NCBI RefSeq assembly: GCF_003287355.1
Contig: NZ_QMIM01000018.1
Coordinates: 1-64,000 of the forward strand
Length of the DNA stretch: 64,000 nucleotides
Source of the DNA: Halorubrum sp. 48-1-W
GTDB taxonomy: Archaea > Halobacteriota > Halobacteria > Halobacteriales > Haloferacaceae
Reading direction: 5' to 3'
The stretch's first letter is position 1; every line of letters starts with the position of its first letter. A model generated the notes under the pieces. That model ran no database searches, was not told the origin of the DNA, and was given only the letters and a program-made list of their open reading frames with translations. The translations under genes were made by a program, and so were the position numbers. Positions 1 through 64,000 of the stretch are shown piece by piece.

Positions 1-2
1 CC

Positions 3-47
3 GTGGAACTCAGGCTTCAGAAACAGCTAGCCGAGGATGCTTTGTGA
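3..47 (+). CDS. Possible C-terminal tail of a truncated protein
   Basis: From the left edge one forward frame reads VELRLQKQLAEDAL and then stops at TGA. The residue pattern looks like the amphipathic helical end of a protein, but only 14 codons are visible and the rest lies outside the window. A short reverse frame overlaps it, so this is only a weak suggestion that a gene ends here. Confidence 0.25.
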   Translation: MELRLQKQLAEDAL

Positions 48-429
48 GGTACTGATTATCATTTGGTCGTTCCGCATCCACTTACAGACATCGTAGAGGA
101 CTTTCTCATCGAAATCCGCGCTCATATCAAAACAGTGTACGCTATGAGGTTAAAAATCAGCCGGGTTGGGCACAACTAGAGAGTCAGGAGACTCAAAAAT
201 TTTGAGATAACCGGTGAACACTATCCTGCTGATCACAATCAATAGATTGTTCCAATTTAAAAAATAGGAGTCACGTTCCAGCAGATATTATTCAAATTTG
301 TGTGAATAGGCCGTTAGACACAGTACTTAGAGGATCAGCAGGAACACAATCTTTGGACGAAAACGACGGTTTCCGCACAGCCTGTGCGAAATAGTGCTTC
401 TTTATATCAAATACTATGGGGTCAAATTG
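48..429. other. AT-rich non-coding stretch with small inverted repeats
   Basis: I see no convincing gene. The stretch holds a perfect 7-bp palindrome around one central base at 192-206 (CTCAAAA/TTTTGAG). It also holds an 11-bp inverted repeat, TCCTGCTGATC at 224-234 and its complement at 333-343. Base composition is much more AT-rich than the window beyond 6.3 kb, which fits transferred DNA. Confidence 0.5.
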
Positions 430-702
430 TTACCCGTCTCGGATCCAACCGGGGTCGTGCCCGATAACATCAAATTCCAAAAATCTCCAAATTGCGTTTG
501 GTTGCAGCACATCTTCACCCTGTATTTTCCCTCTAATTACATCACCTGCATCTAATTCATCAATTTGTTTTTCAAGCTCATCAGAATAGAATTCGTGTTC
601 TGTTTCAACAATTACTCCACCTTCACCTGCTAGGTCTATCAAATCAGCATCTTCGTCACTAACCTCCATAATAGCAAATCTGCTTTCTCTGATCTGAGCC
701 AT
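430..702 (-). CDS. Small acidic hypothetical protein
   Basis: This encodes a 90-residue, strongly acidic protein that I do not recognise. It has alternating short beta-like segments (FAIMEV, GGVIVET, GDVIRGKI) around an acidic helix and ends in an aromatic-rich stretch (IWRFLEFDVIGHDPGW). No Cys pairs, membrane segment or known motif is visible. The ATG at 702 is followed directly by a plausible haloarchaeal N-terminus. It is divergent from the next gene, with 55 bp between the starts. Codon use is AT-rich like the rest of the island. It could be a plasmid- or virus-borne accessory protein; no function is proposed. Confidence 0.55.
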   Translation of the reverse strand: MAQIRESRFAIMEVSDEDADLIDLAGEGGVIVETEHEFYSDELEKQIDELDAGDVIRGKIQGEDVLQPNAIWRFLEFDVIGHDPGWIRDG

Positions 703-757
703 CTATTGGTTCAATTTAAACTCGTGTTTTAAGTATCAATGGGACAAATTTAACGCC

Positions 758-1564
758 ATGTCTATTCGCCCAAGAGAACTTTCTGGACGTGAAGTGTTTG
801 AATCACTACAGAAATTTGAGTGGAGATATCAGACACTAAAATCTGATCTTAACGAATTGAAAAAGGTGAATTCTCCAGAACCAGGCGGTACTGTATCACA
901 GCATCGGTTTACTGTCAGGTCCAACCTACACGACGCTGAACGGAAATTACACCACTATCTATCAGGGTACTATACTTTTAGATGTCTAATAACTACGCTC
1001 GCACAATCCTCTTCAAATCCAGAATTCACTGGGCGAGTCAAGAACCGTCGTGATGAGTTCTCAACAGAAGAATCAACTCGAATAATACTTGGATTGAGAC
1101 ACTATGTTCAGCATCATAATATCCTACCTTTGCTGATTGGGATGTCTTCTCTGACAGAAGATGGTCCGTGGTATGTAATCAACAAGCGGGAGCTCCGGTT
1201 AGATGATTTTGAATACCGAGAGCCCCAGCTCGTGTTAGATATTGATGATTACGATCGCTGGTTCAACTATTATTTTGAGGGTGTTGATGGGGTCTGTATT
1301 TATCCTTTCTATATTATAGAATCAAACTGGAAAGAAATTCAGCTTCTCAGAGAGGACATATATGAACTAGCACGCGATCTTCTATCTGAAGAAATAGAGG
1401 AATATATTCAACAGTTGAAAGATCTTATTAGTGTTCGAGAGGAGTTGCGTGAGAAGCATGATTCTGTTGATGAACTACTATCTGCAGTAGGAAAGGATAT
1501 CACGCCGGAATTGCGGGAGCTTTTAGAACCCGAAGTTTACGATAGACTAGTAACTGAGAACTGA
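758..1564 (+). CDS. Hypothetical protein, mostly helical
   Basis: This encodes a 268-residue protein that I do not recognise. The N-terminal half is helical and charged, with repeated aromatic and His residues (for example LRHYVQHHNILPLLIGMSS near residues 110-130). A middle part is rich in Asp/Tyr. The last 70 residues (about 200-268) are heptad-like and probably coiled coil. There is no signal peptide, membrane segment or Cys. The 5' end of the ORF is clean, with ATG at 758 after an AT-rich leader. It converges on the recombinase gene with an 11-bp gap. Codon use is AT-rich, unlike the core genome. I infer island cargo and assign no function. Confidence 0.6.
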   Translation: MSIRPRELSGREVFESLQKFEWRYQTLKSDLNELKKVNSPEPGGTVSQHRFTVRSNLHDAERKLHHYLSGYYTFRCLITTLAQSSSNPEFTGRVKNRRDEFSTEESTRIILGLRHYVQHHNILPLLIGMSSLTEDGPWYVINKRELRLDDFEYREPQLVLDIDDYDRWFNYYFEGVDGVCIYPFYIIESNWKEIQLLREDIYELARDLLSEEIEEYIQQLKDLISVREELREKHDSVDELLSAVGKDITPELRELLEPEVYDRLVTEN

Positions 1565-1574
1565 ATCTTAAATT

Positions 1575-2228
1575 TTAGATACCATACAGACTACCACGAT
1601 CTATCGCTCGATCAATTGTTTTCCGAGACGAATCAAGCTCCTGAGCCGCTTTTCGCTTAGATAGATCTCCTTTTACAACCATATCCAGCACGGCGCACAC
1701 CTGACCGTAGTTCTCCCCCTCAATTAACTGACCATCATTCTTCTCAAACCCAAGCGGAGGTCTGCCATGGTGATAGTCATCCTCATCTTGGCGAGCTGCT
1801 ATCCCCTCCTTCGTGTTCATTTGCTTGACCCGAGCCTGCCACTCAGCGAATGCTCCAAGCATCTGCATCTGTAGCCGGTTCATCGGCTGTTCTTTACCAT
1901 CCCCGAATGAGAGACCATCCCGAACGAAGTGGATCGCTGTACCATTGTCAGTGATTCTTGAAACGGTTCGTTCGAGGTCTTGGAGTGAACGTGCTAACCT
2001 AGATATTTCATGGACTACAACGTGCTCAATATCCTCCCCTTCGAGTGTCTCCATCATGTCTCGATATCCTGACCGAGATGTGTCCGTACCAGTTGATTTA
2101 TCTCGGAATATCTGAAGCTCACTAAGCTCGGTATTCAGCTTCTCTTCCGCGTAAGACTGTACACTTTGGAGTTGTCTCTCTAGGTTCTGCTCTTCAGTGG
2201 AAACCCGGACATAGCAGGCGGTTAGCAT
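1575..2228 (-). CDS. Serine recombinase (resolvase/invertase family)
   Basis: This is a 217-residue site-specific serine recombinase. The N-terminus YVRVSTEEQ is the family's catalytic motif, with nucleophile Ser10 between Arg8 and Thr11. HEISRLARSLQDL near residue 95 matches the second conserved Arg motif, and FAEWQARVKQMNTKEGIAA is the long dimerisation helix. The last 40 residues (DLSKRKAAQEL...KTIDRAI) form a resolvase-type helix-turn-helix. I start at ATG 2228; an upstream in-frame start at 2279 would add 17 residues of non-family sequence lying over an inverted repeat. It lacks the large domain of phage integrases, so resolution, inversion or small-element mobility is more likely than tRNA-targeted integration. 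It is probably the mobility gene of this island. Confidence 0.9.
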   Translation of the reverse strand: MLTACYVRVSTEEQNLERQLQSVQSYAEEKLNTELSELQIFRDKSTGTDTSRSGYRDMMETLEGEDIEHVVVHEISRLARSLQDLERTVSRITDNGTAIHFVRDGLSFGDGKEQPMNRLQMQMLGAFAEWQARVKQMNTKEGIAARQDEDDYHHGRPPLGFEKNDGQLIEGENYGQVCAVLDMVVKGDLSKRKAAQELDSSRKTIDRAIDRGSLYGI

Positions 2229-2236
2229 CGTCACGA

Positions 2237-2331
2237 GCAAGGGGCCTAGGAACATAACAGCAGGGTCGTAGACGCGCATAGAACGGCGACAAAAGCGCGT
2301 GAAGGGTACACGAGTGAACTAGGCCCCTTGC
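2237..2331. repeat. 13-bp perfect inverted repeat upstream of the recombinase
   Basis: GCAAGGGGCCTAG at 2237-2249 and its exact complement at 2319-2331 flank a 69-bp spacer immediately upstream of the recombinase start. Serine recombinases commonly act at, and repress from, paired inverted sites next to their own gene, so this is a candidate crossover/res site or operator. Related but imperfect copies of the TARGCCCCTT core occur near 6081-6095 and 6147-6160 at the other end of the AT-rich segment. Confidence 0.6.
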
Positions 2332-2442
2332 CCCAAGAACCGCTTCCAGTCACACACGCGGGCTTAGAGGAGTAATCTCAACGAACAAACTCTACCAAAT
2401 ATAACAACCAATAGCTCTCTTGGAGAGATAAGAGGTTCACCG

Positions 2443-2994
2443 ATGACGGACATCGACAATCTGGCCATCAAAGCGAGCGGATCAGCTCATTGCTTCAACG
2501 ACCGCGAGCTAGCCGATGAGCATTACGTATTCCGCAAAAAGCTTGGTTCGGTTGATCACGTCACTCAGGAAACGTCGGTGATGGTCGAATACCTAGATAA
2601 TGACGAGCTAATTATCGCTGGACAGCGACTCCCTGGGATTTCTGAGTACTACCAAAACTATCCTGATGTCGTAAAGGAGAACGAGAAATACCAAGCTAGA
2701 CACACCGCTGCGAAGGATCGGATCAATCGAGCAATTAGTATGCTCGAAGAATATGACCCTAAGACATATACTGCGGAGACCTATTCAGGGAACAAGGTTC
2801 TTTCAGCGATTTACATCAGAGTACCCGAAGACAAACGAGAGGAGGCTCTTGTGGACTTTTGGAATATGCTCAATTACCTCCGGAAGGATTACTACTCGTT
2901 TCTGCGCGAATGGGAGCCAGATAAATTGGAAGGATTACTTCTGGAAAACAAGTTGTATGGACATAAACTAGCCGATACAATTAATAGAGTATGA
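2443..2994 (+). CDS. Hypothetical protein
   Basis: This encodes a 183-residue acidic protein that I do not recognise. It is predicted to be soluble, with no membrane segment and a single Cys near residue 17. The second half is helical and rich in Tyr, Glu and Lys. It follows the recombinase divergently across the inverted-repeat region, and 134 bp of AT-rich non-coding DNA separates it from the next gene. Start is ATG 2443. Codon use is AT-rich. I infer an accessory island gene; no function can be assigned from the sequence. Confidence 0.6.
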   Translation: MTDIDNLAIKASGSAHCFNDRELADEHYVFRKKLGSVDHVTQETSVMVEYLDNDELIIAGQRLPGISEYYQNYPDVVKENEKYQARHTAAKDRINRAISMLEEYDPKTYTAETYSGNKVLSAIYIRVPEDKREEALVDFWNMLNYLRKDYYSFLREWEPDKLEGLLLENKLYGHKLADTINRV

Positions 2995-3128
2995 TAGGCC
3001 ATCCTGGAGATGGCTGATCCCGTTCCTATGTCTCTCACGAAGAGTTCTAATTGGACCGAAAACATATATACTCCTTGTATAAACGCACAAGTGTCTTCGA
3101 ACAGAAGGGACAGCAAGCCGGATACTAA

Positions 3129-4193
3129 ATGTCTACTTCCGCCAAATTTCACGAGCGAACACTCGAGGACTTTTTAGAGTCTGCTACGGAACGAGTACGA
3201 GAGGACGGACGCAATAATTTCCGGGCAATCTGTCTCTCGTCAAATCTCGCTACTGAAGAGATTGTTAGAGCGTTTGCTATTGAATTTGAAGTTTCTGAAC
3301 AAGGTGAGTTTCACCACCTCAGCACTTCGTATACAAAATACCGTCGCAAATTCGAGGTTCACCTCTACCTTTATGAGCACGAACAGACAGGCACACCGAT
3401 TATTTTCACTTTAAATTCAGCAGAGGATATTAGACGGAAGGCTAACCCAGTCATTCTTGGGAATGAAGGTATCTACCATCTGTGGATACCACCCAATGAC
3501 ATGGACGCAATCTCCGATGAGGTGTTAAATATCGAAGGATGCCGCTTAACGAGATTTATCGGGGAAAAGTTTGGTCAGGAAGCCCGTTCACAGCAAGAGA
3601 GAAGGCCAGAATTCAAACGACGAGAAGAGTACTCAGGCGACGACGCAGCACAGACACTCGAAGAAGCCAAGATGGATTACGGTATCACACCCACAAAGTT
3701 AGAGTTCGAGATCCCAACAAAAGCTAGTTTCACGCTTGGAAATGAGGGTGGAATTGTGATGAACAAAGGGGACGCCGAGTTCTTTTTCAACGATATTGTT
3801 ATCGATATGGCAGTTTCAAGAGTTGCGGAAATGAATGAACAAATTCAGTCCTCAAAGCTTGACGTGATTGAAAAAGAGGGGGTAGAAGTATTTGAAAAGC
3901 AATCGCTTGAAATCAAACTCAATAACGGACTAGATTATGAAGATGCAGATGATCTCATAACGAGCCTGAAAGAGGAAGATTTCTATCCATACAATACATC
4001 AGCGGAAAAAGGAAGTTTACTACTAACAAGTCGTGTCATTGATGAGGAAAACGGAGGTATGTTCTCCCTCACAACCGATGGACGACAAATGTCTGTCCTT
4101 CCAAAACATGGTTCGAGTTTTGATTCTGTCATGCGATTTTATCGGTTTGTTGTGGAGAACTTCGATTCCAACGCCCATTTAATTGAGGCATGA
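3129..4193 (+). CDS. Hypothetical protein, first gene of a two-gene cassette
   Basis: This encodes a 354-residue protein that I do not recognise. Residues 1-140 look alpha/beta (FRAICLSSNLATEEIVRAF, VHLYLYEHEQTGTPIIFTL). A charged linker follows near 155-185. The C-terminal half has beta-rich segments (TKASFTLGNEGGIVM, GSLLLTSRVI, GGMFSLTTDG) and ends in a helix. No Cys cluster, P-loop or membrane segment is visible. The stop overlaps the start of the next gene (ATGA), so the two are almost certainly co-translated. Composition is AT-rich. A mobile-element or defence-type cassette is possible from the context, but nothing in the protein proves it. Confidence 0.65.
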   Translation: MSTSAKFHERTLEDFLESATERVREDGRNNFRAICLSSNLATEEIVRAFAIEFEVSEQGEFHHLSTSYTKYRRKFEVHLYLYEHEQTGTPIIFTLNSAEDIRRKANPVILGNEGIYHLWIPPNDMDAISDEVLNIEGCRLTRFIGEKFGQEARSQQERRPEFKRREEYSGDDAAQTLEEAKMDYGITPTKLEFEIPTKASFTLGNEGGIVMNKGDAEFFFNDIVIDMAVSRVAEMNEQIQSSKLDVIEKEGVEVFEKQSLEIKLNNGLDYEDADDLITSLKEEDFYPYNTSAEKGSLLLTSRVIDEENGGMFSLTTDGRQMSVLPKHGSSFDSVMRFYRFVVENFDSNAHLIEA

Positions 4194-5326
4194 CAGACAG
4201 AGACCTTTCAACTCGAATAGGCCGACTCAATGAGGAGGAACGTAAGGAGTTTGACGAGAAGGTAGAGTCAAAAGAAGAAGATCTTGAGGAGAAGTTGTTT
4301 GATGAGTATCGACAGAAGGTAAGCAATGAAATCAACACAAATCGTGAGGAGACTGATGATTTCAATATCATCATCTCTGCTTTTGAGGAACGCGATGGTA
4401 TTGATTACACATACATCCGAACGGAGCCGTTATTCCACGAGAAAGAGCATAATCTCGATGTCCTAGTTGCGTCGCAGTCGAAACAGATTGCTCTATTTGT
4501 TGAGTGTGAACGACGCCTTACCTCCCGGCTACTAAGTAAATTGATGAACTTCGATGAAAAGATAGAGGTCATCGAAGACAATTTGGCAGATAACGTTGAT
4601 ATAGATCAATATCTTAAGCAAACGATCGGTGTTCTGCCGAAAATGAATGAATTTGTCATGGCCTCCCGACAAATTCCAGAAATGGAGATCCATTATAAAG
4701 CTCAGGAGGTCGGACGGAATGTTATTACGTGGAATCTTGCGACACCTGGAAATAAATGCCAAATATATCAGAAAGTGTTTAAGAAAGCAGAGGACGCTCC
4801 CTTCACCGGTCACAATGATGATGAGCTAAATGATTACATAAATAATGAGCTCGAGAAAGGAGTCCCATATCAGCAGTACATTGATTTCACATATTCGTCT
4901 TCCTGGTATCTCAAGTTGCGAGATATGGTTGTCACAATTATTAATCAGCATCACCGCCAGGGACACGACAATTTCGATTACGAAGAATGGAGGGAGCTGT
5001 TCCAATATGAACTCAAGAACTATCAGCGAGAGGAGTGCTTGATGATGTACAACAAGTTCCTTGATTACGGAATAGATTGTGGGCTTGTTTCATTGGAGGA
5101 GGACGCAGAGGATGACTTACAGAAGCGGTATCGAATTATCCATTCCGTGAAACGTGATCAAGAGAAATTAATACAGAATATTGTTGATAAGATTGCGGAG
5201 CAAGAGATGCAGACTGAGTTTAATTCGCTCATGAGAGAATTCAAAGAACAACTGCTCACGCAGATGGAACGGAATAAGGCAACTGGAGGTCGCACACTCT
5301 CCGATTTTGTGGATCCTGAGGAATAA
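4190..5326 (+). CDS. Hypothetical protein with a possible nuclease-like core
   Basis: This encodes a 378-residue acidic protein, translationally coupled to the gene before it by a 4-nt overlap. Residues 1-50 are a charged helix. Around residues 65-110, a strand-strand-helix pattern with LDVLVA followed by ALFVECERRL resembles the D-(X)n-E-X-(K/E) arrangement of PD-(D/E)XK nuclease folds. The usual Lys is Glu here, so this is only suggestive. The rest is helical, with conserved-looking aromatics, and residues 320-360 look coiled coil. No close family is recognised. The pair (3129-5326) has the look of an accessory two-gene system; the function is unknown. Confidence 0.65.
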   Translation: MTDRDLSTRIGRLNEEERKEFDEKVESKEEDLEEKLFDEYRQKVSNEINTNREETDDFNIIISAFEERDGIDYTYIRTEPLFHEKEHNLDVLVASQSKQIALFVECERRLTSRLLSKLMNFDEKIEVIEDNLADNVDIDQYLKQTIGVLPKMNEFVMASRQIPEMEIHYKAQEVGRNVITWNLATPGNKCQIYQKVFKKAEDAPFTGHNDDELNDYINNELEKGVPYQQYIDFTYSSSWYLKLRDMVVTIINQHHRQGHDNFDYEEWRELFQYELKNYQREECLMMYNKFLDYGIDCGLVSLEEDAEDDLQKRYRIIHSVKRDQEKLIQNIVDKIAEQEMQTEFNSLMREFKEQLLTQMERNKATGGRTLSDFVDPEE

Positions 5327-5394
5327 TGTCAATAGCAACAATGAGAGATTATACCAATATACTCGAACAGGAGTATTTATCAGAATCATTGTGC

Positions 5395-6033
5395 TCAGAT
5401 CCGCTCAACAATTTTACAAGTAACCACAATATTCTCAATTTGCGCTGAAGTGACTTCAACCGCTTCAATAAGATCCAACACCTGCTCGTTAACGAAGTCG
5501 TTCGGTCCACCGTGATGTTGGATCTGAATCGTATCTTCCCCCACAACCAGATCAGCTACCCAAGGTAACGACTCCTCAATCGGGTTGAGCTGATGCTTAG
5601 ATGTAATTTTTCCAGAATATCCCATCTCAATGAGGATAGCAACCACCACATCAGCTTCAGCCAACGGGCGAGGAACACGGTTCTCAATCGTCGTTCGAGC
5701 ATCTATTCCTGTGTTAATGATCCGCCGATCCTCTACTCCGAGTAGTCGAGCGTACCCATCAACAAACTCAAGATACTGATTCAGTGGGAGCCGATCTGTG
5801 TCTAGTTCGGCCTTCATTACGTCACCAAAGAGATCTGGCTGTACCGGATGCGGATCGAAGGTAAACGCATCAACCGGAAGATGCTCCTCTGCTGCCTGTC
5901 GGAACTCGTCGGTTCGATCCGCAGACATCCCTCCCGAGATCGTGGGGGAAGGTACTGCCGTGTATTCCTTGACCGTCAGAAGACAGTCGATCGATAACAT
6001 CGGTCGAGGACCGCCGAATGGACCACATGACAT
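5395..6033 (-). CDS. Hypothetical protein
   Basis: This encodes a protein of about 212 residues that I do not recognise. It has no membrane segment. The C-terminal part (DVVVAILIEMGYSG, ADLVVGEDTIQIQHHGG, IENIVVTCKIVERI) suggests a small alpha/beta domain. Several starts are possible: GTG 6051, ATG 6033, ATG 6000 and ATG 5928. I prefer 6033 because a TATA-like element at 6063-6071 sits about 33 nt upstream. It converges on the preceding cassette with a 68-bp gap. GC content is intermediate between the island and the core, and it is the last gene before polC, so it may mark the island edge. Confidence 0.55.
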   Translation of the reverse strand: MSCGPFGGPRPMLSIDCLLTVKEYTAVPSPTISGGMSADRTDEFRQAAEEHLPVDAFTFDPHPVQPDLFGDVMKAELDTDRLPLNQYLEFVDGYARLLGVEDRRIINTGIDARTTIENRVPRPLAEADVVVAILIEMGYSGKITSKHQLNPIEESLPWVADLVVGEDTIQIQHHGGPNDFVNEQVLDLIEAVEVTSAQIENIVVTCKIVERI

Positions 6034-6062
6034 AGGCTCGCACCTGAGCACGAGGTATAGGG

Positions 6063-6071
6063 TATATAACT
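6063..6071 (-). promoter_or_regulatory. TATA-like promoter element
   Basis: On the minus strand the sequence reads GTTATATAC. This is a good archaeal TATA box, about 33 nt before the preferred ATG (6033) of the hypothetical gene and inside an otherwise non-coding stretch (6052-6284). The remainder of that stretch is AT-rich and shows no gene. Confidence 0.45.
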
Positions 6072-6284
6072 GGAGGGTAGAAACTAGCCCCGTTCTTTTT
6101 GGCGTCGTGTGCGGCCGCTAGAAGCCGTTCTAGGTACTATGGTTAGGGAAGGGGCTTACCCGTATCAAAACGTGTCGTGCGGGCGCTGAATGAATTTTGA
6201 CGTATGTCTGTGAAATACAGAATATAGAATTGAACCTACCTTACCATAAAAATATTCTACCAGATATTCTCGAAATATAGTATA

Positions 6285-9200
6285 TTACATGAAATCCGCA
6301 ATAGTCGTGGGCTTGTTCGTGTCGTCCTCGAAGATCGACTCGAGGGCGTCCTCGAGCACGTACAGACGCTGTTTGGTGTACGGCCGGCAGCCGAAGCGTT
6401 CGGCGACCTCGATGGCGGTGTCGACGTACTTGCTCACGGAGCCCTCGTGGACGGTGAGGTTCACCCGGCCGCCACACTCCCGGCAGTCGCCGGAGAGCGG
6501 CATCCGGCGGTACTTCTCGCCGCAGTCGAGACACCGCGTCTCCTGCCGGGAGAAGGCCCGGAGGTTCCCGATGATGTCGGGCAGGAAGTGGTACTCGATG
6601 ACGCGCTCCGCGACGTCAGTCTCGTCGACCGCGCGGAGCTTCCGCGCCAGTTCCAGCTGGGCGTCCATCTTCTCCATCATGTCGCCGAGCGTCTTGTACG
6701 CCGAGAGGTCCGGCCCCATCGCGATGTCCGTCGTGTCGTGGGTGTGGTCGAACCCGCGGTACTCGTCGTCGGTGCCGAGCGTGTCCTCGCCCAGTTGGAT
6801 CCGCTCTTCGACGACCTCCGGATCGGCCATCTCGCGGGTCGCCTCGTAGAACTCCAGCGGGTACCGCCGCACGATGTCCATGTTGTGCGCCTCGTCGTCG
6901 ATCTCCGAGGGGTCGATCCGCGAGGACATCACGAGGGGCGCGTCCATCTTTCCACCTCGCTGGTTGGGTAAGAACGTCTTCGAGAAGTTGAGCAACCCGT
7001 CCATGAGGAGCATGACGCAGTCCTCGTCGCCGTCACACTGAGAAATATATAAATTATTTGTCATTAACGTGTGTGTGTCGGCGACCGTGAGGTTGTACGT
7101 GTAGTCGACGTCGCTTTCGAGCGGTTCCACCGAGACGACCTCGTCGGTCCCGATACCGCCGTCCGCGGCCGTTCCCGTGACGGGCTCTGCTGTCGTCCGT
7201 TCACGAACGGCCGCCGGAAGCGGATCGCCGGGATCCAGCTCGCTCGCCACGACTCGTTCGATGCCGTCACCGTCGACCCGTAGCATCGTGTGATCGGGCG
7301 TCACGCGGATCGACCGTCCGCGTCGCGTCTCGATCCGGACGAGGTGGTCCTGGCTTCGATGCTTCGAGACGGCGGTTACGGGTCGTGTCGACCGATTTCC
7401 GCGTTCGTCGATCGAGGGAACGAGAACGTCGCCGTCGAGTTCCTCGACGAGCGTCCCGAAGTCGTCGGTTCGTGGGTCCTCCAGCCGGTCCTCGACGAAC
7501 TCCTCGATCCGCTCGCGATGCCGTCCCGAGCCGTCCCGATATTCGATCTCCGTCTCCGGATGGAAGCAGTTCCGCCGTTTCGCGGCGTGAAAGTACGGGT
7601 GGGCGTATCCGACCGCGGCTGACGTGAACCCGATCACCCGCCCGACTGTCGCCGCGCTCGTGTGCGGGGCCATCCCGAAGACGAGCTCGCCGACGAGGTC
7701 GTCGCGCTCGTTCACCTCGTAGAAGCGCGGGAGGTCGTAGAACTGCGCGAGGAGGTCGTCGACGAAGTCGGCCGTTCGCAGCATGTGTTCGGCCGCCCCG
7801 TCCGAGAGCACCACGTCCTGGACCTTCAACTCGACCAGCTGGTCGTCGTGACGGAGCGGATCGCCGTCGACGTCCGTCTCGTACCCCAGCTCCCGGAAGT
7901 GGTCCGCGGTGACGTCGAGTTCCTCCGGGCGAACCGCCGTGACCGGGAGGTCGGTCATGTCGTACCGGACCGTCCCGTCCTTGAACGAGGTGACGCCGTT
8001 CTTCGCGCGGAGGACCCCCTTCTCGATGGCCTCGGGCGTCTTGTTCGTCGAGGTGAGCCCCTGTACCCCCTTCAGGATCTCGAAGGCCGACTCGCGCTCG
8101 CCGACGACGTCCATCGCCGAGCGGTAGGCGTCGTTGAGGTCGACCTCCTGGGGGGTGGCCGCGGTCACCTCCCACTCACAGCGCGGGCACTCGACGCGGC
8201 CCGCCTCGTCGGGCTCACAGACGGTCCCGCAGCCGCCACACTCGTAGTGGGGCTCGGTGTGGGTGCCGCAGTCGGGACACGCCGACCGATAGGTGTGGGT
8301 CCCACAGTCGGGACACGCCCGGTCGGCGACCTCGAGTTCGAGGTGGCCGCGCTGCCCGCGGTCGTCCATCGTCCGGGCCGCCTCGGCGACGTCGCGTTGC
8401 GGGCCGCCCGCCTCGTTGATAGGGAACAGCGTGTGGACCGCCGGCGAGAGGTCGCGGCTCTCGGACTTCTCCGGACGGCCCATCCGGTTGCCGATCCGGA
8501 CCGGCGCGCGCTCGCGGACCGCGAAGGGTGCGACCGCGTTGACGGCTTTCACCGCGTTGTCGCCGCCGTCCCACTCGCGGGCCGCCGCCGGCAACGTCTC
8601 CCACCCCTTCCGGAGCCCGTCGTCGACCCCCAGCGAGCGCGCGAGCGGCCGCCACGTCGGGATCCGGAGCGCGTCGGGCGTCGCCGTGTGCTCGACGAGC
8701 AACGTCTCGAGCGCCCGCGCGACCGGGTCGGTGTGTTCGACCGCCAGCACGCCCTCGACGACCTCGCCGTCGGCGACCGCGTCCGCGAGCGCCTCGAACG
8801 CCCCGACGCTGATGTCGTGCCAGAGGTAGGTGTAGTCGGGGTGGAGCGGACAGTCGTATCCGTCCGCCCACTCGAGCGCCTCCGCCGGCTCGGGGTGTTC
8901 GAGGTCGACGTTGGGGTCGTCCTCGAGCGCCTGGACGTCCGCGCCGGCGGCCTCGAACTCCTGAACCCACCACTCGTAGACGTACGACGCCGGCGCGAGC
9001 GGGTGGTTGTTCTCGACGAACTCCCCGTAGTTGACGAGGTACTCGCCCAGATCGAGGACCGCCTCCACGCCGTTTCGCACCGCGAGCGCCTCCTCGGGGT
9101 CGTCGATCCGCCGGACCTCGCCGTTCGCGAGCTTCACCGTCGGCCCCTCGATGGAGTCGACGGGGACGACACCCGCGGCCTTCCCCGGACGCTCGGTCTT

Positions 9201-10382
9201 GATCTGCGTCCCGGTCGCGAGGAAGTCGTCCACGAGGTGCATCGTCGCCGGGTGGACGCCCGCGGTCGCGAAGCCGTGGTTCCGCGCGCGGCCGTAGCGG
9301 AGCCGGAACCCCCCGTCCTCCGAGGGGTGCGTGAACACCGGCCGCCCGGCGATCAGGTCCCGCAGGAACTTCTGAGAGGGCTTCGGGCGGGGCGGTCCGG
9401 CGGGCCCGGTCGCGTCGTCGTCGGCCGCTTCGTCGTTGCCCGTCCCCCCGCTCCCGGTACCCCCGTCGCCGTCGCTCCCGTCGCCCGACCCGCCGTCCGC
9501 GTCATCGTCGCCGGCGGCGGTTCCCTCCCCATCGCCGGCCTTCCCGATCGTGCCGTCGATGAGGTCCTGGAGCCACGGCCAGTCGACCTCCTCGAGGTCG
9601 CGGGTGTACCGCTGTATCTTCGGGGCCTTCAACGCGATCCCCTCGGCAGCGACGAGACACATCCCGCCGCGCGCGGAGTTGGTGTCGACGCGTTCGAGGT
9701 CGCGAAAGCCGGAGACCTCCTCGTCGCCGGTGGCCTCCCCGTCGAGCATGATGGGGATGTTCTCCGCGATGAACTTCGACTCCTCGTCCTTCGGCGTGTA
9801 CTGGAGCCCGGTCTCGCGGTCGTACAGCGCGATCTCTTCGGCGTACCGCTCGACCTCCTCGGTTCGCGCGTGGTACTCGTCGATCCCCAGGAGCGCCCGC
9901 GCGTAGTCGGCGACCAGCACCGAGAGCGCCTGTGCGGTCCCGCCGGCCGACCGGATCGGGCCCGCGTAGTAGACGTTGATGAACTCGGTGCCGTCGTCGT
10001 TCTGTAACAGCTCGACGCGGTCGATCCCCTCGATCGGCGCGGCGACGACGCCCTCGGTGAGCAACGCCACGGCGGTCCGGACCGCCCCCTCGATCTTGCC
10101 GGCGCGGGAGTCGTAGTCGCCGACGCTCCCCTCGACGAAGTCGGTGACGAGTTCGAGGGCGGCCTCCTCGCGGGACATCTCGCCTTCGAGTTCGCGGACG
10201 CGCTCCGCGACGCCGTCGATCCCGAGGATGTTCTCGACGCGGTCGGCCATGTCACGGGCGACCGGGATCTCGATCTCCGGTTCGGGGTCCTTCCCCTGGG
10301 CCTTCGCGGTCTCCGCGACCTCGAACGCCTCGTCGAGCCGCTCTTCGAGCCGCGCGAAGTAGCGCTCGTCGGCCGGTCTCAT
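6285..10382 (-). CDS. polC: DNA polymerase D large subunit DP2, with intein
   Basis: This 1365-residue precursor is the catalytic large subunit of the archaeal replicative PolD. Removing a 177-residue intein (939-1115) leaves 1188 residues. Visible features are a disordered Gly/Asp/Ser insert near residues 280-325; a zinc-finger array with repeated CxxC near 680-730 (CPDCGTHTYRSACPDCG, then CGGCG and CPRC); the catalytic NCDGDED motif, interrupted by the intein; and a C-terminal zinc module (CLDCG...CRECGG) followed by the end likely to contact DP1 or PCNA. The gene starts 10 nt after the stop of a PPC-domain gene and is probably co-transcribed with it. The small subunit is not in this window. 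The identity is secure from the motifs and length. Confidence 0.97.
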   Translation of the reverse strand: MRPADERYFARLEERLDEAFEVAETAKAQGKDPEPEIEIPVARDMADRVENILGIDGVAERVRELEGEMSREEAALELVTDFVEGSVGDYDSRAGKIEGAVRTAVALLTEGVVAAPIEGIDRVELLQNDDGTEFINVYYAGPIRSAGGTAQALSVLVADYARALLGIDEYHARTEEVERYAEEIALYDRETGLQYTPKDEESKFIAENIPIMLDGEATGDEEVSGFRDLERVDTNSARGGMCLVAAEGIALKAPKIQRYTRDLEEVDWPWLQDLIDGTIGKAGDGEGTAAGDDDADGGSGDGSDGDGGTGSGGTGNDEAADDDATGPAGPPRPKPSQKFLRDLIAGRPVFTHPSEDGGFRLRYGRARNHGFATAGVHPATMHLVDDFLATGTQIKTERPGKAAGVVPVDSIEGPTVKLANGEVRRIDDPEEALAVRNGVEAVLDLGEYLVNYGEFVENNHPLAPASYVYEWWVQEFEAAGADVQALEDDPNVDLEHPEPAEALEWADGYDCPLHPDYTYLWHDISVGAFEALADAVADGEVVEGVLAVEHTDPVARALETLLVEHTATPDALRIPTWRPLARSLGVDDGLRKGWETLPAAAREWDGGDNAVKAVNAVAPFAVRERAPVRIGNRMGRPEKSESRDLSPAVHTLFPINEAGGPQRDVAEAARTMDDRGQRGHLELEVADRACPDCGTHTYRSACPDCGTHTEPHYECGGCGTVCEPDEAGRVECPRCEWEVTAATPQEVDLNDAYRSAMDVVGERESAFEILKGVQGLTSTNKTPEAIEKGVLRAKNGVTSFKDGTVRYDMTDLPVTAVRPEELDVTADHFRELGYETDVDGDPLRHDDQLVELKVQDVVLSDGAAEHMLRTADFVDDLLAQFYDLPRFYEVNERDDLVGELVFGMAPHTSAATVGRVIGFTSAAVGYAHPYFHAAKRRNCFHPETEIEYRDGSGRHRERIEEFVEDRLEDPRTDDFGTLVEELDGDVLVPSIDERGNRSTRPVTAVSKHRSQDHLVRIETRRGRSIRVTPDHTMLRVDGDGIERVVASELDPGDPLPAAVRERTTAEPVTGTAADGGIGTDEVVSVEPLESDVDYTYNLTVADTHTLMTNNLYISQCDGDEDCVMLLMDGLLNFSKTFLPNQRGGKMDAPLVMSSRIDPSEIDDEAHNMDIVRRYPLEFYEATREMADPEVVEERIQLGEDTLGTDDEYRGFDHTHDTTDIAMGPDLSAYKTLGDMMEKMDAQLELARKLRAVDETDVAERVIEYHFLPDIIGNLRAFSRQETRCLDCGEKYRRMPLSGDCRECGGRVNLTVHEGSVSKYVDTAIEVAERFGCRPYTKQRLYVLEDALESIFEDDTNKPTTIADFM
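7038..7568 (-). other. Mini-intein inside polC
   Basis: This is a 177-residue intein between host residues Asn and Cys of the NCDGDED motif. Block A begins CFHPETEIEYRDG (nucleophile Cys1). Block B is RSIRVTPDHTML (TxxH). Block F is near YNLTVADTHTLMTNN. The C-terminus is LYISQ, so the last residue is Gln rather than Asn and the penultimate residue is Ser rather than His; the +1 host residue is Cys. No LAGLIDADG endonuclease motif is present, so the element can splice but probably not home. The final 10 codons are strikingly AT-rich for this gene. Terminal Gln is known in PolD inteins from Pyrococcus. Confidence 0.93.
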
Positions 10383-10392
10383 CGCCGTCGGG

Positions 10393-10818
10393 TCACAGCC
10401 ATAGGTCGAGGTCGGTGACCGGGTCGTGTTCGCGCTCGAGCGGATCGGCGAACGCCCGGAGGTGACACTCGCCCGTCCAGACGGTCGCCGAGTCGAGGTG
10501 GCCGGCGAGCGCCTGTCCGCTCGGCCGCGACATCACCGCGTGGGTGTGCGCGAAGACGTCGCCCTCGAGGAGCGAAACGTTGCCGACGCAGGCGGCGACC
10601 TCCAGCGGCTCGTCGAACGTCACCGATCGGTACTCCGTCTCCTCCTGGTCGTAGAACCAGACCTCCGCGTCCCGGACCGCCCCGAGCGCCGAGAACCACC
10701 CGGCGTCGACGCCCTCCTCGCGGGCGAGGCCCTCGATCTCCTCGCGCCAGTCGGCCCCCGTCTCGAACCGCGCGACGTACTCCGCCGTCGGTTCGACTTC
10801 GCGGTACTGCATAGACAC
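10393..10818 (-). CDS. PPC (DUF296) domain DNA-binding protein
   Basis: This 141-residue protein consists of one PPC/DUF296 domain. Prokaryotic members are trimeric and often bind zinc. It shows the expected GWFSALGAVRDAEVWFYD strand-turn region, the AHTHAVMSRPSGQALAGHL segment with conserved His residues, and GECHLRAF near the end. No AT-hook is present, as is usual for prokaryotic forms. The biochemical role in archaea is unclear; DNA binding is inferred from the family. A TTTTT-type TATA element lies about 26 nt upstream of ATG 10818. It immediately precedes polC with a 10-nt gap and likely shares its transcript. Confidence 0.85.
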   Translation of the reverse strand: MSMQYREVEPTAEYVARFETGADWREEIEGLAREEGVDAGWFSALGAVRDAEVWFYDQEETEYRSVTFDEPLEVAACVGNVSLLEGDVFAHTHAVMSRPSGQALAGHLDSATVWTGECHLRAFADPLEREHDPVTDLDLWL

Positions 10819-11101
10819 CGATTACGGTCCGGGGAGAAAAAGCCTTCAGTCGCCGGCCCGGTCGGCCACGACCTCGGGCGACCCGAGCCGAGAGAGCTGG
10901 CCGGACCCCACGAAACGGTCTCATCAACCGACTGAGCACTGAAATGTCAAATCGAATAGAATGCCGATCACCCACGGATGCTCCGCTTTCGAACCGGGAT
11001 AGACCACACCGTTTATGTTCTCTCCTCAAAAGCCGTTATACTAGAATCGATAATGGTCAATGATGTTGTAACGATGACACAGAGTGTAGCGGGTGATGCT
11101 C

Positions 11102-12454
11102 ATGGCGACTGACACCGAACCGGGGACGCCGGAAGCGGATCTGACGTATCCGGAACGCTCTTGGTCGGGGTTTTTCAAGGAACATTTCGGCCCGTCGATG
11201 TTGTGGGCGCTCATCAGTATCGGCGGAAGCCACATCGTGCTCGCACCGACACTGGGAGGGTTCTTCGGACTGTTCGCGGTCTGGATCTTCGTGTTCATCT
11301 ATCTCGTCAAATACGGCGGCTGGGAACTGGGTATACGGTATAATTACGGCGTCGGCGGGAACCCGATAGAGGCCTACACCGACCTTCCGGGACCGAAAAA
11401 CTGGGCGTTGTGGCTGACGGCTCTCATCTTCACCGTGTTCTATACGGGGATCACGGCGTCGGTCGCAGCCAGCACGACGGCACTCGCGATGGTCGTGTCG
11501 CCGTTGAGTTTCATCCAGACCTACGCGGTGCTCGTCGGCGTCGCGGCGGTGCTGGTGCTCGTCTCGCGGTACAGCCTGCTCGAAAAGGTCCTGTTGGTCT
11601 TTACCGTCTCGCTCGGTGTCCTGCTCGTGATCGGCGTGTTGGTCGGTCCGCCGTCGACCGACGTCATCGCCGAGACGACGTTCAACGTCCCGGACCTGAC
11701 CGGTGCGCTGTTCGTCGGACTGTTCGCCGCTGCCGCCGGGTTCGCCCCGACCGGCTTCAGCACGAGCATCCTCATCGGGAGCTGGAGCATGGCCAAAGAG
11801 GGGGGAACGAGCGAACTCCGCGAACGAGGACTCGACCCGGAAGACGAACGGTATCACGACTACATCCGCCAGTGGATCAGGACCGGCCGGCGGGACTTCA
11901 ACATCGGTTACGGGTTCAGTCTGATCCTCGCGATCGCGATGATCGTGCTCGCGTCCAACGTGTTGTACCCCGAGCCGCCGACCGACGAGAACCTCGCCGT
12001 CGCGCTGGGGAACATCCTCACCGAGTCGTTCGGTCCGTGGTCGTTCTGGGCGATGCTCCTCGGTGCGTTCGCAGCGCTGTACTCGACGGTCATCACCCTC
12101 CTCGACGGCGCGTCACGCGCCACCTCCGACATCCTCCCGATGGCGCTGGAAGGCCGTACCGTCGACACGGAACTGGTGCGTCGAACCGTCATCGCGGGGA
12201 TGGCGCTCGGGAGCGTCGTGCCGCTCATCCTCATCGGCGAACTGCCGGTGACGCTCATCGTCTGGATCGCGGCGATCCTCGCGATGGTCGAGGTGTTCTT
12301 CTATCCGGCGAACTGGTACGTCGTCGAGAAGAACCTCCCCGAGGCGTTCCGCCCGTCGACGACGTGGAAGGTCTACTACGTCGTGGCTATCGCGCTCGTG
12401 TTCCTCTTCGGGGTCATGGGCGCACTGGAGACCTTCAACGTCATCGGCGTCTGA
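11102..12454 (+). CDS. Nramp-related membrane transporter lacking the canonical metal motif
   Basis: This polytopic membrane protein of about 450 residues has roughly eleven hydrophobic segments and resembles the Nramp/APC-fold family. The first helix, GPSMLWALISIGGSHIVLAP, aligns with the Nramp TM1, but the metal-binding DPGN is replaced by SIGGSH. The TM6 region reads FAPTGFSTSILIGSW instead of the usual MPH motif. Substrate may therefore differ from Mn/Fe. Possible starts are GTG 11093, ATG 11096 and ATG 11102; I use the last. TATA-like elements lie at 11011-11017 and 11035-11041. The end of the gene sits in a 23-bp tandem repeat that includes the stop codon. Confidence 0.75.
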   Translation: MATDTEPGTPEADLTYPERSWSGFFKEHFGPSMLWALISIGGSHIVLAPTLGGFFGLFAVWIFVFIYLVKYGGWELGIRYNYGVGGNPIEAYTDLPGPKNWALWLTALIFTVFYTGITASVAASTTALAMVVSPLSFIQTYAVLVGVAAVLVLVSRYSLLEKVLLVFTVSLGVLLVIGVLVGPPSTDVIAETTFNVPDLTGALFVGLFAAAAGFAPTGFSTSILIGSWSMAKEGGTSELRERGLDPEDERYHDYIRQWIRTGRRDFNIGYGFSLILAIAMIVLASNVLYPEPPTDENLAVALGNILTESFGPWSFWAMLLGAFAALYSTVITLLDGASRATSDILPMALEGRTVDTELVRRTVIAGMALGSVVPLILIGELPVTLIVWIAAILAMVEVFFYPANWYVVEKNLPEAFRPSTTWKVYYVVAIALVFLFGVMGALETFNVIGV

Positions 12455-12503
12455 CCGTCGACGTCATCGACGTCTGACCGTCGACGTCATCAGCGTCCGA
12501 CCG
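12435..12503. repeat. Three tandem 23-bp units spanning a stop codon
   Basis: Units 12435-12457, 12458-12480 and 12481-12503 share the pattern TCRACGTCATCRRCGTCYG followed by ACCG. The first unit contains the last codons and TGA stop of the transporter gene; the other two lie in the gap before the convergent flavoenzyme gene. This looks like slippage or duplication at the 3' end of the gene. Confidence 0.8.
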
Positions 12504-12523
12504 AGGTCCGGTCGACTCCGGGG

Positions 12524-13705
12524 CTACCTCGATGTCGTCTCCCGGATCGTCGTTCGATCGACCGTCTCCCACGACGTGTGACCGGCGAGCGCGAGCGTCG
12601 CGTCGAGGTCCGCAAGCAGATTCGAGAGGACCGATCGGACGCCGGACTCCCCGTCGACTGCCAGCCCGTACAGATACGGTCGACCGACCGCGACCGCGTC
12701 CGCGCCGAGCGCCATCGCGACGAACGCGTCGGCCCCCCGGCGGACCCCGCTGTCGAACAGAACGGGTATCCGACCGTCGACCGCGTCGACGACCCCCGGA
12801 AGCGCCTCGAGCGCGGCGAGCGCGTTGTCGATCTGTCGACCGCCGTGGTTCGAGACGACCACCCCGTCCGCACCGCGTTCGACGGCCGTCAGCGCGTCTC
12901 TCGGGTGGAGGATCCCTTTCACGAGAACGGGTAGGTCGGTCGATTCGGCGACCCGTTCGAGGTCGTCCCAGTCGAACGCCGAGTGTCCGAACACCGCCGA
13001 GAAGTGGTCGATAGCCGAGTCTACGTCCGCCTCGGGGGGTTCGTCGAGGCCGTCGCGAAACGCGGGGTCCGTCAGGTAGTTCTCGATCCCTTCGCCGTCG
13101 AGAAACGGCAGGTACCCCCGGTCGAGGGTGGACTCGCGCCACCCCATCACGTGGGCGTCGACCGTGACGACGACCGCCTCGTACCCCGCCGCTTCGGCTC
13201 GGCGGAGGAAACTCTCCGTGATCGCGTCGTCGCTACTGGGATACAGTTGGAACCAGAGCGTGCCGTCACCGACAGCCTCGGCGATCGCTTCGAGGCTGTG
13301 GGAGGCGACCGAACTGACGATCATCGGCACCTCGAGTGACCGGGCTGCTCGAGCGGTCGCAATCTCGCCTTCGTCGTGGTAGTTGGTCTGAATCCCGACC
13401 GGCGCGAGCAAAAGCGGCGTCCGAAGGGTGGAGCCGAGGAGGTCGACCGAGTGGTCGCGGTCGGTGACGTCTCGGAGCATCCGCGGGACGATCCGGTAGC
13501 GTTCGAACGCGGTCCGGTTGTGGTCCATCGTTCGATCGCCGCCCGCGCCGCCGGTGAGAAACGCCGTCGCGTCGTCGTCCAACGCTTCGAGAGCCGCCTC
13601 GCGTACCGCCTCGATCGCGGTCGGCGTTTCGGGTGGCTCACCGGAGAGGAGGGTGTCGAGCCGGTCTCCGGCCGTCGGTCTCGACCGCAGACGGTCGTCA
13701 CTCAT
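12524..13705 (-). CDS. FMN-dependent alpha-hydroxy-acid oxidase/dehydrogenase (lactate oxidase-like)
   Basis: This 393-residue TIM-barrel flavoenzyme oxidises an alpha-hydroxy acid such as L-lactate to the 2-oxo acid. The family signature SNHGGRQID is present with catalytic His287, as is the FMN phosphate-binding tail DSGVRRGADAFVAMALGADAV. LLLAPVGIQ and WFQLYPSSD are further conserved FMN-site segments. Substrate and electron acceptor (oxygen versus quinone) cannot be read from the sequence; the closest resemblance is to lactate 2-monooxygenase-like members. I start at ATG 13705; an upstream GTG at 13735 would add ten residues. It is convergent with the Nramp-like gene and stands alone, with a 440-bp upstream gap. 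Confidence 0.88.
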   Translation of the reverse strand: MSDDRLRSRPTAGDRLDTLLSGEPPETPTAIEAVREAALEALDDDATAFLTGGAGGDRTMDHNRTAFERYRIVPRMLRDVTDRDHSVDLLGSTLRTPLLLAPVGIQTNYHDEGEIATARAARSLEVPMIVSSVASHSLEAIAEAVGDGTLWFQLYPSSDDAITESFLRRAEAAGYEAVVVTVDAHVMGWRESTLDRGYLPFLDGEGIENYLTDPAFRDGLDEPPEADVDSAIDHFSAVFGHSAFDWDDLERVAESTDLPVLVKGILHPRDALTAVERGADGVVVSNHGGRQIDNALAALEALPGVVDAVDGRIPVLFDSGVRRGADAFVAMALGADAVAVGRPYLYGLAVDGESGVRSVLSNLLADLDATLALAGHTSWETVDRTTIRETTSR

Positions 13706-14145
13706 GATCTCCCCGGGGAACGTGGCGTCCCTCACGCCGTACTCGCGTTCGGGTGACCCCTCCGAGCCGCGTCCGGTCCGTCACAGCCAGCGTGGCCGTC
13801 GAAACCCGTCCGTCGTCGAGTGATCGACACCGACGGTCGAAATCCAAGCCCATTGCGGATACGTGCGAGACCTCGAAAATATAGCTACTGGGTACGCGTC
13901 GACCCCCCCGGCGCGAGGCGGCGTCGGTCGGCCGAAAGCGACTTTCCCGTCCACCGCGAGTGCGTCTCGACTTCGTGCGCGACACGTCGGCCTCCGAGGC
14001 ATCGGTCGGAGGTGACTCCGAAGTAGTTTTGATATCGCGATATTCCATTTATCGAGTGGCGACGGGCGGGCGGATCGTCGGACGAGACTCGTCGGAAAAC
14101 ACGGCCGCTATCGGCTTCGAGCGAGAAAACGGAGAAGAGCGAGCG
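13706..14145. other. Non-coding gap with a 12-bp palindrome
   Basis: No credible gene is visible; open frames here have arginine-rich, non-haloarchaeal composition. A perfect palindrome ATATCGCGATAT lies at 14032-14043, and a TATA-like GCTATATTTTCG (minus strand) near 13877-13888. These could belong to the promoter of the flavoenzyme gene, which would then have a long leader, but the link is unproven. Confidence 0.4.
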
Positions 14146-14520
14146 TTAGAAGGGTGCCTGCGGCCCTTCGTCGTCGTCGTCGGTCGTCTCGCCGGGGAAC
14201 GACGGGGACATGCCGCCGCCGCCGCCCGTGCCGCCGAGGTCGCCGTCGGCACCCGCCCCCATGCCGGTGTCGGCGTGGACGGTCTCGATCTCGGGGATCT
14301 CCTTGACCATCCGGGACTTGATCGCCTGGATCGTCATCGGGGAGATACCACAGCCGGAACACGCGCCGCCGAGTTGGATCTGGACCTCGCCGGTCTCGCG
14401 GTCGAGGTGGCTGATCGCGGCGCTGCCGCCGTGCATCTGGATCTGCGGGAAGTTGCGCCGCAGGAAGTTCGTGATCCGCTCGCGGAGGTCGTTTTCCGGG
14501 TCGCTCGTATCCGTGCTCAT
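14146..14520 (-). CDS. NifU C-terminal domain protein, Fe-S cluster scaffold
   Basis: This 124-residue protein has a NifU/Nfu-type domain (residues about 10-85), which carries a transient Fe-S cluster for delivery to apo-proteins. The paired cysteines are in GGACSGCGISPMTIQ, the family's CxxC motif. QIQMHGGSAAISHLD and the helix IKSRMVKEIPEI are also typical. After residue 90 there is a disordered Gly/Asp-rich tail. ATG 14520 is preferred over the in-frame ATG 14577 because the latter would overlap the upstream gene's stop and adds no family sequence. A TATA-like GGCATAAGC lies about 29 nt upstream. Confidence 0.9.
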   Translation of the reverse strand: MSTDTSDPENDLRERITNFLRRNFPQIQMHGGSAAISHLDRETGEVQIQLGGACSGCGISPMTIQAIKSRMVKEIPEIETVHADTGMGAGADGDLGGTGGGGGMSPSFPGETTDDDDEGPQAPF

Positions 14521-14573
14521 GTCCCCGAATTGGCGGTCGGTCGGCTTATGCCTTTGGTTCGGACGGATCGGCA

Positions 14574-14900
14574 TCACTCGGGCGTGTCGACGCCGAGCGT
14601 TCGGTAGAGCTCCGCTTCGATCCGTTCGACGTACTCCTCGAGGGTCGCCTCGAACGTCTCGTCGTCGACGAGGACCCCCTGAAGCCGATCTCTGGGGTTG
14701 TCGGGCAGTTCGACGCGGAACTGGCCGTCCTCGTAGGTCGGCTCGGACTCGTTGAGCACCATCTGGTCGATCCCGTGGACCAGTTCGGAGTCGTACCGCT
14801 CGTTCATCTGGTTGAACGCGTTCTTGTACGCCCGCTGGAGCTCCGGGAAGTAGTGGACGTACTTGTCCTCGAACTTATCGGGGTCGAACTCGGCTGCCAT
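14574..14900 (-). CDS. Conserved haloarchaeal protein of unknown function
   Basis: This 108-residue acidic protein starts MAAEFDPDKFEDKYVHYFPELQRAYKNAF. It is predicted to be mostly helical, with a short strand pair in the middle (DGQFRVELPDN, DRLQGVLVDD). I recall similar proteins as conserved in haloarchaea (possibly the DUF5783 group) but cannot confirm the family. A TTTTT-type TATA element lies about 26 nt before ATG 14900. It precedes the NifU-domain gene, separated by its promoter. No function is assigned. Confidence 0.7.
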   Translation of the reverse strand: MAAEFDPDKFEDKYVHYFPELQRAYKNAFNQMNERYDSELVHGIDQMVLNESEPTYEDGQFRVELPDNPRDRLQGVLVDDETFEATLEEYVERIEAELYRTLGVDTPE

Positions 14901-15084
14901 GTCCGATCGGACGGTTCGCCGGGGAAAAAGCCGGTCGATCGTCGACGCGCCGGGTGGGAGAGCCCAAATCGCCGGGGGTGACCCGCTCTATCGGCCAGGT
15001 CGGACGAAAGCGTGGGATTCGGGCAGTGATGGAAGTAAAGTATATTTCGCTATATGGAATCGGCGACGGGGCTCGACCCGCCGC

Positions 15085-17784
15085 TCACCGCAACCGTCCG
15101 AACAGCGTGTAGTCGTCGTCCGGCTCGTACCGGCGGAACAGGAGGCTGTTGGCGAGCACGCTCACGCTGGAGAACGCCATCGCGGCGGCGGCCAGCGCGG
15201 GCTGGAGGAGCCCGAGCGACGCCAGCGGGATCATCGCCGTATTGTAGCCGAACGCCCACACGAGGTTCTGTTTGATCTTCCGGAGCGTGGCGTCGGAGAC
15301 CCGGATCGCCTTTACCACGTCGAGCGGGTCGTCACGCATCAGCGTCACGTCGGCCGCCTCGATCGCCACGTCCGTCCCGCTCCCGATGGCGGTCCCGACG
15401 TACGCGACCGCCAGCGCCGGCGCGTCGTTGACGCCGTCGCCGACCATCATCGCCTTGCGCCCGTCGGCTTGGATCGACTCCACCGCGTCGGATTTGTCCT
15501 CGGGGAGGACCTCCGCCCGGACGTCGGCGGGATCGATCCCGACCCGCTCTGCGACCGCGCGGGCGGTCCGCTCGTTGTCGCCGGTGATCATCATCACGTC
15601 GAGACCGCGCTCGCGGAGGGCTGTGACCGCGTCGGCCGCGCTCGCTTTCACCGTGTCGGCGTCGGCGACCACGCCGAGGAGTTCCCCCGCGTCCGTGCCG
15701 GCTGGCACGCGGGCGACGAGCATCGCCGTCTTCCCCTCGGCTTCGAGCCGTTCCATCGTCCCCGCCGCGGGTTCCGGGTCGATCCCGTTCTCGCGGAGGA
15801 GCTTCCGGTTGCCGACGAGTATTTCGTCGCCCCCGACCGTCGCGCGGATGCCCTGACCGGGCACGTTCTCGAAGCGTTCGGCGTCCCCGACGTCGAGCCC
15901 GCGTTCCTCGGCACCCTCGACGATGGCGCGCGCGAGCGGGTGCTCGCTGTCCCGCTCGGCCGTCGCGGCGAGCTGGAGCATCTCGTCGGCCGTGAGACCG
16001 TCGGTCCCGTCGGGTCCCGTCCCGGGTTCGTCGCCGGAGCCCGCCGTCGAGGCGGTCCCGCCGTCGGGGATGGGCTCGCCGTCGGAGCCGAACGCGACCA
16101 CGTCGGTCAGTTCCATCGCGCCCTCGGTGAGCGTCCCCGTCTTGTCGAAGACGACCGTGTCGACGTCCTTGGCGCGCTCCAGCACGTCGCCCCCCTTGAA
16201 CAGGACGCCGTTGCGTGCGCCGATGGAGGTACCGACCATCGTGGCCGCCGGCGTCGCCAACCCGAGCGCGCAGGGACAGGCGATGAGCACCGCCGAGGCG
16301 AACACGACGATCGCGAACTCGACGACCGAGACGCCGCCGCCCGCGGCCGCCGGGCCGCCGGCGACGAGCCCCCACAGCGGGAGCGCGCTCACGAACCCGG
16401 CGAGCGCCTCGGGGAACAGGAACCAGACCGTCCCCCACAACAGGGCGTTCGCGATGACCGCGGGGACGAAGTACGCCGAGATGCGGTCGGCGAGGTTCTG
16501 GATCTCCGGCTGGCGCGACTGCGCCTCCTTCACCGTCCGGACGATCTGTTGGAGGGCGGTGTCCTCGCCCACATTCGTCGCCTCGACGACGAGGACGCCG
16601 TTCTCGTTGATCGTGGAGCCGACGACCTCGTCACCCTCGCGCTTCTCGACCGGGACCGACTCGCCGGTCACCATGGACTCGTCGACCGCGCTCTGCCCGT
16701 CGACGACGACGCCGTCGGTGGGGATCTTCTCGCCCGGCCGGATCTTCATCCGGTCGCCTGACTCGACCGCGTCGAGCGACACCTCCTCTTCGGTGCCGTC
16801 GGCGTCGACGAGCGTCGCCGTCTCGGCCTCCATCTCCAGTAGCTTCCGGAGCGCCTCGCCGGCCTGCCCCTTCGAACGGGCCTCGAGGTAGTTGCCGAGG
16901 GTGATGAACACGAGGATGAACGCGGCTGTGTCGAAGTAGAGGCTCCCCGCGATCAACCCGGAGAGGACCGCGACTGAGTAGAGGTACGCGGTGGTGGACC
17001 CGAGCGCGATCAGCACGTCCATGTTGGCACGCCGGTTCCTGACGAGCGCCGTGTAGGAGTTCCGGTAGAACGGCCGGCCGAGCACGACCTGTACCGGCGT
17101 CGCGAGCAGGAACTGTAGCCAGCCGACCTCGACGCCGACGACGGTTCCCGGGAGGAGCCCCCCGTCGAACAGCAGGTGGTCGGCCATGAACGCGAACAGG
17201 GGGACCGCGAGGGCTGTACCGAACAGCGTCAGCCGGAGCTGTCTGCGGATCTCCTCCTCTCGTGCAGCGTCGCGGGCGCTTTGACCCGAATCGGCGTCGG
17301 AACCGTCGGCAGTGGAACCGGCGTCCCCTGCGGTCCCGTCGTCACTGCCGGCGCCGCCCCCACGCTCGCGGACCGGCGAGTAACCGGCCGACTCGATCGC
17401 GTCGTACAGGTCCGGGAGCGACGCGTCGGCGGGGTTGTACGTGACCTGTGCCTCGTCGGTGGCGTAGTTCACGTCGGCGTCGATCACGCCCGGCGTGTCC
17501 GTCAGGGCCTCCGCGTTCGCCTCGGCGCAGTTCGCACACGACATGTCCGTGATCGCGACCGTGGTCGTCTCCGAGACCGCGCCGTAGCCGGCCGACGCGA
17601 CCGCGTCGTAGATCTCGCGGAGCGATACCGTCCCGGGATCGTACTCGACCGTCGCCTCGTCGGTGGCGTAGTTCGCCGTCGCCGACGCCACGCCGTCGAG
17701 GTCCTCGAGGGTGTCCCGTATCGTCGCCGAACAGTTGGCACAGGACATCCCCGTGACGTCGAGGTGAGCCGTTCTGTCTGTCAT
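15085..17784 (-). CDS. copA: Copper-translocating P1B-type ATPase
   Basis: This 899-residue membrane ATPase exports copper from the cytoplasm. Two N-terminal HMA domains carry CxxC pairs at C15/C18 and C83/C86. A charged Gly/Ser linker follows, then eight expected membrane helices. The ion-path motif CPC is at 503-505. DKTGT, with phosphorylated Asp547, the TGES actuator loop, SEHPLARAI (the HP motif of P1B pumps) and [10 protein letters not shown] are all present. I start at ATG 17784, directly before [18 protein letters not shown]; the longer ORF to 17868 adds non-homologous residues. It lies downstream of, and codirectional with, the TRASH-domain regulator, with its own promoter at 17819-17870. 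CPC and the HMA type point to Cu(I) or Ag(I). Confidence 0.93.
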
Positions 17785-17818
17785 CTGTATGCTACTAGGG
17801 GCTCCACCCTTAGCTGGG

Positions 17819-17870
17819 TTTCTCCTCTCAGTGTCGGGGTCGGAGTGGGTCGAAACCTTCGATCCCAAAG
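17819..17870 (-). promoter_or_regulatory. Copper regulon promoter/operator upstream of copA
   Basis: Reading toward copA, CTTTGGGATCGAA (17870-17858) is followed after 13 nt by TCCGACCC (17844-17837) and after 11 nt by GGAGAAA. The box begins about 75 nt before the ATG. The same three blocks at identical spacing precede the HMA chaperone at 18611, so I infer a shared binding site for the TRASH-domain regulator plus a promoter core. Confidence 0.75.
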
Positions 17871-17910
17871 CAACGGCGCCGATCGCGGAGCAGCTCGTCG
17901 ATCCGATCGG

Positions 17911-18567
17911 TCACACACCCTCCTCCAGTCGGCGGTATCGGTCCCGGAATCGGCCGAGACACGACGGACAGCAGAAGTGGTACACGTCGCCGTCGATCCG
18001 CGTCGTCTCGCCCTCGCTGTCGACCGTGTTGGAACACTCCGCGCAGGTCAGCGCGAACTCGACACCCTCGATCGAGGGCGTCCACTCGACCTCGTCGACG
18101 AGCGTGACCGTCCGGTCGTCGACGGGGAGCCCCTCGAGGAGGCCGGCGAGCCACTCGCGGACGGACCGACGCCCGATCCGGGCGTAAAACCGCAGGTTCC
18201 CCTCGGCGGTGACGAACACATGCTCGACGGCCTCGGCATCGCGGAGGCGCTCGCGGGCGGCCTCCAAAGGGTCACCGACCTCGTCCGGGTCCGCCCCCGA
18301 ATCCGGTCCCTCGCCCGCGTCGACCGCGAGGTCGGCGTCGACCGCGAGATCGACGTCGACCATGACGGGGACCCCCCCGCGTAGTTTCGTCCGATCGACG
18401 TCGACCGTGAACCCGCGGATGACGCCGGCCTCCTCCAGCCGCGTGACGCGGTCCGAGACCGCCGGACCGGAGAGCCCCACCCGGTCGCCGATCTCGCGGT
18501 ACGGCCGGCGGGCGTCCACAGCCAGAAGCGAGAGGATCTCCACGTCGGTGTCGTCCAACTCACGCAT
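17911..18567 (-). CDS. AsnC-type HTH regulator with C-terminal TRASH metal-sensing domain
   Basis: This 218-residue regulator begins with an Lrp/AsnC winged HTH (MRELDDTDVEILSLLAVDARRPYREIGDRVGLSGPAVSDRV...), has a divergent central region with an Asp/Ala-rich insert, and ends in a TRASH domain (CAECSNTV...YHFCCPSCLGRF). TRASH domains bind soft metals and are known copper sensors in archaeal CopR/CopT-type regulators. ATG 18567 gives a canonical AsnC start. It is flanked by copA and, divergently, the HMA chaperone, both carrying the same operator-like box. Regulation of copper efflux is a strong inference from the context; whether it activates or represses cannot be read from the sequence. 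Confidence 0.88.
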   Translation of the reverse strand: MRELDDTDVEILSLLAVDARRPYREIGDRVGLSGPAVSDRVTRLEEAGVIRGFTVDVDRTKLRGGVPVMVDVDLAVDADLAVDAGEGPDSGADPDEVGDPLEAARERLRDAEAVEHVFVTAEGNLRFYARIGRRSVREWLAGLLEGLPVDDRTVTLVDEVEWTPSIEGVEFALTCAECSNTVDSEGETTRIDGDVYHFCCPSCLGRFRDRYRRLEEGV

Positions 18568-18610
18568 GGACGATCGGAGGAACGGCGCACACAAGAGCGT
18601 TTCCTCGGAA

Positions 18611-18662
18611 CTTTGGGATCGAAAGCGAGAGTACCTTCCGACCCTAGGTCTCGAAGGAGAAA
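18611..18662 (+). promoter_or_regulatory. Copper regulon promoter/operator upstream of the HMA chaperone
   Basis: CTTTGGGATCGAA (18611-18623), then TCCGACCC (18637-18644), then GGAGAAA (18656-18662). The gaps are 13 and 11 nt, the same as in the copA promoter, and the ATG follows about 75 nt after the box ends. The region lies between two divergent genes, so it could also autoregulate the TRASH-domain gene. Confidence 0.75.
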
Positions 18663-18697
18663 TACACAAGCGGTTCCACCCACTACTCGATCCCGTC

Positions 18698-18895
18698 ATG
18701 GGTCGAACCATCACGGTCGAGGGGATGTCGTGTGAACACTGCGAGCGGAGCGTCGAGGAGGCGCTCGAGGGCGTCGACGGCGCCACCGGCGCGAGCGCGA
18801 ACCGCGAGAGCGGGTCCGCGACCGTCGAGGGCGACGTCGACCCCGACGCGCTCGTGCGCGCGGTCGAGGAGGCGGGATACGCGGCGTCGGCGTAG
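18698..18895 (+). CDS. HMA-domain copper chaperone
   Basis: This 65-residue protein is a single heavy-metal-associated domain with the ferredoxin-like betaalphabeta pattern. The metal-binding motif GMSCEHC has Cys13 and Cys16. It likely carries Cu(I) to the ATPase encoded nearby or buffers it (CopZ/Atx1 type). It is divergent from the TRASH-domain regulator, with 130 bp between the starts, and has the same promoter blocks as copA. The whole protein lies at the end of a longer open frame; ATG 18698 is the only start that matches the family. Confidence 0.9.
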   Translation: MGRTITVEGMSCEHCERSVEEALEGVDGATGASANRESGSATVEGDVDPDALVRAVEEAGYAASA

Positions 18896-19009
18896 CGGAC
18901 GCGCGAACGGGCGTGCCGGCCACCGGTCGCCGTCCACCGAGGGTTCCGCGGACGGGGAGTGGCCTATCGGTTCGGGCACGGAGTTCCTACCGGTGCGGGC
19001 AGGGAGTTC

Positions 19010-20440
19010 CTACCGGTTCAGCGTGTGGATCGCCTGGCCACGGGCGTTCTCCGCGGCCTCCATCACGGCCTCCGAGAGCGTCGGGTGGGTGTGGACCGTC
19101 GCAGCGACGTCCTCGAGCGTCGCGCCCAGCTCGATCGCGAGCCCGACCTCCGCGATCAGTTCGGAGGCCTCCGGGCCGACGATCTGTGCGCCGAGCACGA
19201 ACCCCTCGTCCGCGTCGGCGACGATCCGAACGAACCCGTCGGTGTGGCCGATCGTCATGGCGCGGCCGGAGGCCCGAAACGGCATCTCGCCGACGGCGAC
19301 CTCGAATCCCGCCTCCTCGGCGTCCGCCTCGGTCATCCCGACCGTCCCGATCTCGGGGTCGGTGAAGACGGCGGCGGGGATCGCCTGCTGGTCGAGCGCT
19401 GCCGGCTCGCCGGCGATGACCTCGGCGGCGACGATGCCCTCCGTCGAGGCGGCATGCGCGAGCATCGGCTCGCCGGCGACGTCGCCGACGGCGTGGACGT
19501 GATCGACCGCGGTCCGGGTCCGGTCGTCCGTCTCGATGAACCCGCGGTCGGTCGTCTCCACGCCCGCGTTCTCGAGGTCGAGCCCGCCGGTAACGGGTTC
19601 ACGGCCGACCGCGACGAGGACCTTGTCCGCCGGATAGCTCGACTCCTCCCCGTCGGCCGTCTCCGTGTGGACGAGGTAGTCGCCGTCGCCGGCCTCCGAC
19701 CAGCCGGCCGCGCCCTCCCCGAAGTGGAACTCGATCCCGAGCTCCTCCGCGCGGTCCCGGACGACGCGTTTCACGTCGTCCTCGTAGGGGTCGAGGACGT
19801 CGTCGAGCATCTCGACCACCGTTACCTCCGCCCCCAGCTTCGCGTAGACGGTCGCCAGCTCCATCCCGATGTAGCCGCCGCCGACGACGACGAGGCGGTC
19901 CGGGACGCTCTCGGCCGCGAGCGCGCCCGCGGAGCTCCAGACGTGGTCCTCGGCGAACTCGAAGCCGGGTATCTCGACCGGCCGGGAGCCGGTGGCGACG
20001 ATCGCGTGCTCGAACTCGATCGATTCGGAGCCCTGTCCGTCGCCGCCGTGGGCGACGCGGACGGTGTGGTCGTCGACGAAGCGCGCGGTCCCCTCGACCA
20101 GGTTCACGCCGTTGGCCTTACACAGCTTCTCGACGCCGCCCGTGAGCCGGTCGACGACGCCCTGCTTCCACTCGATCATCCGCGAGAGGTCGACCGCGGG
20201 GTCGGCGTGGATCCCCATCTCCTCGGCGGTGCCCGCCTCGTGGGCGAGCCCGCTCGCCGTGATGAGCGCCTTCGAGGGGATACAGCCGCGGTTGAGACAC
20301 GCCCCGCCGTAGGCGTCCTTCTCGACCAACGTCACGTCCAGCCCCTCCTGTGCGCCGCGGATGGCGGCGACGTAGCCGCCCGGCCCCGCGCCGATCACCA
20401 GTACCTCCGTTCCCGTCGAGATGTCTCCGACCACCATCAC
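19010..20440 (-). CDS. lpdA: Dihydrolipoyl dehydrogenase (E3)
   Basis: This 476-residue flavoprotein reoxidises the lipoyl groups of the 2-oxoacid dehydrogenase complex with NAD+. The FAD-binding motif VLVIGAGPGGYVAA is at residues 13-26. The redox-active disulfide lies in ACLNRGCIPSKALI (Cys48 and Cys53); most homologues have CLNVGC, so Arg at that position is a small variant. A second Rossmann motif is at LVVVGGGYIGMELATVYAKLG. The dimerisation domain ends with HTHPTLSEAVMEAA, which contains the catalytic His-Glu pair. The start overlaps the E2 stop by 4 nt, so it is the last gene of the operon and is likely translationally coupled. Confidence 0.95.
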   Translation of the reverse strand: MMVVGDISTGTEVLVIGAGPGGYVAAIRGAQEGLDVTLVEKDAYGGACLNRGCIPSKALITASGLAHEAGTAEEMGIHADPAVDLSRMIEWKQGVVDRLTGGVEKLCKANGVNLVEGTARFVDDHTVRVAHGGDGQGSESIEFEHAIVATGSRPVEIPGFEFAEDHVWSSAGALAAESVPDRLVVVGGGYIGMELATVYAKLGAEVTVVEMLDDVLDPYEDDVKRVVRDRAEELGIEFHFGEGAAGWSEAGDGDYLVHTETADGEESSYPADKVLVAVGREPVTGGLDLENAGVETTDRGFIETDDRTRTAVDHVHAVGDVAGEPMLAHAASTEGIVAAEVIAGEPAALDQQAIPAAVFTDPEIGTVGMTEADAEEAGFEVAVGEMPFRASGRAMTIGHTDGFVRIVADADEGFVLGAQIVGPEASELIAEVGLAIELGATLEDVAATVHTHPTLSEAVMEAAENARGQAIHTLNR

Positions 20441-22206
20441 TCGTTCAACAGTAACAGCGGGTCTTCAAGATGCTCCATCACGACGTTCGCGAACTCGGCG
20501 GCGACCGCCCCGTCGACGACCCGGTGGTCGATGGACAGCGACAGCGGCAGCGTCGACGCGGGGACGACCGCGTGGCCCCCCTCGTCGCCGACGGAGCCGT
20601 CCTCGACGGAGCCGTCGCCGACCTCGGACCGTTCCCGCACGACGGGGCGCTTCTCGATGGCACCCAGCCCCAGAACGGCGGTCTCGGGGTAGTTGATGAT
20701 CGGCGTCGCGTACTCGCCGCCGATCGCGCCGAAGTTGGTGAGCGTGAACGTGCTTCCCCGCAGCTCCGCCGGCGCGAGCGACCGGTCGCGCGCCCGCGAC
20801 GCGAGGTCGCTCACCTCGGCGGCCAGCTCGAAGAGCCCCTTCCCGTCGACGTCCTCGACCACGGGGACCATCAGCCCCGCGTCGGTCGCGACCGCGACGC
20901 CGAAGTGGTACTCGTCTTTCAGGACGATCTCCTCTTCGTCCTCCCGAAGCTCGCTGTTGAGTATGGGGTACTCGCGTAGCCCCGCGAGGACCGCCTTCAT
21001 CACGAACGGCAGGTAGGTGAGGCTCACCCCGGCCTCCGCTGCCTTCGGTTTCAGCCGCTCGCGGGCCGCGACGAGGGCGTCGACCTCGACGGTGTCGTGG
21101 TGGGTGACGTGCGGGGCGGTGAACTTCGACTGCGCCATGCGCGTTCCGATCGTCCGGCGGACGCCCCGGTACGGGATCGTCTCCACGGCCGTCCCGTCGG
21201 CGTCCCCCGTCCCGTCGGCGTCCCCAGTCTTGTCGTCGTCAGCGCTCCCGGCGTCCGCCTCGCCCGCGTCGGTCGACACCGTGTCCGCGGTCGACGTGGG
21301 CGCGTCGGTCGCCGGGTCCGCGGGCGTCGGGTCGGTCTCCACGCCGACGTCGCTCCCCTCCGCGTCGGCCACGACGTCTGCGGGTGCCTCCACGTCGGTA
21401 TCGACCTCGGTGTCGACCTCGGCGTACGCCCGGACGTGCCCCTCGTCGACGAACGCCTCGCCCTCGCGCGTCTCGTCGGTGGGCACGTCGTGGAGGTCGA
21501 CGCCGAGTTCGCGCGCGAGCTTCCGGGTCGCCGGGGTCGCCAACGTCCGATCGCGGCCGGCGGGTTCGGGCGCGGACCCCGCCGCCGGGCCGTCGTAGTC
21601 CCCTCCGCGCTTTTCTACGGCCGACGTCCGGTCGCCCGACCCGATGTCGACCGGTTTCGGGGCGGGGGCGTCCTCGCCGTCCGCGCCGTTCCCGGATCCC
21701 GTCACCTCCGCGTGCTCGCGCACGTCGCGCTCGGACACCCGACCGCCGGGACCGCTCCCGGCGACGGCGCCGAGGTCGACGCCGAGCTCGCGCGCGAGCC
21801 GGCGGACCGACGGCGGGGCGAACACGCGTTTCGCTGTCGAGTCGGCCGCCTCGGGGGCGTCCTCCCTGGGGTCGGCTCCCTCGGCATCGGTCGTTTCCTC
21901 GCCGGCGTCGGTCGTTTCCTCGTCGGCGTCGGTCGCTTCCTCGTCGGCCGGCTCCCCGTCGTCCGAGTCGACGCGGAACGAGATGATCACGTCGCCGACG
22001 GGGACGACCTCCCCCTCCTCGACGAACAGCTCCTCGACGACGCCGTCGTAGCTGGAGGGCACCTCGACGAGCGCCTTGTCGGTCTCCACCTCGGCGACGG
22101 GCTGGTCCTCCTCGACGCGGTCGCCCGGGTCGACGAGCCACGTGACCAGTTCGCCCTCCGCGACCCCTTCGCCGACGTCCGGAAGCCGGAACTCCTCGAT
22201 CGTCAT
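20437..22206 (-). CDS. pdhC: 2-oxoacid dehydrogenase E2, lipoyl acyltransferase
   Basis: This 589-residue core subunit transfers acyl groups from E1 to CoA. Residues 1-80 are a lipoyl domain with EVETDKALVEV (lipoyl Lys44). A long acidic linker follows. Two peripheral subunit-binding modules are present: FAPPSVRRLARELGVDLGAVAGSGPGG and, later, LATPATRKLARELGVDLHDVP. A second long linker with DADGTGDADGT repeats leads to the catalytic domain, ending in IDHRVVDGAVAAEFAN with the active-site His and Asp. Two binding modules in one chain is unusual. It overlaps E1-beta and E3 by 4 nt on each side. The acyl substrate (pyruvate or branched-chain) is not decided by the sequence. Confidence 0.93.
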   Translation of the reverse strand: MTIEEFRLPDVGEGVAEGELVTWLVDPGDRVEEDQPVAEVETDKALVEVPSSYDGVVEELFVEEGEVVPVGDVIISFRVDSDDGEPADEEATDADEETTDAGEETTDAEGADPREDAPEAADSTAKRVFAPPSVRRLARELGVDLGAVAGSGPGGRVSERDVREHAEVTGSGNGADGEDAPAPKPVDIGSGDRTSAVEKRGGDYDGPAAGSAPEPAGRDRTLATPATRKLARELGVDLHDVPTDETREGEAFVDEGHVRAYAEVDTEVDTDVEAPADVVADAEGSDVGVETDPTPADPATDAPTSTADTVSTDAGEADAGSADDDKTGDADGTGDADGTAVETIPYRGVRRTIGTRMAQSKFTAPHVTHHDTVEVDALVAARERLKPKAAEAGVSLTYLPFVMKAVLAGLREYPILNSELREDEEEIVLKDEYHFGVAVATDAGLMVPVVEDVDGKGLFELAAEVSDLASRARDRSLAPAELRGSTFTLTNFGAIGGEYATPIINYPETAVLGLGAIEKRPVVRERSEVGDGSVEDGSVGDEGGHAVVPASTLPLSLSIDHRVVDGAVAAEFANVVMEHLEDPLLLLNE

Positions 22207-23195
22207 GGTTCGTACTCCACGGTCTCCCTGATACCCTCCTCGATACGCGTCGCGCTCGGGAGGTAGTAGTCCTCGAGCGCGTACAGCGGGTACGGCACGT
22301 CGAACCCGGTGATCCGCTCGATGGGGGCCTCCTGGTAGAGGAGCGCCTCCTCCTGGAGGATCGCCGTGATCTCCGCGGCGAGCCCGGCCGTCCGGGGGGC
22401 CTCGTGGACCACCGCCGCACGGCCGGTACGCTCGAAGGCGTCGACGATCGCCTCCCGGTCGAGCGGCGAGACCGTCCGGAGGTCGAGGACTTCACACTCG
22501 ATCCCCTCCTCGGCGAGCGTCTCGGCCGCCTCGAGCGTGGGGCGGGTCATCGCGCCGTAGGTGAACACGGCGACGTCGTCGCCCTCGCGTCTCGTCGCCG
22601 CCTCGCCGATCGGGACCGTGTACGGCTCCTCCGGCACGTCCTCGCGGAACGCGCGGTAGATCAGCTTCGGCTCGAGGAAGATCACGGGGTCGGGGTCGCG
22701 GATCGACGCAGCGAGCAATCCCTTCGTGTCCCGCGGCGTCGACGGGATCACCACCTTCAGCCCCGCCTCGTGGGCGTAGAACGCCTCCTTCGACTCCGAG
22801 TGGTGCTCGGGCGCGCGGATCCCCCCGCCGTAGGGGGCACGCAGCGTCATCGGCAGCGTGAACCGGCCCCGCGAGCGCGCCCGGAACCGGGCCATGTGCG
22901 AGACGATCTGGTCGTAGCCGGGGTACATGAACCCGGAGAACTGGATCTCGGGGACCGGCCGCATGCCCATCGCGGCCATCCCGACCGCGCAGCCGACGAT
23001 GGCGGACTCCGCGAGCGGGGTGTCGACGACGCGGTCGCCGCCGAACTCCTCGTAGAGCCCCTCGGTCGCGCGGAAGACGCCGCCGTTCTTGCCGACGTCC
23101 TGCCCGAGGACGACGACGTCGTCGTCCTCGCGGAGTTCGGTGTGGAGCCCGTCCCGAACCGCCTGTACCAGCGTGAGGTTTCGCGTGTCGCTCAT
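22203..23195 (-). CDS. pdhB: 2-oxoacid dehydrogenase E1 component, beta subunit
   Basis: This 330-residue subunit is the transketolase-like beta half of the thiamine diphosphate-dependent E1 decarboxylase. It starts MSDTRNLTLVQAVRDGL and shows LGQDVGKNGGVFRATEGL, the ESAIVGCAVGMAAMGMRPVPE region and MTLRAPYGGGIRAPEHHSES, all typical of E1-beta. The C-terminal domain contains DLRTVSPLDREAIVDAFERTGRAAVVHEAP. It abuts the E1-alpha stop and overlaps the E2 start by 4 nt. Haloarchaea oxidise pyruvate mainly with ferredoxin-dependent enzymes, so complexes of this type may serve branched-chain or other 2-oxo acids; that is family knowledge, not visible here. Confidence 0.94.
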   Translation of the reverse strand: MSDTRNLTLVQAVRDGLHTELREDDDVVVLGQDVGKNGGVFRATEGLYEEFGGDRVVDTPLAESAIVGCAVGMAAMGMRPVPEIQFSGFMYPGYDQIVSHMARFRARSRGRFTLPMTLRAPYGGGIRAPEHHSESKEAFYAHEAGLKVVIPSTPRDTKGLLAASIRDPDPVIFLEPKLIYRAFREDVPEEPYTVPIGEAATRREGDDVAVFTYGAMTRPTLEAAETLAEEGIECEVLDLRTVSPLDREAIVDAFERTGRAAVVHEAPRTAGLAAEITAILQEEALLYQEAPIERITGFDVPYPLYALEDYYLPSATRIEEGIRETVEYEP

Positions 23196-24311
23196 TTATT
23201 CACCCAAGAAGGCCGCGTCGCCGCGTTCCTCGCGGAGCGTCTCGACCTCCGCGTACTGTGCTTCGAGCTCCGGCGGGAGCTCGGCGTAGGCGTGCGCGAA
23301 CAGCTCCTTCGGCGCCGGCCGCGGGACCGACTCCGCCGCCTCGATAGCGTCGGCGACGCGCGTCTCGACCTCGGCTTCGATCCGGTCGACCCGATCGTCG
23401 TCGAGGACCCCCTCGGACCGGAGGTACCGCTCCAGCCGCGGTATCGGGTCCTTGCGACGCCACCGCTCCACCTCGTCGTCGTCGCGGTAGACGGTGGGGT
23501 CGTCGGCGGTGGTGTGTGCCCCGAAGCGGTACTGGACCGCCTCGATCAGCGTCGGCCGGAGTCGGTCCTCGGGCGGATCCCGGGCCTTCTCGAGGGCCGC
23601 CTCCGTGACCGCGTACACCGCGAGCGGGTCCATCCCGTCGACCTGGACGCCGTCGAAGCCGTACGCCTCCGCCTTCCCCGCCAGCGTCGCGCTCCTCGTC
23701 TGCCGTTCGCGCGGCACCGAGATCGCCCACCCGTTGTTGTTACAGAAGAACACCGTGGGGGTGTCGAAGACGCCCGCGAAGTTACACCCCTCGTGGAAGT
23801 CGCCCTCACTCGTCGCGCCGTCGCCGAAGTAACAGACGAAGACGTCGTCGTCGCCGCGGAGCTTCGACGCCCACGCGCCGCCGACCGCGTGCGGCACCTG
23901 CGAGGCGATCGGCACCGCGATCGGGAAGACGTTGACGTCGTCCGGGGGCCGGGCCCCGTCGCCGTGGCCCATCCAGTAGAGCAGCGTCTTCTCCGGCGGA
24001 AGCCCTCGAACGAACGCGGCACCGTGCTCGCGGTAGGAGGGAACGATCCAGTCGTCCTCGCCGAGCGCGGCCGCCGACCCGACCTGTGCGCCCTCCTGAC
24101 CGGACAGCGGCGGGTACGTCCCGATCCGCCCCTGACGCTGGAGGCTCACCGCCCGGCCGTCGAAGTGCCGCGCGAGGCGCATGTCGCGATAGATCCCGAC
24201 GAGTTCGTCCTCCTCGAGGTCGGGCACGTCGCCGACGACCGTGCCGTCCTCGTCGAGGACGCGGACCGGGTCGTCGTACGCCCTGTCGAACACGTTCACG
24301 GTCGGAGCCAC
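23196..24311 (-). CDS. pdhA: 2-oxoacid dehydrogenase E1 component, alpha subunit
   Basis: This 371-residue subunit binds thiamine diphosphate. The TPP motif runs from GDG (163-165) to NNN (191-193) in GDGATSEGDFHEGCNFAG...FFCNNNGW. The segment near residue 270 (RFGAHTTADDPTVYRDDDE) is the E1-alpha active-site loop. The start is GTG 24311; the nearby ATGs are out of frame. A TATA-like GGATATTAC lies about 36 nt upstream on the minus strand, so this is the first gene of the E1-alpha/E1-beta/E2/E3 operon (24311 to 19010). The overall layout resembles branched-chain as well as pyruvate dehydrogenases. Confidence 0.94.
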   Translation of the reverse strand: MAPTVNVFDRAYDDPVRVLDEDGTVVGDVPDLEEDELVGIYRDMRLARHFDGRAVSLQRQGRIGTYPPLSGQEGAQVGSAAALGEDDWIVPSYREHGAAFVRGLPPEKTLLYWMGHGDGARPPDDVNVFPIAVPIASQVPHAVGGAWASKLRGDDDVFVCYFGDGATSEGDFHEGCNFAGVFDTPTVFFCNNNGWAISVPRERQTRSATLAGKAEAYGFDGVQVDGMDPLAVYAVTEAALEKARDPPEDRLRPTLIEAVQYRFGAHTTADDPTVYRDDDEVERWRRKDPIPRLERYLRSEGVLDDDRVDRIEAEVETRVADAIEAAESVPRPAPKELFAHAYAELPPELEAQYAEVETLREERGDAAFLGE

Positions 24312-24516
24312 CCATTCATGTCAGTACAGTCCGAGCGCCGAGTAATATCCTTTTCGTCGATCGTTACAGATGGACGGAAACCGACCGGAGGGGTATCGAT
24401 CCGTCAACCGTACGGCCGAACGAGGAAACGAACGTCACTACGAGCGCGGACCGGCGGCACGACCCTACGGGTTCGGACCGACGGAGGGCGTTCGTCGACG
24501 GTCGGACGGGCCGACG

Positions 24517-24921
24517 CTAGCCGAGCCGGAAGGAGGGTTCGTCGGGCTCGCCGTCGAGGTCCTCGAGCTGGATCACGTCCTCGTCCTCGTCCTCGAGCTG
24601 TTCGCGGAGGTAGTTGACGTAGCGTTTGTGTTCCTCGAGCTGCTCGCGGAGGTGGTCGGCTTCGAGTTCCAGACGCTCGTGCTCGCGGACGAAGCTCTTG
24701 GGGACCTCGATCTTCGGGGGGAACGACTCGCCGCTGTCGCCCATGCTCTCGAGTTCCGCCTCGGGGATGACCCGGACCTGTCCGTCGTGGGCAACGAGCG
24801 TATCCACGTAGTCCCGGAAGACGGCCGAAAGCGAGATGTCCCGCTCCTCGGCGATGTCGCGGAGGGTCTCGAAGGCGTCCTCGTTGACGCGGAACGAGAT
24901 CGTCTTGTTCTTGTTGCCCAT
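24517..24921 (-). CDS. Ribbon-helix-helix protein with coiled-coil tail
   Basis: This 134-residue protein has an N-terminal ribbon-helix-helix of CopG/MetJ type (KTISFRVNEDAFETLRDIAEERDISLSAVFRDYVDTL, residues about 5-42), predicted to dimerise and bind DNA. After a linker with PPKIEVPKSF, residues 80-115 are a strong coiled coil (REHERLELEADHLREQLEEHKRYVNYLREQL), and the tail is acidic. The ATG at 24921 is chosen over GTG 24927. The target is unknown. It stands alone between the dehydrogenase operon and the RPA genes, with a repeat-bearing gap upstream. Confidence 0.85.
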   Translation of the reverse strand: MGNKNKTISFRVNEDAFETLRDIAEERDISLSAVFRDYVDTLVAHDGQVRVIPEAELESMGDSGESFPPKIEVPKSFVREHERLELEADHLREQLEEHKRYVNYLREQLEDEDEDVIQLEDLDGEPDEPSFRLG

Positions 24922-25010
24922 CACCACCCGATCGTCACGCGGATCACTTAAGCGTTTGTCAGACGGTGACAGGCGCGTTCACGCGTCGTTTCCGCGGCGT
25001 TAGTCGGGAA

Positions 25011-25076
25011 AAACGGGACGACGCGCGGACGGAAACGGGACGACGCGCGGACGGAAACGGGACGACGCGCGGACGG
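25011..25076. repeat. Three perfect tandem 22-bp repeats
   Basis: Exact copies occupy 25011-25032, 25033-25054 and 25055-25076; the unit starts AAACGGGACGACGCG. They lie between the stop of the RPA-associated gene and the promoter region of the ribbon-helix-helix gene. There are no spacers, so this is not a CRISPR. It is a minisatellite that may vary between strains. Confidence 0.9.
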
Positions 25077-25086
25077 AAACCGGGCC

Positions 25087-25758
25087 TCAGATCCCGGACG
25101 CGTCGGGGGTTCCCGCGTCGCCCTCGAGCGTCGCGTCGTCGGATCCGCCCGTCCCGGCGTCCGTCGCCGTGTCACCGGCGAGCTCGTCGGTGTCGTCGAG
25201 GTCCTCGAGCGCCGACAGCGCCGCGGCCTTGTACGTGGCGGGGTCGAGGTCGTACTCCTCGCGGGCCATCCGGGCGTACTCGTTCCCCTCGTCGTCGAAG
25301 GCGGCGACGCGCTCGATCGTTCTGTGGGCGGTCTCCGCGACCCAGCGGTCGCGGACGGCCGCGTCGACCTCCGTGATCGACTCGGGGCGGACCGACACGC
25401 GAACGGTGCCGTCGTCGGTCTCGTACGTCCGGGGCTTTCCCACGACCGCGACGTAGGCGGGCGGCTCCAGGTCCCGGAGCTTCGAGGCGGCCTCGGGCTG
25501 GTACTGGCCGGCGTAGACGAAGAACGTCCCCGTGGGGTCGACGATGCGCCCCCGCCAGTACTCGCTGTCCTCGCCGACGTCCTCCTTCTCCGTGAGGGTG
25601 CCGACGAAGAAGACGCGGTTCGAGGACTCGCCCGTCGGCAACAGCAGGTAGACGGGCGCGCGCTCGTCGTCCGATTCCTTGAACGTGTAGCCGGCGTCGT
25701 TGAACTCGCTCGCGAAAACGCGCCGGGCGACCTCTCGGGTGGGGGTTGACTGGCTCAT
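25087..25758 (-). CDS. rpap3: RPA-associated protein
   Basis: This 223-residue partner of haloarchaeal RPA belongs to the COG3390-type RPA-associated family. It contains an OB-like fold (NRVFFVGTLTEKEDVGEDSEYWRGRIVDPTGTFFVYAGQYQP...PPAYVAVVGKPRTYETDDG) and an acidic Gly/Asp-rich tail. The gene starts 1 nt after the rpa stop, the arrangement seen for rpa3-rpap3 in Haloferax, where the two proteins act together in DNA repair. The gene symbol is based on that pairing and on the short RPA length, not on a search. Rpap1 is the alternative. Confidence 0.85.
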   Translation of the reverse strand: MSQSTPTREVARRVFASEFNDAGYTFKESDDERAPVYLLLPTGESSNRVFFVGTLTEKEDVGEDSEYWRGRIVDPTGTFFVYAGQYQPEAASKLRDLEPPAYVAVVGKPRTYETDDGTVRVSVRPESITEVDAAVRDRWVAETAHRTIERVAAFDDEGNEYARMAREEYDLDPATYKAAALSALEDLDDTDELAGDTATDAGTGGSDDATLEGDAGTPDASGI

Positions 25759-25759
25759 C

Positions 25760-26686
25760 TCAGATCGACCTCGCTTCGATCAGCGCGCTCTCGACGTCGA
25801 CCGCGCCGGGTTCTTCCATCTCGTCGACCAGGACATACCGGCCGAACGTCGGGCCGCTGACGCGGTAGTACCGGCCGAGGACGTCCTCGGCCATCTCCTC
25901 GGCGACGACGGTCGTGTCGAGCGCGTCCATCGCCATGTCCTTCGCCTCCTCCAAGCCCATGCCGGTGAGCTCCTCGGTGGCCTCGCGGTCGAAGATCACC
26001 TCGGTGACGGTCTCGCCGTCGTCGAGGACGCCCTTGATCCGGAGGTCGAACTCGCCGTCGACCTCGCCGTGTTCGGAACACCGCCCGTTCTGGAGGACGC
26101 GGGTACAGTCGTCCTCGGGACAGCGCTTGATCAGCCCGGAGCCGGACTGGATGTCGACGAGCGCGCCCTCGACGGTCTCGGCGTTGTCGCCGACCTCGAT
26201 CTCCTCGTCGATCTCCGTGATCCCCGTCGTCCGGTTGAGTTTCACCGAGTAGCTACCCTCGTACTCGTCGGTGACGACGTTCGAGAGCTCGTAGGCCGTC
26301 CCCTCCTCCAACTCGGGGAGGTCGGAGGTCTCGAAGGCGACGAACTTGATCGTCCCGGACTCGTCGCCGACGAGCCCGACCTGCGAGATGGAGTCGCTAC
26401 GAGGCTCCCAGAGGTCGACGAGCTTCACGCGCAGGTCGACCCACCGCTCGTCCTCGTCGATGTCGTTCACCTGGACCCGCTCTGTGCCGCCGCGGCCGAG
26501 CTCGTCGCGCTCCATTCCGGCGTCGTCGAGGTAACTGTTGGTGACGCTCCGACGCGCCTCCTCGAGCGGTACGCGGTACTCGTTGACCAGGTTCTCCAAC
26601 CGCTCTTCGACTTCGTCGGGGCCCACCTCGAGGTGGTCCGAGAACTGTTCCGCTATCGCTTCCGCTTCCTGTCGCAGTTCGCTCAT
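25760..26686 (-). CDS. rpa3: Replication protein A, single-stranded DNA-binding (RPA3-type)
   Basis: This 308-residue ssDNA-binding protein has an N-terminal helical region followed by two OB folds: DLRVKLVDLWEPRSDSISQVGLVGDESGTIKFVAF and the one starting VEGALVDIQSGSGLIKRCPEDDC. A zinc finger lies in the second (C-x4-C-x8-C-x2-H in CPEDDCTRVLQNGRCSEHG). The acidic C-terminus ends EARSI. It is co-transcribed with the RPA-associated gene, 1 nt apart. A TATA-like TTTTAATAG (minus strand) at 26743-26752 suggests a leader of about 36 nt. A second, different RPA (RPA2 type) is encoded at 40854, so this window carries two of the haloarchaeal RPA systems. Confidence 0.88.
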   Translation of the reverse strand: MSELRQEAEAIAEQFSDHLEVGPDEVEERLENLVNEYRVPLEEARRSVTNSYLDDAGMERDELGRGGTERVQVNDIDEDERWVDLRVKLVDLWEPRSDSISQVGLVGDESGTIKFVAFETSDLPELEEGTAYELSNVVTDEYEGSYSVKLNRTTGITEIDEEIEVGDNAETVEGALVDIQSGSGLIKRCPEDDCTRVLQNGRCSEHGEVDGEFDLRIKGVLDDGETVTEVIFDREATEELTGMGLEEAKDMAMDALDTTVVAEEMAEDVLGRYYRVSGPTFGRYVLVDEMEEPGAVDVESALIEARSI

Positions 26687-26942
26687 GGGTGTCTCGCCTC
26701 CGGTCGTGTTTCAATGGGAGGCGTACGACGGTTGGTTCCTCATGCTATTAAAACGACGGTGACCGCGGTGAAAGTGGCGCGCTGACGCCGATCGAACGAC
26801 TCCGTCGGACCTTCGTCTGACGCTCGTCAGTCGTGCGCGGGCGTCGTTTCGAGTGGAACGCTCCCACGGCGACCGTTCACGTGGGCCGGTGACGCGGAAG
26901 GGTCGCCGGCCGTCACGGGGTCGGGACGGCGCTCGCGACATC
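26687..26942. other. Upstream region of rpa3
   Basis: No gene is seen. The stretch contains the TATA-like element for rpa3 and then GC-rich sequence leading into the 16-bp tandem repeats. Nothing else was recognised. Confidence 0.4.
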
Positions 26943-27038
26943 GGCGGATCGCGACGCCGGCGGATCGCGGCGCCGACGGATCGTGGCGCCGGCGGATCGT
27001 GGCACCGGCGGATCGTGGCACCGGCGGATCGCGACGCC
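26943..27038. repeat. Six tandem 16-bp repeats
   Basis: Six head-to-tail units run from 26943 to 27038, with consensus GGCGGATCGYGRCRCC. Units 4 and 5 are identical and units 1 and 6 are identical. They lie between divergent genes, just upstream of the TATA box of the gene at 27075. There are no spacers, so this is a minisatellite. The regular 16-bp spacing upstream of a promoter could also affect expression. Confidence 0.9.
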
Positions 27039-27074
27039 AACGGACCTATACTCCGGGCGACCGAACCGGGGGGT

Positions 27075-27377
27075 ATGGACGACCGCCTCGAACGGGTGAT
27101 CCGCCAGCAGCTCCGGAAGGCCGGCCGGCAGTTCGAGGAGGCCAAGCGGGCGTACGCGGAGGGCAGAGCGGACCCCGACGAGGAGAACGTCGGTGCGGAG
27201 CTGTACGACCTGCCGACTGACCGGGACGGGCGTGCGAGGATCGTCTGCCGGCGACACGCCGAGCGCCGGGCGGTGACCGTCGACGCCGAGGGGCGTCCCG
27301 AGTGTTTCGAGTCGGGTCACGCCGACTGCGAGGGGTGTGCGGAGGACGTTCGGGACGGCTACGTCGAGACGTGGTAA
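27075..27377 (+). CDS. Small Cys-containing haloarchaeal protein
   Basis: This 100-residue protein starts MDDRLERVIRQQLRKAGRQFEEAKRAYAEGRADPDEEN, an amphipathic helical region. A C-terminal half follows with Cys and His residues (IVCRRHAERRAVTVD, CFESGHADCEGCAEDV) that could bind zinc. I do not recognise the family with certainty. A TATA-like CCTATACTC at 27045-27053 lies about 26 nt before ATG 27075, so the transcript is probably leaderless. The six 16-bp repeats end just upstream. Confidence 0.75.
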   Translation: MDDRLERVIRQQLRKAGRQFEEAKRAYAEGRADPDEENVGAELYDLPTDRDGRARIVCRRHAERRAVTVDAEGRPECFESGHADCEGCAEDVRDGYVETW

Positions 27378-27505
27378 CTCGCCTCGGGGTCTGGCCCCGA
27401 TACACTCGCCCGCTCCGCCTGTAGAGCGCCGTAGGGCACCGCTCAGGGCGGATGCCTCGACCCCGGCCCGGGAGGTTTTATAGCCCGAGCGCGTGCGGAA
27501 CGGTC

Positions 27506-28762
27506 ATGCAACGGAAGACGGTCGCCGCCGCCCTGCTCGTCGTCGTCGGCGCGGGGCTGGTCGTCTCGGGGCTCCTCGGCGGGACCGTCCAACAGCCGGG
27601 AGCGGGCGAGGTCCCTGAAGCGTCGCTGATCGAAGTCGAGGGAGACTACGAGCTGTGGCCGTACACGAGCCGCAGCCGGTCCGTCTACGGACAGACCCTC
27701 GCGATCAACGTCGCGTTCCAGAACGACGCCGAGACGGTCGAGCGCGCCCTCACCGCGGACCCCGAGGCCGACTGGCAGGAGACGGACGAGACGGAGGCGA
27801 CCGACGAGGACGGGCGCACGTCGCTCGTCGAGGACGAAAACGAAACGGAGCGAACGGAACCGATCGAGAGCGAGAACGCTTCGGCCCCCGTGCGAGACAT
27901 CGTGGAGGGCAACTGGGAAAACGCCAGCGGCTCGAACCGGTACTCGTATTTCAGGGGACCCGACGGCGGCGTCTGGAAGGCGGTCACGTTCGAAGTCCAC
28001 GACGGCACGTACCTGGGGACGCGCGATCACATACGGGCGTACGAGTCGCCCGACGGCGAGTACACCGCGGTACAGGTCCACGAGGAGTACTACGACTGGT
28101 TCCGCCTCCGTCACACCGTTCCCGCCATCGACGAGCCGGCGACCCGGCTCGAAGACGAGTTCATCGACAACCCGACCGTCGCGGAGGTCAGCCGGGAATA
28201 CCGCGGGATCGAGGGCGGTCGGAGCGACGGCTGGCTCTCCGTGATCGAGCTGGCGTTGCTGCTCCCTGCAGTCGGGGCGCTGCTCCGACGACGGACCCGC
28301 GAGGCGGCGTGGGAAACGGCGAGCCGCTTGCGCCGCGAGGGGCGCCGGCACGGCGACGCGATGGTCCTCGGCGTGGCGGTGGCCGGGGTGTTCGTCTCGA
28401 TCCGGCATCTCGGCGTCGCCATCGAGACCGCGTATCCGGAGCTCGCGCCGAAGGCCATCGCCGCGCCGCTGTACCTCGTGATCGCCGTCGGACTGCCGGC
28501 GCTCGTCGTCCGTGGGAGCCGACGGTCGGACCCGACCGCCGCGTTCCTCGCGGTCGTGTTGGGGCTCGGTACCGGGTTCGTCCTCGACTTCGCCGCGCTC
28601 GGGGTGGCGGTACCCCCCGGCCTGATCGTCCACCGTGTGGCGGTGCTCGCAGGGATCGGGCTGATCGCCGTCGGACGGGCCGAGGGCGACCGCTCGATCC
28701 TCGTCGCCGGCGCACTCGCGTGGATCGTCGGGCTCGCGCTCCCCCTGGCCGACGTGATATGA
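27506..28762 (+). CDS. Haloarchaeal membrane protein with large extracellular domain
   Basis: This 418-residue protein has an N-terminal membrane segment (VAAALLVVVGAGLVVSGLL). An acidic exterior domain of about 230 residues follows (NVAFQNDAETVERAL, NRYSYFRGPDGGVWKAVTFEVHDGTY). Then come a helix near 250, a basic loop (RRRTREAAWETASRLRREGRRHGD) and four or five further helices to the end. I do not recognise the family. ATG 27506 is supported by TTTTATA at 27475-27481, about 27 nt upstream, implying a leaderless transcript. It precedes the permuted solute-binding protein gene with a 70-bp gap that has its own TATA-like element. Confidence 0.75.
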   Translation: MQRKTVAAALLVVVGAGLVVSGLLGGTVQQPGAGEVPEASLIEVEGDYELWPYTSRSRSVYGQTLAINVAFQNDAETVERALTADPEADWQETDETEATDEDGRTSLVEDENETERTEPIESENASAPVRDIVEGNWENASGSNRYSYFRGPDGGVWKAVTFEVHDGTYLGTRDHIRAYESPDGEYTAVQVHEEYYDWFRLRHTVPAIDEPATRLEDEFIDNPTVAEVSREYRGIEGGRSDGWLSVIELALLLPAVGALLRRRTREAAWETASRLRREGRRHGDAMVLGVAVAGVFVSIRHLGVAIETAYPELAPKAIAAPLYLVIAVGLPALVVRGSRRSDPTAAFLAVVLGLGTGFVLDFAALGVAVPPGLIVHRVAVLAGIGLIAVGRAEGDRSILVAGALAWIVGLALPLADVI

Positions 28763-28832
28763 AGGTGCTACCCGATCCGAGGCTCCCACACCATAGAACT
28801 GATATAGCCTCGGAGATGAGACTGCCTGGAGA

Positions 28833-30674
28833 ATGACGCGACGGATCAGTCGGCGTCAGGCGCTCGCAGGGATCGGACTCGCGGTCGGGAGCGCCGGCTG
28901 TGCCGGGCGAGCACGGAACCTCGCCGGGCGTGAGGGCTCCTCACAGCTCGTGTTGGAGATCCGGACCACGCCGGCCGACGAGGACCCGAACGGGATACGG
29001 GTCGCACGCGCGCTCGCCGAGAACTTGACCGCCGTCGGCGTCGACGCACGGATCGAGACGATGAACGGGACCGACCTCCACCGAACGGTGCTCCTCAACC
29101 ACGACTTCGACGTGTACGTCGGCCAGTACACGGAGGTGCTCCCGTTCGATCCCGACGTCCTCTACGGCCTCACCCACTCGAAGTTCACCGCCGAGGCGGG
29201 GTGGCAGAACCCGTTCGGCTTGACCGACCTCGACATCGACGAACTCCTCGACGATCAACGGGACGCGGACGGTTCGGACCGCCCCGCGATCGTCTCCGAC
29301 CTCCAGGAGTCGGTGTGTGAGAAACAACCGTTCACCGTCGTCGCGTTCCCGGACGCGCTGGCGGCGGCGCGGACGGACCGGTTCGTCGGTTGGGAGACGG
29401 AGCCGCCGATATCCGCGAGCGGACTGATATCTCTCGATTACGTCGGAGAAGAGACCGAAGACGACGACGAGCCGGTCACCCTTCGTCTCACGACCACGGA
29501 CGGACGCATCTCCGAGAACTGGAACCCGCTCGCCGTGGAGTACCGCCGGTACGGGACGTTCATGTCGCTGCTGTACGACCGGCTCGCGATCGCCGACGAC
29601 GGGACCACGGTCCCGTGGCTCGCTCGCGAGTGGGAGCGGGTCGACTCGGAGACCATCGAGGTCGAGCTGTGGGACTCGACCTGGCACGACGGCGAACCGG
29701 TGACCGCGGAGGACGTCGCGTTCACGTACGCCTTCCTTCGTGACACCGCGATGGGGAGCACCGAGACGCCCGTTCCCGCCCCGCAGTTCCGCGGACGCGG
29801 GTCGATCGTGGAATCGACCACCGTCGTCGACGACTCGACCGTTCGACTGGTCGTCGGAGCGGCCGACGAGGGGGTCGCCGAACGGGCACTACAGGTCCCG
29901 ATACTCCCGGAACACGTCTGGGCCGACCGGGCCGAGACGGCGACGGTCGGCGGGTTCGAGTTCGACATCGAGGCCACGGAGGCGCTCGTCACGGCCAACG
30001 AGGACCCCGTCGGTAGCGGTCCCATGCGGTTCGTCGAGTCGACACCCGACGAGCGGGTCGTCTTCGAACGGAATCCCGATCACTTCCTCGTTCGATCCGG
30101 CCCGGAGGACGACGAGGACGCGGAGGACGGCTCGACGACGGGGATCGATTCCGAGGGACCGAGCCTCGATCCGTACCGCGGGAAGCCCGATTTCGACCGC
30201 CTCGAGGTCTCGATCGTCGGATCTGACGTCTCCGCGGTACAGTGGGTCGCCGACGGATACGCCGACGGGACGGTCTCGAACCTCGGACCGGACTCGGTCC
30301 CCCGGATCGGCCGCGAAAACGAAACCCGCCTCGTGAGCGCGCAGTCGGCCGCGTTCTACTACGTGGGGTACAACGCGCGACGCGCGCCGCTTTCGAACCC
30401 ACGGTTCCGCGGGGTCGTCGCGTCGCTCGTGGACAAGTCGGCGCTCGTCGACGACGCGTTCTCCGGGTACGCCCGACCGGCCACCAGTCCGCTGGCGATG
30501 TCTCCCGAGTGGGTCCCCGAGGCGCTCGAGTGGGACGACGACCGGGAGAAGGACCCCGTCCACCCGTTCCGCGGGGAGGACGGGTCGCTCGACGTGGAGG
30601 CGACACGCGAGGTGCTTCGGGAGATCGGGTACCGATTCGACGAGTCGGACAGACTACTCGCGCGGGAGCAATGA
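28833..30674 (+). CDS. Tat lipoprotein, circularly permuted solute-binding protein family 5
   Basis: This 613-residue exported lipoprotein starts MTRRISRRQALAGIGLAVGSAGC, with twin-arginine pairs and lipobox Cys23. The segment order is unusual. Residues 38-204 match what is normally the C-terminal part of SBP_bac_5 proteins (LVLEIRTTPAD, LAENLTAVGVDARIETM, NHDFDVYVGQYTE, FDPDVLYGLTHS). After an acidic linker (205-214), residues 215-613 match the normal N-terminal and middle parts (ENWNPLAVEYRRYG, LLYDRLAIADDG, WLAREWERVD, WHDGEPVTAEDVAFTYAFL, NARRAPLSNPRFRGVVASLVDKSALV). The chain ends at EVLREIGYRFDESD, exactly where the usual C-terminal segment would follow. No permease genes are nearby. 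It overlaps the PAP2 gene by 4 nt. The ligand is unknown. Confidence 0.85.
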   Translation: MTRRISRRQALAGIGLAVGSAGCAGRARNLAGREGSSQLVLEIRTTPADEDPNGIRVARALAENLTAVGVDARIETMNGTDLHRTVLLNHDFDVYVGQYTEVLPFDPDVLYGLTHSKFTAEAGWQNPFGLTDLDIDELLDDQRDADGSDRPAIVSDLQESVCEKQPFTVVAFPDALAAARTDRFVGWETEPPISASGLISLDYVGEETEDDDEPVTLRLTTTDGRISENWNPLAVEYRRYGTFMSLLYDRLAIADDGTTVPWLAREWERVDSETIEVELWDSTWHDGEPVTAEDVAFTYAFLRDTAMGSTETPVPAPQFRGRGSIVESTTVVDDSTVRLVVGAADEGVAERALQVPILPEHVWADRAETATVGGFEFDIEATEALVTANEDPVGSGPMRFVESTPDERVVFERNPDHFLVRSGPEDDEDAEDGSTTGIDSEGPSLDPYRGKPDFDRLEVSIVGSDVSAVQWVADGYADGTVSNLGPDSVPRIGRENETRLVSAQSAAFYYVGYNARRAPLSNPRFRGVVASLVDKSALVDDAFSGYARPATSPLAMSPEWVPEALEWDDDREKDPVHPFRGEDGSLDVEATREVLREIGYRFDESDRLLAREQ

Positions 30675-31570
30675 TCCCGCCGACCCTGGTCGTCGCGAGC
30701 ACACCGCTGATCCCGGTCGTTACGAGCGTGCTGTTCTGGGTGGTCGCGATGTGTCTCGTCGCCGGGGTCGCCGTCGTCGGACCGTGGCGGCTGTACGGCG
30801 TCGGCGGGAACCTCGTTCCGTACCTCCGCGAGTCGCGCCGGGAGATCGTCGCCCTGCTCGTCGTGCTCGCCGTGAGCGGGATCGGTCGGCCCGCGCTCCA
30901 GTCGATCTCGGAGGTGTTCGGCCTGCGGCTGACGGGCGCAATCTTCGCGCTGGAGGGGAACTTCGTCGCGTGGCTCCAGGGGACCTTCCAGAGCCCGCAA
31001 CTGACGCTGTACTTCTCGTCCATCTACGTGTTCGGATACGCGTTCCTGCTCATCTTCCCGTTCATCGCGTACGCCGCGCTACCCGAGTCGACGATGATAA
31101 AGCGGCTGATCGTGGCGTACACGCTCAACTACGCGCTCGGACTCGTGTTGTACACCCTCGTGTTGGCGTACGGTCCGCGGAACGTGATGCCCGACGCCGT
31201 GACCTCGCTTCTGTACACGTTCAACCCGGACTTCCAGACGCTCACCGGGCAGGTGAACGTCGAGACGAACGTGTTCCCCTCGCTTCACACCTCGCTGTCG
31301 GTGACGGTCGCGACCTTCGCCGCGCTCACGCACGGAACGTATCCCAGATGGACGCCGGTCGCCTGGTGGATCGCCCTCTCGGTGGTCGTCTCGACGATGT
31401 ACCTCGGGATCCACTGGCTCACGGACGTGGTCTTCGGGACCGCGCTCGCGCTCGGCTGTGTGTACCTCTCGTACCAGTACGTGGACGCGATCGAGGGCGG
31501 TGAGGAAACCGTCGAGGAACACCCCGAGGACGACACGGTCGAGGAACACCCCGAGGGCGAGTCCGCCTGA
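30671..31570 (+). CDS. PAP2-superfamily membrane phosphatase/transferase
   Basis: This 299-residue membrane protein has six or more helices. PAP2 catalytic motifs are present: FPSLHTSLSV (His206, in place of the PSGH form) and GIHWLTDVVFG (His248 and Asp252, the motif-3 pair). The first motif (KxxxxxxRP) is not obvious. The SLH variant and size resemble haloarchaeal members related to inositol-phosphoceramide synthases, so a lipid phosphate transferase is as likely as a phosphatase. The cytoplasmic tail repeats VEEHPE. The ATG overlaps the stop of the lipoprotein gene (ATGA), so the two are co-translated, suggesting a joint role at the cell envelope. Confidence 0.85.
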   Translation: MIPPTLVVASTPLIPVVTSVLFWVVAMCLVAGVAVVGPWRLYGVGGNLVPYLRESRREIVALLVVLAVSGIGRPALQSISEVFGLRLTGAIFALEGNFVAWLQGTFQSPQLTLYFSSIYVFGYAFLLIFPFIAYAALPESTMIKRLIVAYTLNYALGLVLYTLVLAYGPRNVMPDAVTSLLYTFNPDFQTLTGQVNVETNVFPSLHTSLSVTVATFAALTHGTYPRWTPVAWWIALSVVVSTMYLGIHWLTDVVFGTALALGCVYLSYQYVDAIEGGEETVEEHPEDDTVEEHPEGESA

Positions 31571-31585
31571 GCGCGGTCGACCCGA

Positions 31586-32236
31586 CTACGCGCCCTCGAC
31601 GAGCTGTCGGAGCTGCTCGGGCGGGACCGCGCCGCGGGCGGCGTGGCCGTCGTACGCGAACGTCGGAACCCCGGTGACCCCCCGCCGGCGCGCCTCGTCG
31701 AACAGCGCCGAGACCTCCCCGCGGAGCGCGTCGTCCTCGAGCGCGGACCGGGCCTCGTCGGCGTCGACGCCGGCGTCAGCTACGAGGTCGACGAGGAGGT
31801 CGCGGTCACCGATGTCCTCGCCCTCCCGCCACAGCGCGGCGAAGACGGCCTCGTCGAACGCGAGCCACGTGTCGTACGGGTAGTGTTCGTTCACGTAGTA
31901 GGAGAGGACCTGTGCGTCGAGCGAGTCCACGTCGGTCGCGAGCTCGAGGGTCATCTCGACGTCGTACTCCGCCTGGAGCCGGCGGACGTTCTCTTTCGCC
32001 TGCGCGTAGTAGTCGTCGTCCTTGCCGTCGTCGACCGACGTATCGATCGTCCCGTCCGGTCGTCGTTTCCCGCTCCGGAGGTCGAACGGGTGCCAGTCGA
32101 TCCGCAACTCGTCGTCCGCGTCGCGCGTCTCCCGGTACCTTTCGAGGGACTGCCGGCCCAGGTAACAGAACGGACAGACGTAGTCGGAAAACACCGTGAC
32201 GGTGACCGCCTCGGCGTCGGGATCGGAGTCGCTCAT
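31586..32236 (-). CDS. DsbA-family oxidoreductase (FrnE-like)
   Basis: This 216-residue cytosolic thioredoxin-fold protein has the active site FSDYVCPFCYLGRQSLER (Cys21 and Cys24). A helical insertion and the cis-Pro loop GVTGVPTFAYDGHAARGAVP are typical of the FrnE/2-hydroxychromene isomerase-like DsbA group. There is no signal peptide, so it acts in the cytoplasm, probably as a thiol-disulfide oxidoreductase or isomerase. I start at ATG 32236; upstream in-frame sequence to 32323 is Arg-rich and non-homologous. It is convergent with the PAP2 gene and divergent from thiD. Confidence 0.9.
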   Translation of the reverse strand: MSDSDPDAEAVTVTVFSDYVCPFCYLGRQSLERYRETRDADDELRIDWHPFDLRSGKRRPDGTIDTSVDDGKDDDYYAQAKENVRRLQAEYDVEMTLELATDVDSLDAQVLSYYVNEHYPYDTWLAFDEAVFAALWREGEDIGDRDLLVDLVADAGVDADEARSALEDDALRGEVSALFDEARRRGVTGVPTFAYDGHAARGAVPPEQLRQLVEGA

Positions 32237-32321
32237 GCCCCGGTTCGGGGCTCGAGCCGGAAAGCCCGTTCGACGGCGGCGATCGCCACCGACTAGTACA
32301 ACCGGAGAATACACTCCGGTC

Positions 32322-33200
32322 ATGTCCGAACCCTACGACCCCGTCTCCCCGCCCGTCGCGTTGACGATCGCCGGCAGCGACAGCGGCAGTGGGGCAGGGA
32401 TCCAGGCGGACCTGAAGGCGATGACGACTCACGGCGTCTTCGGGACCACGGTCGTGACGGCGACGACCGCCCAGAACACCCGCGGCGTCCACGACGTGAC
32501 CCCGCTGTCGGCCGACCACGTGGCCGCCCAGTACGACGCGGTCGTCGACGACTTCGCCCCCCGCGCGGTCAAGACCGGGATGTTGGCGACGCGCGAGGTC
32601 GTCGAGGCGGTCACGGGGAGACTCGGAGGGTTCCCGGGGCCGGTCGTCGTCGACCCGGTGATGGTGGCCGCGACCGGCGACCGCCTGCTGTCGGCGGCGG
32701 CGGAGGCGGCCTACGACGACCTGGTCGCGGCGGCGACGCTCGTCACGCCCAACGCCGACGAGGCGGCGGTCCTCGTCGACGACGCGGTCGAGACCCCCGC
32801 CGACGCCGCGGCCGCCGGGCGGACCCTCGTCGACCGCGGGGCCGACGCGGCGCTCGTGAAGGGCGGGCACCTCGACGACGCGGACGGCCGGGGGGCGTCC
32901 GGCGAGGGGACCGTGGTCGACACCCTCGTGATCGGCGGGGGGGGAGGGGACGACCCCCGCGTGCGACGGATCGAGAACCCGCGGGTCGACACGGACGCGA
33001 CCCACGGCTCCGGCTGTGTCCTCTCGAGTTCGATCGTCGCGCGGCTGGCCCGCGGCGAGCCGCTGGAGGCGGCCGTCGTCGCCGCGGTCGACGGCATGGG
33101 CGAGGCGATCCGGCGCGGCTACGACGTGGGGACGGGCCCCGGGGCGGTGAACCCGACGGTCATGGACGTCATCGACGGCCGGGCCGGGGACGACCCGTAG
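32322..33200 (+). CDS. thiD: Hydroxymethylpyrimidine/phosphomethylpyrimidine kinase
   Basis: This 292-residue ribokinase-fold enzyme phosphorylates the pyrimidine moiety of thiamine. The N-terminus PVALTIAGSDSGSGAGIQADLKAMTTHGVFGTTVVTATTAQNT is the family's substrate-binding region. VVDPVMVAATGDRLL and TPNADEAAVL follow. The ATP/anion-hole motif DATHGSGCVLSSSIVARLARGE, with catalytic residues near THGSGC, lies at the end. No fused ThiN domain is present, which some archaeal ThiD proteins carry. A Gly-rich insert (VIGGGGGDD) is a local oddity. ATG 32322 is chosen; the frame upstream is Arg-rich. mutS follows after 31 bp with its own promoter. Confidence 0.93.
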   Translation: MSEPYDPVSPPVALTIAGSDSGSGAGIQADLKAMTTHGVFGTTVVTATTAQNTRGVHDVTPLSADHVAAQYDAVVDDFAPRAVKTGMLATREVVEAVTGRLGGFPGPVVVDPVMVAATGDRLLSAAAEAAYDDLVAAATLVTPNADEAAVLVDDAVETPADAAAAGRTLVDRGADAALVKGGHLDDADGRGASGEGTVVDTLVIGGGGGDDPRVRRIENPRVDTDATHGSGCVLSSSIVARLARGEPLEAAVVAAVDGMGEAIRRGYDVGTGPGAVNPTVMDVIDGRAGDDP

Positions 33201-33231
33201 GGTTTTAGCTGTCGACGGCGGGAGTACGAGT

Positions 33232-36087
33232 ATGCCAACGGGGATCGTCGGGGAGTTCCTCGAACTCAAGGCGGGCACGGACGCCGACGTCCTCGCGATG
33301 CAGTGTGGCGACTTCTACGAGTTCTTCGCCGACGACGCCGAGCTGGTCGCCGACGAACTCGACTTAACGGTCTCCCAGAAGTCCTCGCACGGGTCGTCGT
33401 ACCCGATGGCGGGCGTCCCGCTCTCGGAGCTGACGCCGTACCTGAAGGCGCTCGTCGAGCGGGGGTACCGGGTCGCGGTCGCGGACCAGTACGAGACGGA
33501 CGACGGCGGCCACGCGCGGGAGGTGACCCGGGTCGTCACGCCGGGGACGCTCCTCGAGACCAGCGACGACGACGCGCGCTACCTGGCGACGGTCGTACAC
33601 GGCGGCGAGGGCGTCGGACGTGGAAGCGACCGCGACGCCGACGGCGACGACGGCCCCTACGGGGTCGCGTTCGCGGACGTCACCACCGGGCGGTTCCTCG
33701 CCACGGCAGTCGACGACCGAAGCGACCTCCGGGCGGAGCTGTACCGGTTCGACCCCGCGGAGGTGGTGCCCGGCCCCGCCCTCCGGAACGACGACGCGTT
33801 CCTCGCCTCGATCCGCGAGGACCTCTCCGGCTCCGTCTCCGTCTTCGACGCGGAGGCGTTCGCGCCGGGGCGGGCAACCCACGAAGTCCGCGAGCAGTTC
33901 GGGGCGGCGACCGCCGACAGCGTCGGGCTCGACTCCGAACCCGCGAGGCGGGCGGCCGGCGCGGCGCTGGCGTACGTCGCGGAGACGGGTGCGGGCGTGC
34001 TCGCGTCGATGACGCGCCTGACGGCGTACGGCGCGAGCGACCACGTCGAACTCGACGCGACGACCCAGCGAAACCTCGAGTTGACGGAGACGATGCGCGG
34101 GGAGACGGCGGGGTCGCTTTACGCCGCCGTCGACCACACGGTCACCGCCGCGGGCGGGCGGCTGCTCCGCGAATGGCTCACGCGGCCGATACGCGACCGC
34201 GAGGAGCTGGACCGCCGGCTCGACGCGGTGGAGGCGTTGGCGTCGGCCGCGCTCGCTCGCGACCGGCTCCGTGAGACGCTCGGGGACGCGTACGACCTCG
34301 AACGGCTGGCAGCCCGGACGACGAGCGGGAGCGCGGGCGCACGGGAGCTCTCGTCGGTCCGGGACACCCTCGCCCTGCTCCCCGCGCTCGCGGAGGCGAT
34401 CGAGGGGACGGAACTCGCGGACTCGCCGGTCACAGCGGTCCTCCGGCGGCCGGACCGCGACCGCGCCCGCGACCTCCACGGCGAGCTGGAGGGTGCGCTC
34501 ACGGCGGACCCGCCGAAGACGAAGACGGAGGGCGGGATCTTTCGGACGGGGTACGACGACGAGCTCGACGACCTCATCGAGCGCCACGAGACCGTCCTCG
34601 AGTGGCTCGACACGCTCGCCGAGCGCGAGAAGCGGGAACACGGGCTCAGCCACGTCACGGTCGACCGGAACACGACGGACGGCTACTACATCCAGGTCGG
34701 CAAGTCCGTGGCGGACCGGGTGCCGGAACACTACCGGGAGATCAAGACGCTGAAGAACTCGAAGCGGTTCGTCACCGACGAGCTGGAGGAGCGCGAACGC
34801 GAGGTGCTCCGGCTCGAGGAGGCCCGAAGTGACCTGGAGTACGAGCTGTTCGAGGCGCTTCGCGAGCGGGTCGCCGAGGCAGTGACGCTGTTACAGGACG
34901 TCGGCCGGGCGGTCGCCGAGCTGGACGCGCTCGCGTCGCTCGCGACCCACGCAGCGGGAAACGACTGGACGCGCCCGACGCTCGCGGAGTCGCGGACCCT
35001 CTCGATCGAGGCGGGCAGACACCCGGTGGTCGAGCGGACGACCGATTTCGTGCCGAACGACCTCGAGCTCGACGCGGAGCGCGGCTTCCTGATCGTCACG
35101 GGCCCGAACATGAGCGGGAAGTCGACGTACATGCGGCAGGCGGCGCTGATCCAGTTGCTCGCGCAGACGGGGTCGTTCGTCCCCGCTCGGGCCGCCGAGG
35201 TGGGCCTCGTCGACGGGATCTACACCCGGGTCGGCGCGCTCGACGAGCTGGCACAGGGCCGGTCGACGTTCATGGTCGAGATGCAGGAGCTGTCGAACAT
35301 CCTCCACTCGGCGACGGAGGAGTCGCTCGTGATCCTGGACGAGGTGGGCCGCGGCACCGCCACCTACGACGGGATCTCCATCGCGTGGGCAGCGACGGAG
35401 TACCTCCACAACGAGGTTCGCGCGCGAACCCTCTTCGCCACGCACTACCACGAGCTGACGACGCTCGCGGACCACCTCCCGCGCGTCGAGAACGTCCACG
35501 TCGCGGTCGACGAGCGCGACGGCGACGTGACGTTCCTCCGGACGGTCCGGGAGGGGCCGACGAACCGGTCGTACGGCGTCCACGTCGCGGACATCGCCGG
35601 CGTCCCGGAGCCGGTCGTCGACCGCGCGGGTCGGGTCCTCGACCGCCTGCGCGAGGAGAAGGCGATCGAGGCGAAGGGCAGTTCGCGGGACGGGGGCAGC
35701 GGGACGAGACAGGTCGTCTTCGACCTCTCGACCGGGTCGTTCGCGGGAAGCGGGGATGGGGAAGCCAGCGCGCGAAACGGTGGAGACGGCGACCGGAGCG
35801 ACGGGGGCGACGCCGGCGACCGCGGGAACGGACCGGCCGGCACGACGGCGTCCTCCGTCGGGGAAACGGCGGAGTCGGCGGAGTCACCGGAAACGGCGGA
35901 GTCGGCGGAGTCACCGGAAACGGCGGAGTCGGCGGAGTCGACTGAGTCGGCGGAATCGACTGAATCGGTCGAACTCGACGCGGAGACGCGTGCGGTCATC
36001 GAGGAGCTGACCGACGTCGACGTCACAGCGACCGCACCGGTGGAGTTGCTCTCGCGCGTCAAGGAGTGGCAGGACCGGCTGGAGTGA
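33232..36087 (+). CDS. mutS: DNA mismatch repair protein MutS
   Basis: This 951-residue MutS1-type protein recognises base mismatches and small loops. The mismatch-reading motif is QCGDFYEFF with Phe28 and Glu30. Connector, lever and clamp domains follow. The ABC-type ATPase has Walker A GPNMSGKST from residue 624, signature-like ELSNIL and Walker B VILDEVGRGTATYDG (Asp703, Glu704). The C-terminus carries an acidic, low-complexity linker built from repeated ETAESAESP (DNA repeat 35863-35943) before a final helical piece (VIEELTDVDVTATAPVELLSRVKEWQDRL). TTTTAGC lies about 26 nt before ATG 33232, suggesting a leaderless transcript. No mutL is in this window. Confidence 0.95.
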   Translation: MPTGIVGEFLELKAGTDADVLAMQCGDFYEFFADDAELVADELDLTVSQKSSHGSSYPMAGVPLSELTPYLKALVERGYRVAVADQYETDDGGHAREVTRVVTPGTLLETSDDDARYLATVVHGGEGVGRGSDRDADGDDGPYGVAFADVTTGRFLATAVDDRSDLRAELYRFDPAEVVPGPALRNDDAFLASIREDLSGSVSVFDAEAFAPGRATHEVREQFGAATADSVGLDSEPARRAAGAALAYVAETGAGVLASMTRLTAYGASDHVELDATTQRNLELTETMRGETAGSLYAAVDHTVTAAGGRLLREWLTRPIRDREELDRRLDAVEALASAALARDRLRETLGDAYDLERLAARTTSGSAGARELSSVRDTLALLPALAEAIEGTELADSPVTAVLRRPDRDRARDLHGELEGALTADPPKTKTEGGIFRTGYDDELDDLIERHETVLEWLDTLAEREKREHGLSHVTVDRNTTDGYYIQVGKSVADRVPEHYREIKTLKNSKRFVTDELEEREREVLRLEEARSDLEYELFEALRERVAEAVTLLQDVGRAVAELDALASLATHAAGNDWTRPTLAESRTLSIEAGRHPVVERTTDFVPNDLELDAERGFLIVTGPNMSGKSTYMRQAALIQLLAQTGSFVPARAAEVGLVDGIYTRVGALDELAQGRSTFMVEMQELSNILHSATEESLVILDEVGRGTATYDGISIAWAATEYLHNEVRARTLFATHYHELTTLADHLPRVENVHVAVDERDGDVTFLRTVREGPTNRSYGVHVADIAGVPEPVVDRAGRVLDRLREEKAIEAKGSSRDGGSGTRQVVFDLSTGSFAGSGDGEASARNGGDGDRSDGGDAGDRGNGPAGTTASSVGETAESAESPETAESAESPETAESAESTESAESTESVELDAETRAVIEELTDVDVTATAPVELLSRVKEWQDRLE
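35863..35943. repeat. 27-bp in-frame tandem repeats in mutS
   Basis: Units at 35863-35889 and 35890-35916 are identical, and a third at 35917-35943 differs at its end. They encode ETAESAESP three times in the C-terminal linker of MutS. Because the unit is a multiple of three, copy-number change would keep the frame. Confidence 0.85.
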
Positions 36088-36178
36088 CGTTGGTCGGTTC
36101 CCCGTGGTCGACCCGTCCGGACGAACGACGCGAGCGTCTGACGTAAGAACTAATGTGCGACCTCGTCGTAACACTGTT

Positions 36179-36532
36179 ATGGGAATTATGAGCAAGATCC
36201 TCGGCGGGGGCGGACAGCGCTCCGTCGACGACTACGTCGAACTCGACATAGACGACTTCGCCGAGGCGAAAGGGGAGGCGGGGATGACGGTACACATCGC
36301 GGAGATCGGCGACCAGAGCGACGTCATCCCGATCAAGGACGCGGTCTACGACGGCGACTTCGTCATCGCGGACATCACCCGCCACTCCACGTCGGACCGG
36401 ACGGTGGAACACATCATCGACGAGCTCCGCCAGGTGGCCGAGGAGGTCGACGGCGACATCGTCCAGAAGGGGGACGACCAGCTCGTGTTGACGCCGACCG
36501 GCGTGACCATCTCGCGGCAGAAGCTCTCGTGA
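36179..36532 (+). CDS. sepF: SepF-like cell division protein
   Basis: This 117-residue protein anchors FtsZ to the membrane in archaea that lack FtsA. The N-terminus MGIMSKILGGGG is the amphipathic membrane-binding helix. A linker is followed by the SepF core (VHIAEIGDQSDVIPIKDAVYDGDFVIADITRHSTSDRTVEHIIDELRQVAEEVDGDIVQKGDDQLVLTPTGVTI), which dimerises and binds the FtsZ tail. ATG 36179 gives this conserved N-terminus; an upstream in-frame start at 36104 would bury it. It lies between mutS and a sugar-phosphate dehydrogenase gene, each apparently with its own promoter. Confidence 0.92.
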   Translation: MGIMSKILGGGGQRSVDDYVELDIDDFAEAKGEAGMTVHIAEIGDQSDVIPIKDAVYDGDFVIADITRHSTSDRTVEHIIDELRQVAEEVDGDIVQKGDDQLVLTPTGVTISRQKLS

Positions 36533-36608
36533 GGGCGCCACCCGGCCGTCGACGTCTCGGCGGCCGAACCGTGTCATATATGCCGTCCTCGCGTCCATAG
36601 TAGGCTGA

Positions 36609-37415
36609 ATGGACGATCCGGTCCTACTCACAGGCGCGGGCGGGCGGGTCGGCCAGGCCATCCTCGACGGCATCGGCGAGGAGTACGATTGGCGGCTCCT
36701 CGACCGCGAGCCGATCCCGGCCGCGAAGGTCCCGGACCGGGTGACGGACGCCGACCAGTACGTCGCCGACATCACCGACGAGCGCGCCGTCCGCGAGGCC
36801 ATGACGGGCGTGAACGCGGTCATCCACCTCGCGGGCGACCCGCGGAAGACCGCGCCGTGGGAGTCCGTCCTCCGGAACAACATCGACGGGACGCAGGTGG
36901 TGATGCGCACGGCCGCCGAGGCCGGCGTCGAGAAGTTCGCGTTCGCCTCCTCGAACCACGCCGTCGGCGGCTACGAGACCGACGACCGGACCCCCGACCT
37001 CTACCGTCCCGACGACGACTACCGGCTCGACGGCGAGGAGCTCCCCCGGCCGGGGAACCTCTACGGCGTCTCGAAGGCGACGGGCGAGTTCCTCGGGCGG
37101 TACTACCACGACGAGACCGGGATGGCCGTCGTCTGCGTCCGCATCGGCAACCTCACCAAGGACCACCCGCCGCGCGAGTACGAGCGCGGCCAGGCGATGT
37201 GGCTCTCACACGGCGACTGTGCGCACCTCTTCGACCGGTGTCTCCGGGCGGAGTACGGCTTCGAGATCGTCTACGGGATCTCCGACAACGACCGGAAGTA
37301 CTACTCGATCGAGCGCGCCCGCGAGGTCCTCGGCTACGACCCGCAGGACAACTCCGCGAACTACACCTTCGAGGGCGAACCGATCGGCGAGGACCCGCCG
37401 ACCGACGAGCCCTGA
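36609..37415 (+). CDS. azf: NAD-dependent glucose-6-phosphate dehydrogenase, SDR type
   Basis: This 268-residue extended short-chain dehydrogenase has the Rossmann motif LLTGAGGRVGQA (residues 7-18) and the catalytic pair Tyr152 and Lys156 in NLYGVSKATGE. SSNHAVGGYETDDRTPDLYRP and RIGNLTKDHPPREYERGQAMWLS are close to my memory of Azf of Haloferax volcanii, the enzyme that opens the haloarchaeal oxidative pentose phosphate pathway. The similarity is recalled, not computed; another NAD-dependent sugar epimerase/dehydratase is the alternative. CATATATG lies about 31 nt upstream of ATG 36609. The end is convergent with a DUF309-like gene, 9 bp away. Confidence 0.8.
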   Translation: MDDPVLLTGAGGRVGQAILDGIGEEYDWRLLDREPIPAAKVPDRVTDADQYVADITDERAVREAMTGVNAVIHLAGDPRKTAPWESVLRNNIDGTQVVMRTAAEAGVEKFAFASSNHAVGGYETDDRTPDLYRPDDDYRLDGEELPRPGNLYGVSKATGEFLGRYYHDETGMAVVCVRIGNLTKDHPPREYERGQAMWLSHGDCAHLFDRCLRAEYGFEIVYGISDNDRKYYSIERAREVLGYDPQDNSANYTFEGEPIGEDPPTDEP

Positions 37416-37424
37416 CACCCCCGC

Positions 37425-38357
37425 TCACTCGAACAGGCTCGAGACGTCCCGGCGCTTGCGACGGTCGCGGTCGACGTGGTCGGCGATCCGCGCCGCGATC
37501 TGCGGGCGCGCCTCCGGCCGGCGGAGATACGCGAACACCAGCTCCGTGACCTCCGTCCGGCCCGTCCCGCGTTCCTCGCGCGCGAGCACGACCGCGGCCG
37601 ACATCGTTTCCTCGTCCCCGGCGTCGACCGCGGCCGCCAACGCCGGCGCGGCCGAGAGCGTCGCTGTGAGGTCCAGGTCCTCGAACTCGACAGCTGTCCC
37701 GTCGATCCGGAGCGATGGGAGGTCGACGGCGGCCGCTTCCGGATCGGCAACCGTCGCTTCGGGGTCGTCGGCGAGCCGTCGGCACCACTCGCGGACGAGC
37801 TCGAGCTCGATCCCGCGGGACTCCTCGTCGAGCCCGTCCAGGAGACGTAGGGCACGTGTGGCGTGGTCCACGACGGCGGACCGGTCCCCGTTTCTCGCGT
37901 GGTCGGCTGTGGTCGCGACCGCAACCAGTCCGCGACGGAGCCGCTGGTCCGCGGGTTCGGTATCGGCGACGGCAGCGTCGGCGCCGGCAAAGTCGGCGTC
38001 GGCAACGTCGGCGTCGGCAACGTCGGCAGCGTCGGCGCCGGCAACGTCGGCGCCGGCAACGTCGGCGTCGGCAACGCTCGCGATCCGCGCCGACTGCCAC
38101 CGATCGCGCGCGGCGAGGGCGTGCCCGGCGTTGAACAGCGCGACCCCCGCCTCGAACACGGCGTCGACCGCTTCGTCGCGTTCGTCGGCGGTCCCGCAAC
38201 CGTCCGTGTGGTTGCTGTCGCCGTTGTCGCCACTGTCGCCGCGGTCGCCGCGGTCGTCGCTGTCGCCGCGGTCGTCGCTGTCGCCACTGTCGTCGCGGTC
38301 GCCGCCGTCGTCGCGGGAACCGTGCTCGTCGCGGTCGCCACTGTCGTCGCGCGTCAC
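37425..38357 (-). CDS. DUF309-like protein with repetitive Asp-rich insertions
   Basis: This 310-residue acidic protein starts at GTG 38357; this start is supported by GTTTATG at 38383-38389, about 29 nt upstream. Residues 1-50 are low complexity (DRDDSGDSDDRGDSDDRGDRGDSG). A helical DUF309-like region follows (AVFEAGVALFNAGHALAARDRWQSA... RLRRGLVAVATTADHARNGDRSAVVDHATRALRLL), interrupted by an Ala/Asp repeat (ADADVAGADVAGADA...) encoded by a 15-bp DNA repeat. The C-terminal part is an unrecognised acidic domain ending KRRDVSSLFE. The DUF309 assignment is from the FNAGH...RW pattern and is moderate. The molecular function of DUF309 is not known to me. Confidence 0.65.
   Translation of the reverse strand: MTRDDSGDRDEHGSRDDGGDRDDSGDSDDRGDSDDRGDRGDSGDNGDSNHTDGCGTADERDEAVDAVFEAGVALFNAGHALAARDRWQSARIASVADADVAGADVAGADAADVADADVADADFAGADAAVADTEPADQRLRRGLVAVATTADHARNGDRSAVVDHATRALRLLDGLDEESRGIELELVREWCRRLADDPEATVADPEAAAVDLPSLRIDGTAVEFEDLDLTATLSAAPALAAAVDAGDEETMSAAVVLAREERGTGRTEVTELVFAYLRRPEARPQIAARIADHVDRDRRKRRDVSSLFE
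37976..38080. repeat. 15-bp degenerate coding repeat
   Basis: About seven units of GTCGGCGYCGGCAAC occur here in the plus-strand reading, with one short unit interrupting. They encode the pseudo-pentapeptide (A/G)DADV on the minus strand inside the DUF309-like gene. This is a likely slippage tract rather than a structured pentapeptide-repeat domain. Confidence 0.75.
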
Positions 38358-38452
38358 GTCGAGCGCCTCGGTCGTGGACGAGCATAAACCCCGAGTTCGA
38401 CCGTCGCAGAACCAACATAGTAATCTGCTGAGAATACAATAATACGATAGAC

Positions 38453-40309
38453 GTGTCAAGTAGCCTCCTTCCGGTCGTCGCGGTCGTCCTCGTTTCGGGG
38501 CTTGGCGTACAGTTGCTCGCACACCGGTTGAAGCTTCCGAGCGTCGTCTTCTACCTCGTGATCGGGGTCGTCCTCGGTCCCGAGCTACTCGGGCTCGTAA
38601 CCCTTGACACGTTCGGGAACGGCCTCGAGATCATCGTCGGCCTGAGCGTCGCGATCATCGTCTTCGAGGGGGCGTTCGCGCTCCGGATCGACCGGATCCG
38701 GCGTGCGTCGACGGTCTCGCTCCGGCTCGTCACGGTCAGCGCGGTCGTGATGTTCGTCGGAACCACGCTGGCGGTTCGGCTCCTCGAGGGAGCGACCTGG
38801 GAGATCGCGTTGCTGATCGGGGCGTTGCTCGTCGCGACCGGCCCCACGGTCATCACGCCGATACTCACCGTCGTCCGCGTCAGGGACCACGTGGCGACGG
38901 CGCTGGAGACGGAGGGGATCGTCAACGACGTGACCGCGGCGATCGTTGCCGTGGTCGTCTTCGAGACGTTGCTACTCGACGACCTCGGCGTGCCCGCGAC
39001 GTTCCTCTCCTTCCTCCAGCGGTTCGGTACCGGCGTCGCTGCGGGGGTACTCGGGGCGGGCGTCATCTACCTGCTTTTGAACAGCGAGTTGGTCCCCGAA
39101 CGCGACGTCCAGGCGTCACAGTTCCTCGTGTTGGCCGCGGCGGTCGGGTCGTTCGCGGCCGCCGAAGTCGTCGCGGCGGAGGCGGGCATCGCCGCGGCGG
39201 CGACGAGCGGGATACTGCTCGGCAACGCCGACATCGACAACAGGGAGGAGATCGAGCGGTTCGCGGAGAACACGACGCTGATCGTGCTCTCGTTCGTGTT
39301 CATCTCGCTGGCCGCGCTGATAGACGTCGAGGCGATACTCGGGCTCGGCGTCGGCGCGATCGGGCTCGTTCTCGTCGTCATGCTCGTGTTACGTCCGCTG
39401 GGGGCGTTCATCGCCACGGTCGGCGTCGAGCGGTTCACGCGGCCGGAGCGGCTGTTCATCGCGGCTGTCGGCCCGCGCGGGATCATCCCGGCGAGCGTGG
39501 CGACGCTGTTCGCCATCGAGCTGGAGTTGGCGGGCAACGTCGCTGCCGGACAGCTACTCGTCGGGACGGTGTTCGCCGTCATCTTCGCGACGGTCGCGGT
39601 CGAGGCGGGGCTGGCGCGGCAGATCGGCGAGTACCTCGGAGTGTCACCAATGCGTACGATAATCATCGGCGGGGGTCGGATCGGCCAGGCGCTCGCCACA
39701 CGACTGGAGAACAGGGGCGAGTTCGTCGTCCTCGTCGAGATCGACGAGGACGTGGTCGAACGCGCGCGTGCCGAAGGATACACCGTTCGCGAGGGCGACG
39801 GGAGCGAGGCGGAGGCGTTGCGCAAAGCGGGGATCGAGGACGCCAAACGGTTCGTCACGACGACGGCCGACGACGACATCAACCTCCTCGCGTGCCAGCT
39901 CGCGATCACCAAGTTCGACGTCGAATCGGCGTACTCCCGGGTGAACCAGCCGGAGAACGTCGACGCGTTCGAGAGCATCGGCGTCAAGGCAATCGACGCC
40001 ACGACGGCGACCACGGTGGCCATCGACGACGAGATCGAACGCCCGGCGCTCACCCACTGGATGAACGAGCTCGGCGACGACCACGACGTCCAGGAGGTCG
40101 AGGTGACCTCCGAGCGGCTCGCCGGAAAGAGCATCCGCGACCTCAACGCGGAGATCCCCGACGGGACCTTCGTCGCCGTCGTCAGCCGCGACGGCGAGAA
40201 CCACGTTCCCACCGCGGACAGCGTGCTCGAGTACGGCGACCACGTCACGTTCATCGGGGACGCCGACGCCGTCAAGCAAGCGATGAGCCGGTTCCACCCA
40301 CACGACTGA
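38453..40309 (+). CDS. Cation/proton antiporter with RCK (TrkA-N/TrkA-C) regulatory domains
   Basis: This 618-residue membrane protein begins with a CPA1-type antiporter domain (residues 1-390, about 12 helices). The ion-binding motif TEGIVNDVTAA contains the Asn-Asp pair typical of electroneutral Na+(K+)/H+ exchangers. From about residue 400, an RCK domain follows (MRTIIIGGGRIGQALATRLENRGEFVVLVEIDEDVV), with a nucleotide-binding Rossmann fold and an RCK-C domain near 540-618 (VQEVEVTSERLAGKSIRDLN). A nucleotide-gated K+ or Na+ efflux role in osmotic or pH control is likely. The start is GTG 38453. The genes on either side are unrelated. Confidence 0.9.
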   Translation: MSSSLLPVVAVVLVSGLGVQLLAHRLKLPSVVFYLVIGVVLGPELLGLVTLDTFGNGLEIIVGLSVAIIVFEGAFALRIDRIRRASTVSLRLVTVSAVVMFVGTTLAVRLLEGATWEIALLIGALLVATGPTVITPILTVVRVRDHVATALETEGIVNDVTAAIVAVVVFETLLLDDLGVPATFLSFLQRFGTGVAAGVLGAGVIYLLLNSELVPERDVQASQFLVLAAAVGSFAAAEVVAAEAGIAAAATSGILLGNADIDNREEIERFAENTTLIVLSFVFISLAALIDVEAILGLGVGAIGLVLVVMLVLRPLGAFIATVGVERFTRPERLFIAAVGPRGIIPASVATLFAIELELAGNVAAGQLLVGTVFAVIFATVAVEAGLARQIGEYLGVSPMRTIIIGGGRIGQALATRLENRGEFVVLVEIDEDVVERARAEGYTVREGDGSEAEALRKAGIEDAKRFVTTTADDDINLLACQLAITKFDVESAYSRVNQPENVDAFESIGVKAIDATTATTVAIDDEIERPALTHWMNELGDDHDVQEVEVTSERLAGKSIRDLNAEIPDGTFVAVVSRDGENHVPTADSVLEYGDHVTFIGDADAVKQAMSRFHPHD

Positions 40310-40358
40310 TCGGCGTCGCCGGCGACGTTCTCGTCGAGGCCCACGCGTCTGAAAGAAC

Positions 40359-40512
40359 CGTCCTGACGGAGTCCTACGCGAGCGGCGTAGCTCGCCGGTT
40401 GGTGTGTCCGAAAACGTCCTGACGGAGTCCTACGCGAGCGGCGCAGCCGCGAGCGTAGGGCACGTCAGGACGCGAACGCCGAAGCAGGTGCTCCGCGAAG
40501 CGGAGCGCCTGC
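40359..40512. repeat. Repeats copying the tRNA-Arg 3' end, with hairpins
   Basis: A 29-bp direct repeat occupies 40359-40387 and 40415-40443. Its first 13 bases (CGTCCTGACGGAG) equal the 3' end of the tRNA-Arg gene (40523-40535), and an inverted copy of CGTCCTGACG lies at 40463-40472. Two imperfect hairpins follow: around 40428-40460 (CCTACGC/GCGTAGG) and around 40484-40512 (CAGGTGCTCCGC/GCGGAGCGCCTG). No gene lies in 40310-40522. Confidence 0.8.
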
Positions 40513-40522
40513 GAGAAGTGAG

Positions 40523-40595
40523 CGTCCTGACGGAGATTTGAACTCCGGTCCCTGGCTCCGCAAGCCAAGAGGATAGTCCACTACCCTACCAGGAC
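40523..40595 (-). tRNA. tRNA-Arg (anticodon GCG)
   Basis: The minus strand folds as a tRNA. The 7-bp acceptor is GTCCTGG/TCAGGAC with discriminator G. The D-arm contains GGGTAGTGGACTATCC. The anticodon stem is TTGGC/GCCAG around loop TTGCGGA (anticodon GCG, Arg codon CGC). The T-arm is CGGAG-TTCAAAT-CTCCG. There is no intron, and the CCA is not encoded. It stands alone between the antiporter and rpa2, with its 3' end facing a cluster of partial copies of itself. Confidence 0.95.
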
Positions 40596-40853
40596 TCGAC
40601 TACACCTACCGCCGAGATACTTAAGACGGTTACGGTCCGGCGTGCGCCGTGTCCGACGGTCGCACGGACCGGTCGCGGACCCGCCGAAGCGCCGAGGTCG
40701 GGTGAACGTTTTTGTACCGAACCGGGACGATGGGGTGGTATGGCGAGGGATCACGGTGCCGGAGCGCGGGGAGAAGGGGCGGTCGACGACGGCGCGGAAA
40801 CGGCGCAAGGACAACGCTTATCCGCGGAGTCGACGACCCTACGAGGTACGCGT

Positions 40854-42350
40854 ATGGGAGCCATAGAGGACGTCTACGAGGACCTCGAAACCGACGTCGA
40901 GTTCGAGGAGTTCGCGGCCGCCGTCGAGGACAAAGTCGAGCAGATGGGCGGGCTCGCCGACGAGGAGACCGCCGCGATGCTCATCGCGCACGAGCTCCGC
41001 GACGAGGAGGCCGACACCATCGCCGACATCGAGCCCGGCATGAACGACGTGAAGTTCCTCGGGAAGGTGACCTCCATCGGCGACGTCCGCACGTTCGACC
41101 GCGACGGCGAGGACGACGAGGGACGGGTCTGTAACGTCGACGTCGCGGACGCCTCCGGCTCCGTCCGGGTCGCCCTCTGGGACGAGATGGCGACCGCGGC
41201 CGAGGAGGAGCTGGAGGTCGGCCAGGTGCTCCGGGTCATGGGCCGGCCGAAGGAGGGGTACAGCGGCCTCGAGGTGAGCGCGGACAAGGTCGAACCGGAC
41301 GAGGACGCCGAGGTCGACGTCCAGGTGCTCGACACCTACCGCGTCGAGGACCTCTCGCTTGGCGCGTCCGACGTCGACCTGGTCGGGCAGGTGCTCGACA
41401 CCGACTCGGTCCGGACGTTCGACCGCGACGACGGCAGCGAGGGGCGGGTGGCGAACCTCACCGTCGGCGACGAGACGGGCCGGGTCCGGGTCACCCTGTG
41501 GGACGAGAAGGCCGACCTCGCCGAGGCGTTCGAGGCGGGCGAGGTGGTCGAGGTGGGCGACGGCTACGTCCGCGAGCGCGACGGCGACTTAGAGCTCCAC
41601 GTCGGGGACCGCGGCACCGTCGACCGCGTCGACGAGGACGTCGAGTACGTCCCCGAGACGACCGACATCGCCGATCTGGAGATCGGTCAGACCGTCGACA
41701 TCGCGGGCGGGGTCATCGAGACTGACCCGGTCCGGACGTTCGACCGCGACGACGGCTCCGAGGGACAGGTCCGGAACGTCCGGATCAAAGACGGGACGGG
41801 CGAGATCCGCGTCGCGCTGTGGGGCGACAAGGCGGACCGCGATATCGACTTGGCCGACCGCGTCGTCTTCACCGACGTGGAGATCCAGGACGGCTGGCAG
41901 GACGACCTGGAGGCGTCGGCGAACTGGCGGTCGACCGTCTCCGTACTCGACGGGGCGGGTGACGGAGCAGGGGGCGGACGGGCGACCGACGGCTCGACGG
42001 CCGGCGCCGCGGACGCGACGAACGCGACGGCGGCCGACACGGGGTTGGACGCCTTCGGCGACTCGGCGGGACCGGCCGACTCGGCGGGAACAGCCGACTC
42101 GACGGGAACAGCCGACGGGGCCGAAGCGGTCACGGACGGCGACGGTACCGTGACGGCGCCCGCCGACGCCGGACCCGCGGACGACGTGGAGTTCACGGGA
42201 ACGGTCGTCCAGACGGGGGACCCGGTCGTGTTGGACGACGGCGAGCGGACGAAAAGCGTCGAGACGGACGCGAGCCTGCGGCTCGGCGAGGAGGTCACGG
42301 TTCGCGGCCCGGAACGCGACGGGACGATCCACGCCGAGGACGTGTTCTGA
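40854..42350 (+). CDS. rpa2: RPA2-type single-stranded DNA-binding protein
   Basis: This 498-residue protein has three OB folds in series (roughly residues 60-160, 165-260 and 265-360), each carrying a variant of VRTFDRDDGSEGRVANL followed by a VRVALWDE strand. A disordered Ala/Asp/Thr-rich stretch near 370-430 then leads to a short C-terminal OB-like segment (VEFTGTVVQTGDPVVLDDGERTKSVETDASLRLGEEVTVRG). This matches haloarchaeal RPA2, the main and probably essential ssDNA-binding protein. ATG 40854 starts MGAIEDVYEDLE; an upstream in-frame start at 40740 adds low-homology residues. The second and third OB repeats share nearly identical DNA (around 41408 and 41729). Confidence 0.92.
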   Translation: MGAIEDVYEDLETDVEFEEFAAAVEDKVEQMGGLADEETAAMLIAHELRDEEADTIADIEPGMNDVKFLGKVTSIGDVRTFDRDGEDDEGRVCNVDVADASGSVRVALWDEMATAAEEELEVGQVLRVMGRPKEGYSGLEVSADKVEPDEDAEVDVQVLDTYRVEDLSLGASDVDLVGQVLDTDSVRTFDRDDGSEGRVANLTVGDETGRVRVTLWDEKADLAEAFEAGEVVEVGDGYVRERDGDLELHVGDRGTVDRVDEDVEYVPETTDIADLEIGQTVDIAGGVIETDPVRTFDRDDGSEGQVRNVRIKDGTGEIRVALWGDKADRDIDLADRVVFTDVEIQDGWQDDLEASANWRSTVSVLDGAGDGAGGGRATDGSTAGAADATNATAADTGLDAFGDSAGPADSAGTADSTGTADGAEAVTDGDGTVTAPADAGPADDVEFTGTVVQTGDPVVLDDGERTKSVETDASLRLGEEVTVRGPERDGTIHAEDVF

Positions 42351-42432
42351 AGGCGCGTCGTCGAGACGAAACGACCTGCTGAGTGGCTTCGAGGCCGGCT
42401 TTCGGACGCGTAGACGCGAGTAACGGAAAGCG

Positions 42433-42439
42433 TTATACG
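42433..42439 (+). promoter_or_regulatory. TATA box of the histone gene
   Basis: GTTATAC, preceded by GAAAGC, lies 26 nt (centre to start) before ATG 42462. This is the usual haloarchaeal spacing for a leaderless transcript. It probably drives both the histone and the abutting deacetylase gene. Confidence 0.6.
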
Positions 42440-42461
42440 GTGGACGACCCCGACTGTGTGT

Positions 42462-42893
42462 ATGAGTGTCGAGTTGCCGTTCGCGCCGGTCGATACGATC
42501 ATCCGGCGGAACGCCGGCGAGCTCCGGGTCAGCGCCGACGCGGCCGAGGAGTTGGCCCAGCGGATCCAGTCGCACGGCGCGGAACTGGCGATCGACGCGG
42601 CCGAGCGGGCGACGGCCGACGGACGGAAGACGCTGATGGCGTCGGATTTCGGCGTCGAACAGGTCATCTCCCGCGAGGAACTGTCCCTTCCCGTCGCACC
42701 CATCGACCGGATCGCGCGGCTCCGGATCGACGACCGGTATCGGGTCGGCGTCGACGCGCGGATCGCGCTGGCGGACATCCTCGAGGACTACGCCGACAAC
42801 GTGGCGGGCGCCGCAGCGACGCTGGCTCGCCACGCGGACCGCCGGACCGTACAGGCCGAGGACATCGAGACGTACTTCGCGTTGTTCGAATAG
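42462..42893 (+). CDS. hstA: Archaeal histone with two fused histone folds
   Basis: This 143-residue protein contains two histone folds head to tail, the form found in haloarchaea. Fold 1 (about residues 5-70) has LPFAPVDTIIRRNAGELRVSADAAEELAQRIQSHGAELAIDAAERATADGRKTLMASDFGVEQ. Fold 2 (about 75-143) has LPVAPIDRIARL...RVGVDARIALADILEDYADNVAGAAATLARHADRRTVQAEDIETYF. It is acidic compared with other archaeal histones. In haloarchaea the protein is thought to act more as a specific regulator than as bulk chromatin; that is family knowledge. The stop codon directly abuts the ATG of the deacetylase gene, so the two are co-expressed. The in-frame codons just before ATG 42462 were not used. Confidence 0.93.
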   Translation: MSVELPFAPVDTIIRRNAGELRVSADAAEELAQRIQSHGAELAIDAAERATADGRKTLMASDFGVEQVISREELSLPVAPIDRIARLRIDDRYRVGVDARIALADILEDYADNVAGAAATLARHADRRTVQAEDIETYFALFE

Positions 42894-43898
42894 ATGCGCT
42901 TCGGCTACAGCGAGCGGTGTCTCGACCACGACACGGGCGATCGACACCCTGAGAACCCGGACCGGTTGCGCGCGATCCGGCGGGGCCTCACGAAGCGACA
43001 CGCCGTCGAGTACACCGAGGCGTCGCCGGCGACCCGCGAAGCGGTGACCGCGGTCCACGACGACGACTACGTCGACGAACTCGAGGCGTTCTGTGCGGAC
43101 GGCGGGGGCAACTGGGACCCGGACACGGTCGCGGGCGAGGACACGTGGGACGCCGCGCTCACGGCCGCCGGACTGGCGCAGTGGGCGGCGGACACAGCGC
43201 TCGACGGCGAGACCGGTCGAAAGACCCCGTTCTCGATCGGTCGGCCGCCGGGCCACCACGCGGTCACCGCCGACGCGATGGGGTTCTGTTTCTTCAACAA
43301 CGCCGCGGTCGCGGCCCAGCACGTCATCGACGCCGACCGCGCCGGCCGGGTGGCGATCCTCGACTGGGACGTCCACCACGGAAACGGCACCCAGGACATC
43401 TTCTACGACCGGGGGGACGTGCTGTACGCGTCGATCCACGAGGACGGGCTCTATCCGGCGACCGGCGAGATACCCGAGACGGGCGAGGGCGACGGCGAGG
43501 GGGCGACGGTGAACCTCCCGCTGGCGGCCGGTGCGGGCGACGCCGACTACTGTTACGCGATCGACGAGGCGATCGGGCCGGCGTTCGACCGCTTCGGTCC
43601 CGATCTCGTGATCGTCTCGGCGGGATTCGACGCCCACCGCCACGACCCGATCTCCCGGATGCGCGTCTCCTCGGAGGGGTACGCGCTGTTGACCGACCGG
43701 GTCCGAACGATCGCCGACGACCTCGACGCCGCGGTGGCGTACGTACTCGAGGGGGGATACGGCCTGGACACGCTCGCCGAGGGCGTCTCGATGGTTCACG
43801 AGACCTACGACGGACGCACGCCGGTCGAACCGGACGGCGACGTCGACGGGAAGACCGAAGACCGCGTCGACGACCTCCGATCGACGCTCGGGCTGTAG
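42894..43898 (+). CDS. hdaI: Histone deacetylase family protein
   Basis: This 334-residue arginase-fold hydrolase of the class II HDAC/acetoin utilisation family removes acetyl groups from lysines (or polyamines). Active-site motifs are RPPGHHA with His121/His122, DWDVHHGNGTQ with zinc ligands Asp159 and His161, and GFDAHRHDP with ligand Asp246. Further on, YVLEGGYGLDTLAEG carries the catalytic-loop Gly-Gly-Tyr. It begins at the base after the histone stop codon. Acetylated histone as substrate is suggested by this pairing but not shown by the sequence. Confidence 0.92.
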   Translation: MRFGYSERCLDHDTGDRHPENPDRLRAIRRGLTKRHAVEYTEASPATREAVTAVHDDDYVDELEAFCADGGGNWDPDTVAGEDTWDAALTAAGLAQWAADTALDGETGRKTPFSIGRPPGHHAVTADAMGFCFFNNAAVAAQHVIDADRAGRVAILDWDVHHGNGTQDIFYDRGDVLYASIHEDGLYPATGEIPETGEGDGEGATVNLPLAAGAGDADYCYAIDEAIGPAFDRFGPDLVIVSAGFDAHRHDPISRMRVSSEGYALLTDRVRTIADDLDAAVAYVLEGGYGLDTLAEGVSMVHETYDGRTPVEPDGDVDGKTEDRVDDLRSTLGL

Positions 43899-43996
43899 GC
43901 GGAACGGAGTCCGGCGGAGAGAGAGCGTTCCCGCGACGCGTTCCGCGAGCACCCGTCGGTCTTGATGGCCGACGGCGTCCGCCCCCGACGTGACAC

Positions 43997-44056
43997 GCTA
44001 CTCCAGGACGTGCTGGGTGTCGTACGCCTACTCCAGGACGTGCTGGGTGTCGTACG
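43997..44056. repeat. 30-bp tandem duplication at the pheA 3' end
   Basis: Units 43997-44026 and 44027-44056 are identical apart from the last base. On the minus strand the upstream copy encodes the last nine codons of PheA (YDTQHVLE) plus its TAG stop; the other copy lies just beyond the stop and is untranslated. Confidence 0.9.
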
Positions 44057-44834
44057 AGCCGAGGACGCGGACCCAGCCGTTGTGGGCGATGGCCTCGACG
44101 TCCTCGACCGCCTTCGCCATGTGGTCCTCGTAGAGCCCGGCGTCGACGTCGAAGTGGAAGAGGTAGTCACCGAGCCGCTCGCCGCTCGGGCGCGATTCGA
44201 TCCGCGAGAGGTTGAGGTTGCGGTCGGCGAAGGACTCCAACAGTTCCAACAGGAGCCCGGGGTAGTTCGCGTTCGGGTAGACGACGAGCGTCGTCTTCCC
44301 GCCGGCGTCCGAGCGGGCGCTCTTCGGGCCGACCACGAGGAAGCGGGTCGCGTTCGAGGTCCGGTCCTGGATGTCCTCGGCGAGGATCTCGAGGTCGTCT
44401 CCAGCGTTGTCCGGGTGGCCGATCCCGGCGATCCGAGCGTCCTCGCGGGCGCGTTCGACCCCGCGGGCGGTCGAGGCGACCGCCTCCAACCCGACGGAGG
44501 GATAGTTATCCTCCAACCAGTTGCGACACTGCGCGAGCGCCTGCGAGTGGCTGGCGACGAGGTCGAACTCCGGCGACTGTGCGAGCAGCGCGTGTCGGAT
44601 CGGGGTGACGACTTCGCGGGTGACCGCGACGTCGTGGTCGGCGAGCGCGTCGAGGCTCTCGGAAACCGACCCCTCGATGCTGTTCTCGATGGGGACGACC
44701 CCGCGCTCGAACTCGCCGCTCGCGACGGCGTCGACGATGGCGGTGACGGACTCTCGGAACGACACCTCGGCGGCGACGGCCCGCGCTGCACGGTGGGAGT
44801 ACGTGCCGGCGGGACCGAGCGTGACGGCGTTCAT
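44028..44834 (-). CDS. pheA: Prephenate dehydratase
   Basis: This 268-residue enzyme converts prephenate to phenylpyruvate in phenylalanine synthesis. The N-terminal dehydratase domain starts MNAVTLGPAGTYSHRAARAVA and contains GVVPIENSIEGSVSESLDAL and the catalytic-loop segment RTSNATRFLVVG. The C-terminal ACT domain (about 182-268) has NLNLSRIESRPSGERLGDYLFHFDVDAG, where ESRP binds phenylalanine for feedback inhibition. There is no fused chorismate mutase. Its 3' end is tandemly duplicated. Upstream is non-coding DNA to a propeller lipoprotein gene. Confidence 0.95.
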   Translation of the reverse strand: MNAVTLGPAGTYSHRAARAVAAEVSFRESVTAIVDAVASGEFERGVVPIENSIEGSVSESLDALADHDVAVTREVVTPIRHALLAQSPEFDLVASHSQALAQCRNWLEDNYPSVGLEAVASTARGVERAREDARIAGIGHPDNAGDDLEILAEDIQDRTSNATRFLVVGPKSARSDAGGKTTLVVYPNANYPGLLLELLESFADRNLNLSRIESRPSGERLGDYLFHFDVDAGLYEDHMAKAVEDVEAIAHNGWVRVLGSYDTQHVLE

Positions 44835-44913
44835 CGCCCGGACGTAGACGCCCGGGCGCGAAAAGCGTGGTGGGACGCGCGCCGTGAAGCGTCGGGAGTC
44901 GCCCCGACGGTCC

Positions 44914-46278
44914 CTACAGGAGACCGGGGTCCTCGTCGCGCCGCTGGAGCCACACGAACTCGCCCGAGTCGAACGCGAACGCCACGGTCTCCCCGTTTAT
45001 CCACCCGTCGAGGACGGCCTCGGGCGGGGCCGAAACATCCAGCTCCCGCGTCCACACCCGGCCGTCCGCGTCGACCGCGACCGCCTCGCCGTCCCGGCCG
45101 ACGTAGTACGCTCGCCCCCCGTCGACGACGAGGGATCGGTGGCGCTCTGCGCCGGGAGCCCCTCCCGCGCGCCACAGCGGATCGCCGGACCGCCGGTCGA
45201 GGACCCGGGTCTCACCCCGACTCACGACGGCGACGCGGTCCCCGATCGGTCGCAGTGGGACGCGTCCGTCCCCGACGTCGGTCCGCCACGCCTCCTCGCC
45301 GTTCGGGCGGGAGCGCGCGACGACCGCCTCGCCGTCGCGACACAGGACCAGGTCGCCGTCGACCGCGAGCAATGGGCGGGTTTCGGTCTCGTACCGCCAC
45401 CGACGGGACCCGTCCGGCGCAAGCGCGACGACCGTCTCGCCCGCGACGGCGACGACCCCGTCGGGACCGGCCGGTCCCCCGCCCCACAGACCGACGACGG
45501 GGCCGGACGGGTCGAGCGAGTCGGACAGGTCGACCGTCCACGCCACGCGGCCCTCGCGAACGGCGACCACTTCGGCGTCGACCGCGACGTACGCGCCGTG
45601 AGCGTCGGCCGCGATCGGGCGAGCGGCGTCCGGCTCGTCGGAATCCGGCCGGTCTTCGTCCGATCCGTCCGCGTCCGATCCGCCCGCGTCCGTCGGCTCC
45701 GCGGTCACGTCGGCGAGCGACGCCCGCCAGTCGGGCGTGTCGACCCGCCGGGAGGGGCCGTCCCCGTCGTCCATTCGTCCCCCGTCGTCCATTCGTTCCC
45801 CGTCGTCCGTCCCGTTTCCGTCGTCCGTCCCGTTTCCGTCGTCCGTCCCGTTTCCATCGCCCGTCCCGTTTCCGTCGTCCGCGTCGGCTGTGCCGTCCTC
45901 GTTCGCCATCGTCCCCGACCCGTCCGGCGGCGTGATCGCGACGACGCCGCCGAGCTCGCGGAGGTACACCCGGTCGGTCGTCGGGCCAGCCGCCACCCCG
46001 ACGCTACGCTCCGCGTGTCGGAACGACCACCGCAGGTCCGCGTCGCGGTCGACCACGTCGACGGCGGTGCGCTCGCCCTCGAACGGCGAGTCACCCGACT
46101 CGGCGAACACGATCCGGTCCCCGGTCGTCGCGTGGCCGTGCCAGCCGGCCATGAAGACGCTTGCCCCGCCCACGAACTCCGTCCGTCGAACGTCGCCGCC
46201 GCCGTAGGCGTACCCGCAGCCGGCGAGCGCCGCGGTCGTCCCCGTCGCGAGCGTAGCGAGGAGCGTCCGGCGGTTCAT
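44914..46278 (-). CDS. PQQ-like beta-propeller lipoprotein
   Basis: This 454-residue exported lipoprotein starts MNRRTLLATLATGTTAALAGCGYAYGGGD, a Tat-like signal with lipobox Cys21. Propeller blades of the PQQ type follow (DADLRWSFRHAERSVGVAAG, GRVAWTVDLSDSLDP, GSRRWRYETETRPLLAVDGDLVLC, GEEAWRTDVG, GRVWTRELDV). Between the first blades lies a long disordered insert with repeated NGTDDG (18-bp DNA repeat near 45777-45880). Members of this fold often assemble outer proteins or bind cofactors; no enzyme site is visible. The start ATG overlaps the stop of the upstream M48 peptidase gene (ATGA), so the two are co-translated. Confidence 0.85.
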   Translation of the reverse strand: MNRRTLLATLATGTTAALAGCGYAYGGGDVRRTEFVGGASVFMAGWHGHATTGDRIVFAESGDSPFEGERTAVDVVDRDADLRWSFRHAERSVGVAAGPTTDRVYLRELGGVVAITPPDGSGTMANEDGTADADDGNGTGDGNGTDDGNGTDDGNGTDDGERMDDGGRMDDGDGPSRRVDTPDWRASLADVTAEPTDAGGSDADGSDEDRPDSDEPDAARPIAADAHGAYVAVDAEVVAVREGRVAWTVDLSDSLDPSGPVVGLWGGGPAGPDGVVAVAGETVVALAPDGSRRWRYETETRPLLAVDGDLVLCRDGEAVVARSRPNGEEAWRTDVGDGRVPLRPIGDRVAVVSRGETRVLDRRSGDPLWRAGGAPGAERHRSLVVDGGRAYYVGRDGEAVAVDADGRVWTRELDVSAPPEAVLDGWINGETVAFAFDSGEFVWLQRRDEDPGLL

Positions 46279-47297
46279 TCGAGCTCCCCCGCCATCTCGC
46301 GGAGCCGGTCGATCCGGTCTGCCGTCGGCGGGTGGGTGGCCGGGAAGACGTCCGTCGACACCAGCTCCGCGTCGGTGAACGCCCGACCCTCGAGCGGCGC
46401 GACGTACAGCGCCTCCGCGCCGCCGTCGAGCGACCGGAGGTCGCGGTCGGGAACGTCGGCCATCCGGTCGTCGAGTTTCCGGAGCGCGCTCGCGAGTGCG
46501 GTCGGATCGCCCGTGATCGCCGCCGCGCCCCGGTCGGCCGTGTACTCGCGGTACCGCGAGAGCACCCGGTGGACGAGCACGCTCGCTGCCCAGAAGGTCG
46601 CCGAGACCGCCAGCGTGACGAGGGCGGTGACGATCAGGACGAGCAGTGCCTTCGCCGCACCGTCGCCGCGGTTCCGCGACCCGCCGCCGTGACCCATCGC
46701 CCGTGCGACCCCGTAGAGGACGTACGCGGTCGCGACCGCGAGGTAGTAAGTGACCGTCGGCAACAGCCACGCCACGGTCATCACGGTGGCGTCGTCGTTG
46801 GCAACGTGTGAGACCTCGTGGGCGAGGGTCGCCTCGAGCTCCCGGTCGTCGAGCGTCTCGAGCAGTCCGGTGGTGACGACGACGGCCGCGCCGCGGGGCC
46901 CCTGGACCGCCATCGCGTTCGGCGCGTCGTTGTGGGTGACCGCGACCTCCGGCGGGTCGATGTCGGCGGCCTGCGCCAGCCGGGTGACGCGTGCGTGGAG
47001 GTCGGGGTACTCGTCGGCGTCGACGCGACGGGCCCCGACGCTACCGAGCACGACGTCGGGTCCCTTCCAGACGTGAAGCGCCAGCCCGCCGGCGACGACG
47101 ACGACCGCGAAGAGCGGGTCGACGTACACCCGGCCGTGGTAGGGACCTGCGCCCTGTGACTCGAAAAGCGGGATCAGGACCGCGTTCGTCACGAACACGA
47201 ACGTGTAGATGAACGCGAACGGGAGGACGACGACCAGTCCGGTCGCGATCAGGACGCGACGCCGGAGGCTGGGGTCCTCGGGGAGGGCGGAGGGCAT
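46275..47297 (-). CDS. htpX: M48-family membrane zinc metalloprotease (HtpX-like)
   Basis: This 340-residue integral membrane protease has N-terminal helices (residues 15-45 and 60-77). A cytoplasmic catalytic domain follows with zinc motif LAHEVSH (His160, Glu161, His164), then two hydrophobic helices and the third-ligand region YREYTADRGAAAITGD with Glu. HtpX-type proteases degrade damaged membrane proteins. The C-terminus, PATHPPTADRIDRLREM, is typical. Co-translation with the downstream propeller lipoprotein suggests a role in envelope quality control. ATG 47297 begins MPSALPEDPSLRRRV. Confidence 0.92.
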   Translation of the reverse strand: MPSALPEDPSLRRRVLIATGLVVVLPFAFIYTFVFVTNAVLIPLFESQGAGPYHGRVYVDPLFAVVVVAGGLALHVWKGPDVVLGSVGARRVDADEYPDLHARVTRLAQAADIDPPEVAVTHNDAPNAMAVQGPRGAAVVVTTGLLETLDDRELEATLAHEVSHVANDDATVMTVAWLLPTVTYYLAVATAYVLYGVARAMGHGGGSRNRGDGAAKALLVLIVTALVTLAVSATFWAASVLVHRVLSRYREYTADRGAAAITGDPTALASALRKLDDRMADVPDRDLRSLDGGAEALYVAPLEGRAFTDAELVSTDVFPATHPPTADRIDRLREMAGELE

Positions 47298-47393
47298 CGC
47301 TCGTGCGTTTCGAACGGAACGGCAAAAATCCCCGGTGAGGCGAGCGGCGAGTACGCCGGCGGGCTCGACCGGACCGTATGTCCGGCCGACGCC

Positions 47394-48392
47394 CTACGCG
47401 ACCGGCGTCCGTTCGACGACGGTTCCGTTCACGGTCGGGTACTGCTCGACGATCTCGCCCTCGGCGAGGTCGCCGTCCTCGACCATCTCCTCTAAGAGCC
47501 ACCAGGCGACCTCGACGTGGTTCGTCTTGACCGTGTAGAACTCCTCGGGGACGCCGAGCGCCTCGAAATGCTCGGGGTCGGCGAACGCCTTCCCGTAGAC
47601 GAGCGTGCCGTCGTCGGTGACCTCGTCGAACTCGCGGCGGACGTTCCGAGCCATCCGCTTGAGGCGGTTACGGTGCTGGGCGGCGTCTTTGAACACCGAC
47701 GTACAGAAGTACACCTTCTCGTGGGAGGCCATCTCCTCGACGATCGCGGCGTCCTTCGACCCCTCGACGGCGGACATGTGGCCCTCCTGAAGCTCGAATC
47801 CCTCCGCTTGCATACGACGGTAGTTGCCGTCGCTCATCTCGAACTCGTTGACGTTACAGAACTCCGCCGCGCCCTCGTCCAAGAACTCCAAGAACTCCGG
47901 CTCCGCGCGAATTCCCGGGATCTCGAAGGCGGGCGTGAGCCCCTCCTCGCGGGCGACGTACAGGATCTCTTCCCACTCGGTGCCGTGCATGTCGCCCCAC
48001 AGCTCCAGGGGCGGGTGGAAGCGGATCTCGTCGAGACCGGCCTCGCTGAGCCGGCGCATGTTCTCGCGGCCGCCCGTGATCCCGGTGTAGAGGTGCGTGT
48101 GGTGGTCCTCGCCGAACTCGTCTTTCAGCAGTTCGAGGTACCGCGTCGTCTTCGCCATCGCCTCCTGTGGCTCCCCGCCCGTGATCGAGGTGCCGAGCGC
48201 GCTCATCCGTTTGGCCTCCTCGATCACGTCCTCGTCGGACTCCACCCTCCGCTCGTTGGCGTACACGTCCGTGACGTTCTTCCGGTTCTCCCCCAGGGGG
48301 CAGTAGAAACAGTCCCGCTGGTCGCAGTAGCCGTAGACGAAGAGCACCATCTTCCCGCCCTTGGCGCACTGTTCACAGCCCTTGGAGATCAT
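47394..48392 (-). CDS. Radical SAM protein with CX4CX2C cluster motif (COG2108-like)
   Basis: This 332-residue radical SAM enzyme is related to pyruvate formate-lyase activases. The Fe-S binding loop reads GYCDQRDCFYCPLG with Cys23, Cys28 and Cys31. The spacing is CX4CX2C, not the canonical CX3CX2C, and the codons confirm it. An additional pair, Cys6 and Cys9 (GCEQCAKGGK), lies just upstream. SAM-binding elements include SITGGEPQEA. The rest is a TIM-barrel-like sequence (DEIRFHPPLELWGD, PAFEIPGIRAEPEFLEFL). The substrate is unknown. A TTTTT-type TATA element sits about 29 nt before ATG 48392. Confidence 0.88.
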   Translation of the reverse strand: MISKGCEQCAKGGKMVLFVYGYCDQRDCFYCPLGENRKNVTDVYANERRVESDEDVIEEAKRMSALGTSITGGEPQEAMAKTTRYLELLKDEFGEDHHTHLYTGITGGRENMRRLSEAGLDEIRFHPPLELWGDMHGTEWEEILYVAREEGLTPAFEIPGIRAEPEFLEFLDEGAAEFCNVNEFEMSDGNYRRMQAEGFELQEGHMSAVEGSKDAAIVEEMASHEKVYFCTSVFKDAAQHRNRLKRMARNVRREFDEVTDDGTLVYGKAFADPEHFEALGVPEEFYTVKTNHVEVAWWLLEEMVEDGDLAEGEIVEQYPTVNGTVVERTPVA

Positions 48393-48535
48393 CTACGCCC
48401 CTATACCGCCCGTGGCCTCAAAAAGCGTCCGAACTCCGCACGCCCGGGAGAGCCGTTCTCACGGGGGCCGGAGTCGCGGGGGCCGACCCGGTCGCGGACA
48501 CAAGATATGTACCTCCGGCCCGTCGAACGGGGGAC

Positions 48536-49252
48536 ATGGATCGACCGTCGAACGACGAGGAGACGCGAGACGACGCCCCGCGGACCACGGACGCTTCGAT
48601 CACTCGTCGGCGAGCGCTCGCCGTCGGAGGCGCGCTCGGGATCGCCGGGCTCGCGGGCTGTACCGCGCTCGACGTCGTGACCGGGGATCCGGCCGAGTTC
48701 GAGGCCGGCACCGCGACGGTGGCCGACGCGACCCTCGACGAGAGCGGGTACGAACTCAACGAGGTCTCCGAGCAGTCGGTGTCCCGGGAGGTCGAGGTGG
48801 TCGGGACGACCCGGGAGGTTCGGGTGATCAACCGGGTCGCGGAGTACGACAAGGCCGTCGAGGTGCTCGGCGAGCGCTACCAGGCGGCGGTGTTCGCGGT
48901 CCTCGCGACGCCGCGGATCGAGGTGCTCGGACGGGCGGTCAACCCCATCGGCGACCTCGACGCCGAGGAGCGTGTGGAGCTGATCGCGGAGCGGTACGAG
49001 AACGTCGGCTCGCTCGAACGGGGGTCCGAGTACACCACGACCGTTCTCGACACGGACGCCGACGTGGTCGTACACACCGCCGACGGCGAGATCGAGGGGA
49101 CGGGCGTGAGCACCGAGTTCGAGTTCCACGTCGCCGAGGCGGTCGAGGCAGGCGACGACTACGTCGTCCCGATGGCCGCCTTCCCCGCGTCGTTCGGGGA
49201 CGGCGAGGACGTCCGCCGGATGTTGAACGGGATCGAACACGACCCGGCGTAG
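48536..49252 (+). CDS. Haloarchaeal lipoprotein (DUF6517-like)
   Basis: This 238-residue exported lipoprotein has a long N-region, then TRRRALAVGGALGIAGLAGC, a Tat-type signal with lipobox Cys near residue 42. The mature domain is alpha/beta: an early VEVVGTTREVRVINRVAEYDKAVEVLGERYQAAVFAVLATPRIEVLGRAVNPIGDLD segment and a late EYTTTVLDTDADVVVHTADGEIEG part. I recall this pattern as the DUF6517 family, but am not certain. AAGATATGT at 48504-48512 lies about 28 nt upstream, suggesting a leaderless transcript. It is divergent from the radical SAM gene. The function is unknown. Confidence 0.8.
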   Translation: MDRPSNDEETRDDAPRTTDASITRRRALAVGGALGIAGLAGCTALDVVTGDPAEFEAGTATVADATLDESGYELNEVSEQSVSREVEVVGTTREVRVINRVAEYDKAVEVLGERYQAAVFAVLATPRIEVLGRAVNPIGDLDAEERVELIAERYENVGSLERGSEYTTTVLDTDADVVVHTADGEIEGTGVSTEFEFHVAEAVEAGDDYVVPMAAFPASFGDGEDVRRMLNGIEHDPA

Positions 49253-49309
49253 CGACTGCGTCGGAACGACGGCTCGTCACGGGAACGCACGACGTCAGCC
49301 GTGGGTCAC

Positions 49310-50365
49310 TTACTCGGCCAGCCCGAACACGTCTCGCGGGTTCTCGTACACGACGGTGCGGATGTCGTCGACGTCGACCCCGTAGCGGTACAGCTCGAAC
49401 ATCGCCCGCTTCACGGCGTAGGGGTCGGTCCGGAGCACGTTCGCGCAGTCGGTGTCGATCGTGATCCGGTTGGGACCGTACTCGTCGATGGCGTTCGCCA
49501 CGTCGACGGCGTCGACGCCGATCAGCCACGAGTGGCCGATCGTGAAGCTCAGGTAGCAGTCCGTCTCCTCCATCAGGTACGCGGTGTTGTTCGTGTCCGC
49601 GTGGGAGGCCACGACGCGGTCCTCGTCGAGGCCGGCGTCTCGTACAGCCTCGATGTCGCGTTTCACCGCCTCCAGTGCCGGATTATCGCCCTCGAGGACG
49701 GGATCCGCGCCGAGTCCCGCGTTCTTCTCGTAGCCCGGCGTGACGCCGAGCCCGTCGCGGTACGACCGTTTCGGCTCGCCGGACGTGTTCGGCGTGTGGA
49801 GGAGGACCGGGAGGCCGTGGTCGGCGGCGATCTCCATCTGTGCTTGGACGACGGCCTGCTGTTCGTCGACGTCCCACCGTTCGACGTGCTGGCTCGGCGT
49901 CACGCCGGTCTCGCCGACGGCGACGACCTCCTCGAGCGCGCAGTAGTCGTCCATCGTTGCGAGCAGGTCGTCGGGCGCTTCGATCCGGACGCCGGTGTGG
50001 ATCCCGAGCCCCAGTTTCGCCTCGAAGAAGTGGTTCCGCTCGATCGCGGTCCGGCGGTTGATCGCGTCGTCCCACAGGAAGCGGACGTCGCTCGCCTCCA
50101 CCGGCTTGTACGGAGTCCAGTGGTACCCGGAGGCGACCATCATCATCGACCGACAGCCGGAGAGCGCGTAGCGTTCGCGGTCGCTCCACGAGAGCGTGTG
50201 CGCGTGGTTGTGGGGATCGATCCAGGGGAGGTTGAGGAGTTCCGTCGGGAGGTCGAGGTCGGATCCGCGATCGAGGTCGGATCCGCGATCGAGGTCGGAT
50301 CCGCGATCGAGGTCAGCGAGACGGTCTGCGTCCGTGGGTCGTGCGGTGGGGTAGCGTCGGCTCAT
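49310..50365 (-). CDS. TatD-related metal-dependent hydrolase
   Basis: This 351-residue amidohydrolase-fold protein of the TatD-related group has metal-ligand motifs DPHNHAH (near residue 50) and VGETGV (near 150, the bridging Glu). PVLLHTPNTS (about 187), VVASHAD (about 240) and TIDTDCAN (late Asp) also fit the family. The N-terminus is extended and carries three copies of DLDRGS encoded by an 18-bp tandem repeat, so the true start may be downstream of ATG 50365. Substrate is unknown; a DNase-like or small-molecule hydrolase role is possible. It is divergent from a propeller gene. Confidence 0.85.
   Translation of the reverse strand: MSRRYPTARPTDADRLADLDRGSDLDRGSDLDRGSDLDLPTELLNLPWIDPHNHAHTLSWSDRERYALSGCRSMMMVASGYHWTPYKPVEASDVRFLWDDAINRRTAIERNHFFEAKLGLGIHTGVRIEAPDDLLATMDDYCALEEVVAVGETGVTPSQHVERWDVDEQQAVVQAQMEIAADHGLPVLLHTPNTSGEPKRSYRDGLGVTPGYEKNAGLGADPVLEGDNPALEAVKRDIEAVRDAGLDEDRVVASHADTNNTAYLMEETDCYLSFTIGHSWLIGVDAVDVANAIDEYGPNRITIDTDCANVLRTDPYAVKRAMFELYRYGVDVDDIRTVVYENPRDVFGLAE
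50255..50308. repeat. 18-bp tandem repeat at the 5' end of the TatD-like gene
   Basis: Three identical 18-bp units, GAGGTCGGATCCGCGATC, lie at 50255-50272, 50273-50290 and 50291-50308, followed by a partial unit. They encode DLDRGS repeats in the N-terminal extension of the hydrolase. Confidence 0.9.
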
Positions 50366-50429
50366 GCGTAGATCCCGTCGTCTACCGGGTTGTGTCCCCC
50401 CGTACTTAGCGTTTTACAGATTGGTAAAA

Positions 50430-50440
50430 CTTTATTATAC
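50430..50440 (+). promoter_or_regulatory. TATA box of the propeller gene
   Basis: CTTTATTATAC is centred about 25 nt before ATG 50460, a clear archaeal TATA element for a leaderless transcript. It lies in the short divergent region shared with the TatD-like gene. Confidence 0.6.
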
Positions 50441-50459
50441 GGCCGAGTCACACACGGAT

Positions 50460-51506
50460 ATGCCACTGTTGATCGGGACGGACTCCGGTCTGTACCGAGC
50501 CGTCGACGTACCCTTCGACCGCGACGACCTCGAGTTCGTCCTCGACTGCGGGGTCGTGACGGCCGTGACGTCGTGGGGCCACACCGACGGCGTGTTCGTC
50601 GCCTCCTCGACGGGCGCGTACCGCTCCCTCGATGGGGGCGAGACGTGGACCGACCTCGAGGTCCCGCTGGGGGACCGCTTCTGGCACGCCGGCACCAGCG
50701 AGGTGTGGTCGATCCTCGCGACCGCCGATGGGACCCTGTACGTCGGGACCAACGACCCCTACGTCTTCCGCTCGGTCGACGACGGCGAGACGTGGGTCGA
50801 AGCGAAGGGGTTCCGCGATCTCCCCTCCCGGGGTCACTGGGAGTCGCCGATCGACCCGCACTACGCCCGGTTGCGCGCGCTCGAGACGGTCCCCGGGCGT
50901 CCCGACCACCTGATCGCCGGGGTCGAGGCCGGCGGGATCCACGTCAGCCCCGACGGCGGACGGACGTGGACGGACCACCGCGACGCCATCGTCGACGACG
51001 TCCACCAGGTCCTCCCGGTCTCCGAGGACGTCTGGCTGGTGACGACCGGCTACCTCGATCACGACCTCGAGAACCTCGGGCTCGGCCACGCAGTGGGCGA
51101 GGGCGGGCTCTGGCGGACGACCGACGCCGGCGAGTCGTTCGATCGGATCGACGTCGGCAACGACTTCTCGTACATCCGGCGCGTGTTCGTCCACGATGGC
51201 CGGGTGTTCTTCTGTGGCGGCGAGGAGGCGCCCCCCGCGTGGGTGAACGACGACCACGAGGTGGCGCTCTTCGAGTCGACGAACTTCGGCCGCGACTTCG
51301 AGCGGGTCCCGTTCCCGGGGGAGCCACACGAGATAGTCGAGACGTGGGCGGTCCACGACGGCGACGTGATCTGCGGCTCCGGCCTCTTCGACGTCCCCGA
51401 CCAACGCGACGACGTCGAGGGACGGGTCATGCGTCGCGCTACCGACGGAACCTACGAGACGGTCGGCCGCGTCGCCGCGAACGTCAGCCGGATCGAGGTG
51501 GTCTGA
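50460..51506 (+). CDS. Sialidase-like/BNR-repeat beta-propeller protein
   Basis: This 348-residue protein is made of BNR/Asp-box blades (YRSLDGGETWTDLEV, FRSVDDGETWVEA, HVSPDGGRTWTDH, WRTTDAGESFDRI, FESTNFGRDFERV), the fold of sialidases and plant photosystem factors. There is no signal peptide, so it is cytoplasmic, and no sialidase Arg triad is apparent; a binding or scaffold role is more likely than glycosidase. ATG 50460 gives MPLLIGTDSGLYRA directly after a TATA box. The next gene begins at the base after its stop codon. Confidence 0.85.
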   Translation: MPLLIGTDSGLYRAVDVPFDRDDLEFVLDCGVVTAVTSWGHTDGVFVASSTGAYRSLDGGETWTDLEVPLGDRFWHAGTSEVWSILATADGTLYVGTNDPYVFRSVDDGETWVEAKGFRDLPSRGHWESPIDPHYARLRALETVPGRPDHLIAGVEAGGIHVSPDGGRTWTDHRDAIVDDVHQVLPVSEDVWLVTTGYLDHDLENLGLGHAVGEGGLWRTTDAGESFDRIDVGNDFSYIRRVFVHDGRVFFCGGEEAPPAWVNDDHEVALFESTNFGRDFERVPFPGEPHEIVETWAVHDGDVICGSGLFDVPDQRDDVEGRVMRRATDGTYETVGRVAANVSRIEVV

Positions 51507-51926
51507 ATGGCCGGGGACGCCCCCGGGGAGTCGGACCCCGCCCGCGACCCGCCCTCGCTTCTGGGTCGGTCGCTGTACGGGGGTGTACTCGCGTACATGG
51601 CGGTCGACGGGTTCCGGAACAACGACAAGCGTGTCGCGGTCGCCGAGGAGAAGGGCGTCCCGATGCCGGACGTCTTCGTTCCGTTCGTCACCGGGATGTT
51701 GCTCGTCGCCAACGTCGGGCTCGTCCTCTGGCGACTCCCGCGTACAGCGGCGGGTGCGATCGCCCTCTTTTTCGTCGGGACGACCCCGGTCATCCACGAC
51801 TTCTGGAACATGGAGGGGAACGAGCGTCAAGGCAACGAGATCAACTTCCTGAAGAACCTCGCGCTGCTCGGTGCCGCGTTCGTCTTCCTCGACGCCGCGA
51901 GCGACGAGGACAGCGAAACGGAGTGA
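51507..51926 (+). CDS. DoxX-family membrane protein
   Basis: This 139-residue protein has four predicted membrane helices with the DoxX-type pattern: GRSLYGGVLAYMAVDGFRNNDKRVAVAEEKGVPMPDVFVPFVTGMLLVANVGL, then a loop and TAAGAIALFFVGTTPVIHDFWNM, and a final helix. The DoxX family is linked to quinone oxidoreductase and thiol-redox complexes. It starts immediately after the stop of the propeller gene and is probably co-transcribed. Confidence 0.85.
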   Translation: MAGDAPGESDPARDPPSLLGRSLYGGVLAYMAVDGFRNNDKRVAVAEEKGVPMPDVFVPFVTGMLLVANVGLVLWRLPRTAAGAIALFFVGTTPVIHDFWNMEGNERQGNEINFLKNLALLGAAFVFLDAASDEDSETE

Positions 51927-52118
51927 GGCCCGTTCGACGTCGACACCGGAGCGAAGCTCGATCGACGTCGCCGCGTCCGGTCGCCCGCGTCTGACGCAGT
52001 TGTTAAGTGAGAGGGGTGTGGACAGTACCGTAATTCCCTGGACGGGCGTCGGGCGCTCGGGCCTACGGCATCGGATCACACACCACGTTCGGGAGAGAAC
52101 ACAGGATCGAAGGTCAGA

Positions 52119-52760
52119 ATGGGACTGTTAACGAGCCTCAAAGACAGCATATCGCGGGTCACGGACGGGCTGTTCGCGGCCGACGAGCCCAAGCGTATCG
52201 GGATCTACGGGCCGCCGAACGCCGGGAAAACGACCCTCGCGAACCGTATCGCACGCGACTGGACCGGCGACGCCGTCGGGCCCGAGAGCCACATTCCCCA
52301 CGAAACCAGGCGGGCCCGGCGGAAGGAGAACGTCGAGATCGAGCGGAACGGCCGGAAGGTCACGATCGACATCGTCGACACGCCGGGCGTGACGACGAAG
52401 GTCGACTACAAGGAGTTCCTCGACCACGACATGGACAAGGAGGACGCGGTCCGTCGGTCCCGCGAAGCCACCGAGGGCGTCGCGGAGGCGATGCACTGGC
52501 TCCGCGAGGACGTCGACGGCGTCATCTACGTGCTCGATTCCACGACCGACCCGTTCACGCAGGTGAACACGATGCTCATCGGGATCATCGAATCACAGGA
52601 CCTCCCGGCGCTCATCCTCGCGAACAAGACCGACCTCGCCGACTCGGACGTCCAGCAGATCGCCAACGCGTTCCCCCAACACGAGACGATCCCGCTGTCG
52701 GCGTTGGAGGGTGAGAACATGGACGAAGTGTACACGAAGATCGCGGAGTACTTCGGATAA
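52119..52760 (+). CDS. arvA: Small Era-like GTPase, archaeal vesicle GTPase
   Basis: This 213-residue P-loop GTPase has G1 GPPNAGKTT (31-39), G3 DTPG (87-90), G4 NKTD (169-172) and G5 SALEGEN (194-200). It begins with an amphipathic-looking helix. The trio GTPase, DUF2073 protein and zinc-ribbon protein (also called OapABC) corresponds to the ArvABC genes shown in haloarchaea to drive extracellular vesicle formation. The assignment rests on recalled gene order and family, not a search. It overlaps the next gene by one base. GTTGTTAAG at 51998-52006 is a TATA candidate. Confidence 0.85.
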   Translation: MGLLTSLKDSISRVTDGLFAADEPKRIGIYGPPNAGKTTLANRIARDWTGDAVGPESHIPHETRRARRKENVEIERNGRKVTIDIVDTPGVTTKVDYKEFLDHDMDKEDAVRRSREATEGVAEAMHWLREDVDGVIYVLDSTTDPFTQVNTMLIGIIESQDLPALILANKTDLADSDVQQIANAFPQHETIPLSALEGENMDEVYTKIAEYFG

Positions 52761-53164
52761 TGCCGGGCGCTACCCCAGACGTCGACGAGGGCGACGACCC
52801 CAACGACGGCGTCCGAATCGACATGATAAGCGGGGCCCGGATGGAGGGACTCACGGGCATGGAGAAGATCCGGCTCATCCTCGACGGGGTCCGCGACGGC
52901 AACATCGTCATCTTAGAGGAGGGGCTCTCGCCGGACGAGGAGTCCAAACTCATCGAGGTGACGATGACCGAGATCAGCCCGGACGACTTCACCGGGATCG
53001 AGATCGAGACGTATCCCAAACCGGCGTCGGGCAACCAGAGCTTCCTGGACAAGCTGATGGGCCGTGAATCGACCCAGAAGCTCACCGTCATCGGCCCGGC
53101 CAACCGGATCGAGACGCTCCACAAGGACGAGAACCTCATCAGCACCCTCGTCTCCAGAAAATAA
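52760..53164 (+). CDS. arvB: DUF2073 protein (OapB/ArvB family)
   Basis: This 134-residue acidic protein belongs to the DUF2073 family (VRIDMISGARMEGLTGMEKIRLILDGVRDGNIVILEEGLSPDEESKLIEVTMTEI). Its betaalpha pattern ends with KLTVIGPANRIETLHKDENLISTLVS. It starts within the stop codon of arvA (TAATG) and its own stop overlaps the arvC start, so the three are translationally coupled. It is thought to work with the ArvA GTPase; the exact role is not known to me. Confidence 0.87.
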   Translation: MPGATPDVDEGDDPNDGVRIDMISGARMEGLTGMEKIRLILDGVRDGNIVILEEGLSPDEESKLIEVTMTEISPDDFTGIEIETYPKPASGNQSFLDKLMGRESTQKLTVIGPANRIETLHKDENLISTLVSRK

Positions 53165-53880
53165 TGCCCCACCAGTGTATCGAGTGCGGTCGGACGTTCC
53201 CCGACGGCTCGAAGGAGATGCTCTCCGGCTGTCCCGACTGTGGAGGTAACAAGTTCCAGTTCAAACCCCGGGGGACGGCGGAACCGGAGCCGGACGCCGA
53301 ACCCTCCGCCGATCCCGCTCAACCCGCTTCGTCCGCCGGTTCCGAGCCGACGGCCGGCTCCGAACCGCCCCCCGATTTCGACTCGAGATCGGGACCCGAG
53401 ACCTCGTCGCCCGGCCCGGCCGAGTCGCCCGATCCGACCGGCGGTTCGGATCCGGCCGATCGAGGCCCCGAAGCAGCGGAGTCGTCGGACGCGGCGGAGC
53501 CGGACACGACTGACCCCGTCGACGGCGACGCCGAACGAATCGACGACGGGGAGTCGGAGGACTCCGCACAGGCGAGCGCCCGATCCGACGTCGTCAGTCC
53601 CGACGAACTCGACCGCGCGGCTCGGGAGGCCGGTACCTCGGAGACCGGCACCTCGGAGGCCGCGTCGGAGTCGACGGAACCGCCGGCGTCACAGCCGGGC
53701 GTCGACGAGCTCCGGGACGAGCTCAACGAACAGTTCGAGAGCATCCGGATCGTGAGCCCGGGGCAGTACGAACTCAACCTGATGGAGCTGTACGACCGCC
53801 AGGAGTACATCATCTCGCTTCAGGAGGACGGCCGATACGTCATCGAGATGCCGGACGCCTGGGGCGTCACGGACGAATAG
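53164..53880 (+). CDS. arvC: Zinc-ribbon protein (OapC/ArvC family)
   Basis: This 238-residue protein starts MPHQCIECGRTFPDGSKEMLSGCPDCGGNKFQF, a zinc ribbon with two CxxC pairs. About 130 residues of acidic Ser/Pro/Asp-rich disordered sequence follow (about residues 40-175), and the protein ends in a conserved alpha/beta segment (LNEQFESIRIVSPGQYELNLMELYDRQEYIISLQEDGRYVIEMPDAWG). This architecture fits the OapC/ArvC family. It is the third gene of the arv operon, overlapping arvB by one base. Confidence 0.87.
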   Translation: MPHQCIECGRTFPDGSKEMLSGCPDCGGNKFQFKPRGTAEPEPDAEPSADPAQPASSAGSEPTAGSEPPPDFDSRSGPETSSPGPAESPDPTGGSDPADRGPEAAESSDAAEPDTTDPVDGDAERIDDGESEDSAQASARSDVVSPDELDRAAREAGTSETGTSEAASESTEPPASQPGVDELRDELNEQFESIRIVSPGQYELNLMELYDRQEYIISLQEDGRYVIEMPDAWGVTDE

Positions 53881-54158
53881 AGCGAGGCGGTCGTCGTCCC
53901 GGACGGATGACCGGGTCCGCCGTCATCCGTGTTTCGACCCTCCGGCCTCTCCATTCGCTTTCGTTGCCGTCGAAAAGACGTATTCGAGATCGATCTCGTC
54001 AGTTACCCACGAGTAAAGTCGTGGCCTTCTGCCCTCGCAATTAATGTGAAACAGCCGATCGATAGCGGTTTGATATTGAGCGAAGTTAGCTGATCACGTA
54101 GAACAACTAATAGGAAATCATTTATATTATATGGCTATTGTTCTGAATTACACCACCC
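53881..54158. other. Non-coding region with hairpin and AT-rich promoter
   Basis: After arvC the sequence becomes AT-rich. It contains a 6-bp stem hairpin (CCACGA-GTAAAG-TCGTGG, 54007-54024) and a TATA-like TTTATATTATAT at 54121-54132, which likely serves the small gene at 54159. No other gene is seen. Confidence 0.5.
54007..54024. repeat. Hairpin resembling an IS200/IS605-type element end
   Basis: CCACGAGTAAAGTCGTGG forms a perfect 6-bp stem with a 6-base loop. Similar small hairpins occur at the ends of IS200/IS605-family elements in haloarchaea. No transposase gene is adjacent, so at most this is a remnant or MITE. The resemblance is from memory. Confidence 0.3.
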
Positions 54159-54320
54159 ATGACAGAATTGTGCGAAGGGTGCGAAGACCATCTATATGCG
54201 GCGTTACGAAGCGACGATCTCGCCGAAAAGAACTATCATATCCGGCAGGTCTTCCAGGCCACGACTACGGATGTGCCTGACGATCTCGACATCGAGTTGA
54301 GATCACTCGACTCCGATTGA
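54159..54320 (+). CDS. Small CxxC protein
   Basis: This 53-residue protein reads MTELCEGCEDHLYAALRSDD and continues to end ELRSLDSD. The CxxC pair near the N-terminus could bind zinc or take part in redox chemistry, but a second pair is absent. The codon pattern is protein-like but more AT-rich than its neighbours. A TATA-like TTTATATTATAT at 54121-54132 lies about 33 nt upstream of ATG 54159. It stands alone between the arv operon and lysC. It may be one of the many small haloarchaeal CxxC proteins. Confidence 0.55.
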   Translation: MTELCEGCEDHLYAALRSDDLAEKNYHIRQVFQATTTDVPDDLDIELRSLDSD

Positions 54321-54618
54321 GGACGCCGTGTAGGGGTGTTTGTACCGTCTCGATACGAGATGTCTTCCCTGTACTGACCGGATCCGATTCGAAACGTCTC
54401 CCGAGAGAGGACCGGCCGTCGTCGATCGACGACGTGGGGGCACGCCTCGTCGAAGTGGACACAGTTATCCGGTCCCCTCCGTTACGGGGTCGCATGTTTA
54501 GTGACACCCACGCGGTTCCGTGGCCCCGACCGGGGGACGTCGCGGGCGCTCCGCGCGTTCGACGACGATCGTCGGCAGACGACGAGACCGAAGGTACCGA
54601 CCGTCTCGGAGGACACGT
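54321..54618. other. Non-coding gap before lysC
   Basis: I see no gene or repeat here. Open frames in this stretch lack haloarchaeal composition. The lysC promoter should lie in it, but no clear TATA element is visible within 30 nt of the start. Confidence 0.4.
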
Positions 54619-55800
54619 ATGCGCGTAGTCGCGAAGTTCGGCGGGACGAGCCTCGGGAGCGGCGACCGGATCGACCGCGCCGCCGACTCGGTCGCCAACG
54701 CGGTGGAGGCCGGCCACGAGATCGCGGTCGTCGCGAGCGCGATGGGGTCGACCACCGACGACCTCCTCGACGACATCACCTTCGAGACGAACGACGCGGA
54801 CCGCGCGGAGATCGTCTCGATGGGCGAACGGACCAGCGTCAGAATGCTGAAGGCCGCCCTCTCGGTCCGCGGCATCGAGGCGGTCTTCCTCGAACCCGGC
54901 CACCCCGACTGGCCGGTCATCACGAACGAGCTCGGCGAGGTCGACGTCGAGGAGACGCGCCGGCGCGCGGAAGTGCTCGCAGCCCGGCTCGACGGCGTCG
55001 TCCCGATACTCACCGGCTTCCTCGCGGAGGACCACGACGGAAACGTCACCACGCTCGGCCGCGGCGGATCGGACACGACGGCGGTCATGCTCGGCAACTA
55101 CATGGACGCCGACGAGGTCGTCATCGTCACCGACGTCGAGGGCGTGATGACCGGCGACCCGCGGGTCGTCGAGGGCGCGCGAAACGTCGGCCGGATCACC
55201 GTCGACGAGCTGCGGAACCTCTCGTTCCGCGGGGCCGAGGTCGTCGCCCCGTCCGCGCTGTCGTACAAGAGCGAGGAGCTCGCGGTCCGCGTCGTCCACT
55301 ACCAGCACGGCGACCTCCTCAGGGGCGGGACGCGGATCGAGGGGCAGTTCGAGAACCTCATCGACATGCGCGAGACGCCGCTCGCGTGTCTCACGGTCGC
55401 TGGGCGCGCGATCCGGAACCGTCCCGGGATCCTCGCGGACCTCTCCGACGGCCTCCAGCGCGAGGAGATCAACATCGACGCGGTCGCCTCCGGAATGGAC
55501 TCGGTCACCTTCTACGTCGACGTCGACGTGGCCGAGCGCGCGGAGGCGGTGTTGCACGAGACGGTCGTCGCCGACGAGACGCTCTCGTCCGTGACCGTCG
55601 ACGACCCGATCGCGGTCATCCGCGTGACCGGCGGCGAGTTGCCCAACCAACCGGGCGTCATTCAGGAGATCATCGGGCCGCTGTCCGAGGAGGCCATAAA
55701 CATCATCGACCTGATCACGAGCGCGACGTCCGTCGCGGTGTTCGTCGACTGGGACGACCGCGAGGCGGCGCTGAAGATCGTCCAGTCCTGTTTCGACTGA
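54619..55800 (+). CDS. lysC: Aspartate kinase
   Basis: This 393-residue enzyme phosphorylates aspartate, the first step to threonine, methionine and lysine. The kinase domain starts MRVVAKFGGTSLGSGDRI (KFGGTS at residues 6-11) and contains VSMGERTSVRML and GRGGSDTTAVMLG. Two C-terminal ACT domains follow (TVAGRAIRNRPGILADLSDGLQREEINIDAV and RVTGGELPNQPGVIQEIIGPLSEEAINIIDLI), the sites of allosteric amino acid binding. It is a single-function enzyme with no homoserine dehydrogenase fusion. ATG 54619 is the family start. It is convergent with threonine synthase, so two genes of the threonine pathway face each other. Confidence 0.94.
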   Translation: MRVVAKFGGTSLGSGDRIDRAADSVANAVEAGHEIAVVASAMGSTTDDLLDDITFETNDADRAEIVSMGERTSVRMLKAALSVRGIEAVFLEPGHPDWPVITNELGEVDVEETRRRAEVLAARLDGVVPILTGFLAEDHDGNVTTLGRGGSDTTAVMLGNYMDADEVVIVTDVEGVMTGDPRVVEGARNVGRITVDELRNLSFRGAEVVAPSALSYKSEELAVRVVHYQHGDLLRGGTRIEGQFENLIDMRETPLACLTVAGRAIRNRPGILADLSDGLQREEINIDAVASGMDSVTFYVDVDVAERAEAVLHETVVADETLSSVTVDDPIAVIRVTGGELPNQPGVIQEIIGPLSEEAINIIDLITSATSVAVFVDWDDREAALKIVQSCFD

Positions 55801-55846
55801 GCTGGGGGAATCGACCGTTTCGCGACCGTCCGTCGGATCGACCCGG

Positions 55847-57130
55847 TCACCCGTCGAGGTGCTCGACGACCGCGTCGACGTCGTTGGGGACGGGTTCGGG
55901 GTCGCCGCCGGCCTCGTAGGCTGCGTCGGGGTCCTTCAGCATGTGGCCGGTCGTGAGACAGACCACCCTCTCGTCGTCATCGACGACGCCCTCGCGGCGG
56001 AGCTTCTTCAGCCCGGCGAGACTCGCCGCGGAGGCGGGTTCGACCCCGACGCCCTCCCCTGCGAGGTGCCGCTGTGCGGCGGTGATCTCCACGTCGCTGA
56101 CGGCGACGGCGGTGCCACCCGTGTTGCGGATCCCGGGGAGCGCCTTCGGCGCGTTGACCGGGTTGCCGATGCGGATCGCGGTCGCGATCGTCTCGACCTC
56201 CTCCCATCGCCGGATCTCGTCTCTGCCCTCCTCTACCGCCTCGACCATCGGGGCGGCTCCCTCCGCCTGGACGCCCGTCAGCTTCGGCACGTCCTCGACG
56301 GAGAGCGCGCCGGACTGGACCAGTTCGCGGAACCCCTTGTACAGGGCCGAAGTGTTGCCCGCGTTGCCGACGGGGAGGACGATCCGGTCGGGGAACGTCC
56401 CGTAGTCGGCGTGGAACTCCTCCAAGATCTCGAAGCCGATCGTCTTCTGGCCCTCCAGGCGGAACGGGTTGAGCGAGTTGAGGAGATACACCTTGCCGCG
56501 GGCGGCGAGTTCCTGAACGATGTCGAGACAGGCGTCGAAGTTCCCGTCGACTTCGAGGATCCGCGCGCCGTGAAGGCTCGCCTGCGCGACCTTGCCGGCA
56601 GCGACCTTCCCCTGCGGGAGGAGCACGAGCGTCGGCATGTCGGCGCGGCCCCCGTAGGCTGCGAGCGCGGCCGACGTGTTGCCGGTGGACGCGCAGGCGA
56701 GCGCGCCGACGCCGAGTTCCCGTGCGACCCGGACGCCGACGGTCATCCCGCGGTCCTTGAACGAGCCGGTAGGGTTCATCCCCTCGTGTTTGATCCGGAG
56801 CGCGTCGACGCCGACCGCCTCTTCGATGCGGGGAACGCGGTGGAGCGGGGTGCCGCCCTCGGGGAGCGTCACGCCGAGGTCGAAGGGGAGTCCCTCCCGG
56901 TAGCGCCACACTCCGCGGTCGGGGCCGTCGGAGTCCGCGCCCGCGCCGAACTCCTCGAACGTCGGCGGGTCGGCGTAGCGGACCTCGAGTAAGCCGTCAC
57001 ACTCGTCACAGGTGTACCGGACGTCTTCGAACGGGGCGAACGTCTCCCCACAGGCGATACAGGCGAGCCAGGTCCCGTCGTCCGCACAGTCGGGCGCGTC
57101 GGGGGTCGCGGCGTCGATAGCGAGGCTCAT
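55847..57130 (-). CDS. thrC: Threonine synthase
   Basis: This 427-residue PLP enzyme makes threonine from phosphohomoserine. An N-terminal zinc ribbon (CIACGETF and CDECDG; Cys24, 27, 41, 44) precedes the fold-type II domain. PLP lysine is Lys125 in MNPTGSFKDRGMTVG. CASTGNTSAALAAYGG and VGNAGNTSALYKG are the cofactor phosphate-binding loops. ATG 57130 is supported by GGTTTAAGCC about 29 nt upstream on the minus strand (leaderless). It is convergent with lysC. Confidence 0.94.
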   Translation of the reverse strand: MSLAIDAATPDAPDCADDGTWLACIACGETFAPFEDVRYTCDECDGLLEVRYADPPTFEEFGAGADSDGPDRGVWRYREGLPFDLGVTLPEGGTPLHRVPRIEEAVGVDALRIKHEGMNPTGSFKDRGMTVGVRVARELGVGALACASTGNTSAALAAYGGRADMPTLVLLPQGKVAAGKVAQASLHGARILEVDGNFDACLDIVQELAARGKVYLLNSLNPFRLEGQKTIGFEILEEFHADYGTFPDRIVLPVGNAGNTSALYKGFRELVQSGALSVEDVPKLTGVQAEGAAPMVEAVEEGRDEIRRWEEVETIATAIRIGNPVNAPKALPGIRNTGGTAVAVSDVEITAAQRHLAGEGVGVEPASAASLAGLKKLRREGVVDDDERVVCLTTGHMLKDPDAAYEAGGDPEPVPNDVDAVVEHLDG

Positions 57131-57182
57131 TGACTCACCGTCGGTCCCGCCGTGGCTTAAACCGGCCGATAGACCCCCGCGA

Positions 57183-57401
57183 TCAGTCGACGATGATCTC
57201 CGAGTCGGAGCCGTCCGTCGGCTCCGCCCCGCCGCCCATCTCCGTCTGGTAGCGTTCGATCCACTCGGCGAAACACTCGGGGCAGAGCCGCTGGGTGTCG
57301 ATGTTCGCCCGGTCGACGCTGAGTCGAACCGTCCGGGCGAGCGCGTCCGTCGTCGGCTCCCCGCAGGCGTCACAGGGGTCGGTCGTCGTCGCGTCGCTCA
57401 T
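57183..57401 (-). CDS. Small zinc-binding protein
   Basis: This 72-residue protein has CDACG near the N-terminus (residues 10-14) and CPEC near residue 40, spaced like a treble-clef or zinc ribbon. It ends in an acidic tail (GSDSEIIVD). TTTTTAAGG about 27 nt upstream of ATG 57401 suggests a leaderless transcript. It lies between thrC and upp on the same strand. I do not recognise a specific family; small zinc-finger proteins of this size are abundant in haloarchaea. Confidence 0.75.
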   Translation of the reverse strand: MSDATTTDPCDACGEPTTDALARTVRLSVDRANIDTQRLCPECFAEWIERYQTEMGGGAEPTDGSDSEIIVD

Positions 57402-57496
57402 ACGGATCGCTCGCGGCGCGCTCCCTTAAAAACCCGTCACGGCGGGGACCGCTCGCGTCGCGTCGACTCACGTCGTCCGGCCACTCGCTAGCCGAC

Positions 57497-58174
57497 TCAC
57501 GTCGTCCGGAAGGCGCGGTCGCCGGCGTCGCCGAGCCCGGGAACGATGAAGCCGTCGTCGTCGAGGTGGTCGTCGATGGCGACCGTCAGCAGGTCCGCCT
57601 CGGGGAACGTCTCGCCGACCCGGAGCAGTCCGTCGGGCGCGGAGACCGCGGAGAGCACGAAGAGGTCCTCGAAGCCGTCGGCCTCCGCGAGGACGTGCTC
57701 GAGGACGGCACACATCGTCGATCCGGTCGCGAGCATCGGGTCGGCGACGATCACCGTGTCGGCCGGCCGGATATCGGGCAGCTTCACGTAGTCGATCGTG
57801 ATCGGGAACTCGCCGTCCTCGTTCATGCCGGCCTCCTCGTCGCGTCCGGCGGAGATGACCCCCTGTTTCGCCCGCGGGAACGCCTTCAACAGCCCCTCGA
57901 CGAACGGGGTCGCCGCCCGGAGCACGTTGAGTATCACCACGTCGTCGAGCCCCTTCACGCGCTCGCCCGTGGTCTCCGCGAGCGGCGTCCGGACGGGCAC
58001 GTACTCCGTCCCCATCGCCCCGTCGATGACCTCGTAGCCGCAGATCCGGCCGAGTTTCACCAGCCCCTTCCGGAAGGCGACCTGCTCGGTCTCGACGTCC
58101 CGGAGCCGCGAGAGGGTGTCCTTCGCCAGCGCGTGGGTGATGAGGTACGCGTTGTCGCGGTCCTCGATGGTCAT
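57497..58174 (-). CDS. upp: Uracil phosphoribosyltransferase
   Basis: This 225-residue enzyme salvages uracil to UMP with PRPP. The PRPP-binding loop is [21 protein letters not shown]. The uracil-binding C-terminus is [22 protein letters not shown], with the family's Tyr replaced by Phe in the [12 protein letters not shown] motif. [20 protein letters not shown] and GVISAGRDE are further conserved segments. A TATA-like CGCTTTAGAAC lies about 29 nt before ATG 58174. Confidence 0.95.
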
Positions 58175-58228
58175 TACCCGGTGGATCGTGGCGTTCGTTC
58201 TAAAGCGTTGTCACACACGCGGGAGACG

Positions 58229-58274
58229 CGTCACCGGAGGACGACGACGTACGTCACCGGAGGACGACGACGTA
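58229..58274. repeat. 23-bp tandem duplication spanning a stop codon
   Basis: Units 58229-58251 and 58252-58274 are identical. On the minus strand one copy encodes the end of the small membrane protein (TYVVVLR and its stop, 58254-58256) and the other lies just past the stop. Loss or gain of one unit would move the reading end. Confidence 0.9.
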
Positions 58275-58469
58275 CGTCAGCGCGAAGATCGCGAGCGCGA
58301 CACCCGCGACCGTGGTCAGTCCGTACTCCATCACGCCGAGGAGATCGAGCCCCCAGACGACCGTCCAGCCCAGCCACAGCGACAGGAGGGCGTTCATCGC
58401 GAGCACCACCCGCGGGTCGCCGCCCGACTCGTCGAGGCCGTCGGAGAGTCCCTTGCGCTCCTCGCCCAT
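58254..58469 (-). CDS. Small membrane protein
   Basis: This 71-residue protein has a charged N-terminus (MGEERKGLSDGLDESGGDPR) and two hydrophobic helices (VVLAMNALLSLWLGWTVVWGLDLLG and TTVAGVALAIFALTYVVVL). I do not recognise the family. ATG 58469 lies about 28 nt after a TATA-like GAGCTAAGTG on the minus strand. That element overlaps the promoter of the divergent gene at 58529. Its stop codon lies in a 23-bp tandem duplication. Confidence 0.7.
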   Translation of the reverse strand: MGEERKGLSDGLDESGGDPRVVLAMNALLSLWLGWTVVWGLDLLGVMEYGLTTVAGVALAIFALTYVVVLR

Positions 58470-58528
58470 GCGTACCTCCGCGGGAGTCCGGCACTTAGCT
58501 CTTTGTTCGTAGCGGATCAAGGACGGGT

Positions 58529-58849
58529 ATGGCCCGCTTCCCGCGGAACCGACGAGACGAGCCGGTGGATCCGGTGCCGTTCCTCGTGAGCGTCGGCCTC
58601 GCGTTCATGCTCGCGTTCTCGATCGGCCCGATCTACGGGCTCGCCTACGGGTTCCCGCTGTCGACGTCGCTTTCGGCGTCGACGGTCGCGTTCGCCGGCC
58701 TCGCGGCTGTTGCGTACGCGCAACTCGTCAGGAGCGCACCCGCCGTCGACGCCGGCCCGCTCCCGGTCGGACCGCGCTTCGAGCGCCTGCTGTACGCCGC
58801 GCTCGGGTTCGCCGTGGTCCTCACAGCACTGACGGTTCCGTTGCTTTAA
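58529..58849 (+). CDS. Small membrane protein
   Basis: This 106-residue protein has a basic N-terminus (MARFPRNRRDEPVDPVP) and three hydrophobic segments (FLVSVGLAFMLAFSIGPIYGLAYGF, STVAFAGLAAVAYAQLV and LLYAALGFAVVLTALTVPLL). The family is unrecognised. It is divergent from the other small membrane protein gene, with 59 bp between the starts and a shared AT-rich promoter element (ACTTAGCT, 58493-58500). Confidence 0.7.
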   Translation: MARFPRNRRDEPVDPVPFLVSVGLAFMLAFSIGPIYGLAYGFPLSTSLSASTVAFAGLAAVAYAQLVRSAPAVDAGPLPVGPRFERLLYAALGFAVVLTALTVPLL

Positions 58850-58953
58850 GACGATCGCGGTCCGTCGGCGACTCGGTCGCCGTGGCGACCGGCTGTGTGC
58901 GACGTTCACACACCACCCACACGATGAGGGGGATCGAGACCCGACCGCCGGGC

Positions 58954-59193
58954 ATGGGGATCTTCGACACGGTCACGGAGGCGTTCGCGTCCTCGGCACA
59001 GCGCGCGCCCGGTGAGGGCAGCGAGGGCGACTCCGCGGGAGCGTACTGGTGTGACGACTGTGCGACGCGGGTCCGCGACGTCGACGTCGACGACGAGGGG
59101 CTCGACCGCGACGCGGACGGGACCCCGCTCTGTCCCGACTGCGGGGAGACGATGCGGTTCGAGCGCGCGAGCAGTACCGGCTGTGCCTGTTGA
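58954..59193 (+). CDS. Small zinc-ribbon protein
   Basis: This 79-residue protein starts MGIFDTVTEAFASSAQRAPGEG. A zinc ribbon follows with CDDC near residue 31 and CPDC near residue 60, and it ends TGCAC. The amphipathic start and ribbon are common in small haloarchaeal proteins of unknown role. An in-frame ATG at 58924 would add ten residues; I prefer 58954. The convergent downstream gene encodes a CobW GTPase. Confidence 0.7.
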   Translation: MGIFDTVTEAFASSAQRAPGEGSEGDSAGAYWCDDCATRVRDVDVDDEGLDRDADGTPLCPDCGETMRFERASSTGCAC

Positions 59194-59244
59194 GGGGACA
59201 CCGGAGGGGAACGACCGGGCCGCCCTTCGGTTCCGCGCGGGCGG

Positions 59245-60519
59245 CTACGGCTCCCGGAGGACGACCTCGTCGTCCGCCTCGTTCGGGAACGGATCCGGGC
59301 CGTCGAGAGCCTCGCCCGCCTCGATCCGGTCCCACTCCTCGTCGGTGACGAGCGCGTCGTCGAGGCGGTCGACGAGGCCCGCCTCGTCGACGTCGGTCCC
59401 GATGACGACGTACGCCGTCTCGCGGTCGCCGTGTTCGTCGTGCCAGTCGAGTTCCGGGCGGTTCGACCGGAGCATCTCGCGTTCGACCTTCGGCCTGCTC
59501 GCGATCCACGGGCCGGGCGCGGTCACCCGGATCGACGGCCCCGCCTGAGCCACCCGCTGTCGGAGTTCGTTTCCGGCGACCCACAGCGTCCCCTTCGAGC
59601 GGACGACCCCCTCGGGGAGGTCCCGCAGTGCTGCCGCGATCCGCGCCGGGTGGAACGGGCGACGCCGACGGTACGTGAACGAGGTGACACCGTACACCTC
59701 GTCGGGGTGGCGGTGGGCGTGGCCGTCCGGGTCGTCCCCGTCGCGGTGTTCGTCGTGGGCGTCCCCGTCGGCGCGGGAACCGTCGTGTGCCCCGCTCCCG
59801 TGACCGACGTCGTCGAGCGCGCGCTTCCACCCGGGGAGCCCGGCGATCTCGCCCTCGTCGAACAGGCCGACGCCGAGCAGTCGGCCGGGGTCGACCGCGG
59901 AGAACTCGGCGCGTATCGTCTCGGCGTCGGGCTGGAGCGCGGCCACGAGCTCCTCTGCGCGGTCGAGCTCCGCGTCGGTACACAGGTCCGCCTTGTTGAG
60001 GACGACGACGTTCGAGACCTCGACCTGCTCGACGAGGAGGTCCGAAAGCGGGCGGCCCTCCGTGTCGGTGCCGCGGCGCTCGGGCTCGTCGACCCCGGAG
60101 AAGGAGTCGAGGAACAGTCGAGTGTCGAGCACCGTCACGAGCGCGTCCACGCGGTAGCGCGCGGCCGCCCGTGACTCGGTCGTGAACAGCCGGGCGACCG
60201 GGGCGGGCTCGGAGATCCCCGAGGACTCGACGACGAGGTGGTCGAAGGAGCGCTCGTTTGCGAGCCGCACCACGGCGGTCTCGAGGTCGTCCTGGAGCTC
60301 ACAGCAGATACAGCCGTTCGACAGCTCCGTGACCCCCTCGTCGACGTCGAGTTCGGACCCCTCCGCGATCAGCTCCGCGTCGACGTTCACGTCGCCCATG
60401 TCGTTGACGAGCACCGCGATCTCGCGGCCGCCGGCGTTCGCCAGCAGGTGGTTCATCAGCGTCGTCTTTCCAGCCCCGAGGCTTCCCGACAGCACGGTCA
60501 CCGGGATCCGGTCGCTCAT
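59245..60519 (-). CDS. CobW/ZNG-family GTPase metallochaperone
   Basis: This 424-residue G3E GTPase has Walker A SGSLGAGKTT (11-20), the metal-binding CxCC motif NGCICCEL (Cys70, 72, 73), VVESSGISEP and NKAD (175-178). A His/Asp-rich loop (about 240-271, HGSGAHD...DEHRD...HAHRH) probably binds metal. The C-terminal CobW_C domain starts near VTSFTYRRRRPFHPARIAAAL. It likely delivers Zn or another metal to client enzymes. No cobalamin genes are adjacent, so a zinc role is more likely than cobalt. ATG 60519 begins MSDRIPVTVLSG. Confidence 0.92.
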   Translation of the reverse strand: MSDRIPVTVLSGSLGAGKTTLMNHLLANAGGREIAVLVNDMGDVNVDAELIAEGSELDVDEGVTELSNGCICCELQDDLETAVVRLANERSFDHLVVESSGISEPAPVARLFTTESRAAARYRVDALVTVLDTRLFLDSFSGVDEPERRGTDTEGRPLSDLLVEQVEVSNVVVLNKADLCTDAELDRAEELVAALQPDAETIRAEFSAVDPGRLLGVGLFDEGEIAGLPGWKRALDDVGHGSGAHDGSRADGDAHDEHRDGDDPDGHAHRHPDEVYGVTSFTYRRRRPFHPARIAAALRDLPEGVVRSKGTLWVAGNELRQRVAQAGPSIRVTAPGPWIASRPKVEREMLRSNRPELDWHDEHGDRETAYVVIGTDVDEAGLVDRLDDALVTDEEWDRIEAGEALDGPDPFPNEADDEVVLREP

Positions 60520-60636
60520 GGGGATGAGTCGATGCCGGGCACCCTTCAACTCCCCGGCAGCGGGGGTCCGTGGGCGATCCGGGCGAGGCCACCGAAAGCC
60601 GATACGTTGATACACCGCCCCCACCGAACACCTGAC

Positions 60637-60834
60637 ATGAACAGTCTCGTTCCCATCACAGGGATCGCCGCGATCGTCGCGACGGTATTGATGGTGATCG
60701 CCATGTTGTATCTCGTCTGGCTCTCGACGGGCGACGGGACCCACGGCCCCAACCTGGACCCCGACCGCCCGGAGTTCGGCGACGGGGACGACGAGGAGAG
60801 CCAGCCCGAGGTCACCGACGGCACGTCGGCCTGA
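60637..60834 (+). CDS. Single-pass small membrane protein
   Basis: This 65-residue protein has one N-terminal membrane helix (VPITGIAAIVATVLMVIAMLYLVWLS) and an acidic tail (LDPDRPEFGDGDDEESQPEVTDG). It is divergent from the CobW gene, with 117 bp between the starts. The family is unknown. The start is ATG 60637. A short, well-composed haloarchaeal frame supports it being real. Confidence 0.65.
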   Translation: MNSLVPITGIAAIVATVLMVIAMLYLVWLSTGDGTHGPNLDPDRPEFGDGDDEESQPEVTDGTSA

Positions 60835-60938
60835 GACGACGCTTCCTTCCCGTTTCGTTCCCGCTCCGGTTCCCTTCCAACGTTCCGATTCCACCCGTCC
60901 GCGACAGGTTTACGGCGGTCGCCACGCCATGAACGACG

Positions 60939-61235
60939 ATGACAGTCGCAGACCGGATCGCGGCGTTCCGTGCCGCCCTCGAGGAGTGGCTCCGCGGTCT
61001 CTACCACGGGATGATCACCCATCCGGCCTACGAGAAGATCGAAAAGGAGGCCGAGGACGCCGAGGACGCGTTCATGCTGGCGTGTTTCCCCGACGCGTTC
61101 GGGATCCCCTCGCCCGTCTCCTACTACACCGCCGAGCTGTTGCCGTACCTCGAAGACGAGTTCGAGGCGTGGGAGCGCCGGCTGTGGGACCGTGAGAGCC
61201 TGATCGAACGCAAGGGCCAGCAGTACCACTTCTGA
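60939..61235 (+). CDS. Conserved small protein paired with the ArsA/Get3 gene
   Basis: This 98-residue soluble protein is rich in aromatics and acidic residues (ADRIAAFRAALEEWLRGLYHGMITHPAYEKIEKEAEDAEDAFMLACFPDAFGIPSPVSYYTAELLPYLEDEFEAWERRLWDRESLIERKGQQYHF). I do not recognise a domain. The stop TGA overlaps the ATG of the ArsA/Get3 gene by one base, so the two are translationally coupled and may act together. Confidence 0.8.
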   Translation: MTVADRIAAFRAALEEWLRGLYHGMITHPAYEKIEKEAEDAEDAFMLACFPDAFGIPSPVSYYTAELLPYLEDEFEAWERRLWDRESLIERKGQQYHF

Positions 61236-62212
61236 TGGAACGGTTCGTGTTCTTCGGCGGGAAGGGCGGCGTCGGCAAGACCACCGTCTCGTGCGCGTAC
61301 GGCTACAAGTGCGCGAACGCCGGACTGCGGACGCTCGTCGTCTCGACGGACCCCGCCCACTCGGTGTCGGACGTCTTCGACCAGGGGTTCGACGACGACC
61401 CGGCCCCGGTCGAGGGGGTCGACGGGCTCGACGCGATGGAGATCGACCCCGACGACGAGGTCCAGCGACACCTCTCGGAGATCCGCGAGGGACTCTCAGA
61501 GCAGGTGTCCGCGGCGATGGTCAACGAGATCAACCGCCAGCTGGAGATGTCCCACGGGACGCCCGGCGCGTACGAGGCCGCGCTCTTCGACGCGTTCGTC
61601 ACCGTGATGCGCGAGGAGAGCGAGCCGTACGACCGGGTCGTCTTCGACACGGCCCCGACGGGGTCGACGCTGCGCCTGCTCGGACTTCCCGAGTTCCTCG
61701 GCGACTGGATCGACCGGCTGATGTACAAACGCCGCCAATCGATCGACCTCTTCGAGAAGGCCGCGATCGGCGACAGGGAGGCCAGACGGATGATGGAGGG
61801 GGACCCGGTGTTGGCCCGACTCCAGAGGCGAAAGGAGTTCTTCGAGTACGCGGGCGAGGCGCTCCGGGAGGACGCCGCCTTCTTCCTCGTGTTGAACCCC
61901 GACCAGCTGTCGGTCAACGAGACCGGCCGGGCGATCGAGGCGTTCGCCGAGCGCGACCTGGTGGTCCGCGGGCTCGTCGCGAACAAGCTCACGCCCGAAC
62001 CGGACGACGACGAGGACGGCCGCGGGGCGCGCTACCTCCGCGAGCGCGTCGCGACCGAGCGAGAGCGGATCGAGCAGGTCGAGAAGGGGTTCGACCCCCC
62101 GCTGCTCGCGGCGATCGAGTCCCGGACCCGCGAGGTCCGCGGCGACCTGCTGGCCGACGTCGCCGCCGAACTCGACGTGGACCCGGCGGCACCCGAGCGC
62201 GCGCGAGATTGA
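61235..62212 (+). CDS. ArsA/Get3-family ATPase
   Basis: This 325-residue deviant-Walker ATPase has the P-loop FFGGKGGVGKTTVSCA (residues 6-21), switch motif VVSTDPAHSVSDVF and DTAPTGSTLRLL. VLNPDQLSVNETGRAIEAF and the long helical substrate region (YKRRQSIDLFEKAAIGDREARRMM) match the Get3/TRC40 side rather than an arsenite pump; no arsB is nearby. It may target tail-anchored proteins or act as an ATP-driven chaperone. It is coupled to the small gene before it. Confidence 0.9.
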   Translation: MERFVFFGGKGGVGKTTVSCAYGYKCANAGLRTLVVSTDPAHSVSDVFDQGFDDDPAPVEGVDGLDAMEIDPDDEVQRHLSEIREGLSEQVSAAMVNEINRQLEMSHGTPGAYEAALFDAFVTVMREESEPYDRVVFDTAPTGSTLRLLGLPEFLGDWIDRLMYKRRQSIDLFEKAAIGDREARRMMEGDPVLARLQRRKEFFEYAGEALREDAAFFLVLNPDQLSVNETGRAIEAFAERDLVVRGLVANKLTPEPDDDEDGRGARYLRERVATERERIEQVEKGFDPPLLAAIESRTREVRGDLLADVAAELDVDPAAPERARD

Positions 62213-62372
62213 TACTGAGCCTATATCTGAAGAAATAATATATGAACATTTGAAAACAATCCACGACACCCTCCGGTATCCCGGTTTCGCGGCCGTCGTC
62301 CCCGCAACTATCACGGATGATGGTAATACTTAACACGTCGTTCGAAAATCCGTAGCACGAGGCAGGGAACCT

Positions 62373-64000
62373 ATGACAAGTGTAATCTGGATCGTCGTTG
62401 CCGTGTTGGCCACGTTCACCGCCGGGTACATGGGGTACTCGCGGTACCTCTCGCGGTTCGTCGACCTCGACGACGACCGCGAGACGCCGGCACACAAATA
62501 CGAGGACGGACAGGAGTACGTACCGGCGAAGAAGCCGGTGCTACTGGGGCATCACTTCTCGAGCATCGCGGGCGGCGCGCCGATCGTCGGCCCGATCACG
62601 GCGGGAGCCATCTGGGGATGGGTCCCCGCCCTCCTGTGGGTCGCCATCGGCAACCCGCTGATGGGCGCGGTCCACGACTTCATCTCGCTTTCGGGGTCGA
62701 TCCGCCACGAGGGGCGGTCGATCGGGTACATCGTGGGCCAGTACGTCGGCGAGAAGGGGAAGGACCTCCTGTTGTGGTTCGCGTTCCTCACGATCATCCT
62801 CGTCGTCGCGGTGTTCGCGCTCGTCGTGGGGATCGTGTTCAACGCGTTCCCGCAGGTGACGACCGCGAGCTTCGTGTACGTCGCGCTCGCGCTCGGCTTC
62901 GGCGTGTACCTCTACCAGCTCAACGGCCCGTTCATCCCGGGGACGATCCTGTTCGTCGCCGGCGTCTTCGCCGGCGTCTGGCTCGGCATCCAGTACCCGT
63001 TCGCGCTGTTCGCCGGGGACTACCCGGCGGGGACGTTCGTGCTGTTCAGCAGCACCGGTTCGTGGGTCCCGGGTGCGGGGGCGCTCGGCGGCAACACCGC
63101 CGCGTGGGTCCCGGTGATCATGGTGTACGGGGGGATCGCGAGCGCGCTCCCGGTATGGGTGTTGCTCCAGCCGCGTGACTACCTCTCGTCGTTCCTGTTG
63201 TACACCGGCGTGGGCGGCGGGATCCTCGCGATCATCGTCGGCACGGTGTTCGCGACCTCGAGCCAGCCGCTCGTCGTCGACTCGTCGATCGGCGCGTTCG
63301 AGGGCTTCTGGGGCGTCGACGCCGCGGGGCTGTACCCGCTCTTCCCGCTCCTTTTCATCACCATCGCCTGCGGGACGATAAGCGGGTTCCACTCGCTCGT
63401 CTCCTCGGGGACGACCTCGAAACAGCTCAACAAGGAGAGCGACGCCCGCCTCATCGGCTACGGCGGGATGCTCGGCGAGGGGCTGTTGGCGGCGCTCGCG
63501 CTGTCGACGCTGGCGGTCGCCGGCTTCGTGGCCGACGCGGCCGCCGGCGGGATCGGCGGCGCGCTCCCCAACTTCGCGTCGGGCGGCGGGATCATCCTCA
63601 CGAGCCTCGGGATCCCCGAAACGATCGGGGCGGTGTTCATGGCGCTGGTCCTGGTGAGCTTCCTGCTCACCTCGACCGACACGGCCGTCCGACTGGGCCG
63701 CTACATGATGGAGGAGATCGTCGGCATGAACGGCGGGATGACCGTCAGCGGCATCTCCGGTGACATCGGCTCGATCGCCCGCGGGCGCTACACGAACCCC
63801 GTGATCCAGATCGGGCTCGCGTACGCGCTCGTGATCTCCGGCGAGTGGGCAACTCTCTGGCCGCTCTTCGGCGGGGCGAACCAGCTTCTCGCCGCGCTGG
63901 CGCTGCTGACGGCGACCATCTGGATCGCGAACTGGGACGACTCCAAACAGCTCGTCACCACCGGCGTGCCGATGGCGGTCATGGTGACGATCACGGTGCT
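62373..64000 (+). CDS. cstA: CstA family carbon starvation/peptide transporter, 3' end outside window
   Basis: The first 542 residues of a CstA-family membrane protein are visible; the reading frame is still open at the right edge. It starts MTSVIWIVVAVLATFTAGYMGYSRYLSRF. GHHFSSIAGGAPIVGPITAGAIWGWVPALLW and MGAVHDFISLSGSIRHEGRSIGYIVGQYVG are the family's hallmark segments. GTISGFHSLVSSGTTSKQLNKESDARLIGYGGML and LLTSTDTAVRLGRY follow. E. coli CstA relatives take up pyruvate or peptides under starvation. A TATA-like AATACTTAAC lies at 62325-62334, giving a short leader to ATG 62373. Confidence 0.93.
   Translation, partial: MTSVIWIVVAVLATFTAGYMGYSRYLSRFVDLDDDRETPAHKYEDGQEYVPAKKPVLLGHHFSSIAGGAPIVGPITAGAIWGWVPALLWVAIGNPLMGAVHDFISLSGSIRHEGRSIGYIVGQYVGEKGKDLLLWFAFLTIILVVAVFALVVGIVFNAFPQVTTASFVYVALALGFGVYLYQLNGPFIPGTILFVAGVFAGVWLGIQYPFALFAGDYPAGTFVLFSSTGSWVPGAGALGGNTAAWVPVIMVYGGIASALPVWVLLQPRDYLSSFLLYTGVGGGILAIIVGTVFATSSQPLVVDSSIGAFEGFWGVDAAGLYPLFPLLFITIACGTISGFHSLVSSGTTSKQLNKESDARLIGYGGMLGEGLLAALALSTLAVAGFVADAAAGGIGGALPNFASGGGIILTSLGIPETIGAVFMALVLVSFLLTSTDTAVRLGRYMMEEIVGMNGGMTVSGISGDIGSIARGRYTNPVIQIGLAYALVISGEWATLWPLFGGANQLLAALALLTATIWIANWDDSKQLVTTGVPMAVMVTITV

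Follow-up and report, generated by a model that had tools for sequence, protein, structure and literature searches.

The question raised by the copper locus of Halorubrum sp. 48-1-W is whether a short sequence repeated in front of its two copper-handling genes is the operator of the regulator encoded between them. We addressed this question in a stretch of 64,000 nucleotides (contig NZ_QMIM01000018.1, positions 1 to 64,000), here called the window, and in orthologous loci fetched at the levels of genus, family, and class. An earlier note, made from the letters of the window alone, had proposed that three blocks at exact spacing precede both copA and the gene for an HMA chaperone, that the first block is the operator of a regulator with an AsnC HTH and a TRASH domain, and that the later blocks are promoter core.

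The copper genes and the regulator between them

The locus comprises three genes. The middle one, copR, shares its strand with copA, which it precedes, and is divergent from copZ:

15085..17784, minus strand: copA, 899-aa Cu(I) P1B-type ATPase carrying two HMA domains at its N terminus (TIGR01511 and TIGR01525 over cut-off; start set by orthologues)
17911..18567, minus strand: copR, regulator with AsnC-type HTH, RAM-like region, and C-terminal TRASH domain (CxxC...CCxxC), 218 aa
18698..18895, plus strand: copZ, single-HMA copper chaperone with an MSCEHC motif, 65 aa (Pfam/NCBIfam profiles)

The TTG at 17868, which a mechanical ORF call offers as the copA start, was rejected; the orthologues set the start at the ATG at 17784.

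Domain profiles confirmed that the gene between copA and the chaperone gene encodes an AsnC-HTH and TRASH regulator, as had been suggested. Two AsnC/Lrp-type HTH profiles matched the N terminus of CopR above their cut-offs (PF13404, E 2.4e-15; PF13412, E 2.4e-14), and the C-terminal TRASH domain, a member of the Pfam family TRASH_HVO_1752_C, matched PF24273 over its full length (88 bits against 27). Five CopR cysteines (C175, C178, C199, C200, and C203) are invariant across 15 homologues. The region between the two domains is predicted, in a model of modest confidence (pLDDT 75), to follow the beta-alpha-beta-beta-alpha-beta order of a RAM-like fold, and the matches of the model in the PDB were Lrp/AsnC proteins (best E 5.5e-10, with a low whole-chain TM-score of 0.32). 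The regulator is the haloarchaeal CopR (HVO_1752/VNG1179C-like, with HTH, RAM, and TRASH). The TRASH_HVO_1752_C family is present in 388/391 genomes of the class, and the gene order copZ-copR-copA is kept in most of the loci fetched.

The relative of this protein in H. salinarum, VNG1179C, is a known copper-dependent activator. This Lrp and TRASH protein controls the pump together with two HMA chaperones, and cells lacking either the regulator or the pump are severely impaired under copper (PMC3551603; PMC3600143). The two systems are alike in placing an Lrp/AsnC-TRASH regulator over a Cu P1B ATPase and HMA chaperones (yvgX/VNG0700G, VNG0702H, and VNG2581H in H. salinarum), but the locus number of the H. 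salinarum regulator is distant from those of the pump and chaperone, whereas copZ, copR, and copA are adjacent in the window. The Sulfolobus cop cluster (CopT/CopR, CopM, CopA) likewise brings together a TRASH regulator, a copper chaperone, and CopA, although CopM is a TRASH chaperone and not an HMA one.

A conserved palindrome in the copA and copZ promoters

The pattern CTTTGGGATCGAA-N13-TCCGACCC-N11-GGAGAAA occurs in two exact copies in the window, at 17819-17870 (minus strand, before copA) and 18611-18662 (plus strand, before copZ), both with 0 mismatches. No match appeared in 100 dinucleotide shuffles with up to 3 mismatches allowed, and the chance expectation is zero, so the exact-spacing pair stands as the earlier note had it. 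The 13-mer CTTTGGGATCGAA occurs twice in the whole 3.58-Mb genome, only before copA and copZ, and the distance from box center to ATG is 79 nt for copA (17784) and 80 nt for copZ (18698). The blocks had also been said to stand out from differing surroundings. They do so as peaks, but the rest of the two promoters is related as well: 47/88 aligned positions are identical, and the three blocks are thus peaks inside related promoters.

In aligned orthologous promoters, the box turned out to extend by two bases on its right into a 15-bp palindrome, CTTTSGAWTCSAAAG. The proposed 13-bp operator therefore holds up as a shared and conserved putative regulatory site, but its unit is the longer, nondirectional palindrome; the box as a directional 13-mer was rejected, as the palindrome occurs in either orientation. 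Because a palindrome has no direction, the shared orientation of the two copies relative to their genes, which is present as described, carries little information, and the copy in the copZ-copR spacer would be able to serve both genes. The promoter elements, with the distal and proximal operators named O1 and O2, are as follows:

17856..17870, minus strand: putative distal operator O1 of copA, CTTTGGGATCGAAGG, 13/15 fit to CTTTSGAWTCSAAAG, center 17863 (from conservation)
17837..17844, minus strand: block 2 before copA, TCCGACCC, moderately conserved, at the edge of a degenerate second operator
17819..17825, minus strand: block 3 before copA, GGAGAAA (TCGAAGCAGAAAACC in relatives), BRE/TATA-like, with a core function suggested by its position
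18611..18625, plus strand: putative distal operator O1 in the copZ-copR spacer, CTTTGGGATCGAAAG, 14/15 fit to CTTTSGAWTCSAAAG, center 18618 (from conservation)
18637..18644, plus strand: block 2 before copZ, TCCGACCC (from the promoter alignment)
18643..18657, plus strand: putative degenerate proximal operator O2 of copZ, three turns (~32 bp) from O1, with its right half, TCGAAGG, at 18651-18657
18656..18662, plus strand: block 3 before copZ, GGAGAAATAC, probable BRE/TATA-like core by position and conservation

Under a looser middle pattern, GRW, the copZ O1 has 0 mismatches and the copA O1 has 1. The spacer O1, 80 nt before copZ, is centered 51 nt before the start of copR, so the copR promoter is probably part of the circuit. 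In length and symmetry, CTTTSGAWTCSAAAG is a typical Lrp/AsnC dimer site of the 13-15 bp palindrome class. Archaeal Lrp sites are palindromes that cluster at two or three helical turns (PMC2995911), and the operators of Ss-LrpB, Ptr2, and FL11 (13-15 bp palindromes with two- or three-turn spacing) resemble the putative operators described here. The effectors of these three regulators are mostly amino acids, whereas here the fused TRASH domain suggests copper.

The check on orthologous copA and copZ promoters in related genomes, from at least 9 families, found the shared site conserved. Promoters were clustered by grouping below 80% identity, and loci fetched for holding the motif were left out. 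A best match of at least 12/15 was present in 49/53 copA clusters (1.2% in shuffles) and in 54/61 copZ clusters, leaving 4/53 and 7/61, respectively, with no such site. The consensus CTTTSGAWTCSAAAG was built partly from the tested sequences, and genera beyond that of the window support it as well (37/42 copA and 35/42 copZ clusters at 12/15 or better). Position is also preserved: The operator center lies 77-81 nt before the start in 46 of the 49 copA clusters with such a match, and copZ operators are centered either 76-80 or 45-49 nt from the start codon, a difference of 31 bp. Both palindrome and position persist where the flanking sequence has fully diverged. Further, copA genes with no neighboring copR (L178, L179, L186, L191, L196, L199, L200, and L202) keep the site 77-80 nt upstream, which suggests a site that accompanies its target and acts in trans.

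A context-free scan of 52 genomes of the genus recovered 43 sites when up to one mismatch was allowed, where the reversed control gave 1, and ~34 of the 43 adjoin cop genes (a count made by joining scan sites to the loci that were read). When the genome of the window was searched for further targets with the looser pattern, the only 1-mismatch match besides the two cop sites lay within an ORF whose translation resembles transcription factor B (L035), and matches at 2 mismatches appear to be background. No cop gene was found beside the genus matches at L181, L185, L189, L194, and L207, which are mostly in or beside unrelated ORFs. The genome of L181 (G112) has four copies of CTTTCGATTCCAAAA, which lie on short contigs, include a pair 90 bp apart, and have no cop genes near; these copies look like a repeat element.

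The second site and the probable promoter core

A second site accompanies the operator in many promoters. Among copA promoters, a right half-site lies 32 bp from the operator center in 34/73 sequences, and full second sites (at least 10/15) peak at a spacing of 31 bp, with 13 observed against ~0.12 expected. The spacing of 30-32 bp, or three helical turns, is clear class-wide. Within the window, O2 is weak, being represented by a half-site at copZ and, at its weakest, by a very faint trace at copA. Other genera have a strong full copy at the O2 position (L015, L058-L062). In the copZ promoters of L015, L016, and L058-L062, the better palindrome touches the TATA-like element (CTTTGGATTCGAAG followed directly by CAGAAAA), and the distal one is weaker. 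On this pattern, operator strength has moved between distal and proximal positions among genera.

The earlier assignment of both later blocks to the promoter core is supported for one of them. Block 3 is conserved in relatives as TCGAAGCAGAAAA or TCGAAGCAGAAAAC, and the AA at +43/+44 from the operator center, 34-37 nt before the start, is almost invariant; this conservation supports a BRE/TATA-like core, whose position would suit a short-leader transcript. For block 2, a core role is not clear; in the aligned promoters its conservation is moderate, and it overlaps the degenerate second operator ~31 bp downstream on that operator's left side. We also rejected a long inverted repeat with block 1 as one arm and block 2 as the other (GGGATCGAA...TTCCGACCC), which fits the window well but does not persist in relatives.

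A probable copper circuit, its alternatives, and its possible reach

Taking the conserved sites together with the known systems, we consider it highly likely that the shared box is the CopR operator and that copper-loaded CopR on O1 and O2 activates copA and copZ. A CopR dimer would occupy the 15-bp CTTTSGAWTCSAAAG, centered 79-80 nt before copA and copZ and ~43 bp ahead of AGAAA, a weak TATA-like element, and a second, weaker site would be available three helical turns downstream, against the BRE. This spacing would place neighboring dimers of a CopR oligomer on the same face of the DNA. Cu(I) would load the TRASH cysteines, whereupon CopR would aid TFB/TBP initiation at the weak promoters and raise the CopA pump and the CopZ chaperone; the spacer O1 probably tunes copR too. 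From the sites, spacing, conservation, gene linkage, and protein domains that were observed, and by analogy, we infer CopR binding, oligomer contacts, copper dependence, and activation rather than derepression.

In P. furiosus, CopR binds a 15-bp semi-palindrome immediately before the BRE and leaves footprints at one-turn intervals; it activates copA, and the divergent copR promoter is repressed (PMC7830388). That protein (PF0739) shares with the CopR of the window an HTH and a TRASH domain, a 15-bp site upstream of the BRE, and a divergent copR promoter, and activation of copA is the sign proposed here as well. The P. furiosus motif, TTNNCAWWWTGNNAA, is directly upstream of the BRE, whereas CTTTSGAWTCSAAAG in the window is ~43 bp upstream of the TATA element with a second site three turns nearer; the window system also differs in having no His tail and in including the HMA chaperone CopZ.

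The same arrangement could be read with the opposite sign, with CopR mainly a repressor whose apo form on O1 and O2 blocks TFB/TBP until copper releases it. The placement of O2 against or over the BRE would suit such a role, as would the genera in which the best palindrome abuts the TATA element (L015, L058-L062), and the CopR of Thermococcus is reported to act with a sign opposite to that of Pyrococcus (PMC7830388). However, deletion of VNG1179C in H. salinarum brings a dramatic loss of copper fitness, reviews class VNG1179C as an activator, and a weak TATA-like element fits activation; we regard a mainly repressive CopR as unlikely. Haloarchaea have several Lrp-like proteins, and 8 matches to the CopR query occur in this genome, so the box might instead be the operator of another regulator. 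This is very improbable given that the site occurs almost exclusively at cop genes, that the TRASH family of CopR is found in almost every genome of the class (388/391), and that CopR is the Lrp-like protein encoded next to a palindrome of Lrp type. Last, the 47/88 matching positions might reflect a recent duplication or a shared core promoter with no operator. This explanation is hardly credible and, in the sequences compared, is already contradicted by the pattern of conservation: The palindrome and its position survive in lineages with fully diverged flanks, it lies ~43 bp upstream of the TATA-like element and so outside the core, and copA genes unlinked to copR carry it.

The cop genes also occur on nearly identical segments in many genera. 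At loci L124-L141 and L163 (7.6 kb each), copZ, copR, and copA are joined by an aconitase gene, and at least 7.3 kb of this segment agree at 97-100% identity among Halorubrum, Haloarcula, Natrinema, Halorussus, Haloplanus, Halobellus, Halopenitus, Halarchaeum, Halorhabdus, Halorientalis, Halovenus, and Halosegnis. On this level of identity, the segment is a recently spread copper cassette with its operators intact. The aconitase gene (L124:314-3130, minus strand) is directly downstream of copZ on the same strand. Copper damages iron-sulphur enzymes, and the cassette aconitase may therefore be a spare enzyme under copper control. In one genome, an ArsP-type permease that ends in a YHS/TRASH-like domain (L205:1501-2973) has CTTTCGATTCCATAG centered ~77 nt before its start, which makes it a possible further CopR target. 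A broader and rather doubtful idea, which we offer tentatively, is a class-wide two-site code, made of a distal and a BRE-proximal palindrome at three-turn spacing, in which one bound CopR oligomer would switch from blocking TFB to recruiting it on Cu(I), with a regulon that may extend to the L205 permease and the L124 aconitase.

The regulator, its domain make-up, and the haloarchaeal copper regulon were already known. The main texts searched give no operator sequence for VNG1179C, and predicted motifs are in figures and supplements (PMC4236453, PMC4177876). We found no description of the operator sequence and its paired spacing in main texts, and an earlier motif may exist in supplements; both appear to be undescribed so far. 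If the assignment is right, the copper regulator of nearly every sampled haloarchaeon would have an operator defined at sequence level and open to testing, from which regulons could be predicted in such genomes and a compact system for copper-inducible expression in halophiles could be designed. Within one class, it could also be asked how one operator, placed at either of two distances from the TATA element, activates or represses an archaeal promoter.

Follow-up and report, generated by a model that had tools for sequence, protein, structure and literature searches.

A family 5 substrate-binding lipoprotein with swapped sequence blocks, found beside a PAP2 phosphatase gene in haloarchaea

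The window, that is the whole stretch of 64,000 nucleotides analysed from Halorubrum sp. 48-1-W, contains a gene for a lipoprotein of substrate-binding protein (SBP) family 5 (Pfam SBP_bac_5, PF00496), Table 1. The gene lies between an open reading frame for a membrane protein and a gene for a PAP2 phosphatase, and the ATG of the latter overlaps the stop codon of the SBP gene (ATGA). The upstream membrane protein gave no Pfam or NCBIfam match; its gene usually precedes the SBP gene in congeneric genomes, as it does in several other haloarchaeal families. In the signal and lipobox, residues R7, R8, A21, G22 and C23 are invariant across six permuted paralogues and the GC of the lipobox is conserved at 90% or more in 60 orthologues.

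Table 1. Features of the SBP locus and its neighbours in the window.
Feature	Position	Strand	Basis
Membrane protein, 436 aa	27452..28762	+	ORF upstream of permuted gene
Circularly permuted SBP_bac_5 lipoprotein gene, 613 aa	28833..30674	+	ORF, Pfam, N- and C-part HMMs
Tat-type signal (ISRRQALAG) and lipobox ending at Cys23	28833..28901	+	Read directly from sequence
Displaced C-terminal block of SBP_bac_5, residues 38–204, now at the N-terminus	28944..29444	+	Pfam, C-part HMM, model
Acidic linker from old C-terminus to old N-terminus, residues 205–214	29445..29474	+	Sequence, HMM
N-terminal block of SBP_bac_5, residues 215–613, now at the C-terminus	29475..30671	+	Pfam, N-part HMM, model
PAP2 (AUR1-like, PF14378) membrane phosphatase, 299 aa	30671..31570	+	PF14378, 1e-15

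The window protein scored 157.7 bits against PF00496, for which the curated cut-off is 32.4, in two stretches whose order was reversed. Residues 215–613 matched profile positions 2–279 (E 5.5e-39) and residues 37–205, searched alone, matched positions 289–364 of 368 (E 9.5e-6). So as to rely on more than one profile, an HMM for each block was prepared from 35 family 5 proteins of canonical order. The C-part HMM matched at about residues 45–191 (E = 3e-20) and the N-part HMM at about residues 232–606 (E = 3e-54). The canonical order places the N block before the C block; the window protein has its C block first and is thus a permuted variant rather than a canonical member of the family. A previous inspection of the letters alone, the sequence-only reading, had assigned residues 38–204 to the segment that normally ends these proteins and residues 215–613 to the segments that normally begin them, and both kinds of profile bore this out. 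Its acidic linker at residues 205–214 is a fair placement, though with approximate limits as the HMM matches lie ∼40 residues apart. The chain was also said to stop at EVLREIGYRFDES; in fact eight more residues, DRLLAREQ, follow to residue 613.

The swapped order could conceivably reflect an assembly error, a frameshift or a piece of a tandem SBP array taken in the wrong register, and tandem fusions of family 5 units do occur, as in the Thermoplasmata protein described below (L041). However, when the 64 kb were scanned in six frames with the filters off (--max), taking every stretch of 25 codons or more, neither block was credibly matched anywhere else in the window, the next best hits having iE values of 0.019 and 1.8. 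A second C-terminal segment hidden by a frameshift, which the sequence-only reading had named as a possible refutation, is thereby excluded. The same order recurs in hundreds of independent genomes, and the matches of permuted and canonical proteins to the permuted profile are cleanly bimodal. The reading as an array fragment is further opposed by both ends of the gene: it opens with a signal peptide, and its end overlaps the start codon of the gene that follows. The probability of there being no permutation is thus negligible, and it is near-certain that the chain of this SBP_bac_5 lipoprotein is circularly permuted, as had been proposed from the letters. The profile order, the conservation in hundreds of genomes and the structural matches, which complement each other and meet at one residue, all point the same way.

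Those structural matches were obtained with an AlphaFold2 model of residues 36–613, made from an alignment of 40 sequences, which formed one folded unit (pLDDT 82.7, pTM 0.84). Since the structural aligners are order-dependent, the model was superposed piecewise on canonical chains and not in one superposition. Residues 175–578 of the full model (210–613 of the protein) aligned with residues 17–358 of Bacillus subtilis AppA (1xoc; Z 21.4, rmsd 3.1 over 335 residues), and the N-block part also aligned with residues 1–347 of DppA (1dpp). The first 175 residues, folded alone as the C-block piece (pLDDT 78), matched AppA residues 357–520 (Z 9.5) and DppA residues 341–506 (Z 9.2), with an rmsd of about 4–8 Å over 136–155 residues. 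The two pieces therefore tile the same PDB chains, these two and others, with a common boundary, as is characteristic of a circular permutation. Foldseek alone, given the whole model, aligned it to canonical chains over ∼270–465 columns with a high rmsd, as expected from an order-dependent alignment. From the piecewise comparison, the three-domain bilobed fold of DppA and OppA is securely predicted for the window protein. Among the best 60 of 118 PDB sequence matches, no chain was collinear with the permuted profile, the best stretches all starting at or beyond position 165 of 512.

The new N-terminus maps to AppA residue 357 and OppA residue ∼356. The latter falls in domain III of OppA, residues 271–486, and the N-terminus of canonical family 5 proteins is in domain I. 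By this geometry the lipid anchor would have moved, relative to OppA and DppA, to the opposite lobe, as the sequence-only reading had claimed, and the shift may alter access of ligands or the choice of partners. Permuted members of the Halomonadaceae type carry ordinary signal peptides that lack a lipobox, so relocation of the anchor is not the general reason for the permutation.

The window protein shares with DppA, OppA, AppA and NikA (SBP_bac_5, cluster C) both sequence blocks and the predicted bilobed fold, but its blocks are swapped and its termini and lipid anchor would lie in lobe II. SBP_bac_5 was its only Pfam match at E<=10, and the PDB sequence and structure matches listed all belong to family 5. 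A natural circular permutant has been described among the type I glucose-binding proteins, namely TpMglB-2 (Tp0684) of Treponema pallidum, for which its authors proposed a class ‘Type Ic / cluster Bc’ and also speculated on membrane anchoring (PMC4990184). TpMglB-2 is likewise a naturally permuted, tethered SBP; however, it is a sugar-binding protein of type I, cluster B, and its kind occurs chiefly in treponemes and Gram-positives. The literature searched contained no description of a permuted family 5 protein, only that of the type I TpMglB-2, the coverage being partial and the evidence of absence accordingly weak. Circular permutation of binding proteins is therefore known already, and it is the family concerned, its spread, its repeated origin and its pairing with PAP2 that appear to be new.

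Ten family 5 proteins are encoded in the genome containing the window, six of them permuted and four canonical, so that here the permuted form is the commoner. A search for orthologues of the window protein (E<=1e-50) was positive in 262 of 391 haloarchaeal genomes, which represent 67 of 86 genera. The bimodality of the profile matches was seen in 29 haloarchaeal genomes, where 50 matches in 18 genomes spanned positions ∼3–511 and canonical proteins covered ∼175–500. A scan of the genome collection, followed by a test of block order with the HMMs derived from canonical proteins, gave 46 unique permuted ORFs, including two of more complex layout (L041 and L081). Permuted members occur in the Pseudomonadota, Bacillota, Spirochaetota, Deinococcota and Nitrososphaerota, the bacterial and archaeal carriers including Halomonadaceae, Natronospirillum, Aliihoeflea, Martelella, Paracoccus, Spirochaetaceae, Trueperaceae, Symbiobacterium and a Nitrososphaeria MAG. 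The idea that the junction might define a purely haloarchaeal family, which the sequence-only reading had left to be checked, was discarded on these grounds. Within the phylum to which the Symbiobacterium genome belongs, a match at E<=1e-100 was obtained in 18 of 299 genomes, and all matches listed span most of the permuted profile. Among 398 genomes of the Pseudomonadota, the phylum of Vreelandella, a match was obtained in the centre genome only, which is a lower bound as the top three candidates per genome were scored.

Nearly all permuted members outside the clade of the window protein, in archaea and bacteria, adjoin DppB-C-D-F genes and most lie directly before DppB. Most of these relatives head DppBCDF operons as cluster C proteins do, and the permuted form in general most likely serves Dpp-type ABC import. 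The window clade differs from cluster C in having no linked permease genes; no DppBCDF-type importer genes were found within ∼5–7 kb of its members, whether in the window itself, at the loci of Natronomonas, Natrinema and Halobiforma or in another 20 genomes. Its usual neighbour is the PAP2 gene. The pair was present at all 29 congeneric loci and, with no DppB or DppC nearby, in 19 of 20 distant genomes, the exception (L137) having no PAP2 gene beside the SBP gene. The catalytic motifs of the phosphatase, PSLH and HxxxD, are intact in 55 of 55 orthologues. Six loci from Natrialbaceae and other haloarchaea (L029–L032, L143 and L156) contain tandem SBP-PAP2-SBP arrays, some with a further PAP2 gene, which indicates local duplication of the pair. 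At one locus, L024:17318-19228, a gene for a 636-residue lipoprotein lies close to a further permuted Dpp operon of the same genome and is absent from the SBP_bac_5 matches there.

Taken as a whole, these results are best explained, with a probability of about 80%, by a permuted, lipid-anchored family 5 SBP that captures a solute and is coupled to PAP2. The gene product would be a surface-exposed, lipid-anchored SBP of the DppA/OppA-like cluster C in which the old C-terminal third comes first. The old termini, which would be neighbours in lobe I, would be joined by the acidic linker, and the new termini would have been opened in a loop of lobe II just after the helix ‘..aAReiLeeAGY’. One bilobed Venus-flytrap is still predicted to form; it would capture a solute and, from the geometry above, be tethered to the membrane via lobe II instead of lobe I. 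In the window clade, translation of the SBP would be coupled to that of a PAP2 phosphatase that acts externally, a partnership suggested by the gene order.

What the pair does together is a more tentative matter. The likeliest role, proposed with less than even confidence, is that the SBP captures a ligand processed or released by PAP2 for uptake by a Dpp-type permease elsewhere. It is also quite possible that the protein is an orphan SBP for such an importer and that PAP2 is a functionally unrelated operon mate. Family 5 SBPs can share importers, the window genome carries several DppBC permease pairs, and no clade member examined has a permease in the 5–7 kb around the gene, all of which would suit an orphan. 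However, the tight ATGA overlap and the persistence of the pairing across distant haloarchaeal families, even as SBP-PAP2-SBP-PAP2 arrays, argue for a link between the two products. Taking that link further, the SBP may have left transport to become an accessory ligand-binding subunit or sensor of PAP2, for example by offering it, at the membrane, a substrate that is phosphorylated or linked to lipid. That the clade as a whole has lost its linkage to permeases and acquired one to PAP2 is consistent with such a change, as are conserved motifs specific to the window orthologues such as the QNPFG stretch. Against this, signatures of the N lobe typical of importer SBPs (WHDGEP.TAEDVAFTY and PVGSGP) are retained, and this role is rather unlikely. 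Capture of a PAP2-derived ligand for import is the preferred role, and the SBP-PAP2 combination, whatever it does, is conserved widely among haloarchaea and can be tested.

The number of times the swap arose was examined with a tree of 85 rows, 34 of them permuted, built from the N and C blocks joined end to end. A single permutation ancestral to all permuted family 5 proteins might be expected from the 31 of the 34 permuted rows that form one branch (SH-aLRT 96), and a single clade was not rejected when the Symbiobacterium protein (L050) was left out (p-AU 0.17). However, this protein is sister to a canonical protein from Ardenticatenales (L101) with support of 100, the two being 56% identical in the N block and 46% in the C block, and a single clade of all 34 permuted rows was rejected (p-AU 7e-70). 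When seven Bacillota-side sequences were added, L165 joined L050 (98) next to canonical L101 (99), and the minimum number of changes stayed at 4. One further protein, L081, is cut at another point. A single origin was accordingly rejected as highly improbable. The nesting of the Symbiobacterium-type group among canonical proteins indicates that the swap arose at least twice at the same cut. The most likely route would be in-frame tandem duplication followed by loss of the outer halves. That such an intermediate can exist is indicated by L041 (121-7224), a single sequence from a Thermoplasmata MAG, which encodes 2368 residues in tandem N-C-N-C family 5 units.

A broader view, that permutation at the lobe-II loop is a recurrent route in family 5, giving an overlooked subclass (‘cluster Cc’) in Archaea and Bacteria of which one haloarchaeal branch left ABC import for PAP2, is speculative and in its entirety doubtful. 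Few importer components are more abundant than binding proteins of family 5, and annotation by profile takes the permuted ones for ordinary members because Pfam scores both pieces. The permuted proteins offer a set on which to test structure and homology methods built on a constant order of segments. Permuted SBPs at the head of complete Dpp operons, with at least two origins at the same cut, also amount to a natural experiment on whether the tethered lobe matters for docking to the permease.

The differently cut protein, L081 (4731-6839), is a single sequence from a Culexmicrobium MAG and has the order N2-C-N1, making a third cut. A likely Ig-like stretch and a C-terminal membrane anchor follow its N1 part, and its gene sits between DppDF and DppBC genes. 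Tandem canonical family 5 genes, raw material for fusion or permutation, were observed on contigs from Gemmatimonadota and Pseudonocardia (L051, L069 and L087).
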